Source of the DNA: Fervidobacterium pennivorans DSM 9078
GTDB taxonomy: Bacteria; Thermotogota; Thermotogae; Thermotogales; Fervidobacteriaceae
DNA: 64,000 bases
Assembly: GCF_000235405.2 (NCBI RefSeq)
Contig: NC_017095.1
Coordinates: 707,501-771,500, forward strand
Direction: 5' to 3'
Each line of letters opens with the position of its first letter. Positions within the stretch are counted from its first letter, which is position 1. This document shows positions 1 through 64,000 of the stretch, in pieces. A model generated the notes under the pieces. The model was given only the letters and a program-made list of their open reading frames with translations. It did no database searches and was not told where the DNA came from. Made by a program: the position numbers and the translations under genes.

Positions 1-135
1 GAGTAGACTCTCCATCTGATTCCCCGATGTTTCAGCTTGCTGAAACGAGTTCACTTATTAGATTATCCCCAAGTATAAATAGAAAAGAACCGCCCATCAA
101 GAAGTATTTCTCCTCAATCGGCGGTCAAATTCGTT
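1..135. other. Non-coding end of recombinase region
   Basis: No gene is visible. There is an 8-bp perfect hairpin (GTTTCAGC TT GCTGAAAC, 29-46). A second structure has ACCGCC at 89-94 pairing with GGCGGT at 120-125. Read on the minus strand the latter is followed by a T-rich run, so it probably terminates the recombinase operon. An element end or attachment site could lie here or further left, but only one end would be visible and none can be defined. Confidence 0.5.
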
Positions 136-1707
136 TTATTTTTCTATATCAATTTCTACACCAGATTTAAATTCAATAGTTAGTTTGTCATCATAAACCG
201 TTATTTTCTCTATAAGTCTCCTTACTAGTTGCTCATCATACTCCTCAAGGAGGGTGGATTGTTCATTTAGGAACTTTTCCATATCTTCTAGTCTTTGCTT
301 GGAGCCTTTTTTGCCAGCTTCTTCTGCTAAAGCCTTATGTCTTTCCTCTCTGAGCCTGTAAATCTCATCGGCTATATCGTTATAATCCTCTTTGGAATTG
401 GCCAGTCTCAAAAGGTCTTTTTGTAATTCCTCTAGCTTTTTATCTATCTCGGAAACAACATTATTGCCCGTTTCACTTATCACTGTTTCTATATTTTCCT
501 TTAAGATAGTTAAAAAGCCATCCTTTTGCCCTATTAGTTTATTAATTGCCTCTACCGTAGCAATACCTATCATATCCTCCAGCACGGTTCGGGAATGACA
601 AGTTAACCCTGTATTCTCAAGTCTACTGACGCATCTCCAAACAATCGATTTTTTACCTCGATTATTCCAATGAACTCTACGGTATATTTCGCCACACTCA
701 CCACAGAAGATAATTTGCGAAAATACATGATTTGAACTAAAGTTTCTTTTCTTTCCACTAGTACTTATATGTCCTCTACTTCTACGAACTAACTCTTCTT
801 GTACCTGCATGAAAATTTCACGCGGGATAATGGCTTCATGGTTATTCTCTACATAATACTGAGGTACGATTCCGTTATTCACAACCCTCTTTTTTGTAAG
901 AAAATCTACCGTATAAGTTTTTTGGAGCAATGCATCACCAATGTATTTTTCATTGCTTAATATTTTCCTTATAGTACTGGTATGCCACCTTTTTTTCCCC
1001 GCTCCCGTAAGTATGCCATCAGTTTCAAGTCCTTTTTTGATTTTATCCATACTGGAGCCTTCAAGATACTCTCGGTAAATCCTTTTAACAATTTCAGCTT
1101 CCTCCGGCACAATTACTAATCGCTTATTTTCATCTTTGGTATATCCTAAAAACCTAGAACAATTGACCATTACCTCTCCCTGTTGGTATCGGTATTGGTA
1201 ACCAAGCTTTACATTCTGGCTTAGTGACTGGCTCTCTTGTTGCGCTAAGGATGCCATAATGGTAAGCATAATTTCACCTTTGGCATCCAGTGTATTGATA
1301 TTTTCTTTCTCAAAATATACCGCAACATTTTTATCTTTAAGTTTTCTGATGTATTGTAGACAGTCCAAGGTATTTCTAGCAAATCGGCTTATTGATTTGG
1401 TAATAACCATATCAATTTTCCCAGCCATACACTCATCAATCATTCGATTAAATTCATCACGATTTTTTGTATTTGTACCGCTGATACCATCATCAGCAAA
1501 GATCCCTGCAAATTCCCACTCTGAATTTTTCTTAATAAATTCAGTATAATGTTCAATCTGCACTTCGTAACTACTAGCTTGTTCATCGCTGTCGGTAGAA
1601 ACTCGACAATAAGCAGCAACCCGAAGTTTTGGTGTTTCATCTTCTTTTCGATTGTTGCCCATGCGTTTTATTGCAGGTATAATCATTACATTTTTACTAA
1701 CTGCCAT
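136..1707 (-). CDS. Large serine recombinase (site-specific integrase/resolvase family)
   Basis: About 523 residues. The N-terminal resolvase domain contains the YCRVST motif carrying the serine nucleophile, followed by ISRFARN and [11 protein letters not shown] helix motifs. A recombinase domain follows ([19 protein letters not shown]), then a zinc ribbon ([10 protein letters not shown] with later Cys residues) and a Glu/Lys-rich coiled coil near residues 410-490. This is the usual order in large serine recombinases of mobile elements. The ATG at 1707 is preferred to the upstream codon because GAGG lies upstream of it and it nearly abuts the preceding gene's stop. It appears catalytically complete. 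It is third in a minus-strand trio of recombinase genes, a set common in Firmicutes integrative elements, which suggests transfer. Confidence 0.9.
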
Positions 1708-1708
1708 C

Positions 1709-2161
1709 TTACTGTCCCTCACTTTCTATTAAGCTATAAACATACTCCGCTTGTGTAAAAGGATTTGTATACTTCTGAATTACTTGTCCTATGGTAAACT
1801 TCTTAGAAATAGTAGGTTTGTCTTCTTTCTTGGGTTCAAAGATTCTACCTAGCTTTTTCGCTCTCTTTACCCTCTCTGCTTCTGCTTTTTCGTAGGTCTC
1901 TTTATCAATGATGGCAGGGTAATAACCATCACCAAGATAACGTTCGTTTCTTAGCATCCTTCCAGCAGTTCCATGATAAGCATCTATTCCAGCAGTCTTT
2001 GCTGCGACCGATAAAGAAAGGCCTGATAAGTATCCCCTATACAAACTCCTAACCTTTTCAGCTTTTTCTTCATCGATAACTGCTCTACCATTCTCTATCC
2101 TATAGCCGTAAGGCGTATGTGCCACTTTTCTCACATCCTTTCCCTTAGTGTGATTCCGCAT
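1709..2161 (-). CDS. Small recombinase-domain protein without catalytic domain
   Basis: 150 residues resembling only the central recombinase domain of large serine recombinases ([16 protein letters not shown], then [16 protein letters not shown]). There is no resolvase domain and no serine nucleophile. Genes of this size commonly sit between two full recombinases in integrative elements, where an accessory DNA-binding role is presumed but not demonstrated. It overlaps the end of the upstream recombinase by 31 bp and its stop lies against the start of the downstream one, so the three genes were translated as one operon. Confidence 0.75.
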
Positions 2162-3131
2162 TTTAAAATGAAACCTATCTCTACTCTTGAGAAGACAATT
2201 ATTTTTTCAACATAATCATTAAAAAGTTGGTCGTTAAAGTCACTTAACATTTCAGCCTTATTTGTAAATTTTATTAAGTTACTGACTTCCTGCACCTTTG
2301 ATAATTCTCCATTTAAGGCATGAATTAATGCTTCTTTTTGCTCCATATAGTTGTTTGCTTCCATTTGCAGTTCATTGTTTTCTCGATTAAAAAGGGCAGG
2401 TTCTAGATATCCCTTCGCCATAAGCTTTACAAGCAGTTCTCTCTGTTCCGCGTTTTTTTCAATTTGCTTCTCTAATTCCTGAATTCTTGAAAGGTTATCA
2501 GACTTGTTCATTCCACGTAAAGCCTCTAATAGTGGTTGTAGAATAAGTTTTCTGCCGAAAATCAGCTTATTCATCATCGTAACAAATGCCTTCTTTATAT
2601 CCTCATCTCGAATAAACTGCATGGAACATTCTGTTATCTGCTTTAAGTGTTTGCTACAACACCAGGCTACGTATTTTCTTGCACCAGATGAATGAATTCG
2701 CCTTTTAAAGGTACTACCACATTCCGAGCAAATAATTTTTCCAGAGAAAGAATACCGGTTTTGGTATTTATTGTTACGCTTTTCTATGCCCTTTTCTTTT
2801 GCCCTTTGATTTAAGGCAGCTTCTACTGCTTCAAATACTTCATGGCTGATAATTGCCTCATGGTGATTTTCTATTAAATATTTATTTTTCTCACCATAAT
2901 TGGTGCGCTTATTAAATCGGGAATCTGTATAAGTTTTTTGCAGTATAGCATCCCCAGTATATTTCTCATTTTTTAATATCCCTCGAATTGTAGTAGCAGT
3001 CCAACGAGCACCTCTTTTAGTAGGTATACCCATTTGATTAAGATCATCTGCAACTTTCTGTGTACCTTTGCCCGATAATACTTCTGCGAAAATATACTTC
3101 ACGATTTCTGCCTGCTCAGGGTTTACCACCA
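2131..3131 (-). pseudogene. 5'-truncated large serine recombinase
   Basis: About 333 recombinase residues remain: the recombinase domain (ILKNEKYTGDAILQKTYT), a zinc ribbon (ICSECGSTFKRR) and a coiled-coil tail. The whole N-terminal resolvase domain with the serine nucleophile is missing. The open frame continues to 3252, but those codons are antisense rho sequence, so the junction is at 3131/3132. It cannot catalyse strand exchange. Because the gene is cut internally, this junction is not a normal attachment site of the element. Confidence 0.85.
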
Positions 3132-3924
3132 AAGGTTGATTGACTTGTTCACACCGATAGGTAAAGGACAAAGGGGAATGATCGTCGCTCCACCGAAGAC
3201 CGGTAAGACCACGATACTCAAAGAAATTGCCAACGGAATTGCAACTAACCATCCTGATACAATTAGAATCGTATTACTCATCAATGAACGACCTGAAGAA
3301 GTTACAGATATCAAAGAATCGGTAGATGCAAAGGTTATAGCAGCCCCGTTTGATATGCCTTCCGATAAGCAGATAAAAATTGCTGAACTTACGCTTGAAA
3401 TGTGCAAAAGACTTGTTGAATATGGAAATCACGTTGTTGTGCTCCTTGATAGTCTTACACGACTTGGAAGGGTTTATAACATAACCGTTCCACCAAGTGG
3501 TAAACTGTTGACTGGTGGTGTTGATCCGGCTGCACTTTACAAACCCAAACATTTCTTCGGTGCTGCAAGAAACACAAGAGAAGGTGGAAGTTTAACCATC
3601 ATCGCAACCGCACTCATAGAGACTGGATCGAAGATGGATGAAGTGATATTTGAAGAATTCAAAGGTACAGGTAATATGGAACTTGTGCTTTCAAGACAGC
3701 TTGCTAACAAAAGGATTTTCCCAGCCATCAATCTTGCACTTTCGGGTACAAGAAAAGAAGAATTATTGATTGGGCAAAACGAATTGAAGAAAGTGTGGAT
3801 CCTTAGGCGTATGTTGAGCTCTATGTCTGAAGAAGAAGGTCTCAAACTCATACTTTCAAAATTGAAAGAAACGAAATCGAACGAAGAGTTCTTAGCTTTA
3901 ATAGACGCCCAGAAAACAGTATAA
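3132..3924 (+). pseudogene. rho: Transcription termination factor Rho, 5'-truncated copy
   Basis: Carries the C-terminal ~260 residues of Rho: Walker A (APPKTGKTT), the [10 protein letters not shown] Walker B region, the Q-loop and R-loop regions and the C-terminal helices. The N-terminal RNA-binding domain is absent and the frame begins at a junction with recombinase DNA. It matches the intact rho at 53990-55240 apart from one base, which changes the conserved LLIDERPEEV to [10 protein letters not shown] beside the catalytic glutamate. No Shine-Dalgarno sequence precedes any start, so it is probably not translated, but its 3' end still leads into nfnA. Confidence 0.9.
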
Positions 3925-3970
3925 CAATACATTTTTTTCTTTGCTCACCTAAGTATAGGAGGAATTATCA

Positions 3971-6228
<2,258 letters not shown>

Positions 6229-6241
6229 AGGTGAAGATGAT

Positions 6242-6514
6242 GTGATTTACATCGAAATACTATCTGCGATAATTGTTCTTCTAATACTCGTTGCAATAGT
6301 CTTATCAACTATCCCCATGCAAAGAAACATGCTTGAAGAAGCACTAAGGCAAGAGAAAGCCCAATTAAAAGCGGAAAATATCTTTTGGGAAACGATCGAT
6401 GACACGGTTTTGAAAAACCTACCTGATACTTTTTCGATAAATTACCAAGTTGAAGTTGATGGCAACAAATACATCGTCACCATCAGTGCGGAAAAATTTC
6501 AAAGGCAAAAGTAA
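6242..6514 (+). CDS. Small membrane-anchored hypothetical protein (orf90), copy 1
   Basis: 90 residues of unknown function. The GTG start follows AAGGTGA at good spacing. The N-terminus (IYIEILSAIIVLLILVAIV) is one transmembrane segment resembling the mature N-terminal helix of type IV pilins, including a glutamate at residue 5. No prepilin leader or Gly cleavage site precedes it. A charged helix and a short beta-rich C-terminus follow. It is probably co-transcribed with nfnAB and precedes a strong terminator. A pilin-like origin is only a resemblance. An identical copy is at 51400-51672. Confidence 0.7.
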   Translation: MIYIEILSAIIVLLILVAIVLSTIPMQRNMLEEALRQEKAQLKAENIFWETIDDTVLKNLPDTFSINYQVEVDGNKYIVTISAEKFQRQK

Positions 6515-6527
6515 TTGAGAAATGAAC

Positions 6528-6568
6528 ATCCCCCGGAAACACATTTAACTTCGTCGGGGGATTTTTTA
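6528..6568 (+). terminator. Rho-independent terminator after orf90
   Basis: An 8-bp stem (ATCCCCCG at 6528-6535, CGGGGGAT at 6555-6562) is followed by a T run. It separates the rho-nfnAB-orf90 unit from the peptide promoter. Its inverted copy is at 51346-51386. Confidence 0.9.
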
Positions 6569-6617
6569 TATCTTATAGGTGATTTTATTTCTATTCAACG
6601 AATATGGTGTTACAGTA

Positions 6618-6663
6618 TTGACTTTTTTTTTTTTGATATAATTAAAATAACTCTGCGCAGAGT
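6618..6663 (+). promoter_or_regulatory. Peptide-gene promoter with 12-T spacer tract and palindromic operator candidate
   Basis: TTGACT (6618-6623) and TATAAT (6637-6642) are separated by 13 bp, mostly an uninterrupted run of 12 T (6623-6634, beginning with the last base of TTGACT). The spacing is short of the usual 17; an alternative -10, TAAAAT at 6643, gives 19. The tract could vary in length by slippage. Eight bases after TATAAT is a perfect 14-bp palindrome, ACTCTGCGCAGAGT (6650-6663), where a dimeric repressor could block initiation. The same arrangement occurs at 51251-51296. Confidence 0.65.
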
Positions 6664-6707
6664 AAATCGTGTTAAAAATTATTGATTCTTACAAGGAGGT
6701 ATAACAG

Positions 6708-6806
6708 ATGAATATTTTGAAAAGATTAATCAATGGTAATGTTCCACTTGGTGGTTGTATAAATAGAAGTCAAAGATGTGCGAGCATTGAGATTAGTAAA
6801 AAATAA
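6708..6806 (+). CDS. 32-residue Cys-containing peptide, putative RiPP precursor (copy 1)
   Basis: The ATG follows an excellent AAGGAGGT. The 32-residue product ends with LGGCINRSQRCASIEISKK. A basic leader-like half precedes Gly-Gly, and the C-terminal half has two Cys six residues apart. The next gene is a radical SAM/SPASM protein and the following three form an ABC exporter, the usual layout of thioether-type ribosomal peptide loci. From memory, Thermotoga maritima has a comparable small peptide gene (TM1316) beside a radical SAM gene and ABC transporter genes; homology is not verified. The Gly-Gly could mark leader removal, but no C39 peptidase is seen here. Confidence 0.72.
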   Translation: MNILKRLINGNVPLGGCINRSQRCASIEISKK

Positions 6807-6825
6807 CCTAATGGTTTAATGTTAC

Positions 6826-6895
6826 TAGACCCGGGTCTAATATTTTATTGGATCGAATTAGAAGACTTGAATTTCAGAATAAATAACTGAAATTC
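6826..6895 (+). promoter_or_regulatory. Two hairpins between peptide and radical SAM genes
   Basis: The first is a perfect 14-bp palindrome, TAGACCCGGGTCTA (6826-6839), followed by an AT-rich stretch. The second is a perfect 9-bp stem, GAATTTCAG (6869-6877) with CTGAAATTC (6887-6895) and a 9-nt loop. The second ends just before the Shine-Dalgarno AGGGAGG of the radical SAM gene. They could attenuate transcription, stabilise the peptide message or limit maturase translation. Copies lie at 51019-51088. Confidence 0.55.
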
Positions 6896-6914
6896 GAAAT
6901 AGGGAGGAACCGAA

Positions 6915-8163
6915 ATGAGTAGATTTGTTGTAAAAATTGATAAATATGATAAGATAATATATTATGATCTTTTAATGCGTGAAATTAAGATAGTAAATAA
7001 GAACTCATTGAACACAAAATTCGAAAGTTATGATTCAGATGAAAGAATTGCATTAATGAATTATATTAATAATAAGATAAAATATTCAAACGATACTTTG
7101 TCAATAACAGATGCAATTACCTATGATTGTAATTTAAGTTGTGTATATTGCATGCAAAATGGACCAAAAATAGACAAAACCCAACTGGAAATTGAAACTG
7201 TGAAGAAAGTGGAACTTTACAGAAAACTTCTCAGTATCTTCAATCCAAAATCATTTATTAGTTACATTTTTTGGCGGGGAACCTTCGCTAAAAATTGATT
7301 ATTTGCAGCAGGTTCTTGAACAAATTGAATCTGAAGAAAAGTTTAAACAGTTTAATATAATATCAAATGGAAATTTTGTTTTTGATGATTTGTTTTCAAT
7401 ATTAAACCACAGAAAATTTGGAGTTATTCAGTTGACATTAGATGGTCCAAGAGAGCTCCATAATGCAAGACGTCCACGAAAAGATGGGGCAAGTAGTTGG
7501 GACAGAATAATGGATAACATGAGTAAAATATTTTGTTATTCAAATTCAACTGTGGTGATTCATACCGTTTTAGATGAGACAAACTCTAATTTTTATTACA
7601 AGAAGATGCTAGACGAGCTCGTTGAGATATTCGGAGTGAAAGTATTATCAGAAAGGGTTATTTTTAATATTGGTTTATTAACGAATCCAGAAAATGGTGG
7701 ATTATCATTAAAAGGAATCAATATTTGTCAAAAAGAGTACGCCGAAAAATACGTTGAAGCAGTCAAATCTGTGATTAATTTTGGCTTTAGGATCATCGAT
7801 TTTCTAAATGTTTGGCCTTGCACATACAAAAAAGAATCCGACCTTGTCTTAGCTCCGAATGGTGATGTATACAATTGTATTTCTGGAATTGGAGTAAGTA
7901 ATTTCAAAATCGCAAATTACGAAGAGATAATGTCTAACGAAGAGATATTCATTAAAAAATATGCTAATTTCTTAGAATCCATTTCTCATGATAAAACTTG
8001 TATGAGTTGTACTTTTCTTCCAATTTGTGATGGTGGCTGTAAATACAACTCATTTTTAAAGCAAACTCCGAAAGATTGTTGGAAAGAATTTTTAGAAACA
8101 TTGTATAGTTCAGATTTAATTGAATTATATGTATTAAATCAAGAAAGGGTGATCGTTCCTTGA
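6915..8163 (+). pseudogene. Radical SAM/SPASM peptide-modifying enzyme with a +1 frameshift
   Basis: The ATG at 6915 follows GGGAGG. The first frame (6915-7298) has the radical SAM motif CNLSCVYC. The second (to 8163) has LTLDGPRELHNARRP and a SPASM-type cysteine set (WPCTYKK, GDVYNC, CMSCTFLPICDGGC). They are split at a run of six T (7267-7272). With five T the frame reads through FGGEPSLKIDYLQQ, restoring the expected GGEP motif and a protein of about 415 residues. It may be a true mutation, a sequencing error or slippage. The intact enzyme would form radical-mediated links, likely at the Cys residues of the upstream peptide. The exporter ATPase start overlaps its stop. Confidence 0.85.
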
Positions 8164-8897
8164 GTCTTGTTTTATTGAAAGGTGTTAGTAAATCCTTTGG
8201 AGACCAAAGAGTGCTTGAAAATGTAAGTTTGAACATTTCAGAAGGTGAATTCACCGTATTGGTAGGTCCAAACGGCGCTGGTAAGAGTACGCTTTTGCGA
8301 ATCATGGTAGGTTTACTTTTACCAGATGAAGGTGAAGTGAACATCTTAGGTTTTGACGTAAAAAAGCACTGGAAAAAACTCGCAAGGTATATCGGTGTTG
8401 TGCTTGCTAACGAAAGAAGTTTATATTGGAAGCTAACGGCTTGGGAAAACCTTGACATATTCGGTGGAATTTACAATGTTCCAAAAAAGAAGCGAATAGA
8501 ACGTGCCGAAGAGTTACTTAACTTTTTTGGTTTATACGATGACAAAGATAAGCTCGTTGAAGATTATTCAACTGGAATGCGTAAGAAATTGTTACTTTGT
8601 AAAGCTTTAATTCATCAACCAAAGATTCTCTTCATAGATGAGATTTTGAATGGTCTCGATGTTAACGCCGTCATTCAGGTTAATTCTTTTTTAGAAAAGT
8701 CGAGCAAAGATGGTGTGACTGTCGTTATGGTAAGTCACATACTGCACAATTTGAGTGAGGATGCAAAGATAGTACTTCTGAAAAATGGAAAAATTGAGCT
8801 TATTTCAAGGTACGGTGATATTTTCGCAAGTAAAGATGTTTACAACCAGCTTTCTGAACTCTTTTTGCAATCTTCCGAATATGCTGAAAACGAATGA
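8160..8897 (+). CDS. ABC transporter ATP-binding protein of the peptide locus
   Basis: 245 residues with Walker A GPNGAGKST, signature YSTGMRKKL, Walker B ILFIDE and the switch His in MVSHIL. The TTG start overlaps the radical SAM stop (TTGA). It is of the drug/lipid/peptide-export class that pairs with ABC-2 permeases, and the next two genes encode such permeases. The likely role is export of, or immunity to, the modified peptide. It lacks a fused peptidase domain. The signature YSTGMRKK is degenerate relative to LSGGQ, as is common in ABC-2 exporters. Confidence 0.88.
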   Translation: MSLVLLKGVSKSFGDQRVLENVSLNISEGEFTVLVGPNGAGKSTLLRIMVGLLLPDEGEVNILGFDVKKHWKKLARYIGVVLANERSLYWKLTAWENLDIFGGIYNVPKKKRIERAEELLNFFGLYDDKDKLVEDYSTGMRKKLLLCKALIHQPKILFIDEILNGLDVNAVIQVNSFLEKSSKDGVTVVMVSHILHNLSEDAKIVLLKNGKIELISRYGDIFASKDVYNQLSELFLQSSEYAENE

Positions 8898-9682
8898 AGG
8901 TGAAGAACGTGCTGGATACTTTAAAAAGTGTGTTTATCTTAGCGATGAAAGACTTGAAAGTGCGTAGGAAGTACAAATTTGTCTGGATAAATATGGCGCT
9001 CACTCCATTTTTTATGATTGCACCGTACGTTTTCAGTGCAAAGATAACAACTCAGCAAGATATAGTAAACAACATACTTATTGGTACACTCCTTTGGTAT
9101 TGGTTGAATCAATACTTTTTCGGTGTTGGTGATGGCTTTTCGGAAGAACGTATGGAAGGAACACTTGTAACAATTGTTTTATCACCGATTTCCACAGTTG
9201 CATTTTTATTTTCAAAAGCAATTGATACATTCATTATGAATTTGTACATAACACTTTTCACACTCTTGTTTTTTTGGTTGCTTGGCATAGATATTTATTT
9301 ATCGTTCTATTTCTTTTTATTGTTACTTGTGAGTGGGCTTTATATTACTTTCTTTTCGATATTTTTTGCTGGTTTGAATCTTCTGTACAAACGCATCGGA
9401 ACTTTAAATTATTCGATTCAGTACGGAATAGGTCTTCTATCTGGTATGGTAAATCCTGTTAGCAATTTCCCGTTCTATATTCGTATAGCAAGTTACTTAC
9501 TGCCATTAACGTATTTAATCGAAGCTGGAAGGGTAATCTTAAACTCCAACGATGTTACGAAGTTTTTCTTTAATTTACTTACAGTGAGTATCATTAGTGT
9601 AGTGTATCTTGTTGTCGGTGTTGCGATGTTGAAAAAAGCAGAACACTTGATAAGGCAAAAAGGAGAATGGGAAGAATGGTAA
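8894..9682 (+). CDS. ABC-2 type permease 1 of the peptide exporter
   Basis: 262 residues with about six hydrophobic segments and a cytoplasmic basic N-terminus (DLKVRRKYKFVW). The fold suits ABC-2 membrane proteins (SEERMEGTLVTIVLSPIS, a typical conserved loop). The ATG overlaps the ATPase stop; GTG at 8909 has a better-spaced AAGGTGA and may be the true start. It overlaps the next permease gene by 16 bp, so the two are probably a translationally coupled heterodimer. Confidence 0.85.
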   Translation: MKVKNVLDTLKSVFILAMKDLKVRRKYKFVWINMALTPFFMIAPYVFSAKITTQQDIVNNILIGTLLWYWLNQYFFGVGDGFSEERMEGTLVTIVLSPISTVAFLFSKAIDTFIMNLYITLFTLLFFWLLGIDIYLSFYFFLLLLVSGLYITFFSIFFAGLNLLYKRIGTLNYSIQYGIGLLSGMVNPVSNFPFYIRIASYLLPLTYLIEAGRVILNSNDVTKFFFNLLTVSIISVVYLVVGVAMLKKAEHLIRQKGEWEEW

Positions 9683-10482
9683 GAGGTTTGTACTTGATTA
9701 AAGCACAATTTCTTTCGGCTAAAAGGTACAAGATAGATTTTTACGGTTCGTTCTTCGTGCCATTGCTCACAATAATTCCGTTATTATTCTTGTACTATCT
9801 TGGTAGTAAATCGAATATCGTAAAGTTTTTCTATGGGACATCGAATACAACGAATATCTTCGGTTACCTTGCGCTTGGTGCTGCCTACTGGAATTACGTT
9901 GAAATTCTGTGGGGAGTAATCTTCACATTGAGACGTTACATGAGAATAGGACAATTTGAAGAAATTTTCTTAACACCAGTGAGCGGACTTGAGTACATTC
10001 TATCTTGGAGTGTGTTCGGCATTTCAAGAGTAACCATAGAATCTGTACCTATATTAATACTTGCACTTTTGAGCAATTTATTGACAATAAAACCACTAAA
10101 CTTGTTACTTTTTATATGTTCATTTGTTATTTCCATTATTGCATCGTTCGGATTTGTCTTCCTTTTCTTTGGGTTAACGTTACTTTTAAAGGACGCCGAT
10201 GAACTGGTAAGCTTGGTAGGAAACGCTGCACCTTTGATAGGTGGGATGTTCTTTCCAGTGACCGTATTACCGAAGTTCTTACGTTACGTTTCGTACGTCT
10301 TTCCTTTTACGTGGGGCTTAGATTTATCAAGACATTTTCTGATGGGTACAAAAACGATTTTTGATTTGAAAAGTGAGTTTATGATTTTCACAGTGATATC
10401 TTTTCTCTATATTATCGCTGGTTACTTGAGTTACGTTATACTCCAACACAAAGCACGCCAAAAAGGAGTACATGGGTTTTAA
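9676..10482 (+). CDS. ABC-2 type permease 2 of the peptide exporter
   Basis: About 268 residues from the ATG at 9676, preferred over 9667 because the Shine-Dalgarno AAGGAGA would sit almost against the earlier ATG. Six hydrophobic segments; the loop GQFEEIFLTPVSGLEYILSW matches ABC-2 permeases, and TPVS parallels SPIS of the partner. It is the last gene of the operon and is followed by a bidirectional terminator shared with lacI. Confidence 0.84.
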   Translation: MVRGLYLIKAQFLSAKRYKIDFYGSFFVPLLTIIPLLFLYYLGSKSNIVKFFYGTSNTTNIFGYLALGAAYWNYVEILWGVIFTLRRYMRIGQFEEIFLTPVSGLEYILSWSVFGISRVTIESVPILILALLSNLLTIKPLNLLLFICSFVISIIASFGFVFLFFGLTLLLKDADELVSLVGNAAPLIGGMFFPVTVLPKFLRYVSYVFPFTWGLDLSRHFLMGTKTIFDLKSEFMIFTVISFLYIIAGYLSYVILQHKARQKGVHGF

Positions 10483-10497
10483 AATGTTTGCAAAAAT

Positions 10498-10545
10498 AAA
10501 CCATCCCCAGAGACTATCAAACAATCTTTCCGGGGATGGTTTTGT
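10498..10545. terminator. Bidirectional terminator between exporter operon and lacI
   Basis: AACCATCCCC (10499-10508) pairs with GGGGATGGTT (10532-10541), with A-rich sequence on the left and T-rich on the right. It lies between two convergent genes and can serve both. Confidence 0.88.
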
Positions 10546-10555
10546 TTTCATATGA

Positions 10556-11569
10556 TCACATTATCTTTTTCACAGATTCTCGTTCGATTATTTTTGTGGG
10601 TAATATAACGTTTCTTGGTAATCTGAGATGTTTGTCAAGGATACGTTCTATCAAAAGTTGTGCTGCGGTTGTGCCCATCTCCCAGCGTGGTTGCATCACA
10701 GTTGTTAATCTCGGGTTTGTGTATTGTGCAAACGGTGCATCGTCGAAACCTATTATCGATACTTCGTCAGGTACCTTTATACCGTAATCTTTCAGTGCAT
10801 CTATTGCGCCAAGAGCCGCCCAATCGTTTACGGCAAATATTGCGGTGAAGTTCAATCCGTATTTGTTTAGATGTTGTGTTACACTAACCCATCCATGCTC
10901 GGAGTTGTACCCACGGTGTTCACCAAGGTACACCTTTACTTCATCTTTCTTTGATATTTTATCGAGGAACTTGCGAATACCTTTTTCCCTGTCTTGCGCT
11001 GCTGGAGATAACTCAGGACCAGGGATAAACAATATATCTCTGTGTCCGTGGTCGTAAAGATATTTCATAGCCAGATAACCACCGGTTACGTTATCCACGT
11101 TGACCACATCGAAATCGATCTCATCAACTCGAAAGTCTATAACGACGATAGGTACACCACTTTTTTTGAATCTTTCTATCATCTTTTGACCTGCGAATAA
11201 TTCACCCAGTATAATACCGTCGACTTTCCTGCGGAAATATTGGTCAAGTACATGCTTTTCTATATCGATTTCCCATTTTGGAAGAGCAAGCATGATGTCG
11301 AAATTCTTAGAATAAGCGTACTCTTCTATAGCCATAACTATATCGCTGTAATGGTAACCACGGATATCAGGCATGAGCACACCAATTGTATGCATCAATT
11401 TAGTTGTACTATCTTTAAAAGAGAACGAAGGTTTGTAATCTAACTTTTTCATAGCACTGAGTACCTTTTTTCTTGTTTCAGGAGATACCTTATCACTTCC
11501 GTTGAGTACTCGTGAGACGGTGGCTATCGAAACGTTGGCAAGTTTAGCCACTTCACGGATATTTGCCAC
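10556..11569 (-). CDS. LacI-family transcriptional regulator
   Basis: About 337 residues. The N-terminal helix-turn-helix reads NIREVAKLANVSIATVSRVLNGSDKVSPETRKKV, followed by a periplasmic-binding-protein-like effector domain (GVLMPDIRGYHYSDIV, FTAIFAVNDWAALGAIDAL, VSIIGFDDAPFA). GTG at 11569 is preferred because GAGGTG lies six bases upstream. It is downstream of and co-directional with the GH16 and GH3 genes, so it probably senses a beta-glucan-derived sugar and controls them. The operon's upstream control region was lost at the IS21 junction. Confidence 0.92.
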   Translation of the reverse strand: MANIREVAKLANVSIATVSRVLNGSDKVSPETRKKVLSAMKKLDYKPSFSFKDSTTKLMHTIGVLMPDIRGYHYSDIVMAIEEYAYSKNFDIMLALPKWEIDIEKHVLDQYFRRKVDGIILGELFAGQKMIERFKKSGVPIVVIDFRVDEIDFDVVNVDNVTGGYLAMKYLYDHGHRDILFIPGPELSPAAQDREKGIRKFLDKISKKDEVKVYLGEHRGYNSEHGWVSVTQHLNKYGLNFTAIFAVNDWAALGAIDALKDYGIKVPDEVSIIGFDDAPFAQYTNPRLTTVMQPRWEMGTTAAQLLIERILDKHLRLPRNVILPTKIIERESVKKIM

Positions 11570-11618
11570 AACTCCCACCTCTTTTGACTCATTTTAACTT
11601 GATTTTCCAGAGAGCTTC

Positions 11619-12485
11619 TCACTCATTTTCAAGCTTGTATACACGGACATAATCTACGTACATCCTTGCTGGGAATGGTGTTTCGAACGTTGGATATCCG
11701 GGCCAGTTACCACCAACTGCAAGGTTGAGTATGATGAAAAACGGTTGATCAAAGACCCAGAGTTTCTCTTGTTTCTCTAAAGATTCTCTCGAAACACGGT
11801 GATAGATTTTATCGTTAACGTACCACACAACCTCGTCTTCATTCCACATGATACCATAAACATAGAATTCATCAACGAAGGATTTGTCTTTCGTGGCATC
11901 AGCTTTAAAACTTTTCGATATGGCTTTACCACCGTTGTAACCAGGTCCGTGGATTGTACCGTACACCGTCCATTTATCATGACCCAAGAATTCAACGATA
12001 TCTATCTCACCGCACATAGGCCAACCGACGTATCTGATGTTTGTACCAAGCATCCAAAATGCGGGCCACAGTCCTTTTCCATACGGGAATTTTATCCTCG
12101 CTTCCACTTTACCATACTGGACTGAAAATAACCCTTCAGTTTTTATTCTCGAAGATGTGTAATTGTAAGTACGATTACCATCTTTGACATCTTCCCTTCG
12201 TGCTTCGATTATCAACATCCCGTTTTCTATCTTAACGTTTTTTCCTTCTGTGTAATACTGAAGTTCGTTGTTTCCCCATCCGTTGTTATTTCCTATATCA
12301 AATCTCCATTTGTTTTTATCAAGCTCCTTACCATCAAACTCATCCGACCAGACCAATTTCCATTTTGGATCACTTATATTCATCACATTCACGCCGAGCG
12401 CCTCCGATATATTGCATGATGAAAAAAGATACAAAACGATAATCGAAGCAATTTTCAAAATATTTGAGAAATATTTAACTTTCAT
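11619..12485 (-). CDS. GH16 family beta-glucanase (laminarinase/lichenase-like), exported lipoprotein
   Basis: 288 residues. A hydrophobic signal ends in LYLFSSC, a plausible lipobox, so the enzyme is probably anchored outside. The catalytic signature GEIDIVEFLG carries the GH16 nucleophile and acid/base glutamates. Conserved surroundings include WKLVWSDEFDG, GKVEARIKFPYGKGLWPAFWMLG and the C-terminal MYVDYVRVYK. Such enzymes cut beta-1,3 or mixed beta-1,3/1,4 glucans; specificity cannot be read here. It sits between a truncated GH3 beta-glucosidase gene and lacI on the same strand, a glucan-use operon. Confidence 0.93.
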   Translation of the reverse strand: MKVKYFSNILKIASIIVLYLFSSCNISEALGVNVMNISDPKWKLVWSDEFDGKELDKNKWRFDIGNNNGWGNNELQYYTEGKNVKIENGMLIIEARREDVKDGNRTYNYTSSRIKTEGLFSVQYGKVEARIKFPYGKGLWPAFWMLGTNIRYVGWPMCGEIDIVEFLGHDKWTVYGTIHGPGYNGGKAISKSFKADATKDKSFVDEFYVYGIMWNEDEVVWYVNDKIYHRVSRESLEKQEKLWVFDQPFFIILNLAVGGNWPGYPTFETPFPARMYVDYVRVYKLENE

Positions 12486-12505
12486 ACTCTCTCTCCCTTC
12501 AGGAT

Positions 12506-13158
12506 TTACAAATTCAAAGTACCCTTCAAACGTATGTCTCTCGATGATGCACCAACTCTAAACTCATAAATACCTTCTTCAACAACCCATTTTTCACCAT
12601 CGAAAGAAGCAAGGTCACTGATTTGCACTGTTATCTTCACCTTTTGCATTTCTCCCGGAGCTAGCGTGTCTGTTTTAAAAAAGCCCTTGAGCTCTTGGTA
12701 CGGTTTATCTATTTTCACCCTTGGTGCTCGAACGTAAAGTTGTGTTATCTCTTTTCCTGGGACGTTTCCAACGTTTTTGACATCGAAACAAACAACTATC
12801 GAAGAACCATCTTTGTACAGGTTCAAATTACTGTATTCAAACTTGGTGTACGAAAGTCCGAAACCAAATTCGAAACTTGGCTCGACTCTAAATGTATCGT
12901 AATATCTGTATCCAACGTATATTCCTTCGTCGTATGTAACGCTTGTAGGATTTTCCTTTGGCTCTCCAGGGAACGACCTTGACGGTACATCCTTGTAATC
13001 CTTCGGGAATGTTGTTGCTAATTTACCTGATGGATTAACCTTTCCTGAAATTACATCGGCAAATATTCTCCCAGCTTCTTGACCAGGTTGCCAAACCAGT
13101 AATATTCCGTCAGTTAACTCTTTCCAACTCTCAACTTCTATAGGAGAACCGATGTTGA
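12506..13158 (-). pseudogene. GH3 beta-glucosidase, only the C-terminal ~217 residues remain
   Basis: The remaining part covers the end of the GH3 (alpha/beta) domain (ILLVWQPGQEAGRIFADVISGKVNPSGKLATTFPK) and the fibronectin-III-like C-terminal domain (FGFGLSYTKFEYSNL, then LKGFFKTDTLAPGE). The catalytic nucleophile Asp region is missing. The frame continues into IS21-like DNA to 13258, but those codons are not native. About 500 residues were lost upstream. It would have hydrolysed oligosaccharides released by the adjacent GH16 enzyme. Confidence 0.9.
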
Positions 13159-13258
13159 TGTTAATGATAAAATAAAAATGTACTGAAAGTGGAATATAAG
13201 GATGTACAAAATTGTACATTGATATGATATCCTTTCTCATAGTGAGGAGGGATATCAA

Positions 13259-14461
13259 ATGCAGAACTTAACAGCACATTTAAACATGATAAGGGCGATG
13301 AAAATGAAACCTAACTTTTCAGAACTTGCAAGAATATATGGGATAGACAGAAGAACAGTAAAAAAGTATTATGAGGGTTATGAAGGAAAACCTAAGAATA
13401 GAAATAAACCAAGTAAATTGGACAAATACTATGATGAGATAAAATCAAAGCTTGCTATCAAAGGAGTTACAGTCAAGGGTGTTTATGAGTATTTAAAATC
13501 AAAAGATGAGACAATAGGAACATACTCAAATTTCAATAAGTATGTTAAGAAAAAAGGATTAAAGCCAGAGAAGAAAGTAAAAGGTCACCCAAGATTTGAG
13601 ACAGATCCAGGTGAGCAAGCGCAAGTTGATTGGAAAGAGAATATAAAGCTTGTCTCAAGAAATGGAGAGGAGTTTGTTATTAATGTTCTTGATTTTAAAT
13701 TAGGTTATTCAAGATATTGCTGCTTTGAGATAAACAGGACAAAAACTCAAGAAGAATTAATAGAAAGTCTAATAAGAATATTCAAAGATATAGGCGGAGT
13801 ACCTAAAGAGATTTTATTTGACAATGCAGCAGCAGTTGTTGATATAACAGGTGAGAAAATTAAAGTAAATTCAAGATTTAAAAGTTTTGCAAAAGACTTT
13901 GGGTTTGAAGTGAAACTGTGCAAACCAAGACATTCGTACACAAAAGGAAAAGTTGAAGCAGCAAACAAGTTTATATATTGGATACTGCCATATCAGGGTG
14001 AATTTGAAACAGAAGAGGACTTAGCAAGGATAATAAAAGAGATAAACGCAAAGGTCAATATGCAGCCAAATCAAACAACTCAAGTCCCACCTGCTCTTCT
14101 GTTTCAAAAAGAAAAAGAGTATTTACAACCCTTGCCAGACAAAAGGTTAATAGAGAGTTACCTAAATTCCTACAAGTCAGTTAAAGTCCAAAAGGACTCT
14201 CTGATTTACTACAAGGGAAGTAAATACTCTGTTCCACCCGAATACATAGGAAAAACAGTCCAAGTAAAGGAGGTGGAAAACAAAATTTATATTTATTATA
14301 ACACAAACCTGTTAAGGATACATGTTATTGATGAAAAAAGTATCAATTATCACGATGAAGATTACAAACAGCTAATGCTAATGAGAGTTGGTCAAAAAGA
14401 AGAGCTTAACAAGATATGTGAGGAGAACCTAAAGAAATTTGATAATCTGTTGAAAAACTAA
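13259..14461 (+). CDS. istA: IstA transposase, IS21 family (copy 1)
   Basis: 400 residues. An N-terminal helix-turn-helix (FSELARIYGIDRRTVKKYYEG) precedes an rve-type DDE integrase core: DWKENIKL, EILFDNAAAVV and KGKVEAANKFI supply the acidic triad. The ATG follows GAGGAGG. It differs from copy 2 by one residue (Tyr for Asp in FIDWILP) just after the catalytic Glu. Whether that affects activity is unknown. Confidence 0.93.
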   Translation: MQNLTAHLNMIRAMKMKPNFSELARIYGIDRRTVKKYYEGYEGKPKNRNKPSKLDKYYDEIKSKLAIKGVTVKGVYEYLKSKDETIGTYSNFNKYVKKKGLKPEKKVKGHPRFETDPGEQAQVDWKENIKLVSRNGEEFVINVLDFKLGYSRYCCFEINRTKTQEELIESLIRIFKDIGGVPKEILFDNAAAVVDITGEKIKVNSRFKSFAKDFGFEVKLCKPRHSYTKGKVEAANKFIYWILPYQGEFETEEDLARIIKEINAKVNMQPNQTTQVPPALLFQKEKEYLQPLPDKRLIESYLNSYKSVKVQKDSLIYYKGSKYSVPPEYIGKTVQVKEVENKIYIYYNTNLLRIHVIDEKSINYHDEDYKQLMLMRVGQKEELNKICEENLKKFDNLLKN

Positions 14462-14481
14462 AGAAAGGAGAAAATCTAAAA

Positions 14482-15246
14482 ATGAGCAACTATGTGAAAC
14501 TACTTAACAACTTAGAAGAGTTAGGTCTTCACAACATAAAGAATAACCTTGACAAATACTTAGATTTAGTGGCAAGCGGAGAAAAGAGTATGACAGATGC
14601 ATTATATGAACTTAGTAATTTAGAGATAAAAGCCAAAGAAGAAAGGGCGATATTAGGATGTGTGAGGGTGGCAAATTTCCCATTTATAAAAGGTATAGAA
14701 GATTTTGATTTTTCATTTCAGCCAAGTATAAACAAGCAACAGATAATGGACTTAATGAGTTTGAGATTTTTAGAGGGTAATGAAAATATACTATTTGTCG
14801 GAACACCAGGGGTAGGGAAAACGCATCTAGCCACAGCAATAGGTATAGAGTGTGCAAAACGAAGGTATTCAACATATTTTATACATTTTCAAGAGTTAAT
14901 AGCTCAGCTAAAAAAAGCACTGTTAGAGAACAGATTAGAGTACAGACTTAAGCATTTTTCGAAATACAAAGTTTTAATAATAGATGAGATAGGTTATTTG
15001 CCTATAGACAATGATGGAGCGAATTTATTTTTCCAGCTGATATCAAGCAGATATGAGAAGAGCAGCACAATAATAACAACTAATGTTGTATTCTCTGAAT
15101 GGGGAGAGATATTTGGTGGAGCGACGATAGCAAATGCAATTTTGGATAGGCTACTCCATCATTCTTACGTGATTTTCATAAAAGGTCCTTCATACAGATT
15201 GCAGTCAAAAACAGTATATTTTAGCAACACAAACCAGCAAAACTAA
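14482..15246 (+). CDS. istB: IstB transposition helper ATPase (copy 1)
   Basis: 254 residues of the IstB/DnaC-like AAA+ family: Walker A GTPGVGKTH, Walker B VLIIDEIGYLP, sensor region STIITTNVVFSEW. It assists IstA in target selection. It starts 20 bp after istA with an AGAAAGGAG ribosome site. The protein is identical to copy 2 although the genes differ at roughly 17 positions, all silent. Confidence 0.93.
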   Translation: MSNYVKLLNNLEELGLHNIKNNLDKYLDLVASGEKSMTDALYELSNLEIKAKEERAILGCVRVANFPFIKGIEDFDFSFQPSINKQQIMDLMSLRFLEGNENILFVGTPGVGKTHLATAIGIECAKRRYSTYFIHFQELIAQLKKALLENRLEYRLKHFSKYKVLIIDEIGYLPIDNDGANLFFQLISSRYEKSSTIITTNVVFSEWGEIFGGATIANAILDRLLHHSYVIFIKGPSYRLQSKTVYFSNTNQQN

Positions 15247-15325
15247 GTTTATTTTTTGTACATTTTTATTTTCGATTTTTTGTTCATTTTGATATTGACA
15301 TTTACATAGGCTCGCTCTCTTCGGA

Positions 15326-16894
15326 ATGTGGGTTTTGATAATTATGTACATAGCGATGATATTCGCAGATTTCTTAGCTCCGTACAACCCGTTCCAACAA
15401 AATCTAAACCATTCGCTCAAAAAACCAACGACGGTTAAGATGAGTTACAAAGCTGGTGATTTCAAAGCTACACTTTCACCTTACGTTTTACCTGAGATAA
15501 GCTATATCGATATCGATTATTCCCAAAAGTTCAAACAACTCCTCTTTCCAAGTAGAATAAGGGTAAGACTAAAAGACGGGACAGAATTTGACATAATAGA
15601 CAAGAATGTAGTAGAGGTAAAAGATGGAAAAATAATACCGAAATATTTGCCGAAAGGAAGGCAGTTATCAGAAAAGTTTGTAATAGCTGAAGGTATAAAG
15701 CTTGTGATAAACGACAAGAGAGATGCGCTCGTGAAAGATTTATACAGTGGGGAAGAAGAATGGAAAACGTTTAAGGAAGAAGAAGTAGAGAAAGACTTTT
15801 TGGTCTTTACGGTAGACGATGAAGCACTTGCGAAAGGTGAAGTAATTGTAGAGACGAGGTCAAGGACTGCGCGTTCAATAGTAGCTCAAAACGAAGCCTG
15901 GAGGATAGGCGTTTGGGCTACAGACGAGCAAGAAGCGATGGAGATAGTACAAGCGGTAAGGTTAGATTGGAAGCTTAAAGGGATAAAGTACATAGGAGAA
16001 GATGGAGAAGAGTATTATATAGACATGACTGAAGCAAAGGTAGTGAACTATGACTACAAGTATTACCCGGTGAAATGGTTTGTAAAAAGCTGGGGACCTG
16101 ACAAAACAGATCCAGGAAGGGTAGGATATTTATTCTGGGTAATACCGCTGCATTATCACTTATTCGGAGTAGACAACTACGACAACAACGAATATGTAAC
16201 GTTAAACATATTCGGTTCAGACAGATTTGGAAGAGACATGTGGAGTAGGATTATCTTTGCTTCAAGAATTTCTCTTTCGGTAGGATTTATAGGTCTTTCA
16301 ATAACTATGCTATTAGCACTGTTCTTCGGCGGTATAGCCGGCTACTACGGTGGATGGCTTGACGAAGGTTTGATGAGATTTTCGGAAATATTGATGTCCA
16401 TGCCGGGATTTTATCTTTTGCTACTTTTGAGATCAGTCTTACCTATCGATCTTCCAAGTTCGACAACGTATCTTTTGATTGTTTTTATACTGTCTTTCAT
16501 AAGTTGGCCTGGAAGAGCGAGAACTGTCAGGGGCATGTTCTTAGCTGAAAGACAGAGGGAATACGTTGAAGCGGCGATCGCTCTGGGATATCCAGATATG
16601 AAAGTTATATGGTCTCATATAATCCCAAACCTTATGACTTACCTAATAGTCTCGGCAACACTTTCCATACCAGGATATATTTTAGGTGAGTCTGGACTTT
16701 CGTTCTTAGGACTTGGAATAAGGGAACCATCACCATCTTGGGGTAATATGATTTCCGCAGCTCAAGATGTTTACATTCTTACAAACGCTCCATGGCTGCT
16801 TATTCCTGGGGTATTTATCTTCTTTACAGTCCTTTGTTTCAACTTTGTTGGCGATGGTTTAAGAGATGCATTTGATCCAAGAACTTTAGGTTAA
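15326..16894 (+). CDS. OppC/DppC-type ABC transporter permease, 5' end lost at IS21
   Basis: 522 residues from the first available ATG. The frame is open upstream to the IS edge (RLALFG before the ATG), so roughly 10-25 native residues were replaced. TM1 (WVLIIMYIAMIFADFLAPY) is followed by an unusually long ~265-residue insertion predicted outside the membrane, then the inner-membrane permease core (GSDRFGRDMWSR, and the EAA-type loop EAAIALGYPDMKVIWSHIIPN). It belongs to the peptide/oligosaccharide uptake family; the other subunit genes are absent, so the substrate is unknown. It may lack a ribosome site now. Confidence 0.85.
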   Translation: MWVLIIMYIAMIFADFLAPYNPFQQNLNHSLKKPTTVKMSYKAGDFKATLSPYVLPEISYIDIDYSQKFKQLLFPSRIRVRLKDGTEFDIIDKNVVEVKDGKIIPKYLPKGRQLSEKFVIAEGIKLVINDKRDALVKDLYSGEEEWKTFKEEEVEKDFLVFTVDDEALAKGEVIVETRSRTARSIVAQNEAWRIGVWATDEQEAMEIVQAVRLDWKLKGIKYIGEDGEEYYIDMTEAKVVNYDYKYYPVKWFVKSWGPDKTDPGRVGYLFWVIPLHYHLFGVDNYDNNEYVTLNIFGSDRFGRDMWSRIIFASRISLSVGFIGLSITMLLALFFGGIAGYYGGWLDEGLMRFSEILMSMPGFYLLLLLRSVLPIDLPSSTTYLLIVFILSFISWPGRARTVRGMFLAERQREYVEAAIALGYPDMKVIWSHIIPNLMTYLIVSATLSIPGYILGESGLSFLGLGIREPSPSWGNMISAAQDVYILTNAPWLLIPGVFIFFTVLCFNFVGDGLRDAFDPRTLG

Positions 16895-16912
16895 TCATTT
16901 TTGGAGGTACGT

Positions 16913-18679
16913 ATGATAAATATAAAGAATTTAACCATTGAATTTCCAGAAAAAGTACTTTTCAAAAACTTCAGTGCACTCGTTACTAAAGACGATAAGA
17001 TAGGCTTAATGGGAAAAAATGGCAGTGGAAAAACCACTTTAATCAAAGCTTTGGTTGGAAAGTTTAAAGACTACAGCGGCGAAATAAACGTCTCAGGAAA
17101 GATCGTACTTTTAGATCAATTCAGAGAATTTACCGAAAAAACCCCGATCGATTACTATTTAAGTGTTTCAAAAACTCCTGAACAAGAAAGACTTTCAAGA
17201 AGTATTTTGAAAGGTTTTGGTTTTGAAGAGAAAGACTGGACGAGAGATATAAACACTTTCAGCGGTGGTGAAAAAACGAAGCTCCAAATCGGGAGACTTT
17301 TTTTGGAAGAACCTGATTTTTTGTTGTTAGACGAACCAACGAACTTTTTGGACCTCAAGAGTATAAATTTTCTCAAAAATTTGTTAAAAAATAGCAAAAT
17401 TGGTTATATAATAATCTCACACGACAGAGACTTTCTAAGAGCTACTTGCAACAAATTTTGGGATATAAACAACGAAACTATATGGGTCTTTAACACCAAT
17501 TTTGATAACTACCTAATTGAAAGAAAGAGAATAATTGAAACTCAAGAGAGACAGTACAAAAACATGGCAAAAGAGATAGAAAGACTTAAGAAGATCATCG
17601 ATCAGTACAGAAAGTGGGGACGAGAAAAACTCATCAAACAGGCAAAGAGCAAAGAAAAAGTTCTTGAAAAAATGATGGAAGAACTCGAAAGTATGCCTGT
17701 CAAATACCTTGAAGAAGATGAGAAATACATTGAAATTCCGCAACCTGAAAAGACTGGATACATTGTACTGAAAGTTGAAAATCTTTCTTATCCGCCGTTA
17801 CTTAAAGATGTCACTTTCACAGTCTTTGAAAAAGACAAGATAGGAATCGTTGGACCTAACGGTAGCGGTAAGACAACACTCTTAAAGATAATTTTGGGAC
17901 TTATAAAAGCCTCTGGAAAATTGGAATTCGGGTACAACGTTAAACCAGCCTTTGTCGACCAATTTATTGAAAAGCTCGATCCCGAAAGCACTGTCTTTGA
18001 CGAAATATTCGAAGAGATGCCAGATAAACCGGATTATGTAATTAGAGCCTACGCTGGTAGATTTGGATTTATCCACGAAGATGTCTTCAAACCTATCTCA
18101 ACATTGAGTGGCGGTGAAAGACAAATCTTAGCTCTTTCAAAAGTCCTTTTACAAAAACCAAATGTTCTCATATTAGACGAACCAACAAATCATATGGATC
18201 TTCAAACCGTGGAAGCGCTTGAAAAAGCCCTAAAAGAATACCAAGGAAGCGTTATTTTGGTATCGCATGATTTGGAGCTTTTGAAAAACACTTGCAACAG
18301 GTTTTTGGTCATAGACAACAAACAACTATTTGAAGTTAGAGATTTTGAAGAACTCACGTTAAGGATTTACGATATACTGAATGAGAAAACTGTTCAAAAA
18401 CAGCAAAAAGTACAAACTGACTTTGAAGAAAAAAAGAGAATAAAAAATACCTTGAAAAATCTAAGAACAAAACTTGAAGGACTTGAGAATGAAGAAAAAT
18501 CGTTGTCAATTAAAATAGAAGAGATAAACAAAAACATGCATTCAGTTAGTGACTATCAAAAAGTTATGGATTTATTCAAAGAAAAAGAAGAGCTTGAAGA
18601 GAAAGCGCTTGAAATTCTCGAGGAGATTGAAAATACGAAAGAAAAAATTCTAGAACTTGAAAAATCTTTGGAGGAATAA
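16913..18679 (+). CDS. ABC-F family ATP-binding protein
   Basis: 588 residues from the ATG at 16913, which has GGAGGT seven bases upstream. Two ABC domains without membrane segments: GKNGSGKTT with FSGGEKTKLQIGR and LLLDEPTNFLDL, then GPNGSGKTT with LSGGERQILALSK and LILDEPTNHMDL. A basic linker (residues ~200-270) and a C-terminal coiled coil (LRTKLEGLENEEKSLSIKIEE) complete the ABC-F layout. Members act on the ribosome as translation factors or antibiotic-protection proteins; which applies is not clear. Confidence 0.92.
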   Translation: MINIKNLTIEFPEKVLFKNFSALVTKDDKIGLMGKNGSGKTTLIKALVGKFKDYSGEINVSGKIVLLDQFREFTEKTPIDYYLSVSKTPEQERLSRSILKGFGFEEKDWTRDINTFSGGEKTKLQIGRLFLEEPDFLLLDEPTNFLDLKSINFLKNLLKNSKIGYIIISHDRDFLRATCNKFWDINNETIWVFNTNFDNYLIERKRIIETQERQYKNMAKEIERLKKIIDQYRKWGREKLIKQAKSKEKVLEKMMEELESMPVKYLEEDEKYIEIPQPEKTGYIVLKVENLSYPPLLKDVTFTVFEKDKIGIVGPNGSGKTTLLKIILGLIKASGKLEFGYNVKPAFVDQFIEKLDPESTVFDEIFEEMPDKPDYVIRAYAGRFGFIHEDVFKPISTLSGGERQILALSKVLLQKPNVLILDEPTNHMDLQTVEALEKALKEYQGSVILVSHDLELLKNTCNRFLVIDNKQLFEVRDFEELTLRIYDILNEKTVQKQQKVQTDFEEKKRIKNTLKNLRTKLEGLENEEKSLSIKIEEINKNMHSVSDYQKVMDLFKEKEELEEKALEILEEIENTKEKILELEKSLEE

Positions 18680-18684
18680 TTACA

Positions 18685-19125
18685 ATGAGAATAACTATTT
18701 CAAACGAAATTGATAAAGAAATACTCAAAATCATGCTTTCGGAAGAAGAATTTCATAACTTTGCTCAGAGTAGATTTTTGCCTACTCAGAAGGTAGTGTT
18801 GAATTTTTACAATGATTCTGAGTACATCGGATTTGTTGAATTTGAAATAAAGAGTGCTAACAGGAACGGATACGTAACTTATCTTGTTCTTCCAGAGAAT
18901 CGCGGTAAAGGTTACGGAAAAGAAATGCTCCGTAAAGCTGTTGATTTTGCTTTTTCAAATCTGAACCTTTTTAGAATTACTGCCGAAGTATACGAGTATA
19001 ACAAAAGATCGATAGGGCTTTTAGAATCTTTAGGCTTTGAACTTGAAGGTAGACTTAGGAAAGCCAAGTATTACAACGGAAAGTACTGGGATATCTTGGT
19101 TTTCGGAAAACGAAGGGACAGCTGA
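18685..19125 (+). CDS. GNAT family N-acetyltransferase (RimJ/RimL-like)
   Basis: 146 residues. The acetyl-CoA binding loop is ENRGKGYGKEMLRKAVDFAF, followed by the RimJ/RimL-type tail YEYNKRSIGLLESLGFELEGRLRKAKYYNGKYWDILVFG. The length is normal for the family. It lies 5 bp after the ABC-F gene with a GGAGG ribosome site, in the same operon. The substrate (protein N-terminus, aminoglycoside or metabolite) cannot be told. Confidence 0.88.
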   Translation: MRITISNEIDKEILKIMLSEEEFHNFAQSRFLPTQKVVLNFYNDSEYIGFVEFEIKSANRNGYVTYLVLPENRGKGYGKEMLRKAVDFAFSNLNLFRITAEVYEYNKRSIGLLESLGFELEGRLRKAKYYNGKYWDILVFGKRRDS

Positions 19126-19131
19126 GGGAAG

Positions 19132-19998
19132 GTGATAAACTTGGATCTAATAATAGGTGCACATATGCCGATAGGAAGAGGATTTTCAAAAGTTCCAGTT
19201 GAAAGCGTTGAGATAGGTGGAAATACATTTCAGATATTTCCTCATAATCCAAGGCAGTGGGTTCCAAAGCTGCCGGAGAAGGAAGATGTCAAAGAATACT
19301 TCAAAATGGTTGAAAAATACGAACTAAATCTCGACACTTTTTTGTGTCATGCTGGCTACTTAATAAACATCGCGAGTCCAAAAACGGATGTATGGGAAAA
19401 ATCTGTTGAGCTTTTACTTATCGAAATGAATATATGTGCCGAGCTTGGCATAAAGTATCTTAACATACACCCAGGCAGTCATCTCGGAAACGGTGAAGAC
19501 GTCGGGACCGAAAATATAGTTAAAGCATTAAATATAGTTATGGAAAAAGAAAAGACTGTCTACATAGCACTTGAGAACGTCACTAAAAAAGGCGGTAATA
19601 TAGGTTACAATTATTACCAAATGAAAAAAATCATAGATTCTGTGAAATATCCTGAAAGAATTGCTCTCACGTTTGATACTTGTCACGGTTTCGATGCAGG
19701 TTACGATATAACTACAAAAGAAGGTGTTGAAAAACTTCTAAAAGAAATATCAGAAACCGTTGGGATTGAAAGGTTGAAATTCATACATTTGAACGACACG
19801 AAAGGTGAATTGGGCTCAAACAAAGACAGGCATGAAAACATTGGAAAAGGTTTCATAGGTAGAGAAGGGCTCAAGAACTTCCTATCTTTCAAAGAATTTT
19901 CTTCTCTACCGCTTTTGCTTGAAACACCTGGAGATAATCCAGAACACGCTCAAGATATTGCGATTGTTAAAGAGATATTTGAAAGTATAAAATCTTAG
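19132..19998 (+). CDS. nfo: Endonuclease IV (AP endonuclease)
   Basis: 288 residues of the TIM-barrel AP endonuclease 2 family: IGAHMPIGRGFSKVPVES, FLCHAGYLINIASP, LNIHPGSHLG, ALENVTKKGGNIGY, FDTCHGFDAGYD, FIHLNDTKGELGSNKDRHENIGKG, and the terminal LLETPGDNPEHAQDI supplying metal ligands. It cleaves DNA 5' to abasic sites in base excision repair. GTG at 19132 and TTG at 19141 are both possible starts. It belongs to a tightly packed operon with nadE downstream. Confidence 0.94.
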   Translation: MINLDLIIGAHMPIGRGFSKVPVESVEIGGNTFQIFPHNPRQWVPKLPEKEDVKEYFKMVEKYELNLDTFLCHAGYLINIASPKTDVWEKSVELLLIEMNICAELGIKYLNIHPGSHLGNGEDVGTENIVKALNIVMEKEKTVYIALENVTKKGGNIGYNYYQMKKIIDSVKYPERIALTFDTCHGFDAGYDITTKEGVEKLLKEISETVGIERLKFIHLNDTKGELGSNKDRHENIGKGFIGREGLKNFLSFKEFSSLPLLLETPGDNPEHAQDIAIVKEIFESIKS

Positions 19999-20014
19999 AA
20001 AGAGGGTGAAAAGT

Positions 20015-21742
20015 TTGAAACTTCGAGTTACTCTTGCACAGCTTAATCCAACAATCGGCGACTTCGAAGGCAACGTCCGCAAAGCATTTGAGGCGATAGA
20101 CTTTGCGGAAGAAAACGAATCAGATATAGTCGTATTTCCGGAACTTTTCATTACCGGTTATCCACCCGAAGACTTGGTACTTAGAACTTCTTTTCTAAAG
20201 GCTAACTTAAACGCTTTAGAGAAAGTTGTTGAATATACAACAGGGAAAAATGTGACAGTTATAATCGGTTTTATTGACACCGCTGATGATGCCTACAACT
20301 CAGCTGCTGTTATAAAAAACGGACTTGTAATTGCAAAATACTACAAACAACTTCTCCCAAATTACAGTGTCTTTGACGAGCAGAGATATTTCAAAGCCGG
20401 GGATAAGGGACTCGTTCTAACATTTGGTTCCGTGAAAGTCGGTGTAAATATCTGTGAAGACATATGGTCGCCTATTGGACCTGTGAGTGAAGAGGTCTTC
20501 GGTGGTAAGGCGCAAGTAATCGTAAACCTTTCAGCTTCTCCATACTTCTCTGGAAAACCGCAACTAAGAAGAGAATATCTCACAAAGAAAGCATATGACC
20601 ACCACTGTGCTATTGTTTACGTCAACACCGTAGGCGGACAGGACGAACTCGTTTTTGACGGTGGTAGTTTAGTGGTAGATCCTGCTGGTAATATCTTTGC
20701 TCAAGGGAAGGCTTTTGAAGAGGATATCTTCACAGTTGATATAGATGTTGAAGAATCGCTAAGAAGTGTTCTGCACGATCCAAGAAGAAGAGAGTTTGAA
20801 CACAGAATAGATAAGTCAAGAATCGTGAATGTCGAAATTGGAAGCTTAAGAAAGAAAACAAAGAAGATTGCTGAGACTAAGTTTGAAAGAGAACTTGAAA
20901 ACGAAGAAGAACTTTTCGAGGCTTTGAAACTCGCACTCAAAGATTACGTTCATAAAAATGGATTCAAAAAAGTGATATTAGGCTTGAGTGGTGGAATCGA
21001 TTCGGCTCTGGTTGCAACTATAGCTAAAGAAAGTCTAGGAGCTGAGAATGTAAGAGTCTTACTAATGCCGTCGCAATTTTCAAGTGAATCGAGTGTTACC
21101 GATGCAATAAAATTATCGGAAAATCTCGGAATTAGGTACGATATAGTTCCTATTACCAAAGTTTTCGAAAGCTATCTCAATGTTTTAGAACGAGTTTTTG
21201 AAGGTAAACCGTTTGATATAACAGAAGAAAACTTGCAAGCGAGAATACGTGGAAACTATTTGATGGCGATGTCAAACAAATTTAATTACTTAGTTCTGAC
21301 GACTGGAAACAAAAGCGAAATAGCTACCGGCTACAGCACATTGTACGGCGACAGTGCTGGAGGTTTTGCACTTATAAAAGACCTTTACAAAATTGACGTC
21401 TACAGAATCTGTAGGTGGTACAACAAAAAACACGGTGAGGTAATACCTGAAAACATACTTACAAAAGCTCCAAGTGCTGAACTTAGACCGAATCAAAAAG
21501 ACCAAGACACATTACCACCTTACGAGATTTTAGATGAGATTTTAAAACTTTACATAGAAGAAGAATACAGTATAGAAGAGGTTGTCGAAAAAGGTTTCGA
21601 TAGAAAGACTGTAGAATACGTTGCAAGACTTGTGAAAATAAACGAATACAAACGCAGACAGATGCCTATAGGACCAAAGCTGACAAAGCGCGGTTTTGGA
21701 AAAGACAGAAGAATGCCTATAACTAACAAATTCTTCGAGTAA
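20015..21742 (+). CDS. nadE: Glutamine-dependent NAD+ synthetase
   Basis: About 575 residues. The N-terminal nitrilase-like glutaminase domain (AQLNPTIGDFEGN, VFPELFITGYPPEDLVLR, NYSVFDEQRYF, VNICEDIW with the nucleophilic Cys) releases ammonia. The C-terminal synthetase domain has the pyrophosphatase loop LGLSGGIDSALVA and TTGNKSEIATGYSTLYGD. It makes NAD+ from deamido-NAD+. The TTG at 20015 is preferred to GTG at 20006 because the Shine-Dalgarno AGAGGG would abut the earlier codon. Confidence 0.94.
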   Translation: MKLRVTLAQLNPTIGDFEGNVRKAFEAIDFAEENESDIVVFPELFITGYPPEDLVLRTSFLKANLNALEKVVEYTTGKNVTVIIGFIDTADDAYNSAAVIKNGLVIAKYYKQLLPNYSVFDEQRYFKAGDKGLVLTFGSVKVGVNICEDIWSPIGPVSEEVFGGKAQVIVNLSASPYFSGKPQLRREYLTKKAYDHHCAIVYVNTVGGQDELVFDGGSLVVDPAGNIFAQGKAFEEDIFTVDIDVEESLRSVLHDPRRREFEHRIDKSRIVNVEIGSLRKKTKKIAETKFERELENEEELFEALKLALKDYVHKNGFKKVILGLSGGIDSALVATIAKESLGAENVRVLLMPSQFSSESSVTDAIKLSENLGIRYDIVPITKVFESYLNVLERVFEGKPFDITEENLQARIRGNYLMAMSNKFNYLVLTTGNKSEIATGYSTLYGDSAGGFALIKDLYKIDVYRICRWYNKKHGEVIPENILTKAPSAELRPNQKDQDTLPPYEILDEILKLYIEEEYSIEEVVEKGFDRKTVEYVARLVKINEYKRRQMPIGPKLTKRGFGKDRRMPITNKFFE

Positions 21743-21923
21743 AGGGGCGAAAACTTTTGAAAGACCTTAGCACAAGCGAGATGTATTTTGCCGAGCACTT
21801 CAAAACAGATGTTAAAAAGCTCTGGAACGCTTTGTACAACCCAAACGGTTGGGATCCTTGGTTCACTGATGAAATGAAAATAGATGAAAACGGAGATATA
21901 TTTTTCAGATGGTTCAGATTAAC

Positions 21924-22982
21924 GATAGTGTTAACTTGTAGTGATGAAAGAGTGTAATTGTGAAAGAATGCGATTGATATTGCCATTGTGCGTTTTCCAA
22001 AGATTCTTCACTACACAAAATCCTTGAATATATTTCGCTAAGTTCTTCGTATTCTTCAGCCCTCGCTTGAGTCGGAAAAAGTCTTTCAACAATGAAAACT
22101 TAGATTCACATTGATTGTTTTTACCGAGCGGTACCACTACGTGATTGATATTTCTGAACAACAGCTTTACTGCACTTTCATATGCACCAAGTCCATCAGT
22201 AATAAGTTCAATGTTTCTAGGTTTTGAATTACCAAAGAACTTCTCGAGCAATACTTTGACTTGTCCCATATCACGATACTTTGAGACATGCCAACAAAGA
22301 ATTAAGTTAGTTTCGTGATCAACTAATAGCCAAACATAGTACTTTTGTTCTTTGAACACAAGAACAGTTTCATCAGCATGAACTGAGAAAACATTTTCGA
22401 TGGTAAATGTTGGAAAAAGTACAGAGAATAAAGTACACAATTTAATAACCCATTTGTATATGGTGACATGAGATACTTTGATATTAAGAGAATGAGCAAG
22501 AGAGCGATAAGACATATTGTGTTTCATATACAAAACAAAAGCCTTTAAGACGAAAAAGATAGGGAAGCGGAAATATTTAAATTTCTCAGGAATAAGGGTG
22601 ACTGGTTCGGGGAGGTTAAAAGGTACTCTATCTTTGGTACGACAAGCTCTACAACGGAAGACAACGAAAGAGCGACGGACTTTGTAAATTTGCATAGATT
22701 TACCACAAGAAGTGCATTTGGGATAAGGGAAAGGGAAGTTTTTGCGTTTTTGAGAATGGGAGAGTTTGAAAGAATGATGGCAGAGTTTGCAAAGGAATTG
22801 TTGGTTACCGTATTTGTCATGACCGTTTTTGTATAAGCTGGTGGAACCGCATTTTGGACAAGAGAGCGTTGAGTTGTTCATATCGGGATACCTCCTTTGT
22901 CGAGAGTTGGTTGGGGGGTGTCCCCTCTTTATAAGGATAATGCGGTTTTTGGAAAGTTTCAATACTTTTAGTTAACATTATC
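21924..22982 (-). mobile_element. IS element copy A (DDE transposase with zinc ribbon, IS6-like), simple insertion
   Basis: 1,059 bp with 12-bp terminal repeats (GATAGTGTTAAC at the left; GATAATGTTAAC read inward from the right). AGATTAAC occurs on both sides (21916-21923 and 22983-22990), an 8-bp target duplication. The 8-bp duplication is consistent with IS6-type elements, but the family assignment is tentative. Copies B (39792-40850) and C (49957-51015) have the same length and ends. Confidence 0.93.
21931..22881 (-). CDS. IS transposase, copy A
   Basis: 316 residues from the ATG preceded by AAAGGAGG. Two zinc-binding CxxC modules lie at the N-terminus (CPKCGSTSLYKNG with CKLC; CTSCGKSMQIYKV with CRAC). 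A DDE core follows (HADETVLVFKEQ, ITDGLGAYES, CESKFSLLKDFFRLKRG). An in-frame extension upstream of the ATG lacks a ribosome site and is not counted. The Asp-Glu spacing is about 29 by my count, shorter than the classic 34 of IS6. Confidence 0.88.
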   Translation of the reverse strand: MNNSTLSCPKCGSTSLYKNGHDKYGNQQFLCKLCHHSFKLSHSQKRKNFPFPYPKCTSCGKSMQIYKVRRSFVVFRCRACRTKDRVPFNLPEPVTLIPEKFKYFRFPIFFVLKAFVLYMKHNMSYRSLAHSLNIKVSHVTIYKWVIKLCTLFSVLFPTFTIENVFSVHADETVLVFKEQKYYVWLLVDHETNLILCWHVSKYRDMGQVKVLLEKFFGNSKPRNIELITDGLGAYESAVKLLFRNINHVVVPLGKNNQCESKFSLLKDFFRLKRGLKNTKNLAKYIQGFCVVKNLWKTHNGNINRILSQLHSFITTS

Positions 22983-23282
22983 AGATTAACTGACGGGGAA
23001 GAGGTTACAGACAGAGGTAAAGTAATAGCAGTCGTCGAAGAAAGAATCTTTGAGTTTTACTGGTACGAATACGAAGACGGATTCAGAAGCAGAGTTGAAT
23101 TTAAGCTCACTCCAGTCGACGACGAAATAACGCTTTTAGAAATTCGTGACAAAACTTTTGTCAAAGACGAAAGTGAACTTCACATACGATACGGTTGTGC
23201 CTACGGCTGGGGGCAGTTTGTATTACTCTTGAAAACTTATTTGGAAAAAGGTTTAGTATTAATATAAAAAGGAGTTGATGAT

Positions 23283-23903
23283 ATGAAAAAAGCGACCATA
23301 ATAATCAACGGTAATTCGAAAGAGATTTTCTACATAACTGGAGATATTTTGATCGCAGTCGATGGAGGTGCAAACGAACTTAGAAAAAGAAAGATCTATC
23401 CTAACGTCGTAATAGGAGACATGGATTCTATCTCCGAAGGGCTTTTAAAAGAATATAAAGAGAAGGAAATTGAATGCATAGTATACCCTACAGAAAAAGA
23501 TGAAACCGACTTGGAGCTTGCTATTCGATATGCAATTAGAAAAGGATTTGAAGAGGTTGAAATTATCAATTGGCTTGGCGAAAGAGTGGATATGCTTTTT
23601 GCGATGGTCGGAATTTTAGCTAAGTATTCTAAAGATATCAAAATAAAAGCGGTTTCGGAAAAAATAGAAGTCGGTGTAGTTTATTCTGAAGAAGTGCTTA
23701 AAGCTGTTTCTGGAGAAACTTGGTCTATTTTAGCTTTCCCTGAAGCAGAACTTGAAATAGAAGGTTTCAAATATCCGTTCAAAGGTAAGATGGTTATTGA
23801 AGATCCACTGGGAGTTAGCAATGAAGCTTTGGGTGAAAGAGTAAAAATTAACGTAAAAAAAGGTAAGGTGGTGTACTTTAGGTGGAAGAAAAAACCGTTG
23901 TAA
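23283..23903 (+). CDS. thiN: Thiamine pyrophosphokinase
   Basis: 206 residues. Motifs of the family are [24 protein letters not shown] and [18 protein letters not shown], which bind thiamine and ATP-Mg. The usual GxxGGRxDH segment is altered to [15 protein letters not shown] but keeps the Arg-x-Asp. The enzyme phosphorylates thiamine to thiamine diphosphate. An AAAAGGAG site precedes the ATG. The gene lies downstream of the IS-broken SRPBCC gene and overlaps dxr. Confidence 0.88.
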
Positions 23904-24991
23904 TACTCGGAGCAACAGGCTCAATAGGAACTCAAACTGTTGATGTGATAAAAAAGATCAGTGGCTTCAAAGTTACAGGAATTGCGTTTGGAAAAAATAC
24001 CGAAATTGCAAAAAAGATAATGACAGAACTAAGCGTTGAAAATTATTATTCACCTACTGAGCTAGGTTTTGGAAGAAGGTTTACTTCATACGGTGATTTA
24101 GTTGCATATCTTGAACCTGATATCGTCGTTTCTGCTATTACAGGTTTTGAAGGTGTCAAAGCAACTTTAGCTTCTATACCATTTACAAAAAGACTTGCGC
24201 TTGCGACTAAAGAATCTTTAGTTTGCGCCGGCAGATTCGTCAAGAATTTATGTAAAAAATACGGAGTAGAATTGATACCGATAGATAGCGAACATTCGGC
24301 TATATTTCAGATTATCGAAAATTCTGTTGAAAAGATAGTCTTAACGGCTTCTGGAGGAGCTGTGAGAGATGTACCACTTGAGAAACTGAACTCTTTGAAG
24401 GCCGAGCAAGTTCTAAAGCATCCAACCTGGAATATGGGTGGAAGGATAACTGTTGATTCTGCAACGATGGTGAACAAGCTTTTCGAAGTCATTGAAGCCA
24501 ACGAATTGTTCGGAGTTCCTTTTGAGAATATAGACGTAAAAATTAACCCATCAAGTTTTGTACACGGTTTAGTACTTCTAAAAGATGGTACAATAAAGAT
24601 ACACGCTGGAAAACCAGATATGAGAGTTCCAATTGCTTACGCACTCACTTACCCAGAAAGAAGGTACGAAAACGAAAAACCGAGAATTGAAGATTTTGAT
24701 TTGAGGTTGTTAGATGTTGAAAAAGAAAGATATCCACTTTTTTATTTTGGTCTTCAATACGCAGATAGTTTAGAACATAGAATTGCTTTGAACGCGGCGG
24801 ACGAAGTTGCGGTTGAAAAATTCTTAGCTGGAAAGATAGATTTCAAAGGAATCGAACTTGTTGTGAAAAGAGTGGTTGAAAATGTTGACAAAGATAACTT
24901 TAGAATCGATAATATAGAAGACGTATTCTTCTTAGACGAAATTTCAAGAAAGAAAGCGCTTGAGGAGGTTGAAAAAATTGCTAATAGTTAA
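23882..24991 (+). CDS. dxr: 1-deoxy-D-xylulose 5-phosphate reductoisomerase
   Basis: 369 residues. The NADPH-binding N-terminus is [17 protein letters not shown]. Substrate and metal region: [51 protein letters not shown]. It makes 2-C-methyl-D-erythritol 4-phosphate in the DXP isoprenoid pathway; ispG two genes downstream belongs to the same pathway. The GTG start lies inside thiN (22-bp overlap). Confidence 0.95.
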
Positions 24992-26465
24992 CATTATTTC
25001 CTTCTTGTTGGTCTTTATATTTATCGTTGTCGTCCACGAATTTGGACATTATTTGTTTGCAAGGTTTTTCGGGGTTAAAGTCCACGAATTCGCTATAGGT
25101 TTTGGACCTGCTATTTACAGAAAGAAAGGAAAAAACACTGACTTTCGTGTTAATGCGATACCACTTGGCGGATACGTAAGGCTGAAAGGTGAAGATCCCG
25201 CTGAAGAAGAGGATCCAGATTCTTTGTACGGAATTTCCGCATGGAAAAGGTTATTAGTCGTCTTAGCCGGGCCCGTATTCTCGATCCTTGCGGGGTACCT
25301 TCTTTTTGTATTCATAATAGGCACTTGGGGTTATTATCCCGCTGTAATAGATAGTTTTATCGAAGGTTCACCTGCAAAGATGGCTGGACTAAAGGAAGGG
25401 GATATGATCTTAAAGATCAATGGAAAGTACGTATTTGATAACTTTGATATAACCGAACAGATAAGAAAAGGTGAACCTGTCACTTTCGAAGTTCTCCGAG
25501 ATGGAAGAATAGAAAAAATAACTGTTAAGCCTGTAATGAGTCAAGTTGAGTACTCTTTGTTGTTAGATGATTTTACCGGCGAACTCGGGAATGTAGTTAT
25601 CCAAGCAGGGAACCAACCTTTTGGCGAAGATGCTTTAAAAGCGAATTTGAACAAATTTGTCTACTTCAAAACCGAAGTAGGTGAATTTGGCGGGGTTATA
25701 AACAGATATTCTGTGAGTCCGCAAAGGTACATGATAGGTTTTTACTACGGTTCAGTCAGTCCGAGGCTTGCAAAGGGTTATAGTATCTTCTCTAATGGCG
25801 ATGTCTTAATTAAGGTAGAAGATATGGAAATAAGATCTTCAGTTGATATGATAGATCTTTACACAAGGCTCACTCTTAAAGATACTCAGATATACCTTGA
25901 GTTTAAGGAAAATAGGGTCAAAAAAGTTTTGAGACCTCTACCGGAAAGTTTAAGAGTGACTTACTTATCGAAAGGTCAAGAAAAAGTTGCTGTTTTACAG
26001 AAATCTGAGCTTATTAAAATGTTCTCAGAACCCGGACTTTTCGAAAATTTAGCTCAAAGATACAAGCCAAAAGGAATCCAGAAAATTTCACTGGCTATCG
26101 AGAGAACGAACAGACTGGCTTTCTACATTTGGAGAACGTTACCTAAAGCTTTCTTTGGTGGCAGTAAAGAAGAAGTTGCCGGTCCTATCGGAATGGTGCA
26201 GATAATTGGAGATGCCGCAAGAAGTGGACTTGAGACGATCTTAACTGTTGTCGCAATAATAACTATAAATTTAGGAATATTCAACCTCTTCCCACTTCCG
26301 GCGTTAGACGGTGGTAGAATAGTATTTGCGGCTATAGAGGTTATATCGAGAAGAAAGTTAAACAGAAACATCGAAAACTTAATACATACAATCGGATTCT
26401 TCCTGTTGTTAGCGTTTATAATATACATCTCATTTTTGGACGTAGGCAGGTTTTTGGGAAGATGA
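24978..26465 (+). CDS. rseP: Site-2 (M50) intramembrane zinc metalloprotease, RseP-like
   Basis: About 495 residues. [16 protein letters not shown] supplies the zinc-binding HExxH, and [15 protein letters not shown] the third ligand Asp within the final helices. A PDZ domain lies around residues 120-185 ([20 protein letters not shown]), with a second partial PDZ-like region after it. Four hydrophobic segments are seen. It would cleave membrane-anchored regulators or signal remnants. TTG at 24978 has GAGGAGG at good spacing; the earlier TTG at 24960 does not. The start lies within the end of dxr and its stop overlaps ispG. Confidence 0.92.
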
Positions 26466-27532
26466 AAGACTATAGAAAAAAGCTGAAAAGAGATGTTAGA
26501 GTTGGAAAAATCGGTATAGGTGGGAATTTTCCGATAAGTATCCAGTCGATGACGAATACCGATACAAGAGATGTATCCGCAACCGTAAATCAAATAATAA
26601 AACTTGAGGAAGCCGGCTGTGAAATAGTAAGGGTTTCAACTCCAGATATCGAGAGTGCAAAAGCGATAAAGGCTATAAAAGAGCATGTGAATATACCAAT
26701 TGTTGCGGATATACACTTTGACTACAAGATAGCAATCGAAGCTATCAAAAACGGTGCTGACAAAGTTAGGTTAAATCCCGGAAATATCGGTTCAGCTGAG
26801 AAAGTTTTGGAGGTCGTAAAAGTTGCAAAAGAGTACTGTGTACCAATAAGGGTTGGAGCTAACAGCGGTTCGATAAACAAAAAGTACGAACATTTGCCAA
26901 AAATTGACGCTTTAGTTGAATCGGCCCTAGATGAGGTTAGAATACTCGAAAAAGCAGGATTTTGCGACATAGTCATTTCGCTTAAAAGTTCTGACGTCTT
27001 AGAAACAGTGCAGGCAAACAGAAAGATCCACGCTCTAGTAGATTATCCCCTTCATATCGGAGTTACGGAAGCTGGAACACTTTACAATTCGCTGATAAAA
27101 TCTTCGTCTGCCCTTGGAACGCTGTTACTTGAAGGAATAGGTGATACGATTAGAATATCAATAGCTGGTGACCCAATAAACGAGGTTATAACTGCAAAAA
27201 AGCTTTTGACATTTTTAAAGATTAGAAAAGGAGTAGATGTTGTAGCTTGTCCAACTTGCGCACGCACAAATTTTGATGTTGAAGAGGTGGCGCTAGAAGT
27301 TGAAAAGTTCCTCTCGAATATTGAAGAAGACATAACTGTTTCGGTTCTAGGATGCGTGGTTAACGGAGTTGGAGAAGCGAAAGATTCTGACGTCGGAATA
27401 GCTGGAGTTAAGGATGGTATTGCTGTCTTTTACAAAGGAGAGATAATAGGTACTTACCAAAAAGAGAAAGCTTTTGAGATTTTGAAAGAAAAGATTGAAT
27501 TGATTATTAAAGAAAGAAGAGGTGATAAATGA
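26462..27532 (+). CDS. ispG: 4-hydroxy-3-methylbut-2-enyl diphosphate synthase
   Basis: 356 residues with the GcpE fold: [51 protein letters not shown], and the C-terminal [4Fe-4S] ligands in [13 protein letters not shown] and [12 protein letters not shown]. It performs the penultimate step of the DXP pathway. The ATG overlaps the rseP stop, so translation is coupled. The length is typical of the bacterial short form. Confidence 0.95.
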
Positions 27533-28312
27533 GTGAATATTCTGGTTGTAAACGACGATGGAGTCACCGCTCCTGGTATACTATGTGCAGCAAGAACTTT
27601 GTCAGAAAAACACAACGTTGTAGTTGTTGCTCCTGAATCAGAACAAAGTGCGGTTGGACACGCTATAACTCTTAGACTTCCATTGTGGGTAAGAAAACTT
27701 GACATAAAAGAAAATTTTGAGATGTACGCTGTTTCTGGAACTCCTGCCGACTGCGTTAAAATAGGGCTAGATGTTGTCTACAAAGATAAAGGTATCGTTC
27801 CTGACCTTGTCGTTAGCGGTATTAACCGCGGTGAAAATTTGGGGACCGATGTTGTTTACTCAGGAACCGTAAGTGGAGCTCTTGAAGGTGCGATAGCTGG
27901 CGTACCATCAATAGCTATCTCAGTTGCAGACTTTGTGAATCCTATTTATGAAACTGCAGCCAAGTTTTTGGTGCAATTTTTAGAAGAATTCGATATACGC
28001 TTGATCCCAAGATTCAGTGCACTGAATATAAACGTACCTTCGATACCTTTTGAAGAGCTCAAAGGGTGGAAGTTAACAAGACAAAGTAAGAGAAGATACG
28101 AAGATTATTTTGAAAGAAGAGTTGATCCGTACGGAAAAGATTACTTTTGGATGTTAGGTGATATCGTTGAAGATGATCCAGATCCGAAAGCTGATTACAA
28201 AGCACTTAAGGAAGGATACGTTTCGGTTTCTCCTATAAACGTTTTCCTAACTGATGAAAATCTACTTGAAAAATTGGAGGGAAGTTACGGTGAAGGTAAG
28301 AATTTTAGGTGA
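27533..28312 (+). CDS. surE: 5'/3'-nucleotidase SurE
   Basis: 259 residues: ILVVNDDGVTAPGI (metal-binding Asp pair), VVAPESEQSAVGHAIT, VSGTPADCVKIGL, SGINRGENLGTDVVYSGTVSGALEG. It dephosphorylates nucleoside monophosphates. The GTG start immediately follows the ispG stop and has AAGAGGTGA upstream. Its 3' end overlaps the start of def. Confidence 0.95.
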   Translation: MNILVVNDDGVTAPGILCAARTLSEKHNVVVVAPESEQSAVGHAITLRLPLWVRKLDIKENFEMYAVSGTPADCVKIGLDVVYKDKGIVPDLVVSGINRGENLGTDVVYSGTVSGALEGAIAGVPSIAISVADFVNPIYETAAKFLVQFLEEFDIRLIPRFSALNINVPSIPFEELKGWKLTRQSKRRYEDYFERRVDPYGKDYFWMLGDIVEDDPDPKADYKALKEGYVSVSPINVFLTDENLLEKLEGSYGEGKNFR

Positions 28313-28799
28313 TCCAGTACTTAGAAAAAAGGCAAAAGAAGTAACAGATTTTAACGAAGTAAAAAAGATTTTAGAAGAATTTAAAACAACAATGTACACC
28401 GAAGATGGTGTTGGACTTGCAGCTCCGCAGGTTGGCATTTCGCTGAGATTTTTTGCTATGGATGACGGGAAAGGCTTTAAGGTGGTTGTTAATCCACAAA
28501 TTCTCGAGCACTCAAACGAAAAGGAAGTAGGCGAAGAAGGTTGTTTAAGCCTTCCAGGAGTTTTTGCAGATGTTGAAAGGTACAAATGGATACGAGTTAA
28601 ATACCAAACTGAAAACGGAGACTGGAAAGAAGAACTTCTTGAAGATTATTCGGCTCGTATATTCCAACACGAATACGATCATTTGGATGGAGTTTTATTT
28701 ATAGACCACTTAAGTGCAAATGAGCGAAAAAAGATAGCTTTAGAGCTTAAGAGAGTTATGGAAGAATACAAGAAAACTAAGGAAGGGAAGGAAGTATGA
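28290..28799 (+). CDS. def: Peptide deformylase
   Basis: 169 residues from the GTG at 28290, preceded by GGAGGGAAG. The three signature motifs are present: GVGLAAPQVGI, EEGCLSLPG (metal Cys) and QHEYDHLDGVLFID (HExxH). It removes the formyl group from nascent proteins. The gene overlaps surE by 23 bp and mscL by 4 bp. Confidence 0.96.
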   Translation: MKVRILGDPVLRKKAKEVTDFNEVKKILEEFKTTMYTEDGVGLAAPQVGISLRFFAMDDGKGFKVVVNPQILEHSNEKEVGEEGCLSLPGVFADVERYKWIRVKYQTENGDWKEELLEDYSARIFQHEYDHLDGVLFIDHLSANERKKIALELKRVMEEYKKTKEGKEV

Positions 28800-29131
28800 A
28801 AAAGATTTTGAAAGAGTTTTCAGATTTTTTGAAACAGTACAACGTTATCGGTCTTGCTGTAGCTATCATCATCGGTGGAAAGCTGAACCAACTTGTAACA
28901 TCTATTGTTAATGATTTTTTGATGCCAGTGATACTTCAACCTGCTTTGAAAGCGGCACACATAACAAATTTTGAAGAACTCAACTACAAAGGTATATATT
29001 ACGGTAAAGTTTTAGGTTCGCTTATTGATTTCTTGATAGTAGCATTTTTGGTCTTTCTTCTTGTTAGAAGCTTAAATAAGTTCAAAGAGAACGCGGAGAA
29101 GCTAGCAAAGAAAATCAAGAAAGAAGAATAA
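28796..29131 (+). CDS. mscL: Large-conductance mechanosensitive channel family protein
   Basis: 111 residues. TM1 region: YNVIGLAVAIIIGGKLNQLVTSIVNDFLMPVI, matching the MscL pore helix; TM2: LGSLIDFLIVAFLVFLLVRSL; then a charged C-terminal helix bundle segment. The inner-membrane channel opens under osmotic stress. It ends the long operon and is followed at once by a terminator. The start overlaps the def stop (ATGA). Confidence 0.88.
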   Translation: MKKILKEFSDFLKQYNVIGLAVAIIIGGKLNQLVTSIVNDFLMPVILQPALKAAHITNFEELNYKGIYYGKVLGSLIDFLIVAFLVFLLVRSLNKFKENAEKLAKKIKKEE

Positions 29132-29159
29132 AAAAGGACCCATTGAGGGTCCTTTTTTG
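29131..29159 (+). terminator. Terminator after mscL
   Basis: AAAAAGGACCC, loop ATTGA, GGGTCCTTTTTT. It ends the co-directional operon, and the next gene lies convergently on the other strand. Confidence 0.93.
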
Positions 29160-29164
29160 TGATT

Positions 29165-31060
29165 TTACGGAGAATACTTTCTTATAAAGATATCTTTCAT
29201 TCCCTGGTTTTCCCCTTCTAAATCTCCCCACGTTGTACCCACAACAATTATATTCTCTTTATCTAAAGCAACGCTTTGAGCTATGTCAGTTTCGGGTGTT
29301 CCAAATTGCTTTATCCAAACAGTTTTCCCAAATTGATCAAGTAATATTACGAACGCATCCTCGTATCCTTGATTTTTTCCCGCAAGATTCCCGGTTGTCC
29401 CTCCAACAATGAATATTTTTCCATCAGAGCTTAACACTATATCTAATGCACTATCTTGTCCCAGATATGATTCTGAAGAAGCGGAATAATTCGAATCTAA
29501 CTGAACCCCAAAAACTATTTTTCCATTTTTATCTAATTTTACTATAATAATGTCAATATCGCGTGTACTTTCCTTCTTAGTAAAGAGAGAACCATTTGTG
29601 TATCCGGCAATATAAATATTTCCCGCAGTATCTAAAGCTATTCCGTGAGGTTCATCTAACTTATCAGTCCCGAACTGAGAAATCCAGATGAGGTTGCCAA
29701 AGGTATCTAACTTAGCGACAATAATATCCTGGGAACCGTTACTCTTTTCCCCCAAGACTCCCCAAGTATAGCCTGCAATGTATATGTTTCCTTGAGAATC
29801 AACCGCTATGTTAAAGATTTCATCGTAATACTCAGTACCAATCTGCCTCTTCCACACTATATTTCCATCTGGATCAAATTTACAAACGTAAGCATCCTTT
29901 GCCCCTTTATTCACACCTTCTAAGTTTCCCCAAGTGTATCCTGCAACGTATATATTATCAAATTTATCAACTGCAACAGAATTGGCTACCTCAGAAGATT
30001 TTGTTCCAAATTGTGTTGTCCAAATAACATTTCCATCTTTATCATATTTTCGGATGTAGGCGTCGACTAAACCATAACTTTCTTTTCCCAGTGTTTTATA
30101 GGTGTAGCCTACAACTATTATGTTATCATTGCTGTCAACTGCGACACCGTAGGCTTCGTCGTAATAATCACTACCAAATTGTCTTCCCCAAATAAGATTT
30201 CCTTCGAAATCAAACTTTCTCAAAAAAACGTCTTTTACTCCCATTTTGTTACTATCCAGGTTTCCTTTAACCGAACCAGCAATGATTATATTGTTTTGAC
30301 TGTCTGTAGCTAAACCGCATACTTCATCTTCCGAATTACTTCCGAATTGTTTCGACCAAATGAGAGTACCCGACGGTAGTCTAACAACAACTTCCAAGTT
30401 AACTGTTTTTACTATGTTTCCGCCCGTGACTTTTAAAGTAATATTATAAACACCCACGTCTACGCTGTTATCTACTTTTACCGCAACTCTTTGAGTTACA
30501 CTTTCTTTTCCAACGCTGAACGATGATGGTGTCAGCGTTATTCCAGATGGTGCTTTTTGAAGTTCCAATTTAACTGATCCTGTAAATCCTCCAGAAGGTA
30601 CCACAGTCAAATTAAAAAACGAACTATTCCCTTGGGAAACAGTGATTTTAGAAGGGGACACAGAGACTGAAATACTCGGTTCAGGTGCTTTTGTCACCGT
30701 AAGTGAAATAGCTAATTTTTTTACAATATTACCGCTTGCTACTCTTAAAGTTAGCGAGTATTTTCCAGCAGAAACACTTTTTTCAACAGAAATGGTAATT
30801 GTCTGAGTTACGGTGCTTTTTTTTACACTGACAGTAGTTGGTTTCAAAGTTATTCCTTTTGGTGCATTAACAAGACTTAAAGTCACAGTACCGGTGAACT
30901 TATTTACAGGCGTTATAGTTAAACTTAAACTACCGCTTCCACCTTGTACAACCGAAAGAGTATTCGATTTTAGAGAAATATTAAAAGTTGGCGACTGTGG
31001 AAAAACAGCGACACTTAAACACAATATAAGTAACAACGTAAATATCAGTAATTGTTTCAT
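29165..31060 (-). CDS. Secreted beta-propeller (SBBP-repeat) protein with two Ig-like domains
   Basis: About 631 residues. Start at 31060 because GCGAGG precedes it at proper spacing. A signal peptide (LLIFTLLLILCLSVAVFPQS) is followed by two related ~95-residue Ig-like domains (SVVQGGSGSLSLTITP, TVSQGNSSFFNLTVVP). About seven SBBP repeats of ~55 residues follow (WSKQFGSNSEDEVCGLATDSQNN; GNIYIAGYTWG). It is probably a cell-surface or periplasmic protein. Ligand unknown. The Ig-like domain resembles the one in the PQQ-repeat lipoprotein at 40874. Confidence 0.82.
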   Translation of the reverse strand: MKQLLIFTLLLILCLSVAVFPQSPTFNISLKSNTLSVVQGGSGSLSLTITPVNKFTGTVTLSLVNAPKGITLKPTTVSVKKSTVTQTITISVEKSVSAGKYSLTLRVASGNIVKKLAISLTVTKAPEPSISVSVSPSKITVSQGNSSFFNLTVVPSGGFTGSVKLELQKAPSGITLTPSSFSVGKESVTQRVAVKVDNSVDVGVYNITLKVTGGNIVKTVNLEVVVRLPSGTLIWSKQFGSNSEDEVCGLATDSQNNIIIAGSVKGNLDSNKMGVKDVFLRKFDFEGNLIWGRQFGSDYYDEAYGVAVDSNDNIIVVGYTYKTLGKESYGLVDAYIRKYDKDGNVIWTTQFGTKSSEVANSVAVDKFDNIYVAGYTWGNLEGVNKGAKDAYVCKFDPDGNIVWKRQIGTEYYDEIFNIAVDSQGNIYIAGYTWGVLGEKSNGSQDIIVAKLDTFGNLIWISQFGTDKLDEPHGIALDTAGNIYIAGYTNGSLFTKKESTRDIDIIIVKLDKNGKIVFGVQLDSNYSASSESYLGQDSALDIVLSSDGKIFIVGGTTGNLAGKNQGYEDAFVILLDQFGKTVWIKQFGTPETDIAQSVALDKENIIVVGTTWGDLEGENQGMKDIFIRKYSP

Positions 31061-31181
31061 CTTTTTCATCCTCGCTTTGGCCATCGCTTTCGATAATATT
31101 ATACACTAAATTCTCCAAATTTTTACATCTTTCTTTGAACATGTCATAAAAAGATCTGTCATTTTTTTAACAATTCTATAC

Positions 31182-31210
31182 TTGACAAAACATTAGACTT
31201 AGTGTAAACT
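31182..31210 (+). promoter_or_regulatory. Promoter of the NADH oxidase gene
   Basis: TTGACA (31182-31187), 17-bp spacer, TAAACT (31205-31210). A strong AAGGAGG lies before the ATG at 31251. No clear operator is evident. Confidence 0.75.
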
Positions 31211-31250
31211 AATTATACATTGATAAAAAACTCACAAGGAGGTTCAAGGT

Positions 31251-32588
31251 ATGAAAATAGTTGTAATTGGTTGTACACATGCAGGAACTGCTTTTACAAA
31301 AACGGTCAAAGAACTTTATCCGGATGTTGAAGTGAAGATTTTTGAAAGGAATGACACCGTTTCTTTTCTGTCTTGCGGAATAGCTTTGCACATCCACGGA
31401 GTAGTTGAAGATGTGAATAAACTATTTTACGCTTCGGCTGATACTTTAAGGCAGTTGGGAGCGGATCCTTACATGAGAACAGAAGTCACTGCTGTTGACC
31501 TGGATTCAAAGAAAATAAAGTACAGAAAGCTCGATACTGGGGAAGAAGGAGAAGAGAGTTTTGACAAAATAATGATAACAACTGGTTCATGGCCGGTGAT
31601 ACCAAACGTACCGGGTGTCGACCTTGAAGGTATAAAACTCTCAAAGAATTTCTATCACGCAAAAGAAATAAAAGAGGCTTCAAAAAATGCAAAAAACATT
31701 GTTATAGTTGGTGCCGGACTTATAGGTGTAGAGCTGGCGGAGGCTTTCAGAGCAAATGGTAAAGAGGTTACCCTGATTGATCTTGAAAATAGAATACTTG
31801 CAAAATATTTGGACAAAGAATTCTCCGATGAAGTTGAAGATTTATTTGTTCAGAACGGTATCAAACTTGCACTTGGTGAAAGAGTTTTAGAGTTCAGCGG
31901 AAATGGAAAGGTTGAAAAGGTCGTAACTGACAAAAATGAGTATCCAGCAGATTTAGTGATACTTGCAACTGGATTTAGACCTGTTACGGAAATGTTTAAA
32001 GGCCAACTTGAGATGCTTCCTAACGGTGCGATAATTGTTGACAGTTCAATGCGAACAAGCAAAAAAGATGTTTTTGCAGCAGGAGATTGTGCGGCAGTCT
32101 ATTTCACACCTGCGGGTAGATACGAATACATTCCACTGGCTACAAATGCGGTCAGAATGGGGACAATCGCTGCAATCAATCTTTTCGAAGATAGAATTAA
32201 ATATCAGGGAACTCAAGGAACTTCAGGTGTTAAACTCTTTGGTTACAATATAGCAGCAACCGGCATTACTGAAAATTGGGCGAAAAGTTTAAAGTTAGAA
32301 GTTGATAACGTCACAATTACCGAAAGTACACGCCCTGAATTTATGCCAGTTTATAAACCTGTTACTTTGAAAATTGTGTACGATAAAAAATCTCACATTA
32401 TTCTGGGTGCACAGCTTATATCCGAAGAAGACGTGACAGAAGCCATCAACACTCTTTCAATAGTTATCTCGAAAAAGATGACTTTAGAAGAACTTGCATT
32501 TTCAGACTTCTTCTTCCAACCATATTTCAACAAACCCTGGAACTTTGTAAACACAACAGCACTCGCCGGTTTAAAAAAATATATTTAA
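31251..32588 (+). CDS. NADH oxidase / CoA-disulfide reductase family flavoprotein
   Basis: 445 residues. FAD-binding N-terminus VVIGCTHAGTAFTKTV; redox-active Cys in SFLSCGIAL; NAD motif IVIVGAGLIGVELAEAFRANG; second FAD motif DVFAAGDCAAVYF; dimerisation domain at the C-terminus. Related enzymes reduce oxygen to water or CoA disulfide, or act on polysulfide; the sequence alone does not decide. In an anaerobe it probably contributes to oxygen defence. Monocistronic, with its own promoter and terminator. Confidence 0.9.
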   Translation: MKIVVIGCTHAGTAFTKTVKELYPDVEVKIFERNDTVSFLSCGIALHIHGVVEDVNKLFYASADTLRQLGADPYMRTEVTAVDLDSKKIKYRKLDTGEEGEESFDKIMITTGSWPVIPNVPGVDLEGIKLSKNFYHAKEIKEASKNAKNIVIVGAGLIGVELAEAFRANGKEVTLIDLENRILAKYLDKEFSDEVEDLFVQNGIKLALGERVLEFSGNGKVEKVVTDKNEYPADLVILATGFRPVTEMFKGQLEMLPNGAIIVDSSMRTSKKDVFAAGDCAAVYFTPAGRYEYIPLATNAVRMGTIAAINLFEDRIKYQGTQGTSGVKLFGYNIAATGITENWAKSLKLEVDNVTITESTRPEFMPVYKPVTLKIVYDKKSHIILGAQLISEEDVTEAINTLSIVISKKMTLEELAFSDFFFQPYFNKPWNFVNTTALAGLKKYI

Positions 32589-32597
32589 CACAAATTC

Positions 32598-32629
32598 AGA
32601 AGGGCTTGGATAACCAAGCCCTTCTTTCA
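32598..32629. terminator. Bidirectional terminator, NADH oxidase / nrdD
   Basis: A 12-bp perfect stem, AGAAGGGCTTGG and CCAAGCCCTTCT, with an ATAA loop, between convergent genes. Confidence 0.92.
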
Positions 32630-34537
32630 CGAATTAACTGGATAAAATTTCCTATCTTTATACTCAATTTTTCTGTGTTTGTTAAACGAACTTATTGGGA
32701 CTAAATATCCTACGATGCGAATAAACTCGTCAACTTTGTTATTGCCGCAAGTTGGACACTTTTCACCGTAGAACGCATGACCGTGTTTGCAAACACTTAT
32801 CTTCGTGTTGAAAGCGAAATAAACAACTCCCATTTTTGCGATTAAGTTGAGTAAATTCCAAGACTGTTCTTCATCTTTGAAAGGAGAGTCTATATTAACG
32901 TGCAATATCGCTCCACCTGAAACCTTTTTGTCAAATCTTCCCGAGTATTTTATCCTATTGATCATATCGGAATCACTTGTCAATGGTAACCATTGATTTG
33001 AATAAACTTGATAATCAGTTCCGTAAAGAATCCTGTCTTTTTCAGCGAACGTTGCCGCAGCTTTTTCCGCTGGTATCTGCTCGACGTTAAAAGTAAAACC
33101 AAAAGCCTTTCTACCTTGTTTGTTAAGTTGACCTATTAAGTCCAATATCTCTTCTCCGAACATTTCGCCTTCAGGTGAATATTTAACACCGTCAGGACCG
33201 TATTCAACCATTCCTAGAATTTCAAGTGCTTCAAAAAATCCGTTTATACCAACCGTTCCGTATTGTCTGTTGAGGTCCATGAGACCCAGGTTGTAAAGTG
33301 GTAAAACTCCCTGTGAAATCCTGTCAGTTATTAAACTCCTTATCGCTGCTAAAACCTTTTGAACTAAAAGAACCTTTTCAGCTAATCTTTTCTTGAAATC
33401 TTCTTTACTTTTCGTTTCCAAGGCAATCCTTGGAAGGTTTATCGTTACAACTTTAAACGAGCCGATATTCAAATCGCTTCCACCTATCGAATTAACCATA
33501 CCTTTTAATTCCGGCTCTTCACCAAAAGCTGAAAATTTAATATCTTTTGTTGAACTTGTGAGCCTGCAGCAAGAAGCAACTGCATCGATGCTATCACTTA
33601 TGTAAAGATTCGTATCCTGCCACCTTAAATTTACTCGGTTTATAAACCTCGCGCTATCTTCATCAATAAACCTTCCATCTTTGTAAAGAAGTGATGCTGT
33701 AAGAACTGGGAATGTAAACATCTGTTTTTCACGTTCGCTGACTATCCACTCCCAATACCTCTTTTGAAGTTCTATTATCAACTCAGTATTTTCAACAATA
33801 CTCTCTCCGTTCGGATAAGTTTCATTTTCGAAGATAGCTCTGATATAGTTTCTATCAAGATAAGTAAAGTTCGTGTACGGTGATTGTGTCCCTCTGATAG
33901 GCTGGTTTATTGAGTAGGTGAATATCTGGAAATGTTGCTCCAAATACTCTTTTTCTCTTTCAACAGGAATTACTCCGCTTTCTAAGTCTTTTTTGTAAAA
34001 GTACGCAAGCCAAACGAAAAAGTCCGGAAGCCCCACGGCACCAGATTGCTGGTTCGAAGCAAACATTACAAATTGTATAACGTGCTGTATGTACGAAGAT
34101 AAATGTTTTGCAGGCGTTGATTTTATACTGTCAATAAAGAAAAGACCTTTTTCAACGATTGGTCTCAGAGAATAAGCGTAGCAGTAGGGAGCAAAAGCTG
34201 AATGGTGTGCATCGTGAAGATATATATCCCCGTACATCTGATATCTCAAAAAAGTTTTAGCGTCATCGATACCGAAGAGATTTTTCATTTTTTCATATAT
34301 CGCATAAATTGAATAAAGTTTTGTTATTGGTTTCGAAACTTCGTTGAAATACGTGTAAACGTTCGTGCTTCTAACGTTCGCGTTAACATCTATGCTCGAA
34401 TCAATAATGCCTTTGCTGAAGAAATGTTCAGTAAAAATAACCGGATCAAGTTGCCAAGTTAAGCCCTCAATTTCTCTGAAGGTCTCTGGAATCTTTTCGA
34501 ATTCTTCTATAAAATCATCAGAAAATCTCCAAAACAC
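32627..34537 (-). CDS. nrdD: Anaerobic ribonucleoside-triphosphate reductase (class III)
   Basis: 636 residues. It lacks an obvious long N-terminal ATP cone. Core motifs: MYGDIYLHDAHHSAFAPYC, SNQQSGAVGLPDFF, INQPIRGTQSPYTNFTYLD, SCCRLTSS. A zinc site follows (CKHGHAFYGEKCPTCGNN). The C-terminal glycyl-radical loop is RIVGYLVPISSFN. It reduces ribonucleoside triphosphates anaerobically once NrdG makes the glycyl radical. The GTG start has AAAGGGGG upstream and overlaps nrdG by 20 bp. Confidence 0.95.
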   Translation of the reverse strand: MFWRFSDDFIEEFEKIPETFREIEGLTWQLDPVIFTEHFFSKGIIDSSIDVNANVRSTNVYTYFNEVSKPITKLYSIYAIYEKMKNLFGIDDAKTFLRYQMYGDIYLHDAHHSAFAPYCYAYSLRPIVEKGLFFIDSIKSTPAKHLSSYIQHVIQFVMFASNQQSGAVGLPDFFVWLAYFYKKDLESGVIPVEREKEYLEQHFQIFTYSINQPIRGTQSPYTNFTYLDRNYIRAIFENETYPNGESIVENTELIIELQKRYWEWIVSEREKQMFTFPVLTASLLYKDGRFIDEDSARFINRVNLRWQDTNLYISDSIDAVASCCRLTSSTKDIKFSAFGEEPELKGMVNSIGGSDLNIGSFKVVTINLPRIALETKSKEDFKKRLAEKVLLVQKVLAAIRSLITDRISQGVLPLYNLGLMDLNRQYGTVGINGFFEALEILGMVEYGPDGVKYSPEGEMFGEEILDLIGQLNKQGRKAFGFTFNVEQIPAEKAAATFAEKDRILYGTDYQVYSNQWLPLTSDSDMINRIKYSGRFDKKVSGGAILHVNIDSPFKDEEQSWNLLNLIAKMGVVYFAFNTKISVCKHGHAFYGEKCPTCGNNKVDEFIRIVGYLVPISSFNKHRKIEYKDRKFYPVNS

Positions 34538-35054
34538 AGCATTTCCCCCTTTCGATTTCTAAAAGTTCTGAAAGTTCTTCTTTTGTTATGTAAAGCTGAT
34601 TTGACGATGCTGGAAATCCGCCTGTTTTCAAATTTATTTCAAAGCGTCCTAAGACGAATTCATCTACGTTTTCAATGTACTCAACTAATTCAACTAGATC
34701 TTTCGGTTCTCTCCAGCTGTAAAGAGTTGTGACAACTTTAGAACAGTACTTTTCTTTAAAGTATTTTGATAGCAGTCTGACGCATTCTCGGTTTCTTACC
34801 GAAAGCGGTTCTCCGCCTAAAAAAGTTAAGGATATTTTTTCGTATCCCGCCAGCAAAAATTGAACCTTTTCTTCGACTAAAGAAAGTATTTCATCATAGC
34901 GTTTCGAGAAAGATTCATCGAATTCCCAAGTATTCTGATTGTGGCACCCCACACACTTTGGGAAAGCGTCGCAACCTTGGAAGTATACACTGACGGAAGG
35001 ATAAACCGGATGGTCTTGGAAAAGCACCTTTACAGTATTGACTAAGAAATTCAT
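34518..35054 (-). CDS. nrdG: Anaerobic ribonucleotide reductase activating protein (radical SAM)
   Basis: About 178 residues. The cluster motif reads GCDAFPKCVGCHN, a C-x5-C-x2-C spacing rather than the classic C-x3-C-x2-C. TFLGGEPLS is the GGE SAM motif. It installs the glycyl radical on NrdD using SAM and a [4Fe-4S] cluster. ATG at 35054 is favoured over 35060 by Shine-Dalgarno spacing. It is co-transcribed with nrdD from a promoter carrying NrdR-type boxes. Confidence 0.93.
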   Translation of the reverse strand: MNFLVNTVKVLFQDHPVYPSVSVYFQGCDAFPKCVGCHNQNTWEFDESFSKRYDEILSLVEEKVQFLLAGYEKISLTFLGGEPLSVRNRECVRLLSKYFKEKYCSKVVTTLYSWREPKDLVELVEYIENVDEFVLGRFEINLKTGGFPASSNQLYITKEELSELLEIERGKCCVLEIF

Positions 35055-35093
35055 ACACATCCCCCTCTAAAGTGTCTTAAAACCTAAGAAATC

Positions 35094-35160
35094 ACAATAT
35101 ATAGTAATAACTTTAAAAATAGCACTATATATTGTATCACTTTTGTACGGAAAATGTCAA
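35094..35160 (-). promoter_or_regulatory. nrdG-nrdD promoter with two NrdR-type boxes
   Basis: On the minus strand TTGACA (35160-35155) and TACAAT (35136-35131) are 18 bp apart. Two AT-rich near-palindromes occur, ACAATATATAGT (35094-35105) and ACTATATATTGT (35124-35135). They are exactly 30 bp apart, three helical turns. This matches the paired NrdR boxes known upstream of ribonucleotide reductase genes. One box overlaps the -10, which suits repression. Confidence 0.78.
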
Positions 35161-35162
35161 GC

Positions 35163-35193
35163 AAAAAAAGCCATCTTAAAGATGGCTTTTTTT
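35163..35193 (-). terminator. Terminator downstream of cysE
   Basis: AAAAAAAGCCATC, loop, GATGGCTTTTTTT, symmetrical and able to work in both directions. It lies between the cysE stop and the nrd promoter. Confidence 0.92.
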
Positions 35194-35213
35194 GAAAAAT
35201 ATATTAGATTCCC

Positions 35214-35816
35214 TTAGGCACTTACTTCTTCAAACTCTTCAAAACCTCTTTGACAAACCTCATCACCGTCGCTTGCGTTTTTATCTATTGCCTTGGAGTT
35301 TAATATTATCTTCGCTGGTATTCCGACAGCGGTTGCGTTGTCTGGAACATCTTTCAAAACGACAGCGTTGGCACCAATTTTAACGTTGTTCCCAATTATT
35401 ATCGGTCCAAGCAGTTTTGCCCCTGCACCTATTACAACGTTATTACCGACGGTAGGATGCCTTTTACCCTTGTCTTTTCCTGTTCCACCTAAAGTAACAC
35501 CGTGATAAATAACCACGTTATTGCCAACTTCCGCAGTCTCCCCTATAACCACTCCCATACCGTGATCTATCAGTATTCTTTTTCCCAGCTTTGCACCCGG
35601 ATGTATCTCTATACCTGTAAAGAAACGAACAACTTGGGAAATCAATCTGGCAAGGAAATAAAATTTCTTGTTGTACAAGAAATACGCTATTCTGTGCCAA
35701 AGAACCGCGTGAAAACCTGGATAAAGCAAGAGAACTTCAAGAGCGCTTTTCGCAGCTGGATCGTTTTCCATAATAAAGTTTATCTCTTCTTTGAAATAAT
35801 TTAAAATCTTCCGCAT
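35214..35816 (-). CDS. cysE: Serine O-acetyltransferase
   Basis: 200 residues from the ATG at 35816 (GAGGTGA upstream). The N-terminal helical part ([33 protein letters not shown]) is followed by a hexapeptide-repeat left-handed helix ([52 protein letters not shown]). It makes O-acetylserine for cysteine synthesis. It follows cysK on the same strand, the enzyme using its product. Confidence 0.95.
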
Positions 35817-35826
35817 ATTAATCACC

Positions 35827-36741
35827 TCACACGTCAAAAACATTCATAGATAAATACTTGCTGCCTCCGTCAGGTAAAATAACGACAACTCTTTTACCTT
35901 TTCCAAGTTTTTCTGCAACTTTCAGTGCACCGACCATAGCCGCTCCAGAAGAAATACCCACGAACAATCCTTCTTCCTTCGCAAGTCTTCGAGTCATCTC
36001 GAAAGCTGATTCATCACTAACAGTTACGACTTCGTCAATAACATCTCTGTTGAGAATCTTTGGAATGAACCCGGGACCTATTCCTTGAATTTTGTGCGGA
36101 CTGTGTGTTCCACCTGACAGAAGCGCAGACTTTTCAGGCTCTACAGCGACTATCTTCACACCTGGTACCTTTTCTTTGAGAACTTCACCAACACCTGTTA
36201 TCGTTCCGCCAGTTCCAACCCCTGCTACAAAAGCATCGATCTTTCCGTCCATATCTCTGAGAATTTCTAGCGCTGTAGTTTCCCTATGTGCCAGCGGATT
36301 GTATTTATTTTCAAACTGCAGTGGCATAAAATACCCATTTTCTCGAGCAAGTTGCTCTGCTACACGAATAGCTCCGGTCATACCTTCACTTGCTGGAGTA
36401 AGTATAATCTCAGCTCCGTACGCCTTAAGAACTTGTCTTCTTTCAACGCTCATAGATTCGGGCATAACTATTATCAGCCTGTAACCTTTCGAAGCGCATA
36501 CAAGCGCTAGCCCAATACCCGTGTTTCCACTTGTCGGTTCGATAACAGTCCCACCAGGCTGCAACAAACCTTCTTTCTCAGCTCCTTCAATCATATAAAG
36601 AGCTATCCTGTCTTTGATACTACCACCTGGGTTAAAGTACTCAAGTTTTGCGTAAACTTCGGCACAGTTTTCACAAGTAAGTTTACTTATTTTCACAATT
36701 GGCGTATTTCCTATAGTTTCATAAATTCTCTCGAAAACCAT
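35827..36741 (-). CDS. cysK: Cysteine synthase A (O-acetylserine sulfhydrylase)
   Basis: 304 residues, PLP fold type [16 protein letters not shown] contains the PLP lysine; [19 protein letters not shown] and [18 protein letters not shown] bind substrate and phosphate. It forms cysteine from O-acetylserine and sulfide. It is first of a cysK-cysE operon. The minus-strand promoter is TTGTCA (36818-36813), 17 bp, TATAAT (36795-36790). Confidence 0.95.
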
Positions 36742-36789
36742 CTTAAATCCCCCTTTTAAGGTGTAACCTGACTTAGTCTATCCTAATTT

Positions 36790-36818
36790 ATTATACAGCA
36801 CAAATTTATTTTTGACAA
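36790..36818 (-). promoter_or_regulatory. cysK-cysE promoter
   Basis: Minus strand TTGTCA, 17-bp spacer, TATAAT, about 50 bases upstream of the cysK start. Confidence 0.7.
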
Positions 36819-36913
36819 TAGGATACGTTAAAAATATCTCAAAACAGTGAGTATATGAAAGATAATGGAACTTATTTTCTGAATTTACAAAAAAGCGGTC
36901 AAAATACAACTTG

Positions 36914-36956
36914 TTGTGAACTTTATCACAATAAGTTATTGTGCTAGAATTATAAT
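36914..36956 (+). promoter_or_regulatory. Rex-type operator and promoter of bcd-etfBA
   Basis: TTGTGAACTTTATCACAA (36914-36931) is a perfect TTGTGA-N6-TCACAA inverted repeat, the pattern bound by the NADH-sensing repressor Rex. A second perfect palindrome overlaps it, CACAATAAGTTATTGTG (36927-36943). The -10 TATAAT is at 36951-36956, so the sites cover the -35 region. Repression when NADH is low fits an NADH-consuming or acyl-CoA redox operon. Confidence 0.8.
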
Positions 36957-36999
36957 GTGAGAGTTGATTCAGTTTTTTCTTTGAATCGGGGTGAAAACT

Positions 37000-38142
37000 A
37001 TGGACTGGAATTTTACTAAAGAACAAGAGATGGTCAGAAAAATCGTGAGAGATTTCGCAGAAAAAGAGATAAAACGGTATGCGAAGGTTATCGACGAGAC
37101 TGAAGAGTTTCCTTGGGAAAATGTTAGAAAAATGGCGCAAGCGGAGATGTTTGGGATACCGTATCCGAAAGAATACGGTGGAGCTGGCGGAGATTACATA
37201 AGCTACATAATAACAGTTGAAGAGATTTCAAGAGCTTGTGCTTCGACGGGAGTTATCCTCTCAGCGCACACATCACTTGTGGGTTATCCACTCTATCAAT
37301 ACGGGACCGAGGAACAAAAAAGGAAGTATTTAATCCCCGTAAACAGAGGTGAAAAGCTTGGTGCATTTGCACTCACAGAACCGAACGCAGGTACAGATGC
37401 TGGAAATCAGCAGACGACTGCTGTTCTGAAAGGAGACCATTACGTTCTCAACGGTTCGAAAATATTTATAACCAACGGTGGAGTTGCGGATATCTATATC
37501 GTCTTTGCTATGACTGACAGATCAAAAGGGACGAAAGGAATAAGTGCGTTCATTGTTGAAAAAGGATTCCCAGGATTTTACATTGGTAAATACGAAAAAA
37601 AGATGGGAATTCGAGGTTCAAAAACGGCAGAACTTATCTTTGACGACTGTATAGTTCCAAAAGAAAACCTCCTCGGAAAAGAGGGAGACGGATTTAAGAT
37701 AGCGATGTCGACACTCGATGGTGGAAGAATTGGAATAGCTGCTCAAGCTCTCGGAATAGCTCAAGCTGCTTTGGATGAAATTTTGAAATACGTAAAAGAA
37801 AGGCAGCAATTCGGAAGGCCAATAGGAAAATTCCAAGGACTCCAATGGTACATCGCTGAAATTGCAACAAAAGTCCAGGCTGCAAGGCATTTAGTCTACA
37901 ACGCAGCGTGGCGGAAACAGAACAATTTGCCTTATTCAATGGAAGCTTCTATGGCAAAATTGTTTGCTTCGGAAACAGCTATGGAAGTTACAGTTAAGGC
38001 TGTTCAAATATTCGGTGGCTACGGCTATACAAAAGACTCAACGGTCGAAAGACTTATGAGAGATGCCAAGATAACAGAAATCTACGAAGGTACTTCCGAA
38101 GTTCAAAAGATGGTTATATCAGCTAACCTTTTAAAGATCTGA
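37000..38142 (+). CDS. bcd: Acyl-CoA dehydrogenase (butyryl-CoA dehydrogenase type)
   Basis: 380 residues from the ATG at 37000 (GGGGTGA upstream). Signatures: LGAFALTEPNAGTDAGNQQTTA, FITNGGVADIYIVFA, MGIRGSKTAELIFDD, and the catalytic region IYEGTSEVQKMVI with Glu. An FAD enzyme of acyl-CoA redox metabolism. It is followed by etfB and etfA, its electron carrier, under a Rex-type operator, typical of anaerobic butyryl-CoA dehydrogenase-Etf operons. The acyl chain specificity is not certain. Confidence 0.92.
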   Translation: MDWNFTKEQEMVRKIVRDFAEKEIKRYAKVIDETEEFPWENVRKMAQAEMFGIPYPKEYGGAGGDYISYIITVEEISRACASTGVILSAHTSLVGYPLYQYGTEEQKRKYLIPVNRGEKLGAFALTEPNAGTDAGNQQTTAVLKGDHYVLNGSKIFITNGGVADIYIVFAMTDRSKGTKGISAFIVEKGFPGFYIGKYEKKMGIRGSKTAELIFDDCIVPKENLLGKEGDGFKIAMSTLDGGRIGIAAQALGIAQAALDEILKYVKERQQFGRPIGKFQGLQWYIAEIATKVQAARHLVYNAAWRKQNNLPYSMEASMAKLFASETAMEVTVKAVQIFGGYGYTKDSTVERLMRDAKITEIYEGTSEVQKMVISANLLKI

Positions 38143-38153
38143 GGTGATAAGCT

Positions 38154-38930
38154 ATGAACATAGTAGTTTTGATTAAGCAAGTTCCAAATACTGCAGAAAT
38201 TAAGATAGATCCCGTTACCAAAAACCTCATAAGAGATGGTGTTCCGAGTATTATCAATCCCGAAGATAAGAACGCTCTTGAAGAAGCTTTAAGAATTAAG
38301 GAAAAATTCGGCGGAAAAGTTACGGTTGTTACTATGGGACCTGCTCAAGCTGAAGAAGCTTTAAGAGAAGCTTTAGCAATGGGAGCTGATGAAGCGGTTC
38401 TTTTATCAGACAGGTTTTTTGCAGGTGCGGATACCTACGCAACTGCAAAAACGCTTTCGGCTTTTCTAAAGACAGTAAGCTATGACCTTATTCTCTGCGG
38501 ACGTCAAGCTATAGACGGCGATACCGCTCAAGTTGGTCCTCAAGTTGCGAACAAACTCGGAATTCCGCAAGTTACGTACGTCAAATATATAGAGATCGAC
38601 GGTGATACAGTAACGGTAAAAAGAACACTGGAGGATGGATACGAATTAATAAAAGTGAAAATGCCCGTACTTTTAACCGTAACAAAAGAGCTAAATACCC
38701 CAAGATATCCAACTATTCGTGGTATCTTTGAAGCTTATCAAAAAACTATAAGAGTTGTAACAGCACAAGATCTTGGATTAAATCCTGAAGAGATAGGTTT
38801 AAAAGGTTCACCAACAAGGGTTGTAACAATTATAACTCCCGAACATCAAAGGGAAACTGAAATACTCACGGGCGGAACTAAGGAAGTTGTGAACCGACTT
38901 GCTGAGAAAGTCCTGTCAGCTCTAAAGTGA
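38154..38930 (+). CDS. etfB: Electron transfer flavoprotein beta subunit
   Basis: 258 residues. INPEDKNALEEALRIKEKFGGKVTVVTMGPAQAEEALREALAMGADEAVLL and LILCGRQAIDGDTAQVGPQVANKLGIPQVTYV are characteristic. It binds the second nucleotide or flavin of Etf and pairs with EtfA. The ATG lies 11 bp after bcd with GAGGTGA. Intact, but its partner gene is truncated downstream. Confidence 0.95.
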   Translation: MNIVVLIKQVPNTAEIKIDPVTKNLIRDGVPSIINPEDKNALEEALRIKEKFGGKVTVVTMGPAQAEEALREALAMGADEAVLLSDRFFAGADTYATAKTLSAFLKTVSYDLILCGRQAIDGDTAQVGPQVANKLGIPQVTYVKYIEIDGDTVTVKRTLEDGYELIKVKMPVLLTVTKELNTPRYPTIRGIFEAYQKTIRVVTAQDLGLNPEEIGLKGSPTRVVTIITPEHQRETEILTGGTKEVVNRLAEKVLSALK

Positions 38931-38945
38931 TTTGAGGTGATAAAT

Positions 38946-39809
38946 ATGAGTAAAGATATTTGGATATTTGCCGAGCAAAGAAACGGAATTTTAATGAACT
39001 CAAGTCTTGAAATACTCGGAGAAGCGAAAAGACTTGCAGAAAAATCAGGTTCAAAAGCTTGCGCAGTTTTAATAGGTAATAACGTCTCGCAACTTTCGCA
39101 AGAGCTTATCAACCACGGTGCCGACATCGTTTATTTGATACAAGATCCTCTTCTAGAAAAATACTCAACGGATGGTTATTCAAAAGTTTTTGTAGACCTT
39201 GCTAAAGAATACCAACCGAATGTAATACTATTTTCAGCCACTCACATCGGTAGAGATCTGGCACCAAAGATAGCTTCTCAACTTCACACAGGGCTAACAG
39301 CTGACTGTACGAAACTTGATATAGACGAAGAAGGTAATTTACTCCAGACGCGTCCAGCTTTTGGTGGCAATATTTTAGCAACTATTAAATGTCCTGAAAA
39401 AAGACCGCAGATGGCAACTGTAAGACCGGGAGTTATGCAAAAATTACCGAAAGAAGAAAGAAAAGGCGAAATAATAGAGATAAAACCAAAGATATCAAAA
39501 GAAGACATTAGAATTGAAATTGTTGACGTTGTCAAAGAAATAGCCAACGCTGTTAAACTCGAAGAAGCCGAAGTAATCGTTTCAGGCGGACGAGGTCTTG
39601 GAGGTCCTGAAGGTTTCAAACTTCTTGAAAAACTTGCAAAGCTTTTAGGCGGTTGCGTCGGCGCTTCAAGAGCTGCTGTTGAAGCTGGTTGGATTTCTTA
39701 CGACCACCAGATTGGCCAAACAGGAAAGACTGTGAGACCGAAGGTATATATTGCTTGCGGAATAAGCGGAGCGCTGCAACACGTTGCAGGGGATAGTGTT
39801 AACTTGTAG
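38946..39809 (+). pseudogene. etfA: Electron transfer flavoprotein alpha subunit, C-terminus cut off by an IS
   Basis: The frame runs from ATG 38946 to a stop inside IS copy B. Native sequence covers ~282 residues (IWIFAEQRNGILMN, SATHIGRDLAPKIASQL, VSGGRGLGGPEGFKLLEKLA, YDHQIGQTGKTVRPKVYIACGISGALQHVAG). The last six codons derive from the IS. About 50 C-terminal residues of the FAD domain expected in the family are missing. EtfA probably cannot hold FAD properly, unless another copy exists elsewhere. Confidence 0.92.
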
Positions 39810-40850
39810 TGATGAAAGAGTGTAATTGTGAAAGAATGCGATTGATATTGCCATTGTGCGTTTTCCAAAGATTCTTCACTACACAAAATCCTTGAATATA
39901 TTTCGCTAAGTTCTTCGTATTCTTCAGCCCTCGCTTGAGTCGGAAAAAGTCTTTCAACAATGAAAACTTAGATTCACATTGATTGTTTTTACCGAGCGGT
40001 ACCACTACGTGATTGATATTTCTGAACAACAGCTTTACTGCACTTTCATATGCACCAAGTCCATCAGTAATAAGTTCAATGTTTCTAGGTTTTGAATTAC
40101 CAAAGAACTTCTCGAGCAATACTTTGACTTGTCCCATATCACGATACTTTGAGACATGCCAACAAAGAATTAAGTTAGTTTCGTGATCAACTAATAGCCA
40201 AACATAGTACTTTTGTTCTTTGAACACAAGAACAGTTTCATCAGCATGAACTGAGAAAACATTTTCGATGGTAAATGTTGGAAAAAGTACAGAGAATAAA
40301 GTACACAATTTAATAACCCATTTGTATATGGTGACATGAGATACTTTGATATTAAGAGAATGAGCAAGAGAGCGATAAGACATATTGTGTTTCATATACA
40401 AAACGAAAGCCTTTAAGACGAAAAAGATAGGGAAGCGGAAGTATTTAAATTTCTCAGGAATAAGGGTGACTGGTTCGGGGAGGTTAAAAGGTACTCTATC
40501 TTTGGTACGACAAGCTCTACAACGGAAGACAACGAAAGAGCGACGGACTTTGTAAATTTGCATAGATTTACCACAAGAAGTGCATTTGGGATAAGGGAAA
40601 GGGAAGTTTTTGCGTTTTTGAGAATGGGAGAGTTTGAAAGAATGATGGCAGAGTTTGCAAAGGAATTGTTGGTTACCGTATTTGTCATGACCGTTTTTGT
40701 ATAAGCTGGTGGAACCGCATTTTGGACAAGAGAGCGTTGAGTTGTTCATATCGGGATACCTCCTTTGTCGAGAGTTGGTTGGGGGGTGTCCCCTCTTTAT
40801 AAGGATAATGCAGTTTTTGGAAAGTTTCAATACTTTTAGTTAACATTATC
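39792..40850 (-). mobile_element. IS element copy B, at a rearrangement junction
   Basis: 1,059 bp with the same terminal repeats as copy A. The left flank is etfA (TTGCAGGG) and the right flank is the leader of a lipoprotein gene (AGGAAAAG); no target duplication joins them. The two sides were therefore brought together by recombination or an IS-mediated deletion or inversion. Confidence 0.92.
39799..40749 (-). CDS. IS transposase, copy B
   Basis: 316 residues, same protein as copies A and C within the frame from ATG at 40749: N-terminal zinc ribbons and a DDE core (HADET, ITDG, CESKF). Silent changes distinguish the copies. Confidence 0.88.
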   Translation of the reverse strand: MNNSTLSCPKCGSTSLYKNGHDKYGNQQFLCKLCHHSFKLSHSQKRKNFPFPYPKCTSCGKSMQIYKVRRSFVVFRCRACRTKDRVPFNLPEPVTLIPEKFKYFRFPIFFVLKAFVLYMKHNMSYRSLAHSLNIKVSHVTIYKWVIKLCTLFSVLFPTFTIENVFSVHADETVLVFKEQKYYVWLLVDHETNLILCWHVSKYRDMGQVKVLLEKFFGNSKPRNIELITDGLGAYESAVKLLFRNINHVVVPLGKNNQCESKFSLLKDFFRLKRGLKNTKNLAKYIQGFCVVKNLWKTHNGNINRILSQLHSFITTS

Positions 40851-40873
40851 AGGAAAAGGAAAGGAGGGTTAAC

Positions 40874-42346
40874 ATGAAAAAATTGTTTTGGAAGGTATTG
40901 GTTTTGTTTTCGCTTTTGATAACATTAAGTTGTACTCAACAAACAACAAGTATTTCTGAATTTACAAGTATTTCTGAATTTAATATATCCATAAGTCCTG
41001 CAACCGATTTAACGATTTCTCAAGGAGGAAGCGAAAGCATAACGCTTACAGTAGAAAGAAGAAACTTCGATCAACCAATCATGTTAAGTTTAGAAGGTGC
41101 ACCAAACGGGATAACTTTAAGTGCAACGAGTGTTGAAGGAAATGAGAAAACAAAACAGCTAACGATATCAGTATCATCAAGTGTGCCAGTTGGAACATAT
41201 AACATGGAAATAAGGGCGAGTGGTGGTGAAATTACTAGAACAGCGAATATTACGGTTACAGTTGTGACTCCAGGACTTGCAAACAGCCCCTGGCCAATGT
41301 TTAGAGGAGATCCACAACACACAGGAAGGAGCAAATATATTGGATCACAAGTTGCAAACGTGAAATGGTATTATCAAACCAATAATAGAATTTTTTATTC
41401 TTCTCCAGCAATAGGCCCTGACGGAACAATATATATTGGATCAGATGACGGGAATCTCTACGCTATAAATCCCAATGGAACTTTAAAGTGGAAGTATACT
41501 ACCATTATTCCTATCACCTCCTCTCCAGCGATAGGCTCAGACGGTACAATATATGTTGGATCATGCGACTATCTCTGCGCTCTAACTCCCAATGGAAGTT
41601 TAAAATGGAAGTATACTACCGATAGTTTGATCTTCATCTCCTCACCTGCGATAGGCTCTGACGGTACAATATATGTTGGATCAGAAGACGGAAATCTCTA
41701 CGCTATAAATCCCAATGGAACTTTAAAATGGAAGTATACTACCGATGGTTTTATCCATTCTTCCCCAGCGATAGGCTCTGACGGTACAATATATGTTGGG
41801 TCACATGATGGAAATCTTTACGCTATAAATCCCAATGGAACTTTAAAATGGAAGTATACTACCGGTTATCCGATCTGGTCCTCTCCAGCGATAGGCTCTG
41901 ACGGTACAATATATGTTGGATCATGGGACAAAAATCTCTACGCTATAAATCCCAATGGAAGTTTAAAATGGAAGTATCCTACCGGTGATGAGATCACCTC
42001 CTCCCCAGCGATAGGCTCAGACGGTACAATATATGTTGGATCAGTCGACGGAAATCTCTACGCTCTAAACCCAGATGGAACTTTAAAATGGAAATATAAT
42101 ACCTATGCTGCTATTCAATCCTCTCCAGCAATAGGCTCTGATGGTTCAATTTATTTTGGATCTTATTCACTTGTATTTGAATCAGGATACTTTTATTGCC
42201 TAAACCCAAGTGGAACTTTGAAATGGAAGACTTCTATAGGTTCATCTGGAACTTATTATGGAACCTATTCGTCGCCTGCAATAGGTGCAGATGGAACGGT
42301 ATATATCGGTGCTTTAGATGGAAGACTATACGCAATTGGAGACTGA
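40874..42346 (+). CDS. PQQ-like beta-propeller lipoprotein with Ig-like domain
   Basis: 490 residues. Signal peptide with lipobox (VLFSLLITLSC) so a lipid-anchored outer protein. A tandem TSISEF TSISEF follows, then an Ig-like domain (residues ~35-135, LTISQGGSESITLTVERRNF) and PWPMFRGDPQHTGRS, typical of PQQ-propeller proteins. Eight repeats of ~40 residues follow (SSPAIGSDGTIYVGS, NLYAINPNGTLKWKYTT). There are no dehydrogenase catalytic residues, so it is structural or binding, not a PQQ enzyme. IS copy B lies 23 bp upstream and has replaced the promoter. Confidence 0.88.
   Translation: MKKLFWKVLVLFSLLITLSCTQQTTSISEFTSISEFNISISPATDLTISQGGSESITLTVERRNFDQPIMLSLEGAPNGITLSATSVEGNEKTKQLTISVSSSVPVGTYNMEIRASGGEITRTANITVTVVTPGLANSPWPMFRGDPQHTGRSKYIGSQVANVKWYYQTNNRIFYSSPAIGPDGTIYIGSDDGNLYAINPNGTLKWKYTTIIPITSSPAIGSDGTIYVGSCDYLCALTPNGSLKWKYTTDSLIFISSPAIGSDGTIYVGSEDGNLYAINPNGTLKWKYTTDGFIHSSPAIGSDGTIYVGSHDGNLYAINPNGTLKWKYTTGYPIWSSPAIGSDGTIYVGSWDKNLYAINPNGSLKWKYPTGDEITSSPAIGSDGTIYVGSVDGNLYALNPDGTLKWKYNTYAAIQSSPAIGSDGSIYFGSYSLVFESGYFYCLNPSGTLKWKTSIGSSGTYYGTYSSPAIGADGTVYIGALDGRLYAIGD
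41390..42325 (+). repeat. Near-identical 120-bp coding repeats, gene 1
   Basis: Units of exactly 120 bp (for example starts near 41761, 41881, 42001) repeat CCAGCGATAGGCTCTGACGG with few changes. Variation is concentrated in short segments after KWKYTT and after VGS. Confidence 0.85.
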
Positions 42347-42394
42347 AACTTGAGGTGCAAAATTATTATTTGTATCACTTGAAAGAATTTGCTG

Positions 42395-42428
42395 AATCCT
42401 TCGGTGGAACACACCGAAGGATTTAATT
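42395..42428 (+). terminator. Terminator after lipoprotein gene 1
   Basis: A 12-bp stem, AATCCTTCGGTG (42395-42406) with CACCGAAGGATT (42412-42423), then TTAATTTA. A copy is at 44544-44577. Confidence 0.88.
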
Positions 42429-42858
42429 TACACGTTTTGTTTCCTCCCCAAAATTCTTTTTGTTCTGCTGAAGAGTGTTACTAAACAAACGATCAGCAGT
42501 GCAACAACCGTTCCAAAACCAGCTCCTGTCATGTCGATTATAACATCGTTCAACGATGAACCGCGGTTGTAAAAAAGCTGGTTGTATTTGTCAAGATCTG
42601 CTTCCAGAAAGAGCTGAGAAAATAACTCTTTTGAGTTTGTGGGTTTCTTTAAGTGCGTAAAACAAGACAAGTGTAGTAAGAAACCCAAGTCCGAAATAGA
42701 GTCCAAAATGATTTTCTAAGAAGCATCTCAGTTGGAACGTATTCGGTCTTGAACCGCCAGTGTTTTAATTTTGTTTCTAAAGAGATAAACCATCTTGTGT
42801 TTGAAAAATCTACTATGCTGTCAATCTTTTTTAGTGTGCGGTAAACAAACCTTGCCTG
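42428..42858 (-). pseudogene. VanZ-family gene remnant, copy 1
   Basis: The C-terminal VanZ-like part (DKYNQLFYNRGSSLNDVIIDMTGAGFG and a last transmembrane helix) is readable but the upstream part is in other frames, and the gene is cut at the duplication end (42858). It shares the frameshifts described for the copy at 44577-45124. Confidence 0.75.
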
Positions 42859-42944
42859 GCATTGTAATTCTCGAAGACGAAACCCACGGTGTACCAGCAG
42901 TGTAATGTATGAAAAAAATAATTCGTTTGATTATTCACCAAACA

Positions 42945-42973
42945 AAAAGCGAGGAGAAATCCTCGCATTTTTG
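42945..42973. terminator. Terminator hairpin in the spacer
   Basis: GCGAGGA (42949-42955), GAAA loop, TCCTCGC (42960-42966), flanked by A and T runs. Confidence 0.85.
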
Positions 42974-43083
42974 TTTTGAAAATCTTTCATGATCGGTTTT
43001 TGAATCGAAGATTTTGTGAATTTTTCGTAAACATTTTTGAAGATTTTTGAAATATGTTATAATATATGAAAGGAGTTTTTTCT

Positions 43084-43191
43084 TTGATTCAACGGTGGAA
43101 TATCAAAACAACTTTACAAAAAGCAGTGGGATCAAAAAGAAAGTATCAACGCCCGTTAGAATTTTTTAATGATATTCGATTTCCGTCTTGA
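43084..43191 (+). CDS. Possible 35-residue small protein
   Basis: A TTG start follows AAAGGAG at 7 bp, itself after TATAAT. The product is basic and ends in EFFNDIRFPS. No relative is recognised. It may be a remnant of a larger gene; evidence is limited to the ribosome site and promoter. Confidence 0.25.
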   Translation: MIQRWNIKTTLQKAVGSKRKYQRPLEFFNDIRFPS

Positions 43192-43322
43192 AAGTGCGTG
43201 TCAGACAGTATGGAAGGGAGGGGTAGTGAAAATTTATCAGAGCAAGAATATGGTTAGTCCTTGAGTACTTTCCAGCACAAAAGTTATTGGAATTTTGCTA
43301 GGAAAAGGAAAGGAGGGTTAAC

Positions 43323-44495
43323 ATGAAAAAATTGTTTTGGAAGGTATTGGTTTTGTTTTCGCTTTTGATAACATTAAGTTGTACTCAACAAACAACAGTT
43401 ACAGTTGTGACTTCAGGACTTGCAAACAGCCCTTGGCCTATGTTTAGAGGAGATCCACAACACACAGGAAGGAGCAAATATATTGGATCGCAAGTTGCAA
43501 ACGTGAAATGGTATTATCAAACCAATAATAGAATTTTTTATTCTTCTCCAGCAATAGGCCCTGACGGAACAATATATATTGGATCATCAGATATTGAATC
43601 ATCAACCGCAAATCTCTACGCTATAAATCCCAATGGAACTTTAAAATGGAAGTATACTACTTTAGGTGATTCTATCTGGTCCTCTCCAGCGATAGGCTCT
43701 GACGGTACAATATATTTTGGAGCAGGTGACAACAATCTCTACGCTATAAATCCCAATGGAACTTTAAAATGGAAGTATACTACCGGTAGTGATATCTGGT
43801 CCTCTCCAGCGATAGGCTCAGACGGTACAATATATATTGGATCAGATGACAACAATCTCTACGCTATAAATCCCAATGGAACTTTAAAATGGAAGTATAC
43901 TACCGGTGGTAATATCCACTCCTCTCCAGCGATAGGCTCTGACGGTACAATATATGTTGGGTCACATGATGGAAATCTTTACGCTATAAATCCCAATGGA
44001 ACTTTAAAATGGAAGTATACTATCGATGATCTTATCGATTCTTCCCCAGCGATAGGCTCTGACGGTACAATATATGTTGGATCATGGGACGGAAATCTCT
44101 ACGCTATAAATCCAGATGGAACTTTAAAGTGGGAGTATAATACACCCCTTATTCCTATCATCTCCTCCCCAGCGATAGGCTCTGACGGAACAATATATAT
44201 TGGATCAGTAGACGGAACTCTCCACGCTATAAATCCCAATGGAAGTTTAAAATGGAAGTATACTACCGATGGTTTTATCGAGTCTTCCCCAGCGATAGGC
44301 TCAGACGGGGCAATTTATTTTGGATCATGGGATACTGGATCTGAATCAGGATACTTTTATTGCCTAAACCCAAATGGAAAATTGAAATGGAAGACTTCTA
44401 TAGGTTATGGAACCTATTCGTCGCCTGCAATAGGTGCAGATGGAACGGTATATATCGGTGCTTTAGATGGAAGACTATACGCAATTGGAGACTGA
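43323..44495 (+). CDS. PQQ-like beta-propeller lipoprotein, paralog without Ig-like domain
   Basis: 390 residues. The signal peptide and lipobox are identical to the paralog at 40874, but CTQQTT joins directly to VTVVTSGLANSPWPMF, so the ~105-residue Ig-like domain is lost. Eight propeller repeats follow with different variable segments (GDSIWSS, GSDIWSS, GNIHSS, DLIDSS). Extracellular or periplasmic; ligand unknown. Read with its neighbour it suggests repeat shuffling after duplication. Confidence 0.87.
   Translation: MKKLFWKVLVLFSLLITLSCTQQTTVTVVTSGLANSPWPMFRGDPQHTGRSKYIGSQVANVKWYYQTNNRIFYSSPAIGPDGTIYIGSSDIESSTANLYAINPNGTLKWKYTTLGDSIWSSPAIGSDGTIYFGAGDNNLYAINPNGTLKWKYTTGSDIWSSPAIGSDGTIYIGSDDNNLYAINPNGTLKWKYTTGGNIHSSPAIGSDGTIYVGSHDGNLYAINPNGTLKWKYTIDDLIDSSPAIGSDGTIYVGSWDGNLYAINPDGTLKWEYNTPLIPIISSPAIGSDGTIYIGSVDGTLHAINPNGSLKWKYTTDGFIESSPAIGSDGAIYFGSWDTGSESGYFYCLNPNGKLKWKTSIGYGTYSSPAIGADGTVYIGALDGRLYAIGD
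43535..44475 (+). repeat. Near-identical 120-bp coding repeats, gene 2
   Basis: The same 120-bp units as in gene 1 (starts near 43801, 43921, 44041), including stretches identical to units of gene 1, which suggests gene conversion or recombination between the two genes. Confidence 0.85.
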
Positions 44496-44543
44496 AACTT
44501 GAGGTGCAAAATTATTATTTGTATCACTTGAAAGAATTTGCTG

Positions 44544-44577
44544 AATCCTTCGGTGGAACACACCGAAGGATTTAATT
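44544..44577 (+). terminator. Terminator after lipoprotein gene 2
   Basis: The same 12-bp stem as after gene 1 (44544-44555 with 44561-44572), followed by a T-rich run. Confidence 0.88.
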
Positions 44578-45124
44578 TATACGTTTTGTTTCCTCCCCAA
44601 AATTCTTTTTGTTCTGCTGAAGAGTGTTACTAAACAAACGATCAGCAGTGCAACAATCGTTCCAAAACCAGCTCCTGTCATGTCGATGATGACATCGTTC
44701 AACGATGAACCGCGGTTGTAAAAAAGCTGGTTGTATTTGTCAAGATCTGCTTCCAGAAAGAGCTGAGAAAATAACTCTTTTGAGTTTGTGGGTTTCTTTA
44801 AGTGCGTAAAACAAGACAAGTGTAGTAAGAAACCCAAGTCCGAAATAGAGTCCAAAATGATTTTCTAAGAAGCATCTCAGTTGGAACGTATTCGGTCTTG
44901 AACCGCCAGTGTTTTAATTTTGTTTCTAAAGAGATAAACCATCTTGTGTTTGAAAAATCTACTATGCTGTCAATCTTTTTTAGTGCGCGGTAAACAAACT
45001 TTGCCTGCCTTTCGGATTCTTGCGGAAGGCTTGATGAAAAGTAAAAAATCATGCCGATCCACAGAAGCACAGCTACAATTAAAACTGCGTACACAACGCT
45101 TCTAACCTTGACTTTCAATTTCAT
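44577..45124 (-). pseudogene. VanZ-family membrane protein gene with two frameshifts
   Basis: The first frame from 45124 gives an N-terminal membrane helix (VVYAVLIVAVLLWIGMIFYFSSSLPQ). Near 44862 the typical HFGLYFGLGFLTTLVLFYAL continues in a second frame. Near 44755 a third frame carries DKYNQLFYNRGSSLNDVIIDMTGAGFG, the VanZ signature. Two indels therefore separate otherwise good VanZ sequence. Its start overlaps the DUF4129-like gene by 23 bp, so it once ended that operon. Function of VanZ proteins is poorly defined. Confidence 0.75.
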
Positions 45125-46421
45125 TTCCTCCTCGGTTCAGAAGCTCTACAAGTCTTTCGAAACTTGTTTTTAGATTTTTTTCGTCAAACGGAATATCTCT
45201 TTCCAAAGCGTATTCATATCTTACAAAAAGATTTGTGAAAAACTCGAAATCATCATTCTTAAATACTTCTAATAGCTCGTAAGGTGTTAGATGATCAAAG
45301 CTTTTAAAAAATTCTTTTCGAATGTAAAGATAAGCGTGCTTTACAAATTCAAGTCCTTCAAGCTGGAGTATCTCTTCAAAAGAAAAATCGGTTTTGAAAA
45401 ACAACGGCGCTGCATCTTCATTTTCTTTTTCAACCAAAACCGTACTTTCACCACTTTCTAAAAGGATTTTAAAAAGCGGAATTAGAGAACATATAATCAA
45501 ACATGTTCCAACTACGTTCAAAATCGTTATAAGTCTTGAATAGTTCCTTTGGGAAGCTAAATTTTTCTGGTTTTGAGCGTACCAAGTTACCGTTGCTTGT
45601 TTGGATATTATTTCTCTTTCAATTTGATCTGTTGAATTTGACTGATAGAGATTTGTTTGGTAATTAATTCTCGAGATCGTGAAAAGTATCGTGGAAAAAA
45701 TAGTAACTGCAAAAATAATCAAAAGCCCCAACGCAGTTCCTTTTGTGAATTTTAGTTTAGCTTTGACAGCTGAAATCAGTATAAGAGCGAATGTTAGTAA
45801 AAGCTGGATGGAGAGAATTATTTCTCTTACCAAAAGATCTTTTCTTTCCTTTTCAGATATCTCAAGGTCGCTTGTTTGAAGTTCCCCAGTTCTTGCTTCA
45901 TTTTGCGGCTTTTCTTGACGTTTTACCTCAACGTTGAGATTGTACTCTTCAGCAGGTTTTATTTCAGGAACTAGAGCAGGAGCTAATTTAAGAGTCGTTC
46001 CTGAAAGTGGGATCAAAAGTATTAAAGGGAGAATGTAGAGAATTTTTGAATCTCTAAAGTTTTTCAAAGCGTAAATTAAGAGAGTACCAGCTTGGAAAAT
46101 AGGAAGATAAGTAAAATTATTGTTCAGTCCAGAGAGCGGTGTTGAAAGCAGAAGAATTGAAAAGATCAAAAACGGGGTATACTTGTTCTTTGCTCTTTTG
46201 TAAGTTAAAACAAAAATCAGACTTGCTGAAGCGAAAAAGTTTGACTGGATAGCTACAAAGACCGCATAACCCAAACTTAGAATAAAGGTTTCTATTTTGC
46301 TTTTCGTCTTAAAAATTCTAAAAAGCAAAGCGAAAGAAACTATTGATAGAAGATTGATTTTAGTTGAAAAAGAAAGAAAAGACAGTGCGATTATCAGGCC
46401 ATCCAGCAGTATATCTACCAT
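45102..46421 (-). CDS. Multi-pass membrane protein, DUF4129-like C-terminus
   Basis: About 439 residues from ATG 46421. Six or more hydrophobic segments fill the first ~130 and the region ~210-340; a polar loop (PEIKPAEEYNLNVEVKRQEK) lies between them. The soluble C-terminus (SFDHLTPYELLEVF, LVRYEYALERDIPFDE) resembles DUF4129 tails. It overlaps the DUF58 gene; this pair usually accompanies MoxR ATPase and transglutaminase-like genes, neither seen here. Function unknown. Confidence 0.65.
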   Translation of the reverse strand: MVDILLDGLIIALSFLSFSTKINLLSIVSFALLFRIFKTKSKIETFILSLGYAVFVAIQSNFFASASLIFVLTYKRAKNKYTPFLIFSILLLSTPLSGLNNNFTYLPIFQAGTLLIYALKNFRDSKILYILPLILLIPLSGTTLKLAPALVPEIKPAEEYNLNVEVKRQEKPQNEARTGELQTSDLEISEKERKDLLVREIILSIQLLLTFALILISAVKAKLKFTKGTALGLLIIFAVTIFSTILFTISRINYQTNLYQSNSTDQIEREIISKQATVTWYAQNQKNLASQRNYSRLITILNVVGTCLIICSLIPLFKILLESGESTVLVEKENEDAAPLFFKTDFSFEEILQLEGLEFVKHAYLYIRKEFFKSFDHLTPYELLEVFKNDDFEFFTNLFVRYEYALERDIPFDEKNLKTSFERLVELLNRGGNEIESQG

Positions 46422-47653
46422 ATTGCTTCGATCCCTTCTTGCAGAGCTGTATTTTCGTACCATATCTGAACTGAGATATGTTCCTGAGCTAAGATTTTTG
46501 CGTACTCGTAAGTTTTTCTGACTTCAAGTGGTAAGTCAAAATAGCTTTTAAACTTTCCTGTAACACTTTTTCTGTAGCCGTAGGGCATAAGCATAACTAT
46601 CACTTTTCCGGAGTGCGATTTAAGCCTTATCAACTCTTCAACTTCTTCGACAGTTAAGTACATTCCTATCAGTATAACCGTATCCGCTGGTGTTAGAGAA
46701 TCTTTTACACTTCCAAAAAAGTCTGAAGTAAGGTTTTGATTTTCTATCGTTCCTTGTGCAAGTGCTAAGGGTTCATAGTAAAGTGAAGGGTCTTTGAATC
46801 TGTAAGTGCTAACACCGTTTTTGTCTGAAATTGAAAGTTGGATAGGGATATGTTTGGCGCTTAAATAGTTCACAAGACCAGCTACTGCGCTGACAGCATC
46901 TTCTTCGTATTTTTTTCTTATACTTTCCCAAGCTTTTTTGGAATAAACCGCGCCGGAAAGATTAAGATCAAGGAGTACGAAAACCTTCGCACTTGAAGTG
47001 TATTCGTACTCCTTGACCATCAATTTATCAAATTTTGCAGATGCTTTCCAGTGGATTCTGTTGAGTGGTTCTGAATTGTATTCTCTAAGCTCTCGGATAT
47101 ACGAGATGTCTTCAAGTAACTTAAAATTACTTTTTTTATTGGGTGTCAGTTCAACAAAGCGTTCTTTTTCAAAGATAACCATTTCAGGTTTTGGCAAAAC
47201 CAAAATGTTTGAGTCTATCTTGTGAACAAGAAAAAACTCGAATAATCCACTTTTTGAAAAGAATTTCAGCACAAAAGGTTCGATATTTTTTAGTCCGCGC
47301 GTTCCGAAAGAACTGGTAACCTCGTACGTTAATTTGCTCTTAGGTTCTAAGGAAAGGAGTTGATCTGGTTTTTTTAAAGAGCTTGGGAAATTGATTTTAA
47401 CATTCAAAGGTTTTTCCGAATCGTTTTTGATCACAAACTTGACTGTGAAAGGTTCATTCGTAAAACACCTTGCATCAGCTTTCACACTTACCGAAACATT
47501 TTTGATTGATTTTTTCAGTAACGAATATTCATACCAAAAATACAAAACTACGGCATCAAGGAACCATACGTATTTATTGTAGACTATCAATGATAGAAAA
47601 ACTGCAAAGATAGTTAGTACAAATATTAGAGGATTTATTTTCTCTCTTATCAA
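46415..47653 (-). CDS. DUF58 domain-containing protein
   Basis: 412 residues. Two N-terminal hydrophobic segments, a beta-rich region (NEPFTVKFVIKNDSEKPLNVKINFP), then the DUF58 signature (YNSEPLNRIHWKASAKFDKLMVKEYEYTSSAKVFVLLDLN) leading into a von Willebrand A-like domain. Family members are membrane-associated and linked to MoxR-type ATPases. Co-transcribed with the DUF4129-like gene; a precise role is unknown. Confidence 0.85.
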   Translation of the reverse strand: MIREKINPLIFVLTIFAVFLSLIVYNKYVWFLDAVVLYFWYEYSLLKKSIKNVSVSVKADARCFTNEPFTVKFVIKNDSEKPLNVKINFPSSLKKPDQLLSLEPKSKLTYEVTSSFGTRGLKNIEPFVLKFFSKSGLFEFFLVHKIDSNILVLPKPEMVIFEKERFVELTPNKKSNFKLLEDISYIRELREYNSEPLNRIHWKASAKFDKLMVKEYEYTSSAKVFVLLDLNLSGAVYSKKAWESIRKKYEEDAVSAVAGLVNYLSAKHIPIQLSISDKNGVSTYRFKDPSLYYEPLALAQGTIENQNLTSDFFGSVKDSLTPADTVILIGMYLTVEEVEELIRLKSHSGKVIVMLMPYGYRKSVTGKFKSYFDLPLEVRKTYEYAKILAQEHISVQIWYENTALQEGIEAIW

Positions 47654-47679
47654 AGTCTTTCAGCTCCTGTTATTTTTCG

Positions 47680-49224
47680 TTATTCCCATTCGATAGTTGC
47701 TGGAGGTTTTGAAGTTATGTCGTACACGACTCTGTTTATACCCTTCACTTCGTTTATTATTCTCTTTGAAACGTGGTTTAAGAACTCATAAGGCAGTTTT
47801 GCCCAATCTGCCGTCATTCCATCTTCGCTTGTTACCGCTCTCAAAGCCAAAACGTTTTCGTACGTTCGATAATCCCCCATAACGCCAACACTTTTAACTG
47901 GAAGCAGTACAGCAAAAGCTTGCCATACTTTCTCGTAAAGATCCCATTTTTTCAATTCTTCGATGAATATGTAATCAGCTTCTTGGAGTGTTTTTACAGC
48001 TTCCTTTGTAACTTCTCCAATGATCCTTACGGCAAGTCCCGGACCGGGGAACGGATGTCGCTTCAGCATTTGCTCAGGAAGCCCAATAGTTCTTCCAAGT
48101 TGGCGCACCTCGTCTTTGAAAAGGTATCTGAGCGGTTCGATGATTTCAAAAGGTAAATTCTCAGGAAGACCACCGACGTTGTGGTGGGTTTTAATCTTTG
48201 CGGATGCTTTTCTTTCGGGAGCTTTACTTTCAATCACATCTGGATAGAGCGTACCTTGAGCTAAAAATTTTACTTCTTTAGCAAGTTTCCCGGCTTCGCT
48301 GTAAAAAACATCGATAAACGTATGCCCGATTCTTTTTCTTTTTTCTTCAGGATCTTCGACACCTTTTAGAACTTCAAAGAATCTCTCACTAGCATCGACG
48401 TAATGAACTTTTATTCCGAGTTTTGAGAAATTCTCAACGACTTCTTTACCTTCGTTTTTCCTCAGGAGACCTGTATCAACAAAGATTGGAATGAGGTTAT
48501 CTCCGATAGCTTTGTGAAGAAGAAGGGCTACAACTGAAGAATCGACGCCGCCAGAGAGTCCTAAGATCACCTTTTCGTTCCCTATTCTTTCTTTTAGTTC
48601 TTTAATCATCTCTTCTGCGAATTTTTCCATCTTCCAATTTGGTTTTAGACCGGCAACCTCGATCAGGAAATTAATCAGAAGTTCTTTCCCGTACTTTGTG
48701 TGTACAACTTCCGGATGGAACTGAACACCGTAAATCTTCTTTTCTTTATGCCTTATCACCGCATTTTCGGTGTATTCACTCTTTGCTATCGTTTCAAAAT
48801 CCTTCGGAAGATTTGTTACCCCATCAGAATGACTCATCCAAACGGTGAATTTTTTCGGAAGTCCCTTAAAGAAAGGATCGTCTTTAATAACTTCAAGCTC
48901 TGCAGGTCCAAATTCACGATGGTCTGATTTTTCAACGTTACCCCCGAGTTGGTAAGCCAAAGCTTGTAGTCCGTAACATATTCCGAGAATAGGAAGGTTG
49001 CTTTCAAGGACGTAGTTCGGTATCTTTGGAGCATCTACATCGTAGACACTGTTAGGACCGCCTGAAAGTATGTAAGCTAAAGGATTGAGTTTTTGGACTT
49101 GCTCGTAGCTTGCATCATAATCTACAAGTTCACTGTAAAAACCGATTTCTCGAACCCTTCTTACGATGAGTTGGGTATATTGTGAACCGAAATCTATTAC
49201 AACAACTGTATTTCGTTCTTCCAT
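47680..49224 (-). CDS. guaA: GMP synthase (glutamine-hydrolysing)
   Basis: 514 residues. The class I amidotransferase domain has [16 protein letters not shown] with the catalytic Cys and [11 protein letters not shown] with His/Glu. The ATP pyrophosphatase domain has [16 protein letters not shown]. The C-terminal dimerisation region ends [16 protein letters not shown], as in the family. It converts XMP to GMP. Lies 28 bp after the hydrolase gene on the same strand. Confidence 0.96.
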
Positions 49225-49251
49225 ATCACTTCGCTCCTACCAGTTTTTAAA

Positions 49252-49932
49252 TTAAAGTTCTATTGATTCGCCCGGTTTCATTATTAGACATTCAACACCG
49301 AGCTCTTCGATCTTTTTCCTGAACAATTCAGCGTCCGCTTTGATTATATCCCACGTATTGTAGTGCATCGGAACAACTTTTTTAGGCTTGAACATTCTAA
49401 CCGCTTCAAAACCATTTTCAATGTCCATAACGAAATTGCCACCGATAGGTATAAACGCAAGATCGATGTGCTTATCGCTCAAAAGTTCCATTTCCATAGT
49501 GAGTCCAGTGTCCCCGGCGTGGTAAATTCTTTTTCCCTTGTGTTCCAAAACAAAACCACATGGATTACCACCGTAAATAATTTGTTCTCCTTCAATAATG
49601 CTTGAGCCGTGTAGAGCGGGGAAGAGTTTTAGTTTTCCAAACGGAAAAACAAAACTTCCGCCAATGTGCATGGGATGTACTTTTATCCCTTTCTTTGCCA
49701 AAAAGTTTGAAAGTTCGTAGTTTGTGATAACTGTTGAACCGTCTTTTTTTGCTATCTTTTCTGTGTCTCCCAGATGGTCTCCGTGACCGTGGCTGACTAA
49801 TATGTAGTCAATCTTCGGCAGGACGAAGTTTTTCGGAAACTGCGGGTTACCTTCGAGGAACGGATCGATGATTATGTTGTGTTCACCTGTTTCAATCAAA
49901 ACAGCCGCATGTCCTAAAAATGTTATCTTCAT
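49252..49932 (-). CDS. UPF0173-type metal-dependent hydrolase (beta-lactamase fold)
   Basis: 226 residues from ATG 49932. The metal site HGHGDHLGD, the [10 protein letters not shown] start and [13 protein letters not shown] with [11 protein letters not shown] are those of the UPF0173 hydrolases. The substrate is not known. GGGGGG precedes the start, and IS copy C begins 24 bp upstream, so the native promoter is lost. Confidence 0.88.
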
Positions 49933-49956
49933 AGTTTTCAACCCCCCACTTCTAAA

Positions 49957-51015
49957 GATAATGTTAACTAAAAGTATTGAAACTTTCCAAAAACTGCATT
50001 ATCCTTATAAAGAGGGGACACCCCCCAACCAACTCTCGACAAAGGAGGTATCCCGATATGAACAACTCAACGCTCTCTTGTCCAAAATGCGGTTCCACCA
50101 GCTTATACAAAAACGGTCATGACAAATACGGTAACCAACAATTCCTTTGCAAACTCTGCCATCATTCTTTCAAACTCTCCCATTCTCAAAAACGCAAAAA
50201 CTTCCCTTTCCCTTATCCCAAATGCACTTCTTGTGGTAAATCTATGCAAATTTACAAAGTCCGTCGCTCTTTCGTTGTCTTCCGTTGTAGAGCTTGTCGT
50301 ACCAAAGATAGAGTACCTTTTAACCTCCCCGAACCAGTCACCCTTATTCCTGAGAAATTTAAATATTTCCGCTTCCCTATCTTTTTCGTCTTAAAGGCTT
50401 TTGTTTTGTATATGAAACACAATATGTCTTATCGCTCTCTTGCTCATTCTCTTAATATCAAAGTATCTCATGTCACCATATACAAATGGGTTATTAAATT
50501 GTGTACTTTATTCTCTGTACTTTTTCCAACATTTACCATCGAAAATGTTTTCTCAGTTCATGCTGATGAAACTGTTCTTGTGTTCAAAGAACAAAAGTAC
50601 TATGTTTGGCTATTAGTTGATCACGAAACTAACTTAATTCTTTGTTGGCATGTCTCAAAGTATCGTGATATGGGACAAGTCAAAGTATTGCTCGAGAAGT
50701 TCTTTGGTAATTCAAAACCTAGAAACATTGAACTTATTACTGATGGACTTGGTGCATATGAAAGTGCAGTAAAGCTGTTGTTCAGAAATATCAATCACGT
50801 AGTGGTACCGCTCGGTAAAAACAATCAATGTGAATCTAAGTTTTCATTGTTGAAAGACTTTTTCCGACTCAAGCGAGGGCTGAAGAATACGAAGAACTTA
50901 GCGAAATATATTCAAGGATTTTGTGTAGTGAAGAATCTTTGGAAAACGCACAATGGCAATATCAATCGCATTCTTTCACAATTACACTCTTTCATCACTA
51001 CAAGTTAACACTATC
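49957..51015 (+). mobile_element. IS element copy C, at the edge of the inverted repeat
   Basis: 1,059 bp, opposite orientation to copies A and B. The left flank is the hydrolase leader (CTTCTAAA) and the right flank is the last base of the 3.77-kb repeat (TTCGAATT); no target duplication. Copies B and C face each other around block IV and could invert it. Confidence 0.92.
50058..51008 (+). CDS. IS transposase, copy C
   Basis: 316 residues from ATG 50058 (AAAGGAGG upstream), the same zinc-ribbon DDE protein as copies A and B. A short GGGG-ACA-CCCC hairpin lies upstream of the ribosome site in all copies and might limit translation of read-through transcripts. Confidence 0.88.
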   Translation: MNNSTLSCPKCGSTSLYKNGHDKYGNQQFLCKLCHHSFKLSHSQKRKNFPFPYPKCTSCGKSMQIYKVRRSFVVFRCRACRTKDRVPFNLPEPVTLIPEKFKYFRFPIFFVLKAFVLYMKHNMSYRSLAHSLNIKVSHVTIYKWVIKLCTLFSVLFPTFTIENVFSVHADETVLVFKEQKYYVWLLVDHETNLILCWHVSKYRDMGQVKVLLEKFFGNSKPRNIELITDGLGAYESAVKLLFRNINHVVVPLGKNNQCESKFSLLKDFFRLKRGLKNTKNLAKYIQGFCVVKNLWKTHNGNINRILSQLHSFITTS

Positions 51016-51107
51016 TTCGAATTTCAGTTATTTATTCTGAAATTCAAGTCTTCTAATTCGATCCAATAAAATATTAGACCCGGGTCTAGTAACATTAAAC
51101 CATTAGG

Positions 51108-51206
51108 TTATTTTTTACTAATCTCAATGCTCGCACATCTTTGACTTCTATTTATACAACCACCAAGTGGAACATTACCATTGATTAATCTTTTCAAAAT
51201 ATTCAT
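51108..51206 (-). CDS. 32-residue Cys peptide, orphan copy 2
   Basis: Identical to the gene at 6708-6806, including AAGGAGGT, the 12-T promoter (51272-51296), the 14-bp palindrome (51251-51264) and the two downstream hairpins (51019-51088). IS copy C replaces the radical SAM and exporter genes, so this copy would need modification and export in trans. Confidence 0.7.
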   Translation of the reverse strand: MNILKRLINGNVPLGGCINRSQRCASIEISKK

Positions 51207-51250
51207 CTGTTATACCTCCTTGTAAGAATCAATAATTTTTAACACGATTT

Positions 51251-51296
51251 ACTCTGCGCAGAGTTATTTTAATTATATCAAAAAAAAAAAAGTCAA
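51251..51296 (-). promoter_or_regulatory. Promoter and palindrome of orphan peptide gene
   Basis: Exact inverted copy of 6618-6663: TTGACT, 12-T tract of the same length, TATAAT and ACTCTGCGCAGAGT. Confidence 0.65.
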
Positions 51297-51345
51297 TACT
51301 GTAACACCATATTCGTTGAATAGAAATAAAATCACCTATAAGATA

Positions 51346-51386
51346 TAAAAAATCCCCCGACGAAGTTAAATGTGTTTCCGGGGGAT
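51346..51386 (-). terminator. Terminator after orf90, copy 2
   Basis: Inverted copy of the terminator at 6528-6568. Confidence 0.88.
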
Positions 51387-51399
51387 GTTCATTTCTCAA

Positions 51400-51672
51400 T
51401 TACTTTTGCCTTTGAAATTTTTCCGCACTGATGGTGACGATGTATTTGTTGCCATCAACTTCAACTTGGTAATTTATCGAAAAAGTATCAGGTAGGTTTT
51501 TCAAAACCGTGTCATCGATCGTTTCCCAAAAGATATTTTCCGCTTTTAATTGGGCTTTCTCTTGCCTTAGTGCTTCTTCAAGCATGTTTCTTTGCATGGG
51601 GATAGTTGATAAGACTATTGCAACGAGTATTAGAAGAACAATTATCGCAGATAGTATTTCGATGTAAATCAC
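51400..51672 (-). CDS. Small membrane-anchored hypothetical protein (orf90), copy 2
   Basis: Identical to the product at 6242-6514: one N-terminal membrane helix (IYIEILSAIIVLLILVAIV) and a soluble tail. It ends the rho-nfnAB-orf90 run before a terminator. Unknown function. Confidence 0.7.
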   Translation of the reverse strand: MIYIEILSAIIVLLILVAIVLSTIPMQRNMLEEALRQEKAQLKAENIFWETIDDTVLKNLPDTFSINYQVEVDGNKYIVTISAEKFQRQK

Positions 51673-51685
51673 ATCATCTTCACCT

Positions 51686-53943
<2,258 letters not shown>

Positions 53944-53989
53944 TGATAATTCCTCCTATACTTAGGTGAGCAAAGAAAAAAATGTATTG

Positions 53990-55240
53990 TTATACTGTTT
54001 TCTGGGCGTCTATTAAAGCTAAGAACTCTTCGTTCGATTTCGTTTCTTTCAATTTTGAAAGTATGAGTTTGAGACCTTCTTCTTCAGACATAGAGCTCAA
54101 CATACGCCTAAGGATCCACACTTTCTTCAATTCGTTTTGCCCAATCAATAATTCTTCTTTTCTTGTACCCGAAAGTGCAAGATTGATGGCTGGGAAAATC
54201 CTTTTGTTAGCAAGCTGTCTTGAAAGCACAAGTTCCATATTACCTGTACCTTTGAATTCTTCAAATATCACTTCATCCATCTTCGATCCAGTCTCTATGA
54301 GTGCGGTTGCGATGATGGTTAAACTTCCACCTTCTCTTGTGTTTCTTGCAGCACCGAAGAAATGTTTGGGTTTGTAAAGTGCAGCCGGATCAACACCACC
54401 AGTCAACAGTTTACCACTTGGTGGAACGGTTATGTTATAAACCCTTCCAAGTCGTGTAAGACTATCAAGGAGCACAACAACGTGATTTCCATATTCAACA
54501 AGTCTTTTGCACATTTCAAGCGTAAGTTCAGCAATTTTTATCTGCTTATCGGAAGGCATATCAAACGGGGCTGCTATAACCTTTGCATCTACCGATTCTT
54601 TGATATCTGTAACTTCTTCAGGTCGTTCATCGATGAGTAATACGATTCTAATTGTATCAGGATGGTTAGTTGCAATTCCGTTGGCAATTTCTTTGAGTAT
54701 CGTGGTCTTACCGGTCTTCGGTGGAGCGACGATCATTCCCCTTTGTCCTTTACCTATCGGTGTGAACAAGTCAATCAACCTTGTTGAGTAAGTATCTTTA
54801 TGTGTCTCAAGGATATATCTTTCCTTCGGATAATCCGGTGTTAAGTTTTCAAAATTGACTCTTTCGTCTGCAAATTCGGGTGGTTTGTAATTTATCGCTT
54901 CGATTTTTATCATTGCATTGAATCGTTCGCCCTCTTTTGGTGGACGGATAACACCTGAGACGATATCACCAGTGTTCAGATTAAACTTCCTTATTTGAGA
55001 CTGGGATACGTATATATCCTTTGGACCAGATAGCATAGTCTCAAGACTTCTAAGAAATCCATATCCATCAGGAGCAATTTCAAGCACACCTTCGCCGAAA
55101 AAGTAACCTTCCGATTTTGCCTTAGCTTCCAAGATTTCAAATATTAAATCTTGCTTTCTCATACTTGTGTAACGAGGAATATCGTATTTTCTTGCCAATT
55201 CATAGAGTTCTTTCATTGTCATTTCTTCAAGTTGTTTCAT
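53990..55240 (-). CDS. rho: Transcription termination factor Rho (intact)
   Basis: 416 residues from ATG 55240, which has AGAAGG at good spacing. N-terminal domain (MKELYELARKYDIPRYTSMRKQDLIFEIL), cold-shock-like RNA-binding domain (GVLEIAPDGYGFLRS), Walker [10 protein letters not shown], catalytic LLIDERPEEV, Walker [14 protein letters not shown] and the R-loop. A hexameric RNA helicase ending transcription. It is the only complete rho in the window and follows upp by 55 bp. Confidence 0.96.
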   Translation of the reverse strand: MKQLEEMTMKELYELARKYDIPRYTSMRKQDLIFEILEAKAKSEGYFFGEGVLEIAPDGYGFLRSLETMLSGPKDIYVSQSQIRKFNLNTGDIVSGVIRPPKEGERFNAMIKIEAINYKPPEFADERVNFENLTPDYPKERYILETHKDTYSTRLIDLFTPIGKGQRGMIVAPPKTGKTTILKEIANGIATNHPDTIRIVLLIDERPEEVTDIKESVDAKVIAAPFDMPSDKQIKIAELTLEMCKRLVEYGNHVVVLLDSLTRLGRVYNITVPPSGKLLTGGVDPAALYKPKHFFGAARNTREGGSLTIIATALIETGSKMDEVIFEEFKGTGNMELVLSRQLANKRIFPAINLALSGTRKEELLIGQNELKKVWILRRMLSSMSEEEGLKLILSKLKETKSNEEFLALIDAQKTV

Positions 55241-55295
55241 GCTTATACCTTCTGTCAAGTCAAATGCACCTCCAGTAGCTTACAAGCTACAATCG

Positions 55296-56970
<1,675 letters not shown>

Positions 56971-56971
<1 letters not shown>

Positions 56972-57483
56972 CAAATTCCTGTCCATCCTATCTTCTTAGA
57001 CACCTCCTCAGGATTACGAGCAAATGCTACGACACTTTCCTTTGATATTTCACCAGCAAAATAAGCTTTCAACAATGCATCATCAAATAATATATTTCCT
57101 TGCTTCTGGGCAGTTTGCATTATACTTTCTATCTGATGTATCTTACCTTCCCTGATAAGGTTCCTAACAGCTGTATTAGCGACCAAAACTTCTACTATAG
57201 GGACTAAACCACCGTTCTTTTTTGGAACGAGTCTTTGATATACAACACCAACGAGCGTATTTGCAAGTTGGAGAGATATCTGTTTTTGTTGATGAGCTGG
57301 GAAGACATCCACGATACGCTCAGGTGCTGTAGCAGCCGAATTAGTGTGAAGCGTTCCAAAAACTAAGTGCCCTGTTTCCGCGGCAGTTAGAGCCATCGAG
57401 ATAGTCTCCAAGTCTCTCATTTCACCAACGAGTATGATATCCGGATCTTGCCTTAATGCGTATTTCAATGCATCGGCAAATTC
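56971..57483 (-). pseudogene. pilT: PilT-like twitching motility ATPase, 5' part lost at IS21
   Basis: About 170 C-terminal residues remain: EFADALKYALRQDPDIILVGEMRDLETI (Asp and Walker B boxes), ALTAAETGHLVFGTLHTNSA (His box), then the C-terminal domain. The Walker A loop and N-terminal PAS-like domain are missing. The open frame extends to 57534 only through IS DNA. It cannot power pilus retraction. prfA translation may have relied on coupling to it. Confidence 0.92.
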
Positions 57484-57583
57484 TGTTAATGATAAAATAA
57501 AAATGTACTGAAAGTGGAATATAAGGATGTACAAAATTGTACATTGATATGATATCCTTTCTCATAGTGAGGAGGGATATCAA

Positions 57584-58786
57584 ATGCAGAACTTAACAGC
57601 ACATTTAAACATGATAAGGGCGATGAAAATGAAACCTAACTTTTCAGAACTTGCAAGAATATATGGGATAGACAGAAGAACAGTAAAAAAGTATTATGAG
57701 GGTTATGAAGGAAAACCTAAGAATAGAAATAAACCAAGTAAATTGGACAAATACTATGATGAGATAAAATCAAAGCTTGCTATCAAAGGAGTTACAGTCA
57801 AGGGTGTTTATGAGTATTTAAAATCAAAAGATGAGACAATAGGAACATACTCAAATTTCAATAAGTATGTTAAGAAAAAAGGATTAAAGCCAGAGAAGAA
57901 AGTAAAAGGTCACCCAAGATTTGAGACAGATCCAGGTGAGCAAGCGCAAGTTGATTGGAAAGAGAATATAAAGCTTGTCTCAAGAAATGGAGAGGAGTTT
58001 GTTATTAATGTTCTTGATTTTAAATTAGGTTATTCAAGATATTGCTGCTTTGAGATAAACAGGACAAAAACTCAAGAAGAATTAATAGAAAGTCTAATAA
58101 GAATATTCAAAGATATAGGCGGAGTACCTAAAGAGATTTTATTTGACAATGCAGCAGCAGTTGTTGATATAACAGGTGAGAAAATTAAAGTAAATTCAAG
58201 ATTTAAAAGTTTTGCAAAAGACTTTGGGTTTGAAGTGAAACTGTGCAAACCAAGACATTCGTACACAAAAGGAAAAGTTGAAGCAGCAAACAAGTTTATA
58301 GATTGGATACTGCCATATCAGGGTGAATTTGAAACAGAAGAGGACTTAGCAAGGATAATAAAAGAGATAAACGCAAAGGTCAATATGCAGCCAAATCAAA
58401 CAACTCAAGTCCCACCTGCTCTTCTGTTTCAAAAAGAAAAAGAGTATTTACAACCCTTGCCAGACAAAAGGTTAATAGAGAGTTACCTAAATTCCTACAA
58501 GTCAGTTAAAGTCCAAAAGGACTCTCTGATTTACTACAAGGGAAGTAAATACTCTGTTCCACCCGAATACATAGGAAAGACAGTCCAAGTAAAGGAGGTG
58601 GAAAACAAAATTTATATTTATTATAACACAAACCTGTTAAGGATACATGTTATTGATGAAAAAAGTATCAATTATCACGATGAAGATTACAAACAGCTAA
58701 TGCTAATGAGAGTTGGTCAAAAAGAAGAGCTTAACAAGATATGTGAGGAGAACCTAAAGAAATTTGATAATCTGTTGAAAAACTAA
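57584..58786 (+). CDS. istA: IstA transposase, IS21 family (copy 2)
   Basis: 400 residues, one residue different from copy 1 (Asp in FIDWILP). HTH domain and DDE core (DWKEN, LFDNAAAVV, KGKVEAANK) are intact. Confidence 0.93.
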   Translation: MQNLTAHLNMIRAMKMKPNFSELARIYGIDRRTVKKYYEGYEGKPKNRNKPSKLDKYYDEIKSKLAIKGVTVKGVYEYLKSKDETIGTYSNFNKYVKKKGLKPEKKVKGHPRFETDPGEQAQVDWKENIKLVSRNGEEFVINVLDFKLGYSRYCCFEINRTKTQEELIESLIRIFKDIGGVPKEILFDNAAAVVDITGEKIKVNSRFKSFAKDFGFEVKLCKPRHSYTKGKVEAANKFIDWILPYQGEFETEEDLARIIKEINAKVNMQPNQTTQVPPALLFQKEKEYLQPLPDKRLIESYLNSYKSVKVQKDSLIYYKGSKYSVPPEYIGKTVQVKEVENKIYIYYNTNLLRIHVIDEKSINYHDEDYKQLMLMRVGQKEELNKICEENLKKFDNLLKN

Positions 58787-58806
58787 AGAAAGGAGAAAAT
58801 CTAAAA

Positions 58807-59571
58807 ATGAGCAACTATGTGAAACTACTTAACAACTTAGAAGAGTTAGGTCTTCACAACATAAAGAATAATCTTGACAAATACTTAGATTTAGTGGCAA
58901 GCGGAGAAAAGAGTATGACAGATGCATTGTATGAACTTAGCAACTTAGAGATAAAAGCCAAAGAAGAAAGGGCTATATTAGGATGTGTGAGGGTAGCAAA
59001 TTTCCCATTTATAAAAGGCATAGAAGATTTTGATTTTTCATTTCAGCCAAGTATAAACAAGCAACAGATAATGGACTTAATGAGTTTAAGATTTTTAGAG
59101 GGTAATGAAAATATACTATTTGTCGGAACACCAGGAGTAGGGAAAACGCATCTAGCCACAGCAATAGGTATAGAGTGTGCAAAACGAAGGTATTCAACAT
59201 ATTTTATACATTTTCAAGAGTTAATAGCTCAGCTAAAGAAAGCATTATTGGAGAACAGATTAGAGTACAGACTTAAGCATTTTTCGAAATACAAAGTTTT
59301 AATAATAGATGAGATAGGTTATTTGCCTATAGACAATGATGGAGCAAATTTATTTTTCCAGCTGATATCAAGCAGATATGAGAAGAGCAGCACAATAATA
59401 ACAACTAATGTTGTATTTTCAGAGTGGGGAGAGATATTTGGTGGAGCGACGATAGCAAATGCAATTTTGGATAGGCTACTCCATCATTCTTACGTGATTT
59501 TCATAAAAGGTCCTTCATACAGATTGCAGTCAAAAACAGTATATTTTAGCAACACAAACCAGCAAAACTAA
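58807..59571 (+). CDS. istB: IstB transposition helper ATPase (copy 2)
   Basis: 254 residues, identical protein to copy 1 (GTPGVGKTH, VLIIDEIGYLP). The nucleotide sequence carries about 17 silent differences, concentrated in this gene. Confidence 0.93.
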   Translation: MSNYVKLLNNLEELGLHNIKNNLDKYLDLVASGEKSMTDALYELSNLEIKAKEERAILGCVRVANFPFIKGIEDFDFSFQPSINKQQIMDLMSLRFLEGNENILFVGTPGVGKTHLATAIGIECAKRRYSTYFIHFQELIAQLKKALLENRLEYRLKHFSKYKVLIIDEIGYLPIDNDGANLFFQLISSRYEKSSTIITTNVVFSEWGEIFGGATIANAILDRLLHHSYVIFIKGPSYRLQSKTVYFSNTNQQN

Positions 59572-59631
59572 GTTTATTTTTTGTACATTTTTATTTTCGA
59601 TTTTTTGTTCATTTTGATATTGACATTTACA

Positions 59632-59966
59632 GCACTCAATATGTCAAGAAAGCCTTTAATCTTGTGCAAGCAGGAAGATACTGGGCGAAAGATATAGAGA
59701 TAGACATTCTTGGAAAAGATAATAACGGGAGGATATATGCTGGAGAAGTTAAATGGAGAAACAAAAAGGTTGGGTTGAAGGAATACATCGGCCTAAAGAC
59801 AAAAGCCGACAAGCTACGAATACCCGTAGACTATTTCATACTCATTTCCAAGAGTGGATTTGAAGAAGACCTCTTCAAACTAAACGAGAATCTCTATCTA
59901 ATAGAATTCACAAAAGAAAATGGATGGGTTGTTAGATTTTCTCCTGATTCATCGGCAGAACGATAG
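59632..59966 (+). pseudogene. DUF234-type ATPase, C-terminal remnant
   Basis: The frame is open from the IS edge (STQYVKKAFNLVQAGRYW) through KDIEIDILGKDNNGRIYAGEVKWRNKKVG, the nuclease-like DUF234 region of archaeal-type ATPases. The N-terminal AAA domain is missing. Such ATPases are common in thermophiles and frequently lie near one another, as with the DUF4143 gene downstream. Confidence 0.75.
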
Positions 59967-60031
59967 CAGAAACTCGGTACTATCAAACAAGCGCAAAAAC
60001 ATATAGACTTTTGTGATTTTCGTACTAATGT

Positions 60032-60102
60032 GGAAATCCACTTCCATTTTAGTCCGAGAATTTAGGAAGTCGACTTCCAGAATTCTCGGATTATGGTATA
60101 AT
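60032..60102 (+). promoter_or_regulatory. Paired palindromic sites and promoter before the DUF4143 ATPase gene
   Basis: GGAAATCCACTTCC (60032-60045) and GGAAGTCGACTTCC (60065-60078) are related 14-bp sites with centres 33 bp apart. The second lies in a 38-bp near-perfect palindrome (60053-60090; outer arms TCCGAGAATT and AATTCTCGGA). The -10 TATAAT is at 60097-60102, so the palindrome covers the -35 position. Confidence 0.65.
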
Positions 60103-60141
60103 TGTACCTGAGCTGTCGAATCCTCAAGGGAGATGAGAGCG

Positions 60142-61398
60142 ATGAGGTTAATAAAACGAGAAATCGTAAAGGAATTAAGACAGCATTTGCAAAAGCCAGA
60201 GATAACGTTTCTCGTTGGACCAAGGCAAGCTGGGAAGACAACTATTCTCAGAATCTTAGAAAACGAGCTGAAAGCTCAGGGAAAGAAAACACTCTTCCTC
60301 AACCTCGATATCGAGGAAGATAAGATGCATTTCTCCTCTCAATCCAGCCTTCTAAAGAAGATAGAGCTCGAAATTGGCAAAGAAGGTTTCGTGTTTATCG
60401 ATGAAATCCAACGAAAAGAAGATGCAGGTGTCTTTTTAAAGGGTATATACGACATGGGTCTACCGTATAAATTCATCGTTTCTGGCTCTGGAAGTGTGGA
60501 GCTCAAAGAGAGGCTTCACGAATCGCTCGCAGGTCGAAAGCGCTTGTTTGAGATATCTACGCTATCTTTCGAGGAATTTGTTAACTTCAAGACGGACTAT
60601 AGATACGAGATGAACTTAGAGACATTCTTTGACTTAGAAAAAGCCAAAACTCTAAGTCTACTAAATGAGTATCTGCACTTTGGTGGATATCCAAGAGTTG
60701 TATTAGAAGACCAATTAAAGGAAAAAAGACTAACGATAAGCGAGATATACAGAAGCTATGTTGAAAAGGACATAACGTACCTGCTCCGCGTTGTGCGAAT
60801 TGAAGAATTCACCACACTTGTAAGAATCTTAGCTTCTCTGTCAGGAAGAATGCTTAATCTAACAAACCTGTCTTCTGAGGCGGGAGTATCGTCGAAAACC
60901 GTAAAGCAATACCTATGGTATCTACAACAAACATACATAATAGACCTGATAACACCTTTTTCAACAAACCGAATTAAGGAATTAACAAAAGCACCGACTG
61001 CCTATTTCACAGACTTGGGCTTGAGAAACTACGCTGCAGGTGTTTTTGGAAACCTTGCTGATTTTGGTTTCGTCTTTCAAAACTTCGTTTATTTGAAGCT
61101 CAAAAGACTTTCTAAAGAGCATGATTTCACCGTGCACTTCTGGAGAACGAAAGATAATGCTGAGGTAGATTTCGTCCTCACGAAAGAAGACAAAATCATC
61201 CCAATTGAAGTCAAATACAAGAGCATTGAAGAGCCAGCTGCGACAAGAAGCTTGCAGAGCTTTATCAACAGATACGACCCTGAGAAGGCAATATTGGTAA
61301 ACATCTTCGGAAGACGAACAGAAAGAATAAAAGATACTACGCTGGAGTTAGTTCCGTTCTACATGCTTGACAAGTTGATATCGGGGTTATTCTCCTAA
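60142..61398 (+). CDS. AAA ATPase with DUF4143 domain
   Basis: 418 residues from the ATG at 60142 (AAGGGAG upstream at proper distance). Walker A is GPRQAGKTT, Walker B FVFIDEIQRKEDA, sensor FIVSGSGSVELKERL. A central winged-helix region (LTNLSSEAGVSSKTVKQYLWYLQQTYIIDLI) precedes the C-terminal DUF4143 nuclease-like part (HFWRTKDNAEVDFVLTKEDKIIPIEVKYK). The family is abundant in thermophiles; a DNA-related role is suspected, not shown. It stands alone behind the palindromic promoter. Confidence 0.87.
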   Translation: MRLIKREIVKELRQHLQKPEITFLVGPRQAGKTTILRILENELKAQGKKTLFLNLDIEEDKMHFSSQSSLLKKIELEIGKEGFVFIDEIQRKEDAGVFLKGIYDMGLPYKFIVSGSGSVELKERLHESLAGRKRLFEISTLSFEEFVNFKTDYRYEMNLETFFDLEKAKTLSLLNEYLHFGGYPRVVLEDQLKEKRLTISEIYRSYVEKDITYLLRVVRIEEFTTLVRILASLSGRMLNLTNLSSEAGVSSKTVKQYLWYLQQTYIIDLITPFSTNRIKELTKAPTAYFTDLGLRNYAAGVFGNLADFGFVFQNFVYLKLKRLSKEHDFTVHFWRTKDNAEVDFVLTKEDKIIPIEVKYKSIEEPAATRSLQSFINRYDPEKAILVNIFGRRTERIKDTTLELVPFYMLDKLISGLFS

Positions 61399-61469
61399 GA
61401 GTTTCTTCACTGTCTCGACACCGTCGACAAGCTCGACAAATTCTGGACAGGCTCGACAATCGCATAAAA
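61399..61469. repeat. Short TCGACA-type repeat cluster
   Basis: Five variants of CTCGACA start at 61414, 61423, 61432, 61443 and 61452, mostly 9 bp apart. Not in any gene. Origin unknown. Confidence 0.4.
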
Positions 61470-62366
61470 TCAAATAGATACGCCTAATCTCTCTAAGATA
61501 TCCACAGGCATGCTGAACCTTGTGGTGACAAGCGGGTCCACAACCTGAGAAATCTCCGTATTCCCAACTATGCTAAACAACATCACCAATTCTTCGGGAC
61601 TAATATTCGTTCGGCTCATTACGAACTCAAACATATCGCCCACAGCTTCTTTCACAGCTTCATCGAGCGTCTTTGATGAGACCAATGTGAATACTATTCC
61701 CTCGGACACAACCATGGGGTTCTTTAAACTCAAGTTCTTTCGTACACGCACTACTGTTCGAACTTCTCCTGCGACTTCTATTCCAGTACCGCAAACCTCC
61801 CCATCGCCCATGAGCGCATGCAAATCACCAAGTGCAAGCAAACCACCTTTGACGGAAACTGGTAAAAACACCCTTGCACCTTTCTTTATGTACCTCGTGT
61901 CCAAATTCCCACCGTGCGAACCCGGCGTTCCGCAATTTATCGTCCCTTCCTTCGGTGCAACACCGATTACACCTACCATGGGTTCTATATCGAGCTCCAA
62001 ATCGTTGAAAATAGCCTTCGAATTCTCAACCTTGACTATTTTTGTATAATACCCCTCGAACTTCCCTCCAAGCGGTCCGAGTCCTTTTCCCGTTGCCATC
62101 ACACCTTGATTATTCACTTTTATATCCACTATCTGTATTTCCAGCACATCTCCCGGCTCTGCACCGTTCACAAAGACTGGACCAGTTGCTGGATTTACCT
62201 GGTTCCAGTCGAGGCTCTCAAGCTTATCTTCGCAAGTCTTTATCTGGTTGGAAAAACAATCAAGCGTTTCGAAAACAACCTCATCACCGCTATTTACAGA
62301 AACAGCAGGAGCATTATCCGGCGAAAATGCGAAAACCTTCTTTTGCGTATCTACAAAATGCCTCAC
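61470..62366 (-). CDS. Acetamidase/formamidase family protein
   Basis: About 298 residues from GTG 62366, best spaced from AGGGGGG; upstream starts are possible. Motifs: NPATGPVFVNGAEPGDVLEIQIVDI, GTPGSHGGNLDTRYIKKGARVFLPV, GDLHALMGDGEVCGTGIEVAGEV with metal-binding His and Asp residues. Members hydrolyse formamide or acetamide to ammonia and the acid. It overlaps or abuts the HAD gene, so it forms a two-gene operon. Confidence 0.9.
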   Translation of the reverse strand: MRHFVDTQKKVFAFSPDNAPAVSVNSGDEVVFETLDCFSNQIKTCEDKLESLDWNQVNPATGPVFVNGAEPGDVLEIQIVDIKVNNQGVMATGKGLGPLGGKFEGYYTKIVKVENSKAIFNDLELDIEPMVGVIGVAPKEGTINCGTPGSHGGNLDTRYIKKGARVFLPVSVKGGLLALGDLHALMGDGEVCGTGIEVAGEVRTVVRVRKNLSLKNPMVVSEGIVFTLVSSKTLDEAVKEAVGDMFEFVMSRTNISPEELVMLFSIVGNTEISQVVDPLVTTRFSMPVDILERLGVSI

Positions 62367-62386
62367 ACCCATCCCCCCTACTAAGA

Positions 62387-63007
62387 TCACTCTACAGGAT
62401 GCCCCAACACTTTTTCAAGCTCTTCTTTCAAAACCCTGTAGTCGGTCAAGTGTATTACTGAAAATCCCAACCTACTTGCCGTCTCGATATTGTCCTTCCT
62501 ATCATCTATAAACAGCGAATGCATCGGCACAACACCGTAGCGCTCCATAAGCTCGTAGAAGATATCCTCATTCGGCTTTATCTTTTTCACGTGGCTCGAT
62601 ATGACCATACCGTCGAAATACTTAAAGAATTCAAACGTATTGTACACATGCTCAAACGCTTTGTAGCTGAAATTAGAAAGCACGAGCAGCCTGTATCCCA
62701 TCTTTTTCAACACCGGCAACAGTTTGGCATTCTCCTCAATCGGTTTCAAAAGGCTGAGCACCGCACTCTTCATGTGGCGAATGTACTCGCCATACTCGGG
62801 GTATCTTTCCTCAACCATCTTCCAAAACTGGGCTTCTGAGATCTCTCCCTTATCCATCAAGTTCCACTCTTCAATCGAGAAAACCTTCTCCGTTAGCACC
62901 TTCGCAACTTCTTCGTCGAAGTGCTCTACCATGTACCCGTAAGGGTCCCAGTGAATCAAAACTCTCCCAAGGTCGAAAACAATCGTATCTATCTGTTTAG
63001 CCCCCAT
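62387..63007 (-). CDS. HAD-superfamily hydrolase
   Basis: About 206 residues from ATG 63007 (GGGAGG upstream). Motif I is FDLGRVLIHWD, where the usual DxD second Asp is Gly-Arg, as in some YihX-like HADs (DLGxVLxxxD). Motif II LLVLSNFS, motif III Lys in KKIKPNEDIF, motif IV FIDDRKDNIETA. A phosphatase of unknown substrate. Upstream of the amidase gene on the same strand. Confidence 0.88.
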   Translation of the reverse strand: MGAKQIDTIVFDLGRVLIHWDPYGYMVEHFDEEVAKVLTEKVFSIEEWNLMDKGEISEAQFWKMVEERYPEYGEYIRHMKSAVLSLLKPIEENAKLLPVLKKMGYRLLVLSNFSYKAFEHVYNTFEFFKYFDGMVISSHVKKIKPNEDIFYELMERYGVVPMHSLFIDDRKDNIETASRLGFSVIHLTDYRVLKEELEKVLGHPVE

Positions 63008-63112
63008 AATATCCAACCTCCCTCTGCTTTCTTGGATTACATTTTATCACATCTTCATGATATAATAAATTCCGTCGAATTTCTAATCATCTTAAAAGGA
63101 GAGAAAATAAAT

Positions 63113-64000
63113 ATGGCTGTTCTACCACTCGTTTCGGTAATTCTCCCAACTCTCAACGAAGAAAAAACAATCGAAAAGACAATAATTAGCTTTATCGAAT
63201 CGGATTACCAAAATGTTGAACTCATAGTCGTCGACGGCATGAGCTCAGACAGAACGAGAGAAATAGTCGAAAGGCTCAAAGAAAAATACCCAAACAAAAT
63301 AAGATTGCTTGAGAATTCCAAAAAATATACGCCATCCGGTATAAACATCGGCATCAAGAATGCAAACGGAAAGTACATTATGCTTGCAAGCGGACATGCG
63401 TCTTACTCAAAAAATTACATCTCTGCCTGTGTCCAAGCGCTTGAAAACAACGAATGCGACGTAGCAGGCGGGGTTATGGAAGTCTTGCCAAGAAGTAGCA
63501 ACGTAAAAGCCGTTGCTATAAGCGAAATATTGAAACACCCATTCGGAATAGGCGGTGCGAAATATAGAACAAACAACCAGAAGAAAGAATACGTCGACAC
63601 CGTTGCGTACGGCATATACAAAAGGGAAATCTTTGAAAAAGTAGGGCTTTTCAATGAAGAACTAATAAGAAACCAAGACATTGAATTCAACATCCGATTA
63701 AAAAACGCTGGCTACAAGATATTGCTCATTCCAGAAGCTCGAGCATATTACTATGCGAGGGACACATACACAAAACTATGGCAAAATAACTACTCAAACG
63801 GCTTTTGGGTAACCCACAGCTCCAAATTCGTCAAAAGGGCATATCGACCAAGACATTTAGTGCCGATGCTCTTTGTCTTGTATCTCATTTCTTTGCTCTT
63901 ATTGCTCTTGCCAGTGAATAGAGTTCTGAAGTTTTTATACGCACTCCCTGCTTCTCTGTACCTGGCTCTGAGCATTTACTTCTCATCACAGGTTGCAATC
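63113..64000 (+). CDS. Family 2 glycosyltransferase (continues past the window)
   Basis: 296 residues are present and the frame is still open at 64000. The ATG follows AAAAGGAGAG. GT-A fold: LPTLNEEKTIEKTIISF, VVDGMSSDRTREIVE, LASGHASYSKNYI and NQDIEFNIRLKNAGYKILL, then a C-terminal hydrophobic region (PMLFVLYLISLLLLLLPVN). It resembles membrane-associated GT2 enzymes of exopolysaccharide or glycan synthesis. A TATAAT lies at about 63060, 50 bp upstream. Confidence 0.9.
   Translation, partial: MAVLPLVSVILPTLNEEKTIEKTIISFIESDYQNVELIVVDGMSSDRTREIVERLKEKYPNKIRLLENSKKYTPSGINIGIKNANGKYIMLASGHASYSKNYISACVQALENNECDVAGGVMEVLPRSSNVKAVAISEILKHPFGIGGAKYRTNNQKKEYVDTVAYGIYKREIFEKVGLFNEELIRNQDIEFNIRLKNAGYKILLIPEARAYYYARDTYTKLWQNNYSNGFWVTHSSKFVKRAYRPRHLVPMLFVLYLISLLLLLLPVNRVLKFLYALPASLYLALSIYFSSQVAI

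Follow-up and report, generated by a model that had tools for sequence, protein, structure and literature searches.

A bcd-etfB-etfA operon of Fervidobacterium pennivorans DSM 9078 is preceded by two perfect palindromes that share five bases, which raises the question of which regulator, or regulators, this promoter answers to. The window (the whole stretch of 64,000 nucleotides that was analysed) carries TTGTGAACTTTATCACAA at 36914-36931 and CACAATAAGTTATTGTG at 36927-36943, with CACAA (36927-36931) in common, exactly as the sequence-only reading had described them. That reading took the first palindrome for a Rex operator, and the second for room for another Rex dimer or a competing regulator. 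The evidence below indicates that the first palindrome is very probably the Rex operator of bcd-etfB-etfA, that the operon is acquired, and that the overlapping palindrome is probably no second operator.

The main site and the predicted promoter

The main site reads TTGTGA-ACTTTA-TCACAA, a perfect 6+6 inverted repeat with an N6 spacer, and its first base lies 86 bp before the ATG of the bcd-like gene at 37000 (Table 1). On a matrix of related sites, for which the native comparison sites were collected independently of the window, 36914 ranks first among all positions of the 64 kb (15.4, against 10.6 for the next), and 0.0012 matches as good are expected per 249-bp stretch of the same composition. 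On separate matrices, the site scores 20.7 for rex1 sites (leave-one-out range of these sites, 9.6-21.8) and 16.0 for bcd/hyd sites (range of these sites, 17.8-23.6), which indicates a closer likeness to the rex1 sites. It also matches 13 of the 14 letters of the general Rex consensus TTGTGAANNNNTTCACAA, in the form in which this is quoted in PMC6391272.

Table 1. Features of the bcd promoter region and its neighbours, in window coordinates
Feature	Positions	Strand	Basis or remark
Divergent PLP-dependent enzyme, cysK-like (name by resemblance)	35827..36741	-	ORF
Possible weak auxiliary Rex-type site ACGTTAAAAATATCTCAA	36825..36842	.	bcd/hyd matrix, 10.8
Putative Rex-type operator TTGTGA-N6-TCACAA (main site)	36914..36931	.	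Top matrix match in window
Predicted -35, TTATCA	36923..36928	+	Promoter scan; within Rex-type site
Overlapping perfect palindrome CACAATAAGTTATTGTG = CACAATAA-G-TTATTGTG	36927..36943	.	Probably not a separate operator
Predicted extended -10, TGTG-C-TAGAAT	36940..36950	+	Promoter scan; 16-nt spacer from -35
Acyl-CoA dehydrogenase (bcd-like), horizontally acquired	37000..38142	+	ATG start by analogy with Thermoanaerobacter; listed ORF from GTG 36991
etfB	38154..38930	+	ORF translation
etfA, C-terminus cut by insertion sequence	38937..39809	+	290 aa vs 334-335
Insertion sequence, IS240-type DDE transposase	39792..40851	-	Two further copies of this element at rex1

Given the position of the predicted -35, the Rex-type site covers it. 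TTGTG at 36939-36943 sits 1 nt 5' of TAGAAT (36945-36950), and the TG that the promoter scan finds before the -10 makes this third TTGTG the TGTG of the extended -10. A location over the -35 is shared with the Firmicutes Rex sites at S. mutans rex and adhE and at T. saccharolyticum adhE, in the passages of PMC3441419 and PMC5886521 that deal with them. A Rex dimer bound at high NAD+ would occupy the -35 region ahead of bcd-etfB-etfA, thereby blocking RNA polymerase. A rise in NADH would then release Rex and allow expression of the operon, which is able to spend reducing power.

The closest structural parallel comes from Thermotoga maritima Rex (TM0169), for which PMC8836258 gives a crystal complex with the TM0201 operator TTGAGAAATTTATCACAA. 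The crystal operator is like the window site an 18-bp inverted repeat with a 6-nt spacer, and the right half, TATCACAA, is identical in the two. The left half is TTGTGA in the window and TTGAGA in the crystal operator. The window site differs from the T. maritima Rex operators in its target, a horizontally acquired bcd-etfBA. Section 2.2 of PMC8836258 has Arg60 and Gly61 touching Thy4 and Thy3, which are half-site positions 2 and 1 in the numbering of the present analysis.

Counts of the pattern are uninformative on their own. The 2.17-Mb genome has a single exact copy of the 12-base palindrome, along with seven one-mismatch relatives that lie mostly within coding regions, and the reversed control pattern also has one exact copy, so the count alone is no proof. 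Across 20 family genomes there are 13 exact TTGTGA-N6-TCACAA sites and six of the reversed control; the argument for Rex sites therefore rests on location, not number. Six of the 13 precede rex1, and one each precedes the window operon, a Fe-alcohol dehydrogenase gene and a gene whose sequence looks 2Fe-2S thioredoxin-like and of the hydrogenase type, while the other four are in coding, terminator-like or unclear places. Each of the five WYGTGA-N6-TCACRW sites in this genome lies close to the 5' end of redox or fermentation genes (bcd1, bcd2, two hydrogenase operons and glutamate dehydrogenase). The site before the glutamate dehydrogenase gene is TTGTGAAGGGTATCACAT (L218:1501-1518; G000:C1:1407967). 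Pattern counting as proof of a regulon was rejected, since the reversed control gives equal numbers of matches, and the fact that counts in this genome do not exceed that control speaks against the Rex reading.

The second palindrome and doubled sites in the family

The left arm of the 17-bp palindrome is the right half-site of the Rex-type site, and its right arm is the extended -10 region. Its half-sites face outward (CACAA...TTGTG); those of Rex sites face inward. On the bcd/hyd matrix, scores stay at or below -3 throughout 36920-36945, and the matrices yield no second inward-facing site sharing bases with 36914-36931, such as a tandem overlapping Rex operator would have. A palindrome of this kind is not rare by itself, since 34 perfect palindromes in the window have arms of 8 or more and a spacer of at most 8 (nested ones counted repeatedly), five of them with a spacer of 1. 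In simulation, a non-concentric palindrome overlaps the site by at least 4 bp in 0.7% of random flanks; with the TTGTG before the -10 fixed, the figure is 9.6%. A role of the palindrome in RNA was rejected, as it lies upstream of the predicted transcription start. An Rfam search of 36500-37300 gives 0 matches.

Doubled Rex-type sites are real in the family as far as the motif matches go, but their geometry is other than the overlap that had been proposed. Two GTGA-N6-TCAC sites lie exactly 61 bp apart and bracket the native bcd promoter in all six Fervidobacterium genomes with the gene (L046, L037-L040, L045). At other native bcd orthologs, the two sites are 56, 50, 51 and 68 bp apart (L041, L043, L044 and L127, respectively); of the two sites in L042, one is strong and the other weak. 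Six more distant bcd loci (L128, L129, L131-L134) have weaker and more variable matches, and L130 and L135 have no site match. Rex-type sites are thus conserved at the promoters of the native paralogs, in an arrangement that differs from that of the window site. Matrix matches also precede the hydrogenase genes in most of the 17 hydrogenase/rex2 loci (16 relatives and this genome). Counted by eye, ten of the 17 (L202, L204-L209, L211-L213) have a 32-bp double operator, comprising two sites 14 bp apart that share ACGT, just after the -10, and nine have a further site 56 bp upstream. In G005, the identical 18-mer ACGTGATATTATTCACAA precedes both the bcd and the hydrogenase genes. At the rex1 loci, a TTGTGA-type site occurs 42-70 bp before the first profile-matched codon in 17 of 19, the misses being the broken rex1 of L148 and this genome. 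Two Rex sites per promoter are known in Firmicutes, and the relevant passages of PMC3441419 and PMC5886521 call their meaning unclear; those passages on S. mutans and T. saccharolyticum do not describe an overlapping outward palindrome as in the window.

It is quite improbable that both palindromes are operators, with the shared CACAA contested by a pair of Rex dimers or by Rex and another regulator. The perfect 8-bp arms and the low chance of such an overlap in random flanks argue for it, as do the overlapping Rex-type sites at the relatives' hydrogenase promoters. These sites, however, overlap by the 14-bp offset and the shared ACGT, and the simulated chance is higher once the TTGTG beside the -10 is taken as given. 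TTGTG comes 4-10 nt after a Rex site in just three of the 20 family genomes, G002 among them at its hydrogenase site, against one of 20 for the reversed control, and the arrangement is repeated at none of the native bcd promoters compared. The proposal that another Rex dimer could fit here, or that a different regulator competes, accordingly finds no footing in half-site direction, matrix score, the native bcd promoters or the right arm. The second palindrome is most likely incidental to the promoter and no second switch. A possibly better, though weak, partner for the main site is ACGTTAAAAATATCTCAA, which lies 89 bp upstream of it and is the second-best bcd/hyd matrix match in the 64 kb, with 0.0125 matches of its score expected per 249 bp.

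Rex genes, the acquired operon and rival regulators

A Rex homolog, on whose presence the proposed operator depended, is found twice in the genome, which was searched as a single contig of 2,166,381 bp. The two genes encode both Rex domains (HTH and Rossmann, with NCBIfam Rex matches): rex1 (L001) with 214 aa, and rex2 (L002) with 231 aa, which overlaps the end of an Fe-hydrogenase gene. The Rex HTH family has at least one match in every one of the 20 family genomes searched. Rex1 matches T. maritima Rex (PDB 5zz5) with an E value of 4e-66, and the DNA-contact residues Arg48, Lys49, Arg60 and Gly61 are kept. The wing motif is GKRG in every intact Rex1 listed and GKPK in all listed Rex2 proteins except one with GRPK. 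In L148 (G009) and L155 (G018), rex1 is seemingly broken or truncated, as translation from the matched start yields 13 and 68 aa, respectively.

In this genome, two nearly identical tandem copies of one insertion sequence lie directly upstream of rex1 (L178:542-2666; G000 about 909541-911665). Comparison with G003 shows that the rex1 promoter-operator is intact but moved beyond both copies (site at L178:2698), with a short duplication of target DNA. Rex1 is probably not autoregulated here, and the displaced promoter may alter its level. This separation of rex1 from its own promoter counts against the Rex reading.

The window bcd shares 82-84% identity with its counterparts in Thermoanaerobacter and in a related Clostridia bin. 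A tree of 35 selected rows places it among these (support 100/99), away from the native copies of Thermotogota. Among 103 genomes of the phylum at E 1e-100, the window copy occurs only in this genome; identity does not exceed 71% in the other Thermotogota matches, and the native bcd copy of this genome is 70% identical. No ortholog of the operon was found in the sister species searched. By tree position and identity, bcd-etfB-etfA is horizontally acquired from a Thermoanaerobacter-like source. The closest relatives found of the three genes belong to the Rex-encoding butyrate cluster rex-crt-bcd-etfB-etfA-hbd of Thermoanaerobacter wiegelii (L049). There, bcd follows crt and has no promoter of its own, whereas the window bcd has a predicted promoter and stands without rex, crt and hbd. 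The DNA similarity to donor-like loci is limited to 37012-39790, so the promoter and operator do not come from the operon as it stands in Thermoanaerobacter. Footprinting against Thermoanaerobacter was rejected: the upstream alignment is spurious, with crt upstream of a donor bcd that lacks its own promoter. A search of the window for the rest of the etfA C-terminus, for hbd and crt and for a donor rex turned up none of them, and the intergenic DNA of the window, searched in relatives, gave nothing beyond short chance matches. The cysK-like gene has no match at E 1e-100 in eight other genomes of the genus, so a foreign island may make up the whole neighbourhood. At 40874-42706 and 43323-44855 there is a nearly head-to-tail duplication of a repeat-rich protein of secreted type, together with the small ORF that follows it.

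The last gene, etfA, has lost about 50 C-terminal residues to the insertion sequence, so in this strain Rex control may have become partly vestigial. The stronger form of this idea, that the operator is now a functionless relic, would be helped further by the two tandem insertion sequences between rex1 and its operator-promoter. It is unlikely, however, as the bcd and etfB frames are intact, the native etfA (334 aa) could partner their products, and rex2 is intact. The other rival is a regulator of the CRP/FNR family. The classical CRP consensus is TGTGA-N6-TCACA, and the genome encodes a protein of 231 aa that combines a cNMP-binding domain with a Crp-like HTH domain. With TATAAT at 36951-36956 as the -10, the site centre would lie near -41, where such a protein could act. 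A Glu in the recognition helix reads CRP sites, but the helix of the encoded protein reads TRPALSR and is not of the RETVGR type. TATAAT 36951 also has no acceptable -35, and the promoter scan picks TAGAAT 36945. The motif in the relatives occurs at rex1, hydrogenase and alcohol dehydrogenase genes, which is the pattern of Rex, and control by CRP/FNR is very improbable. The reading of the main site as a Rex-type operator is supported by an inverted repeat over the promoter of a redox/fermentation gene, by the two Rex genes, and by a family-wide motif at the rex, hydrogenase and bcd promoters that are the relatives' putative Rex targets.

Two possible operator dialects

The sites of the family differ at half-site position 2. 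None of 14 distinct rex1 sites has C there, and 16 of 19 distinct bcd/hyd sites do, in a comparison that excludes two sites picked by a C-containing pattern. One of the three exceptions, in G018, has a GKPK-type Rex2 next to it. Since the sites share common descent, the Fisher p for this difference (1e-6) is overstated. The wing of Rex1 can be tied to half-site positions 2 and 1, because Arg60 and Gly61 touch those bases in the T. maritima crystal. It is conceivable, if rather doubtful, that the Rex paralogs read two operator dialects split at position 2. Rex1 (GKRG) would read TTGTGA, and the site of Rex2, whose wing is GKPK and whose gene is part of the hydrogenase operon, would be WCGTGA, in many cases within the 32-bp double operator; the acquired bcd would be under the Rex1 dialect and the native bcd under the Rex2 dialect. 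Split Rex specificity or overlapping Rex operators in Thermotogales do not appear in the titles and abstract openings of the literature searched.

The main site is very probably an ordinary Rex operator, yet it would show a foreign fermentation operon placed under the redox switch of the host family. If the dialects are real, one enzyme pair would answer to two redox switches, and in this strain the Rex1 switch itself is cut off from its own promoter by two insertion sequences. This gives a testable idea for a family of H2-producing thermophiles, in which the DNA specificity of the Rex paralogs may be split and double operators conserved at the hydrogenase and bcd promoters.
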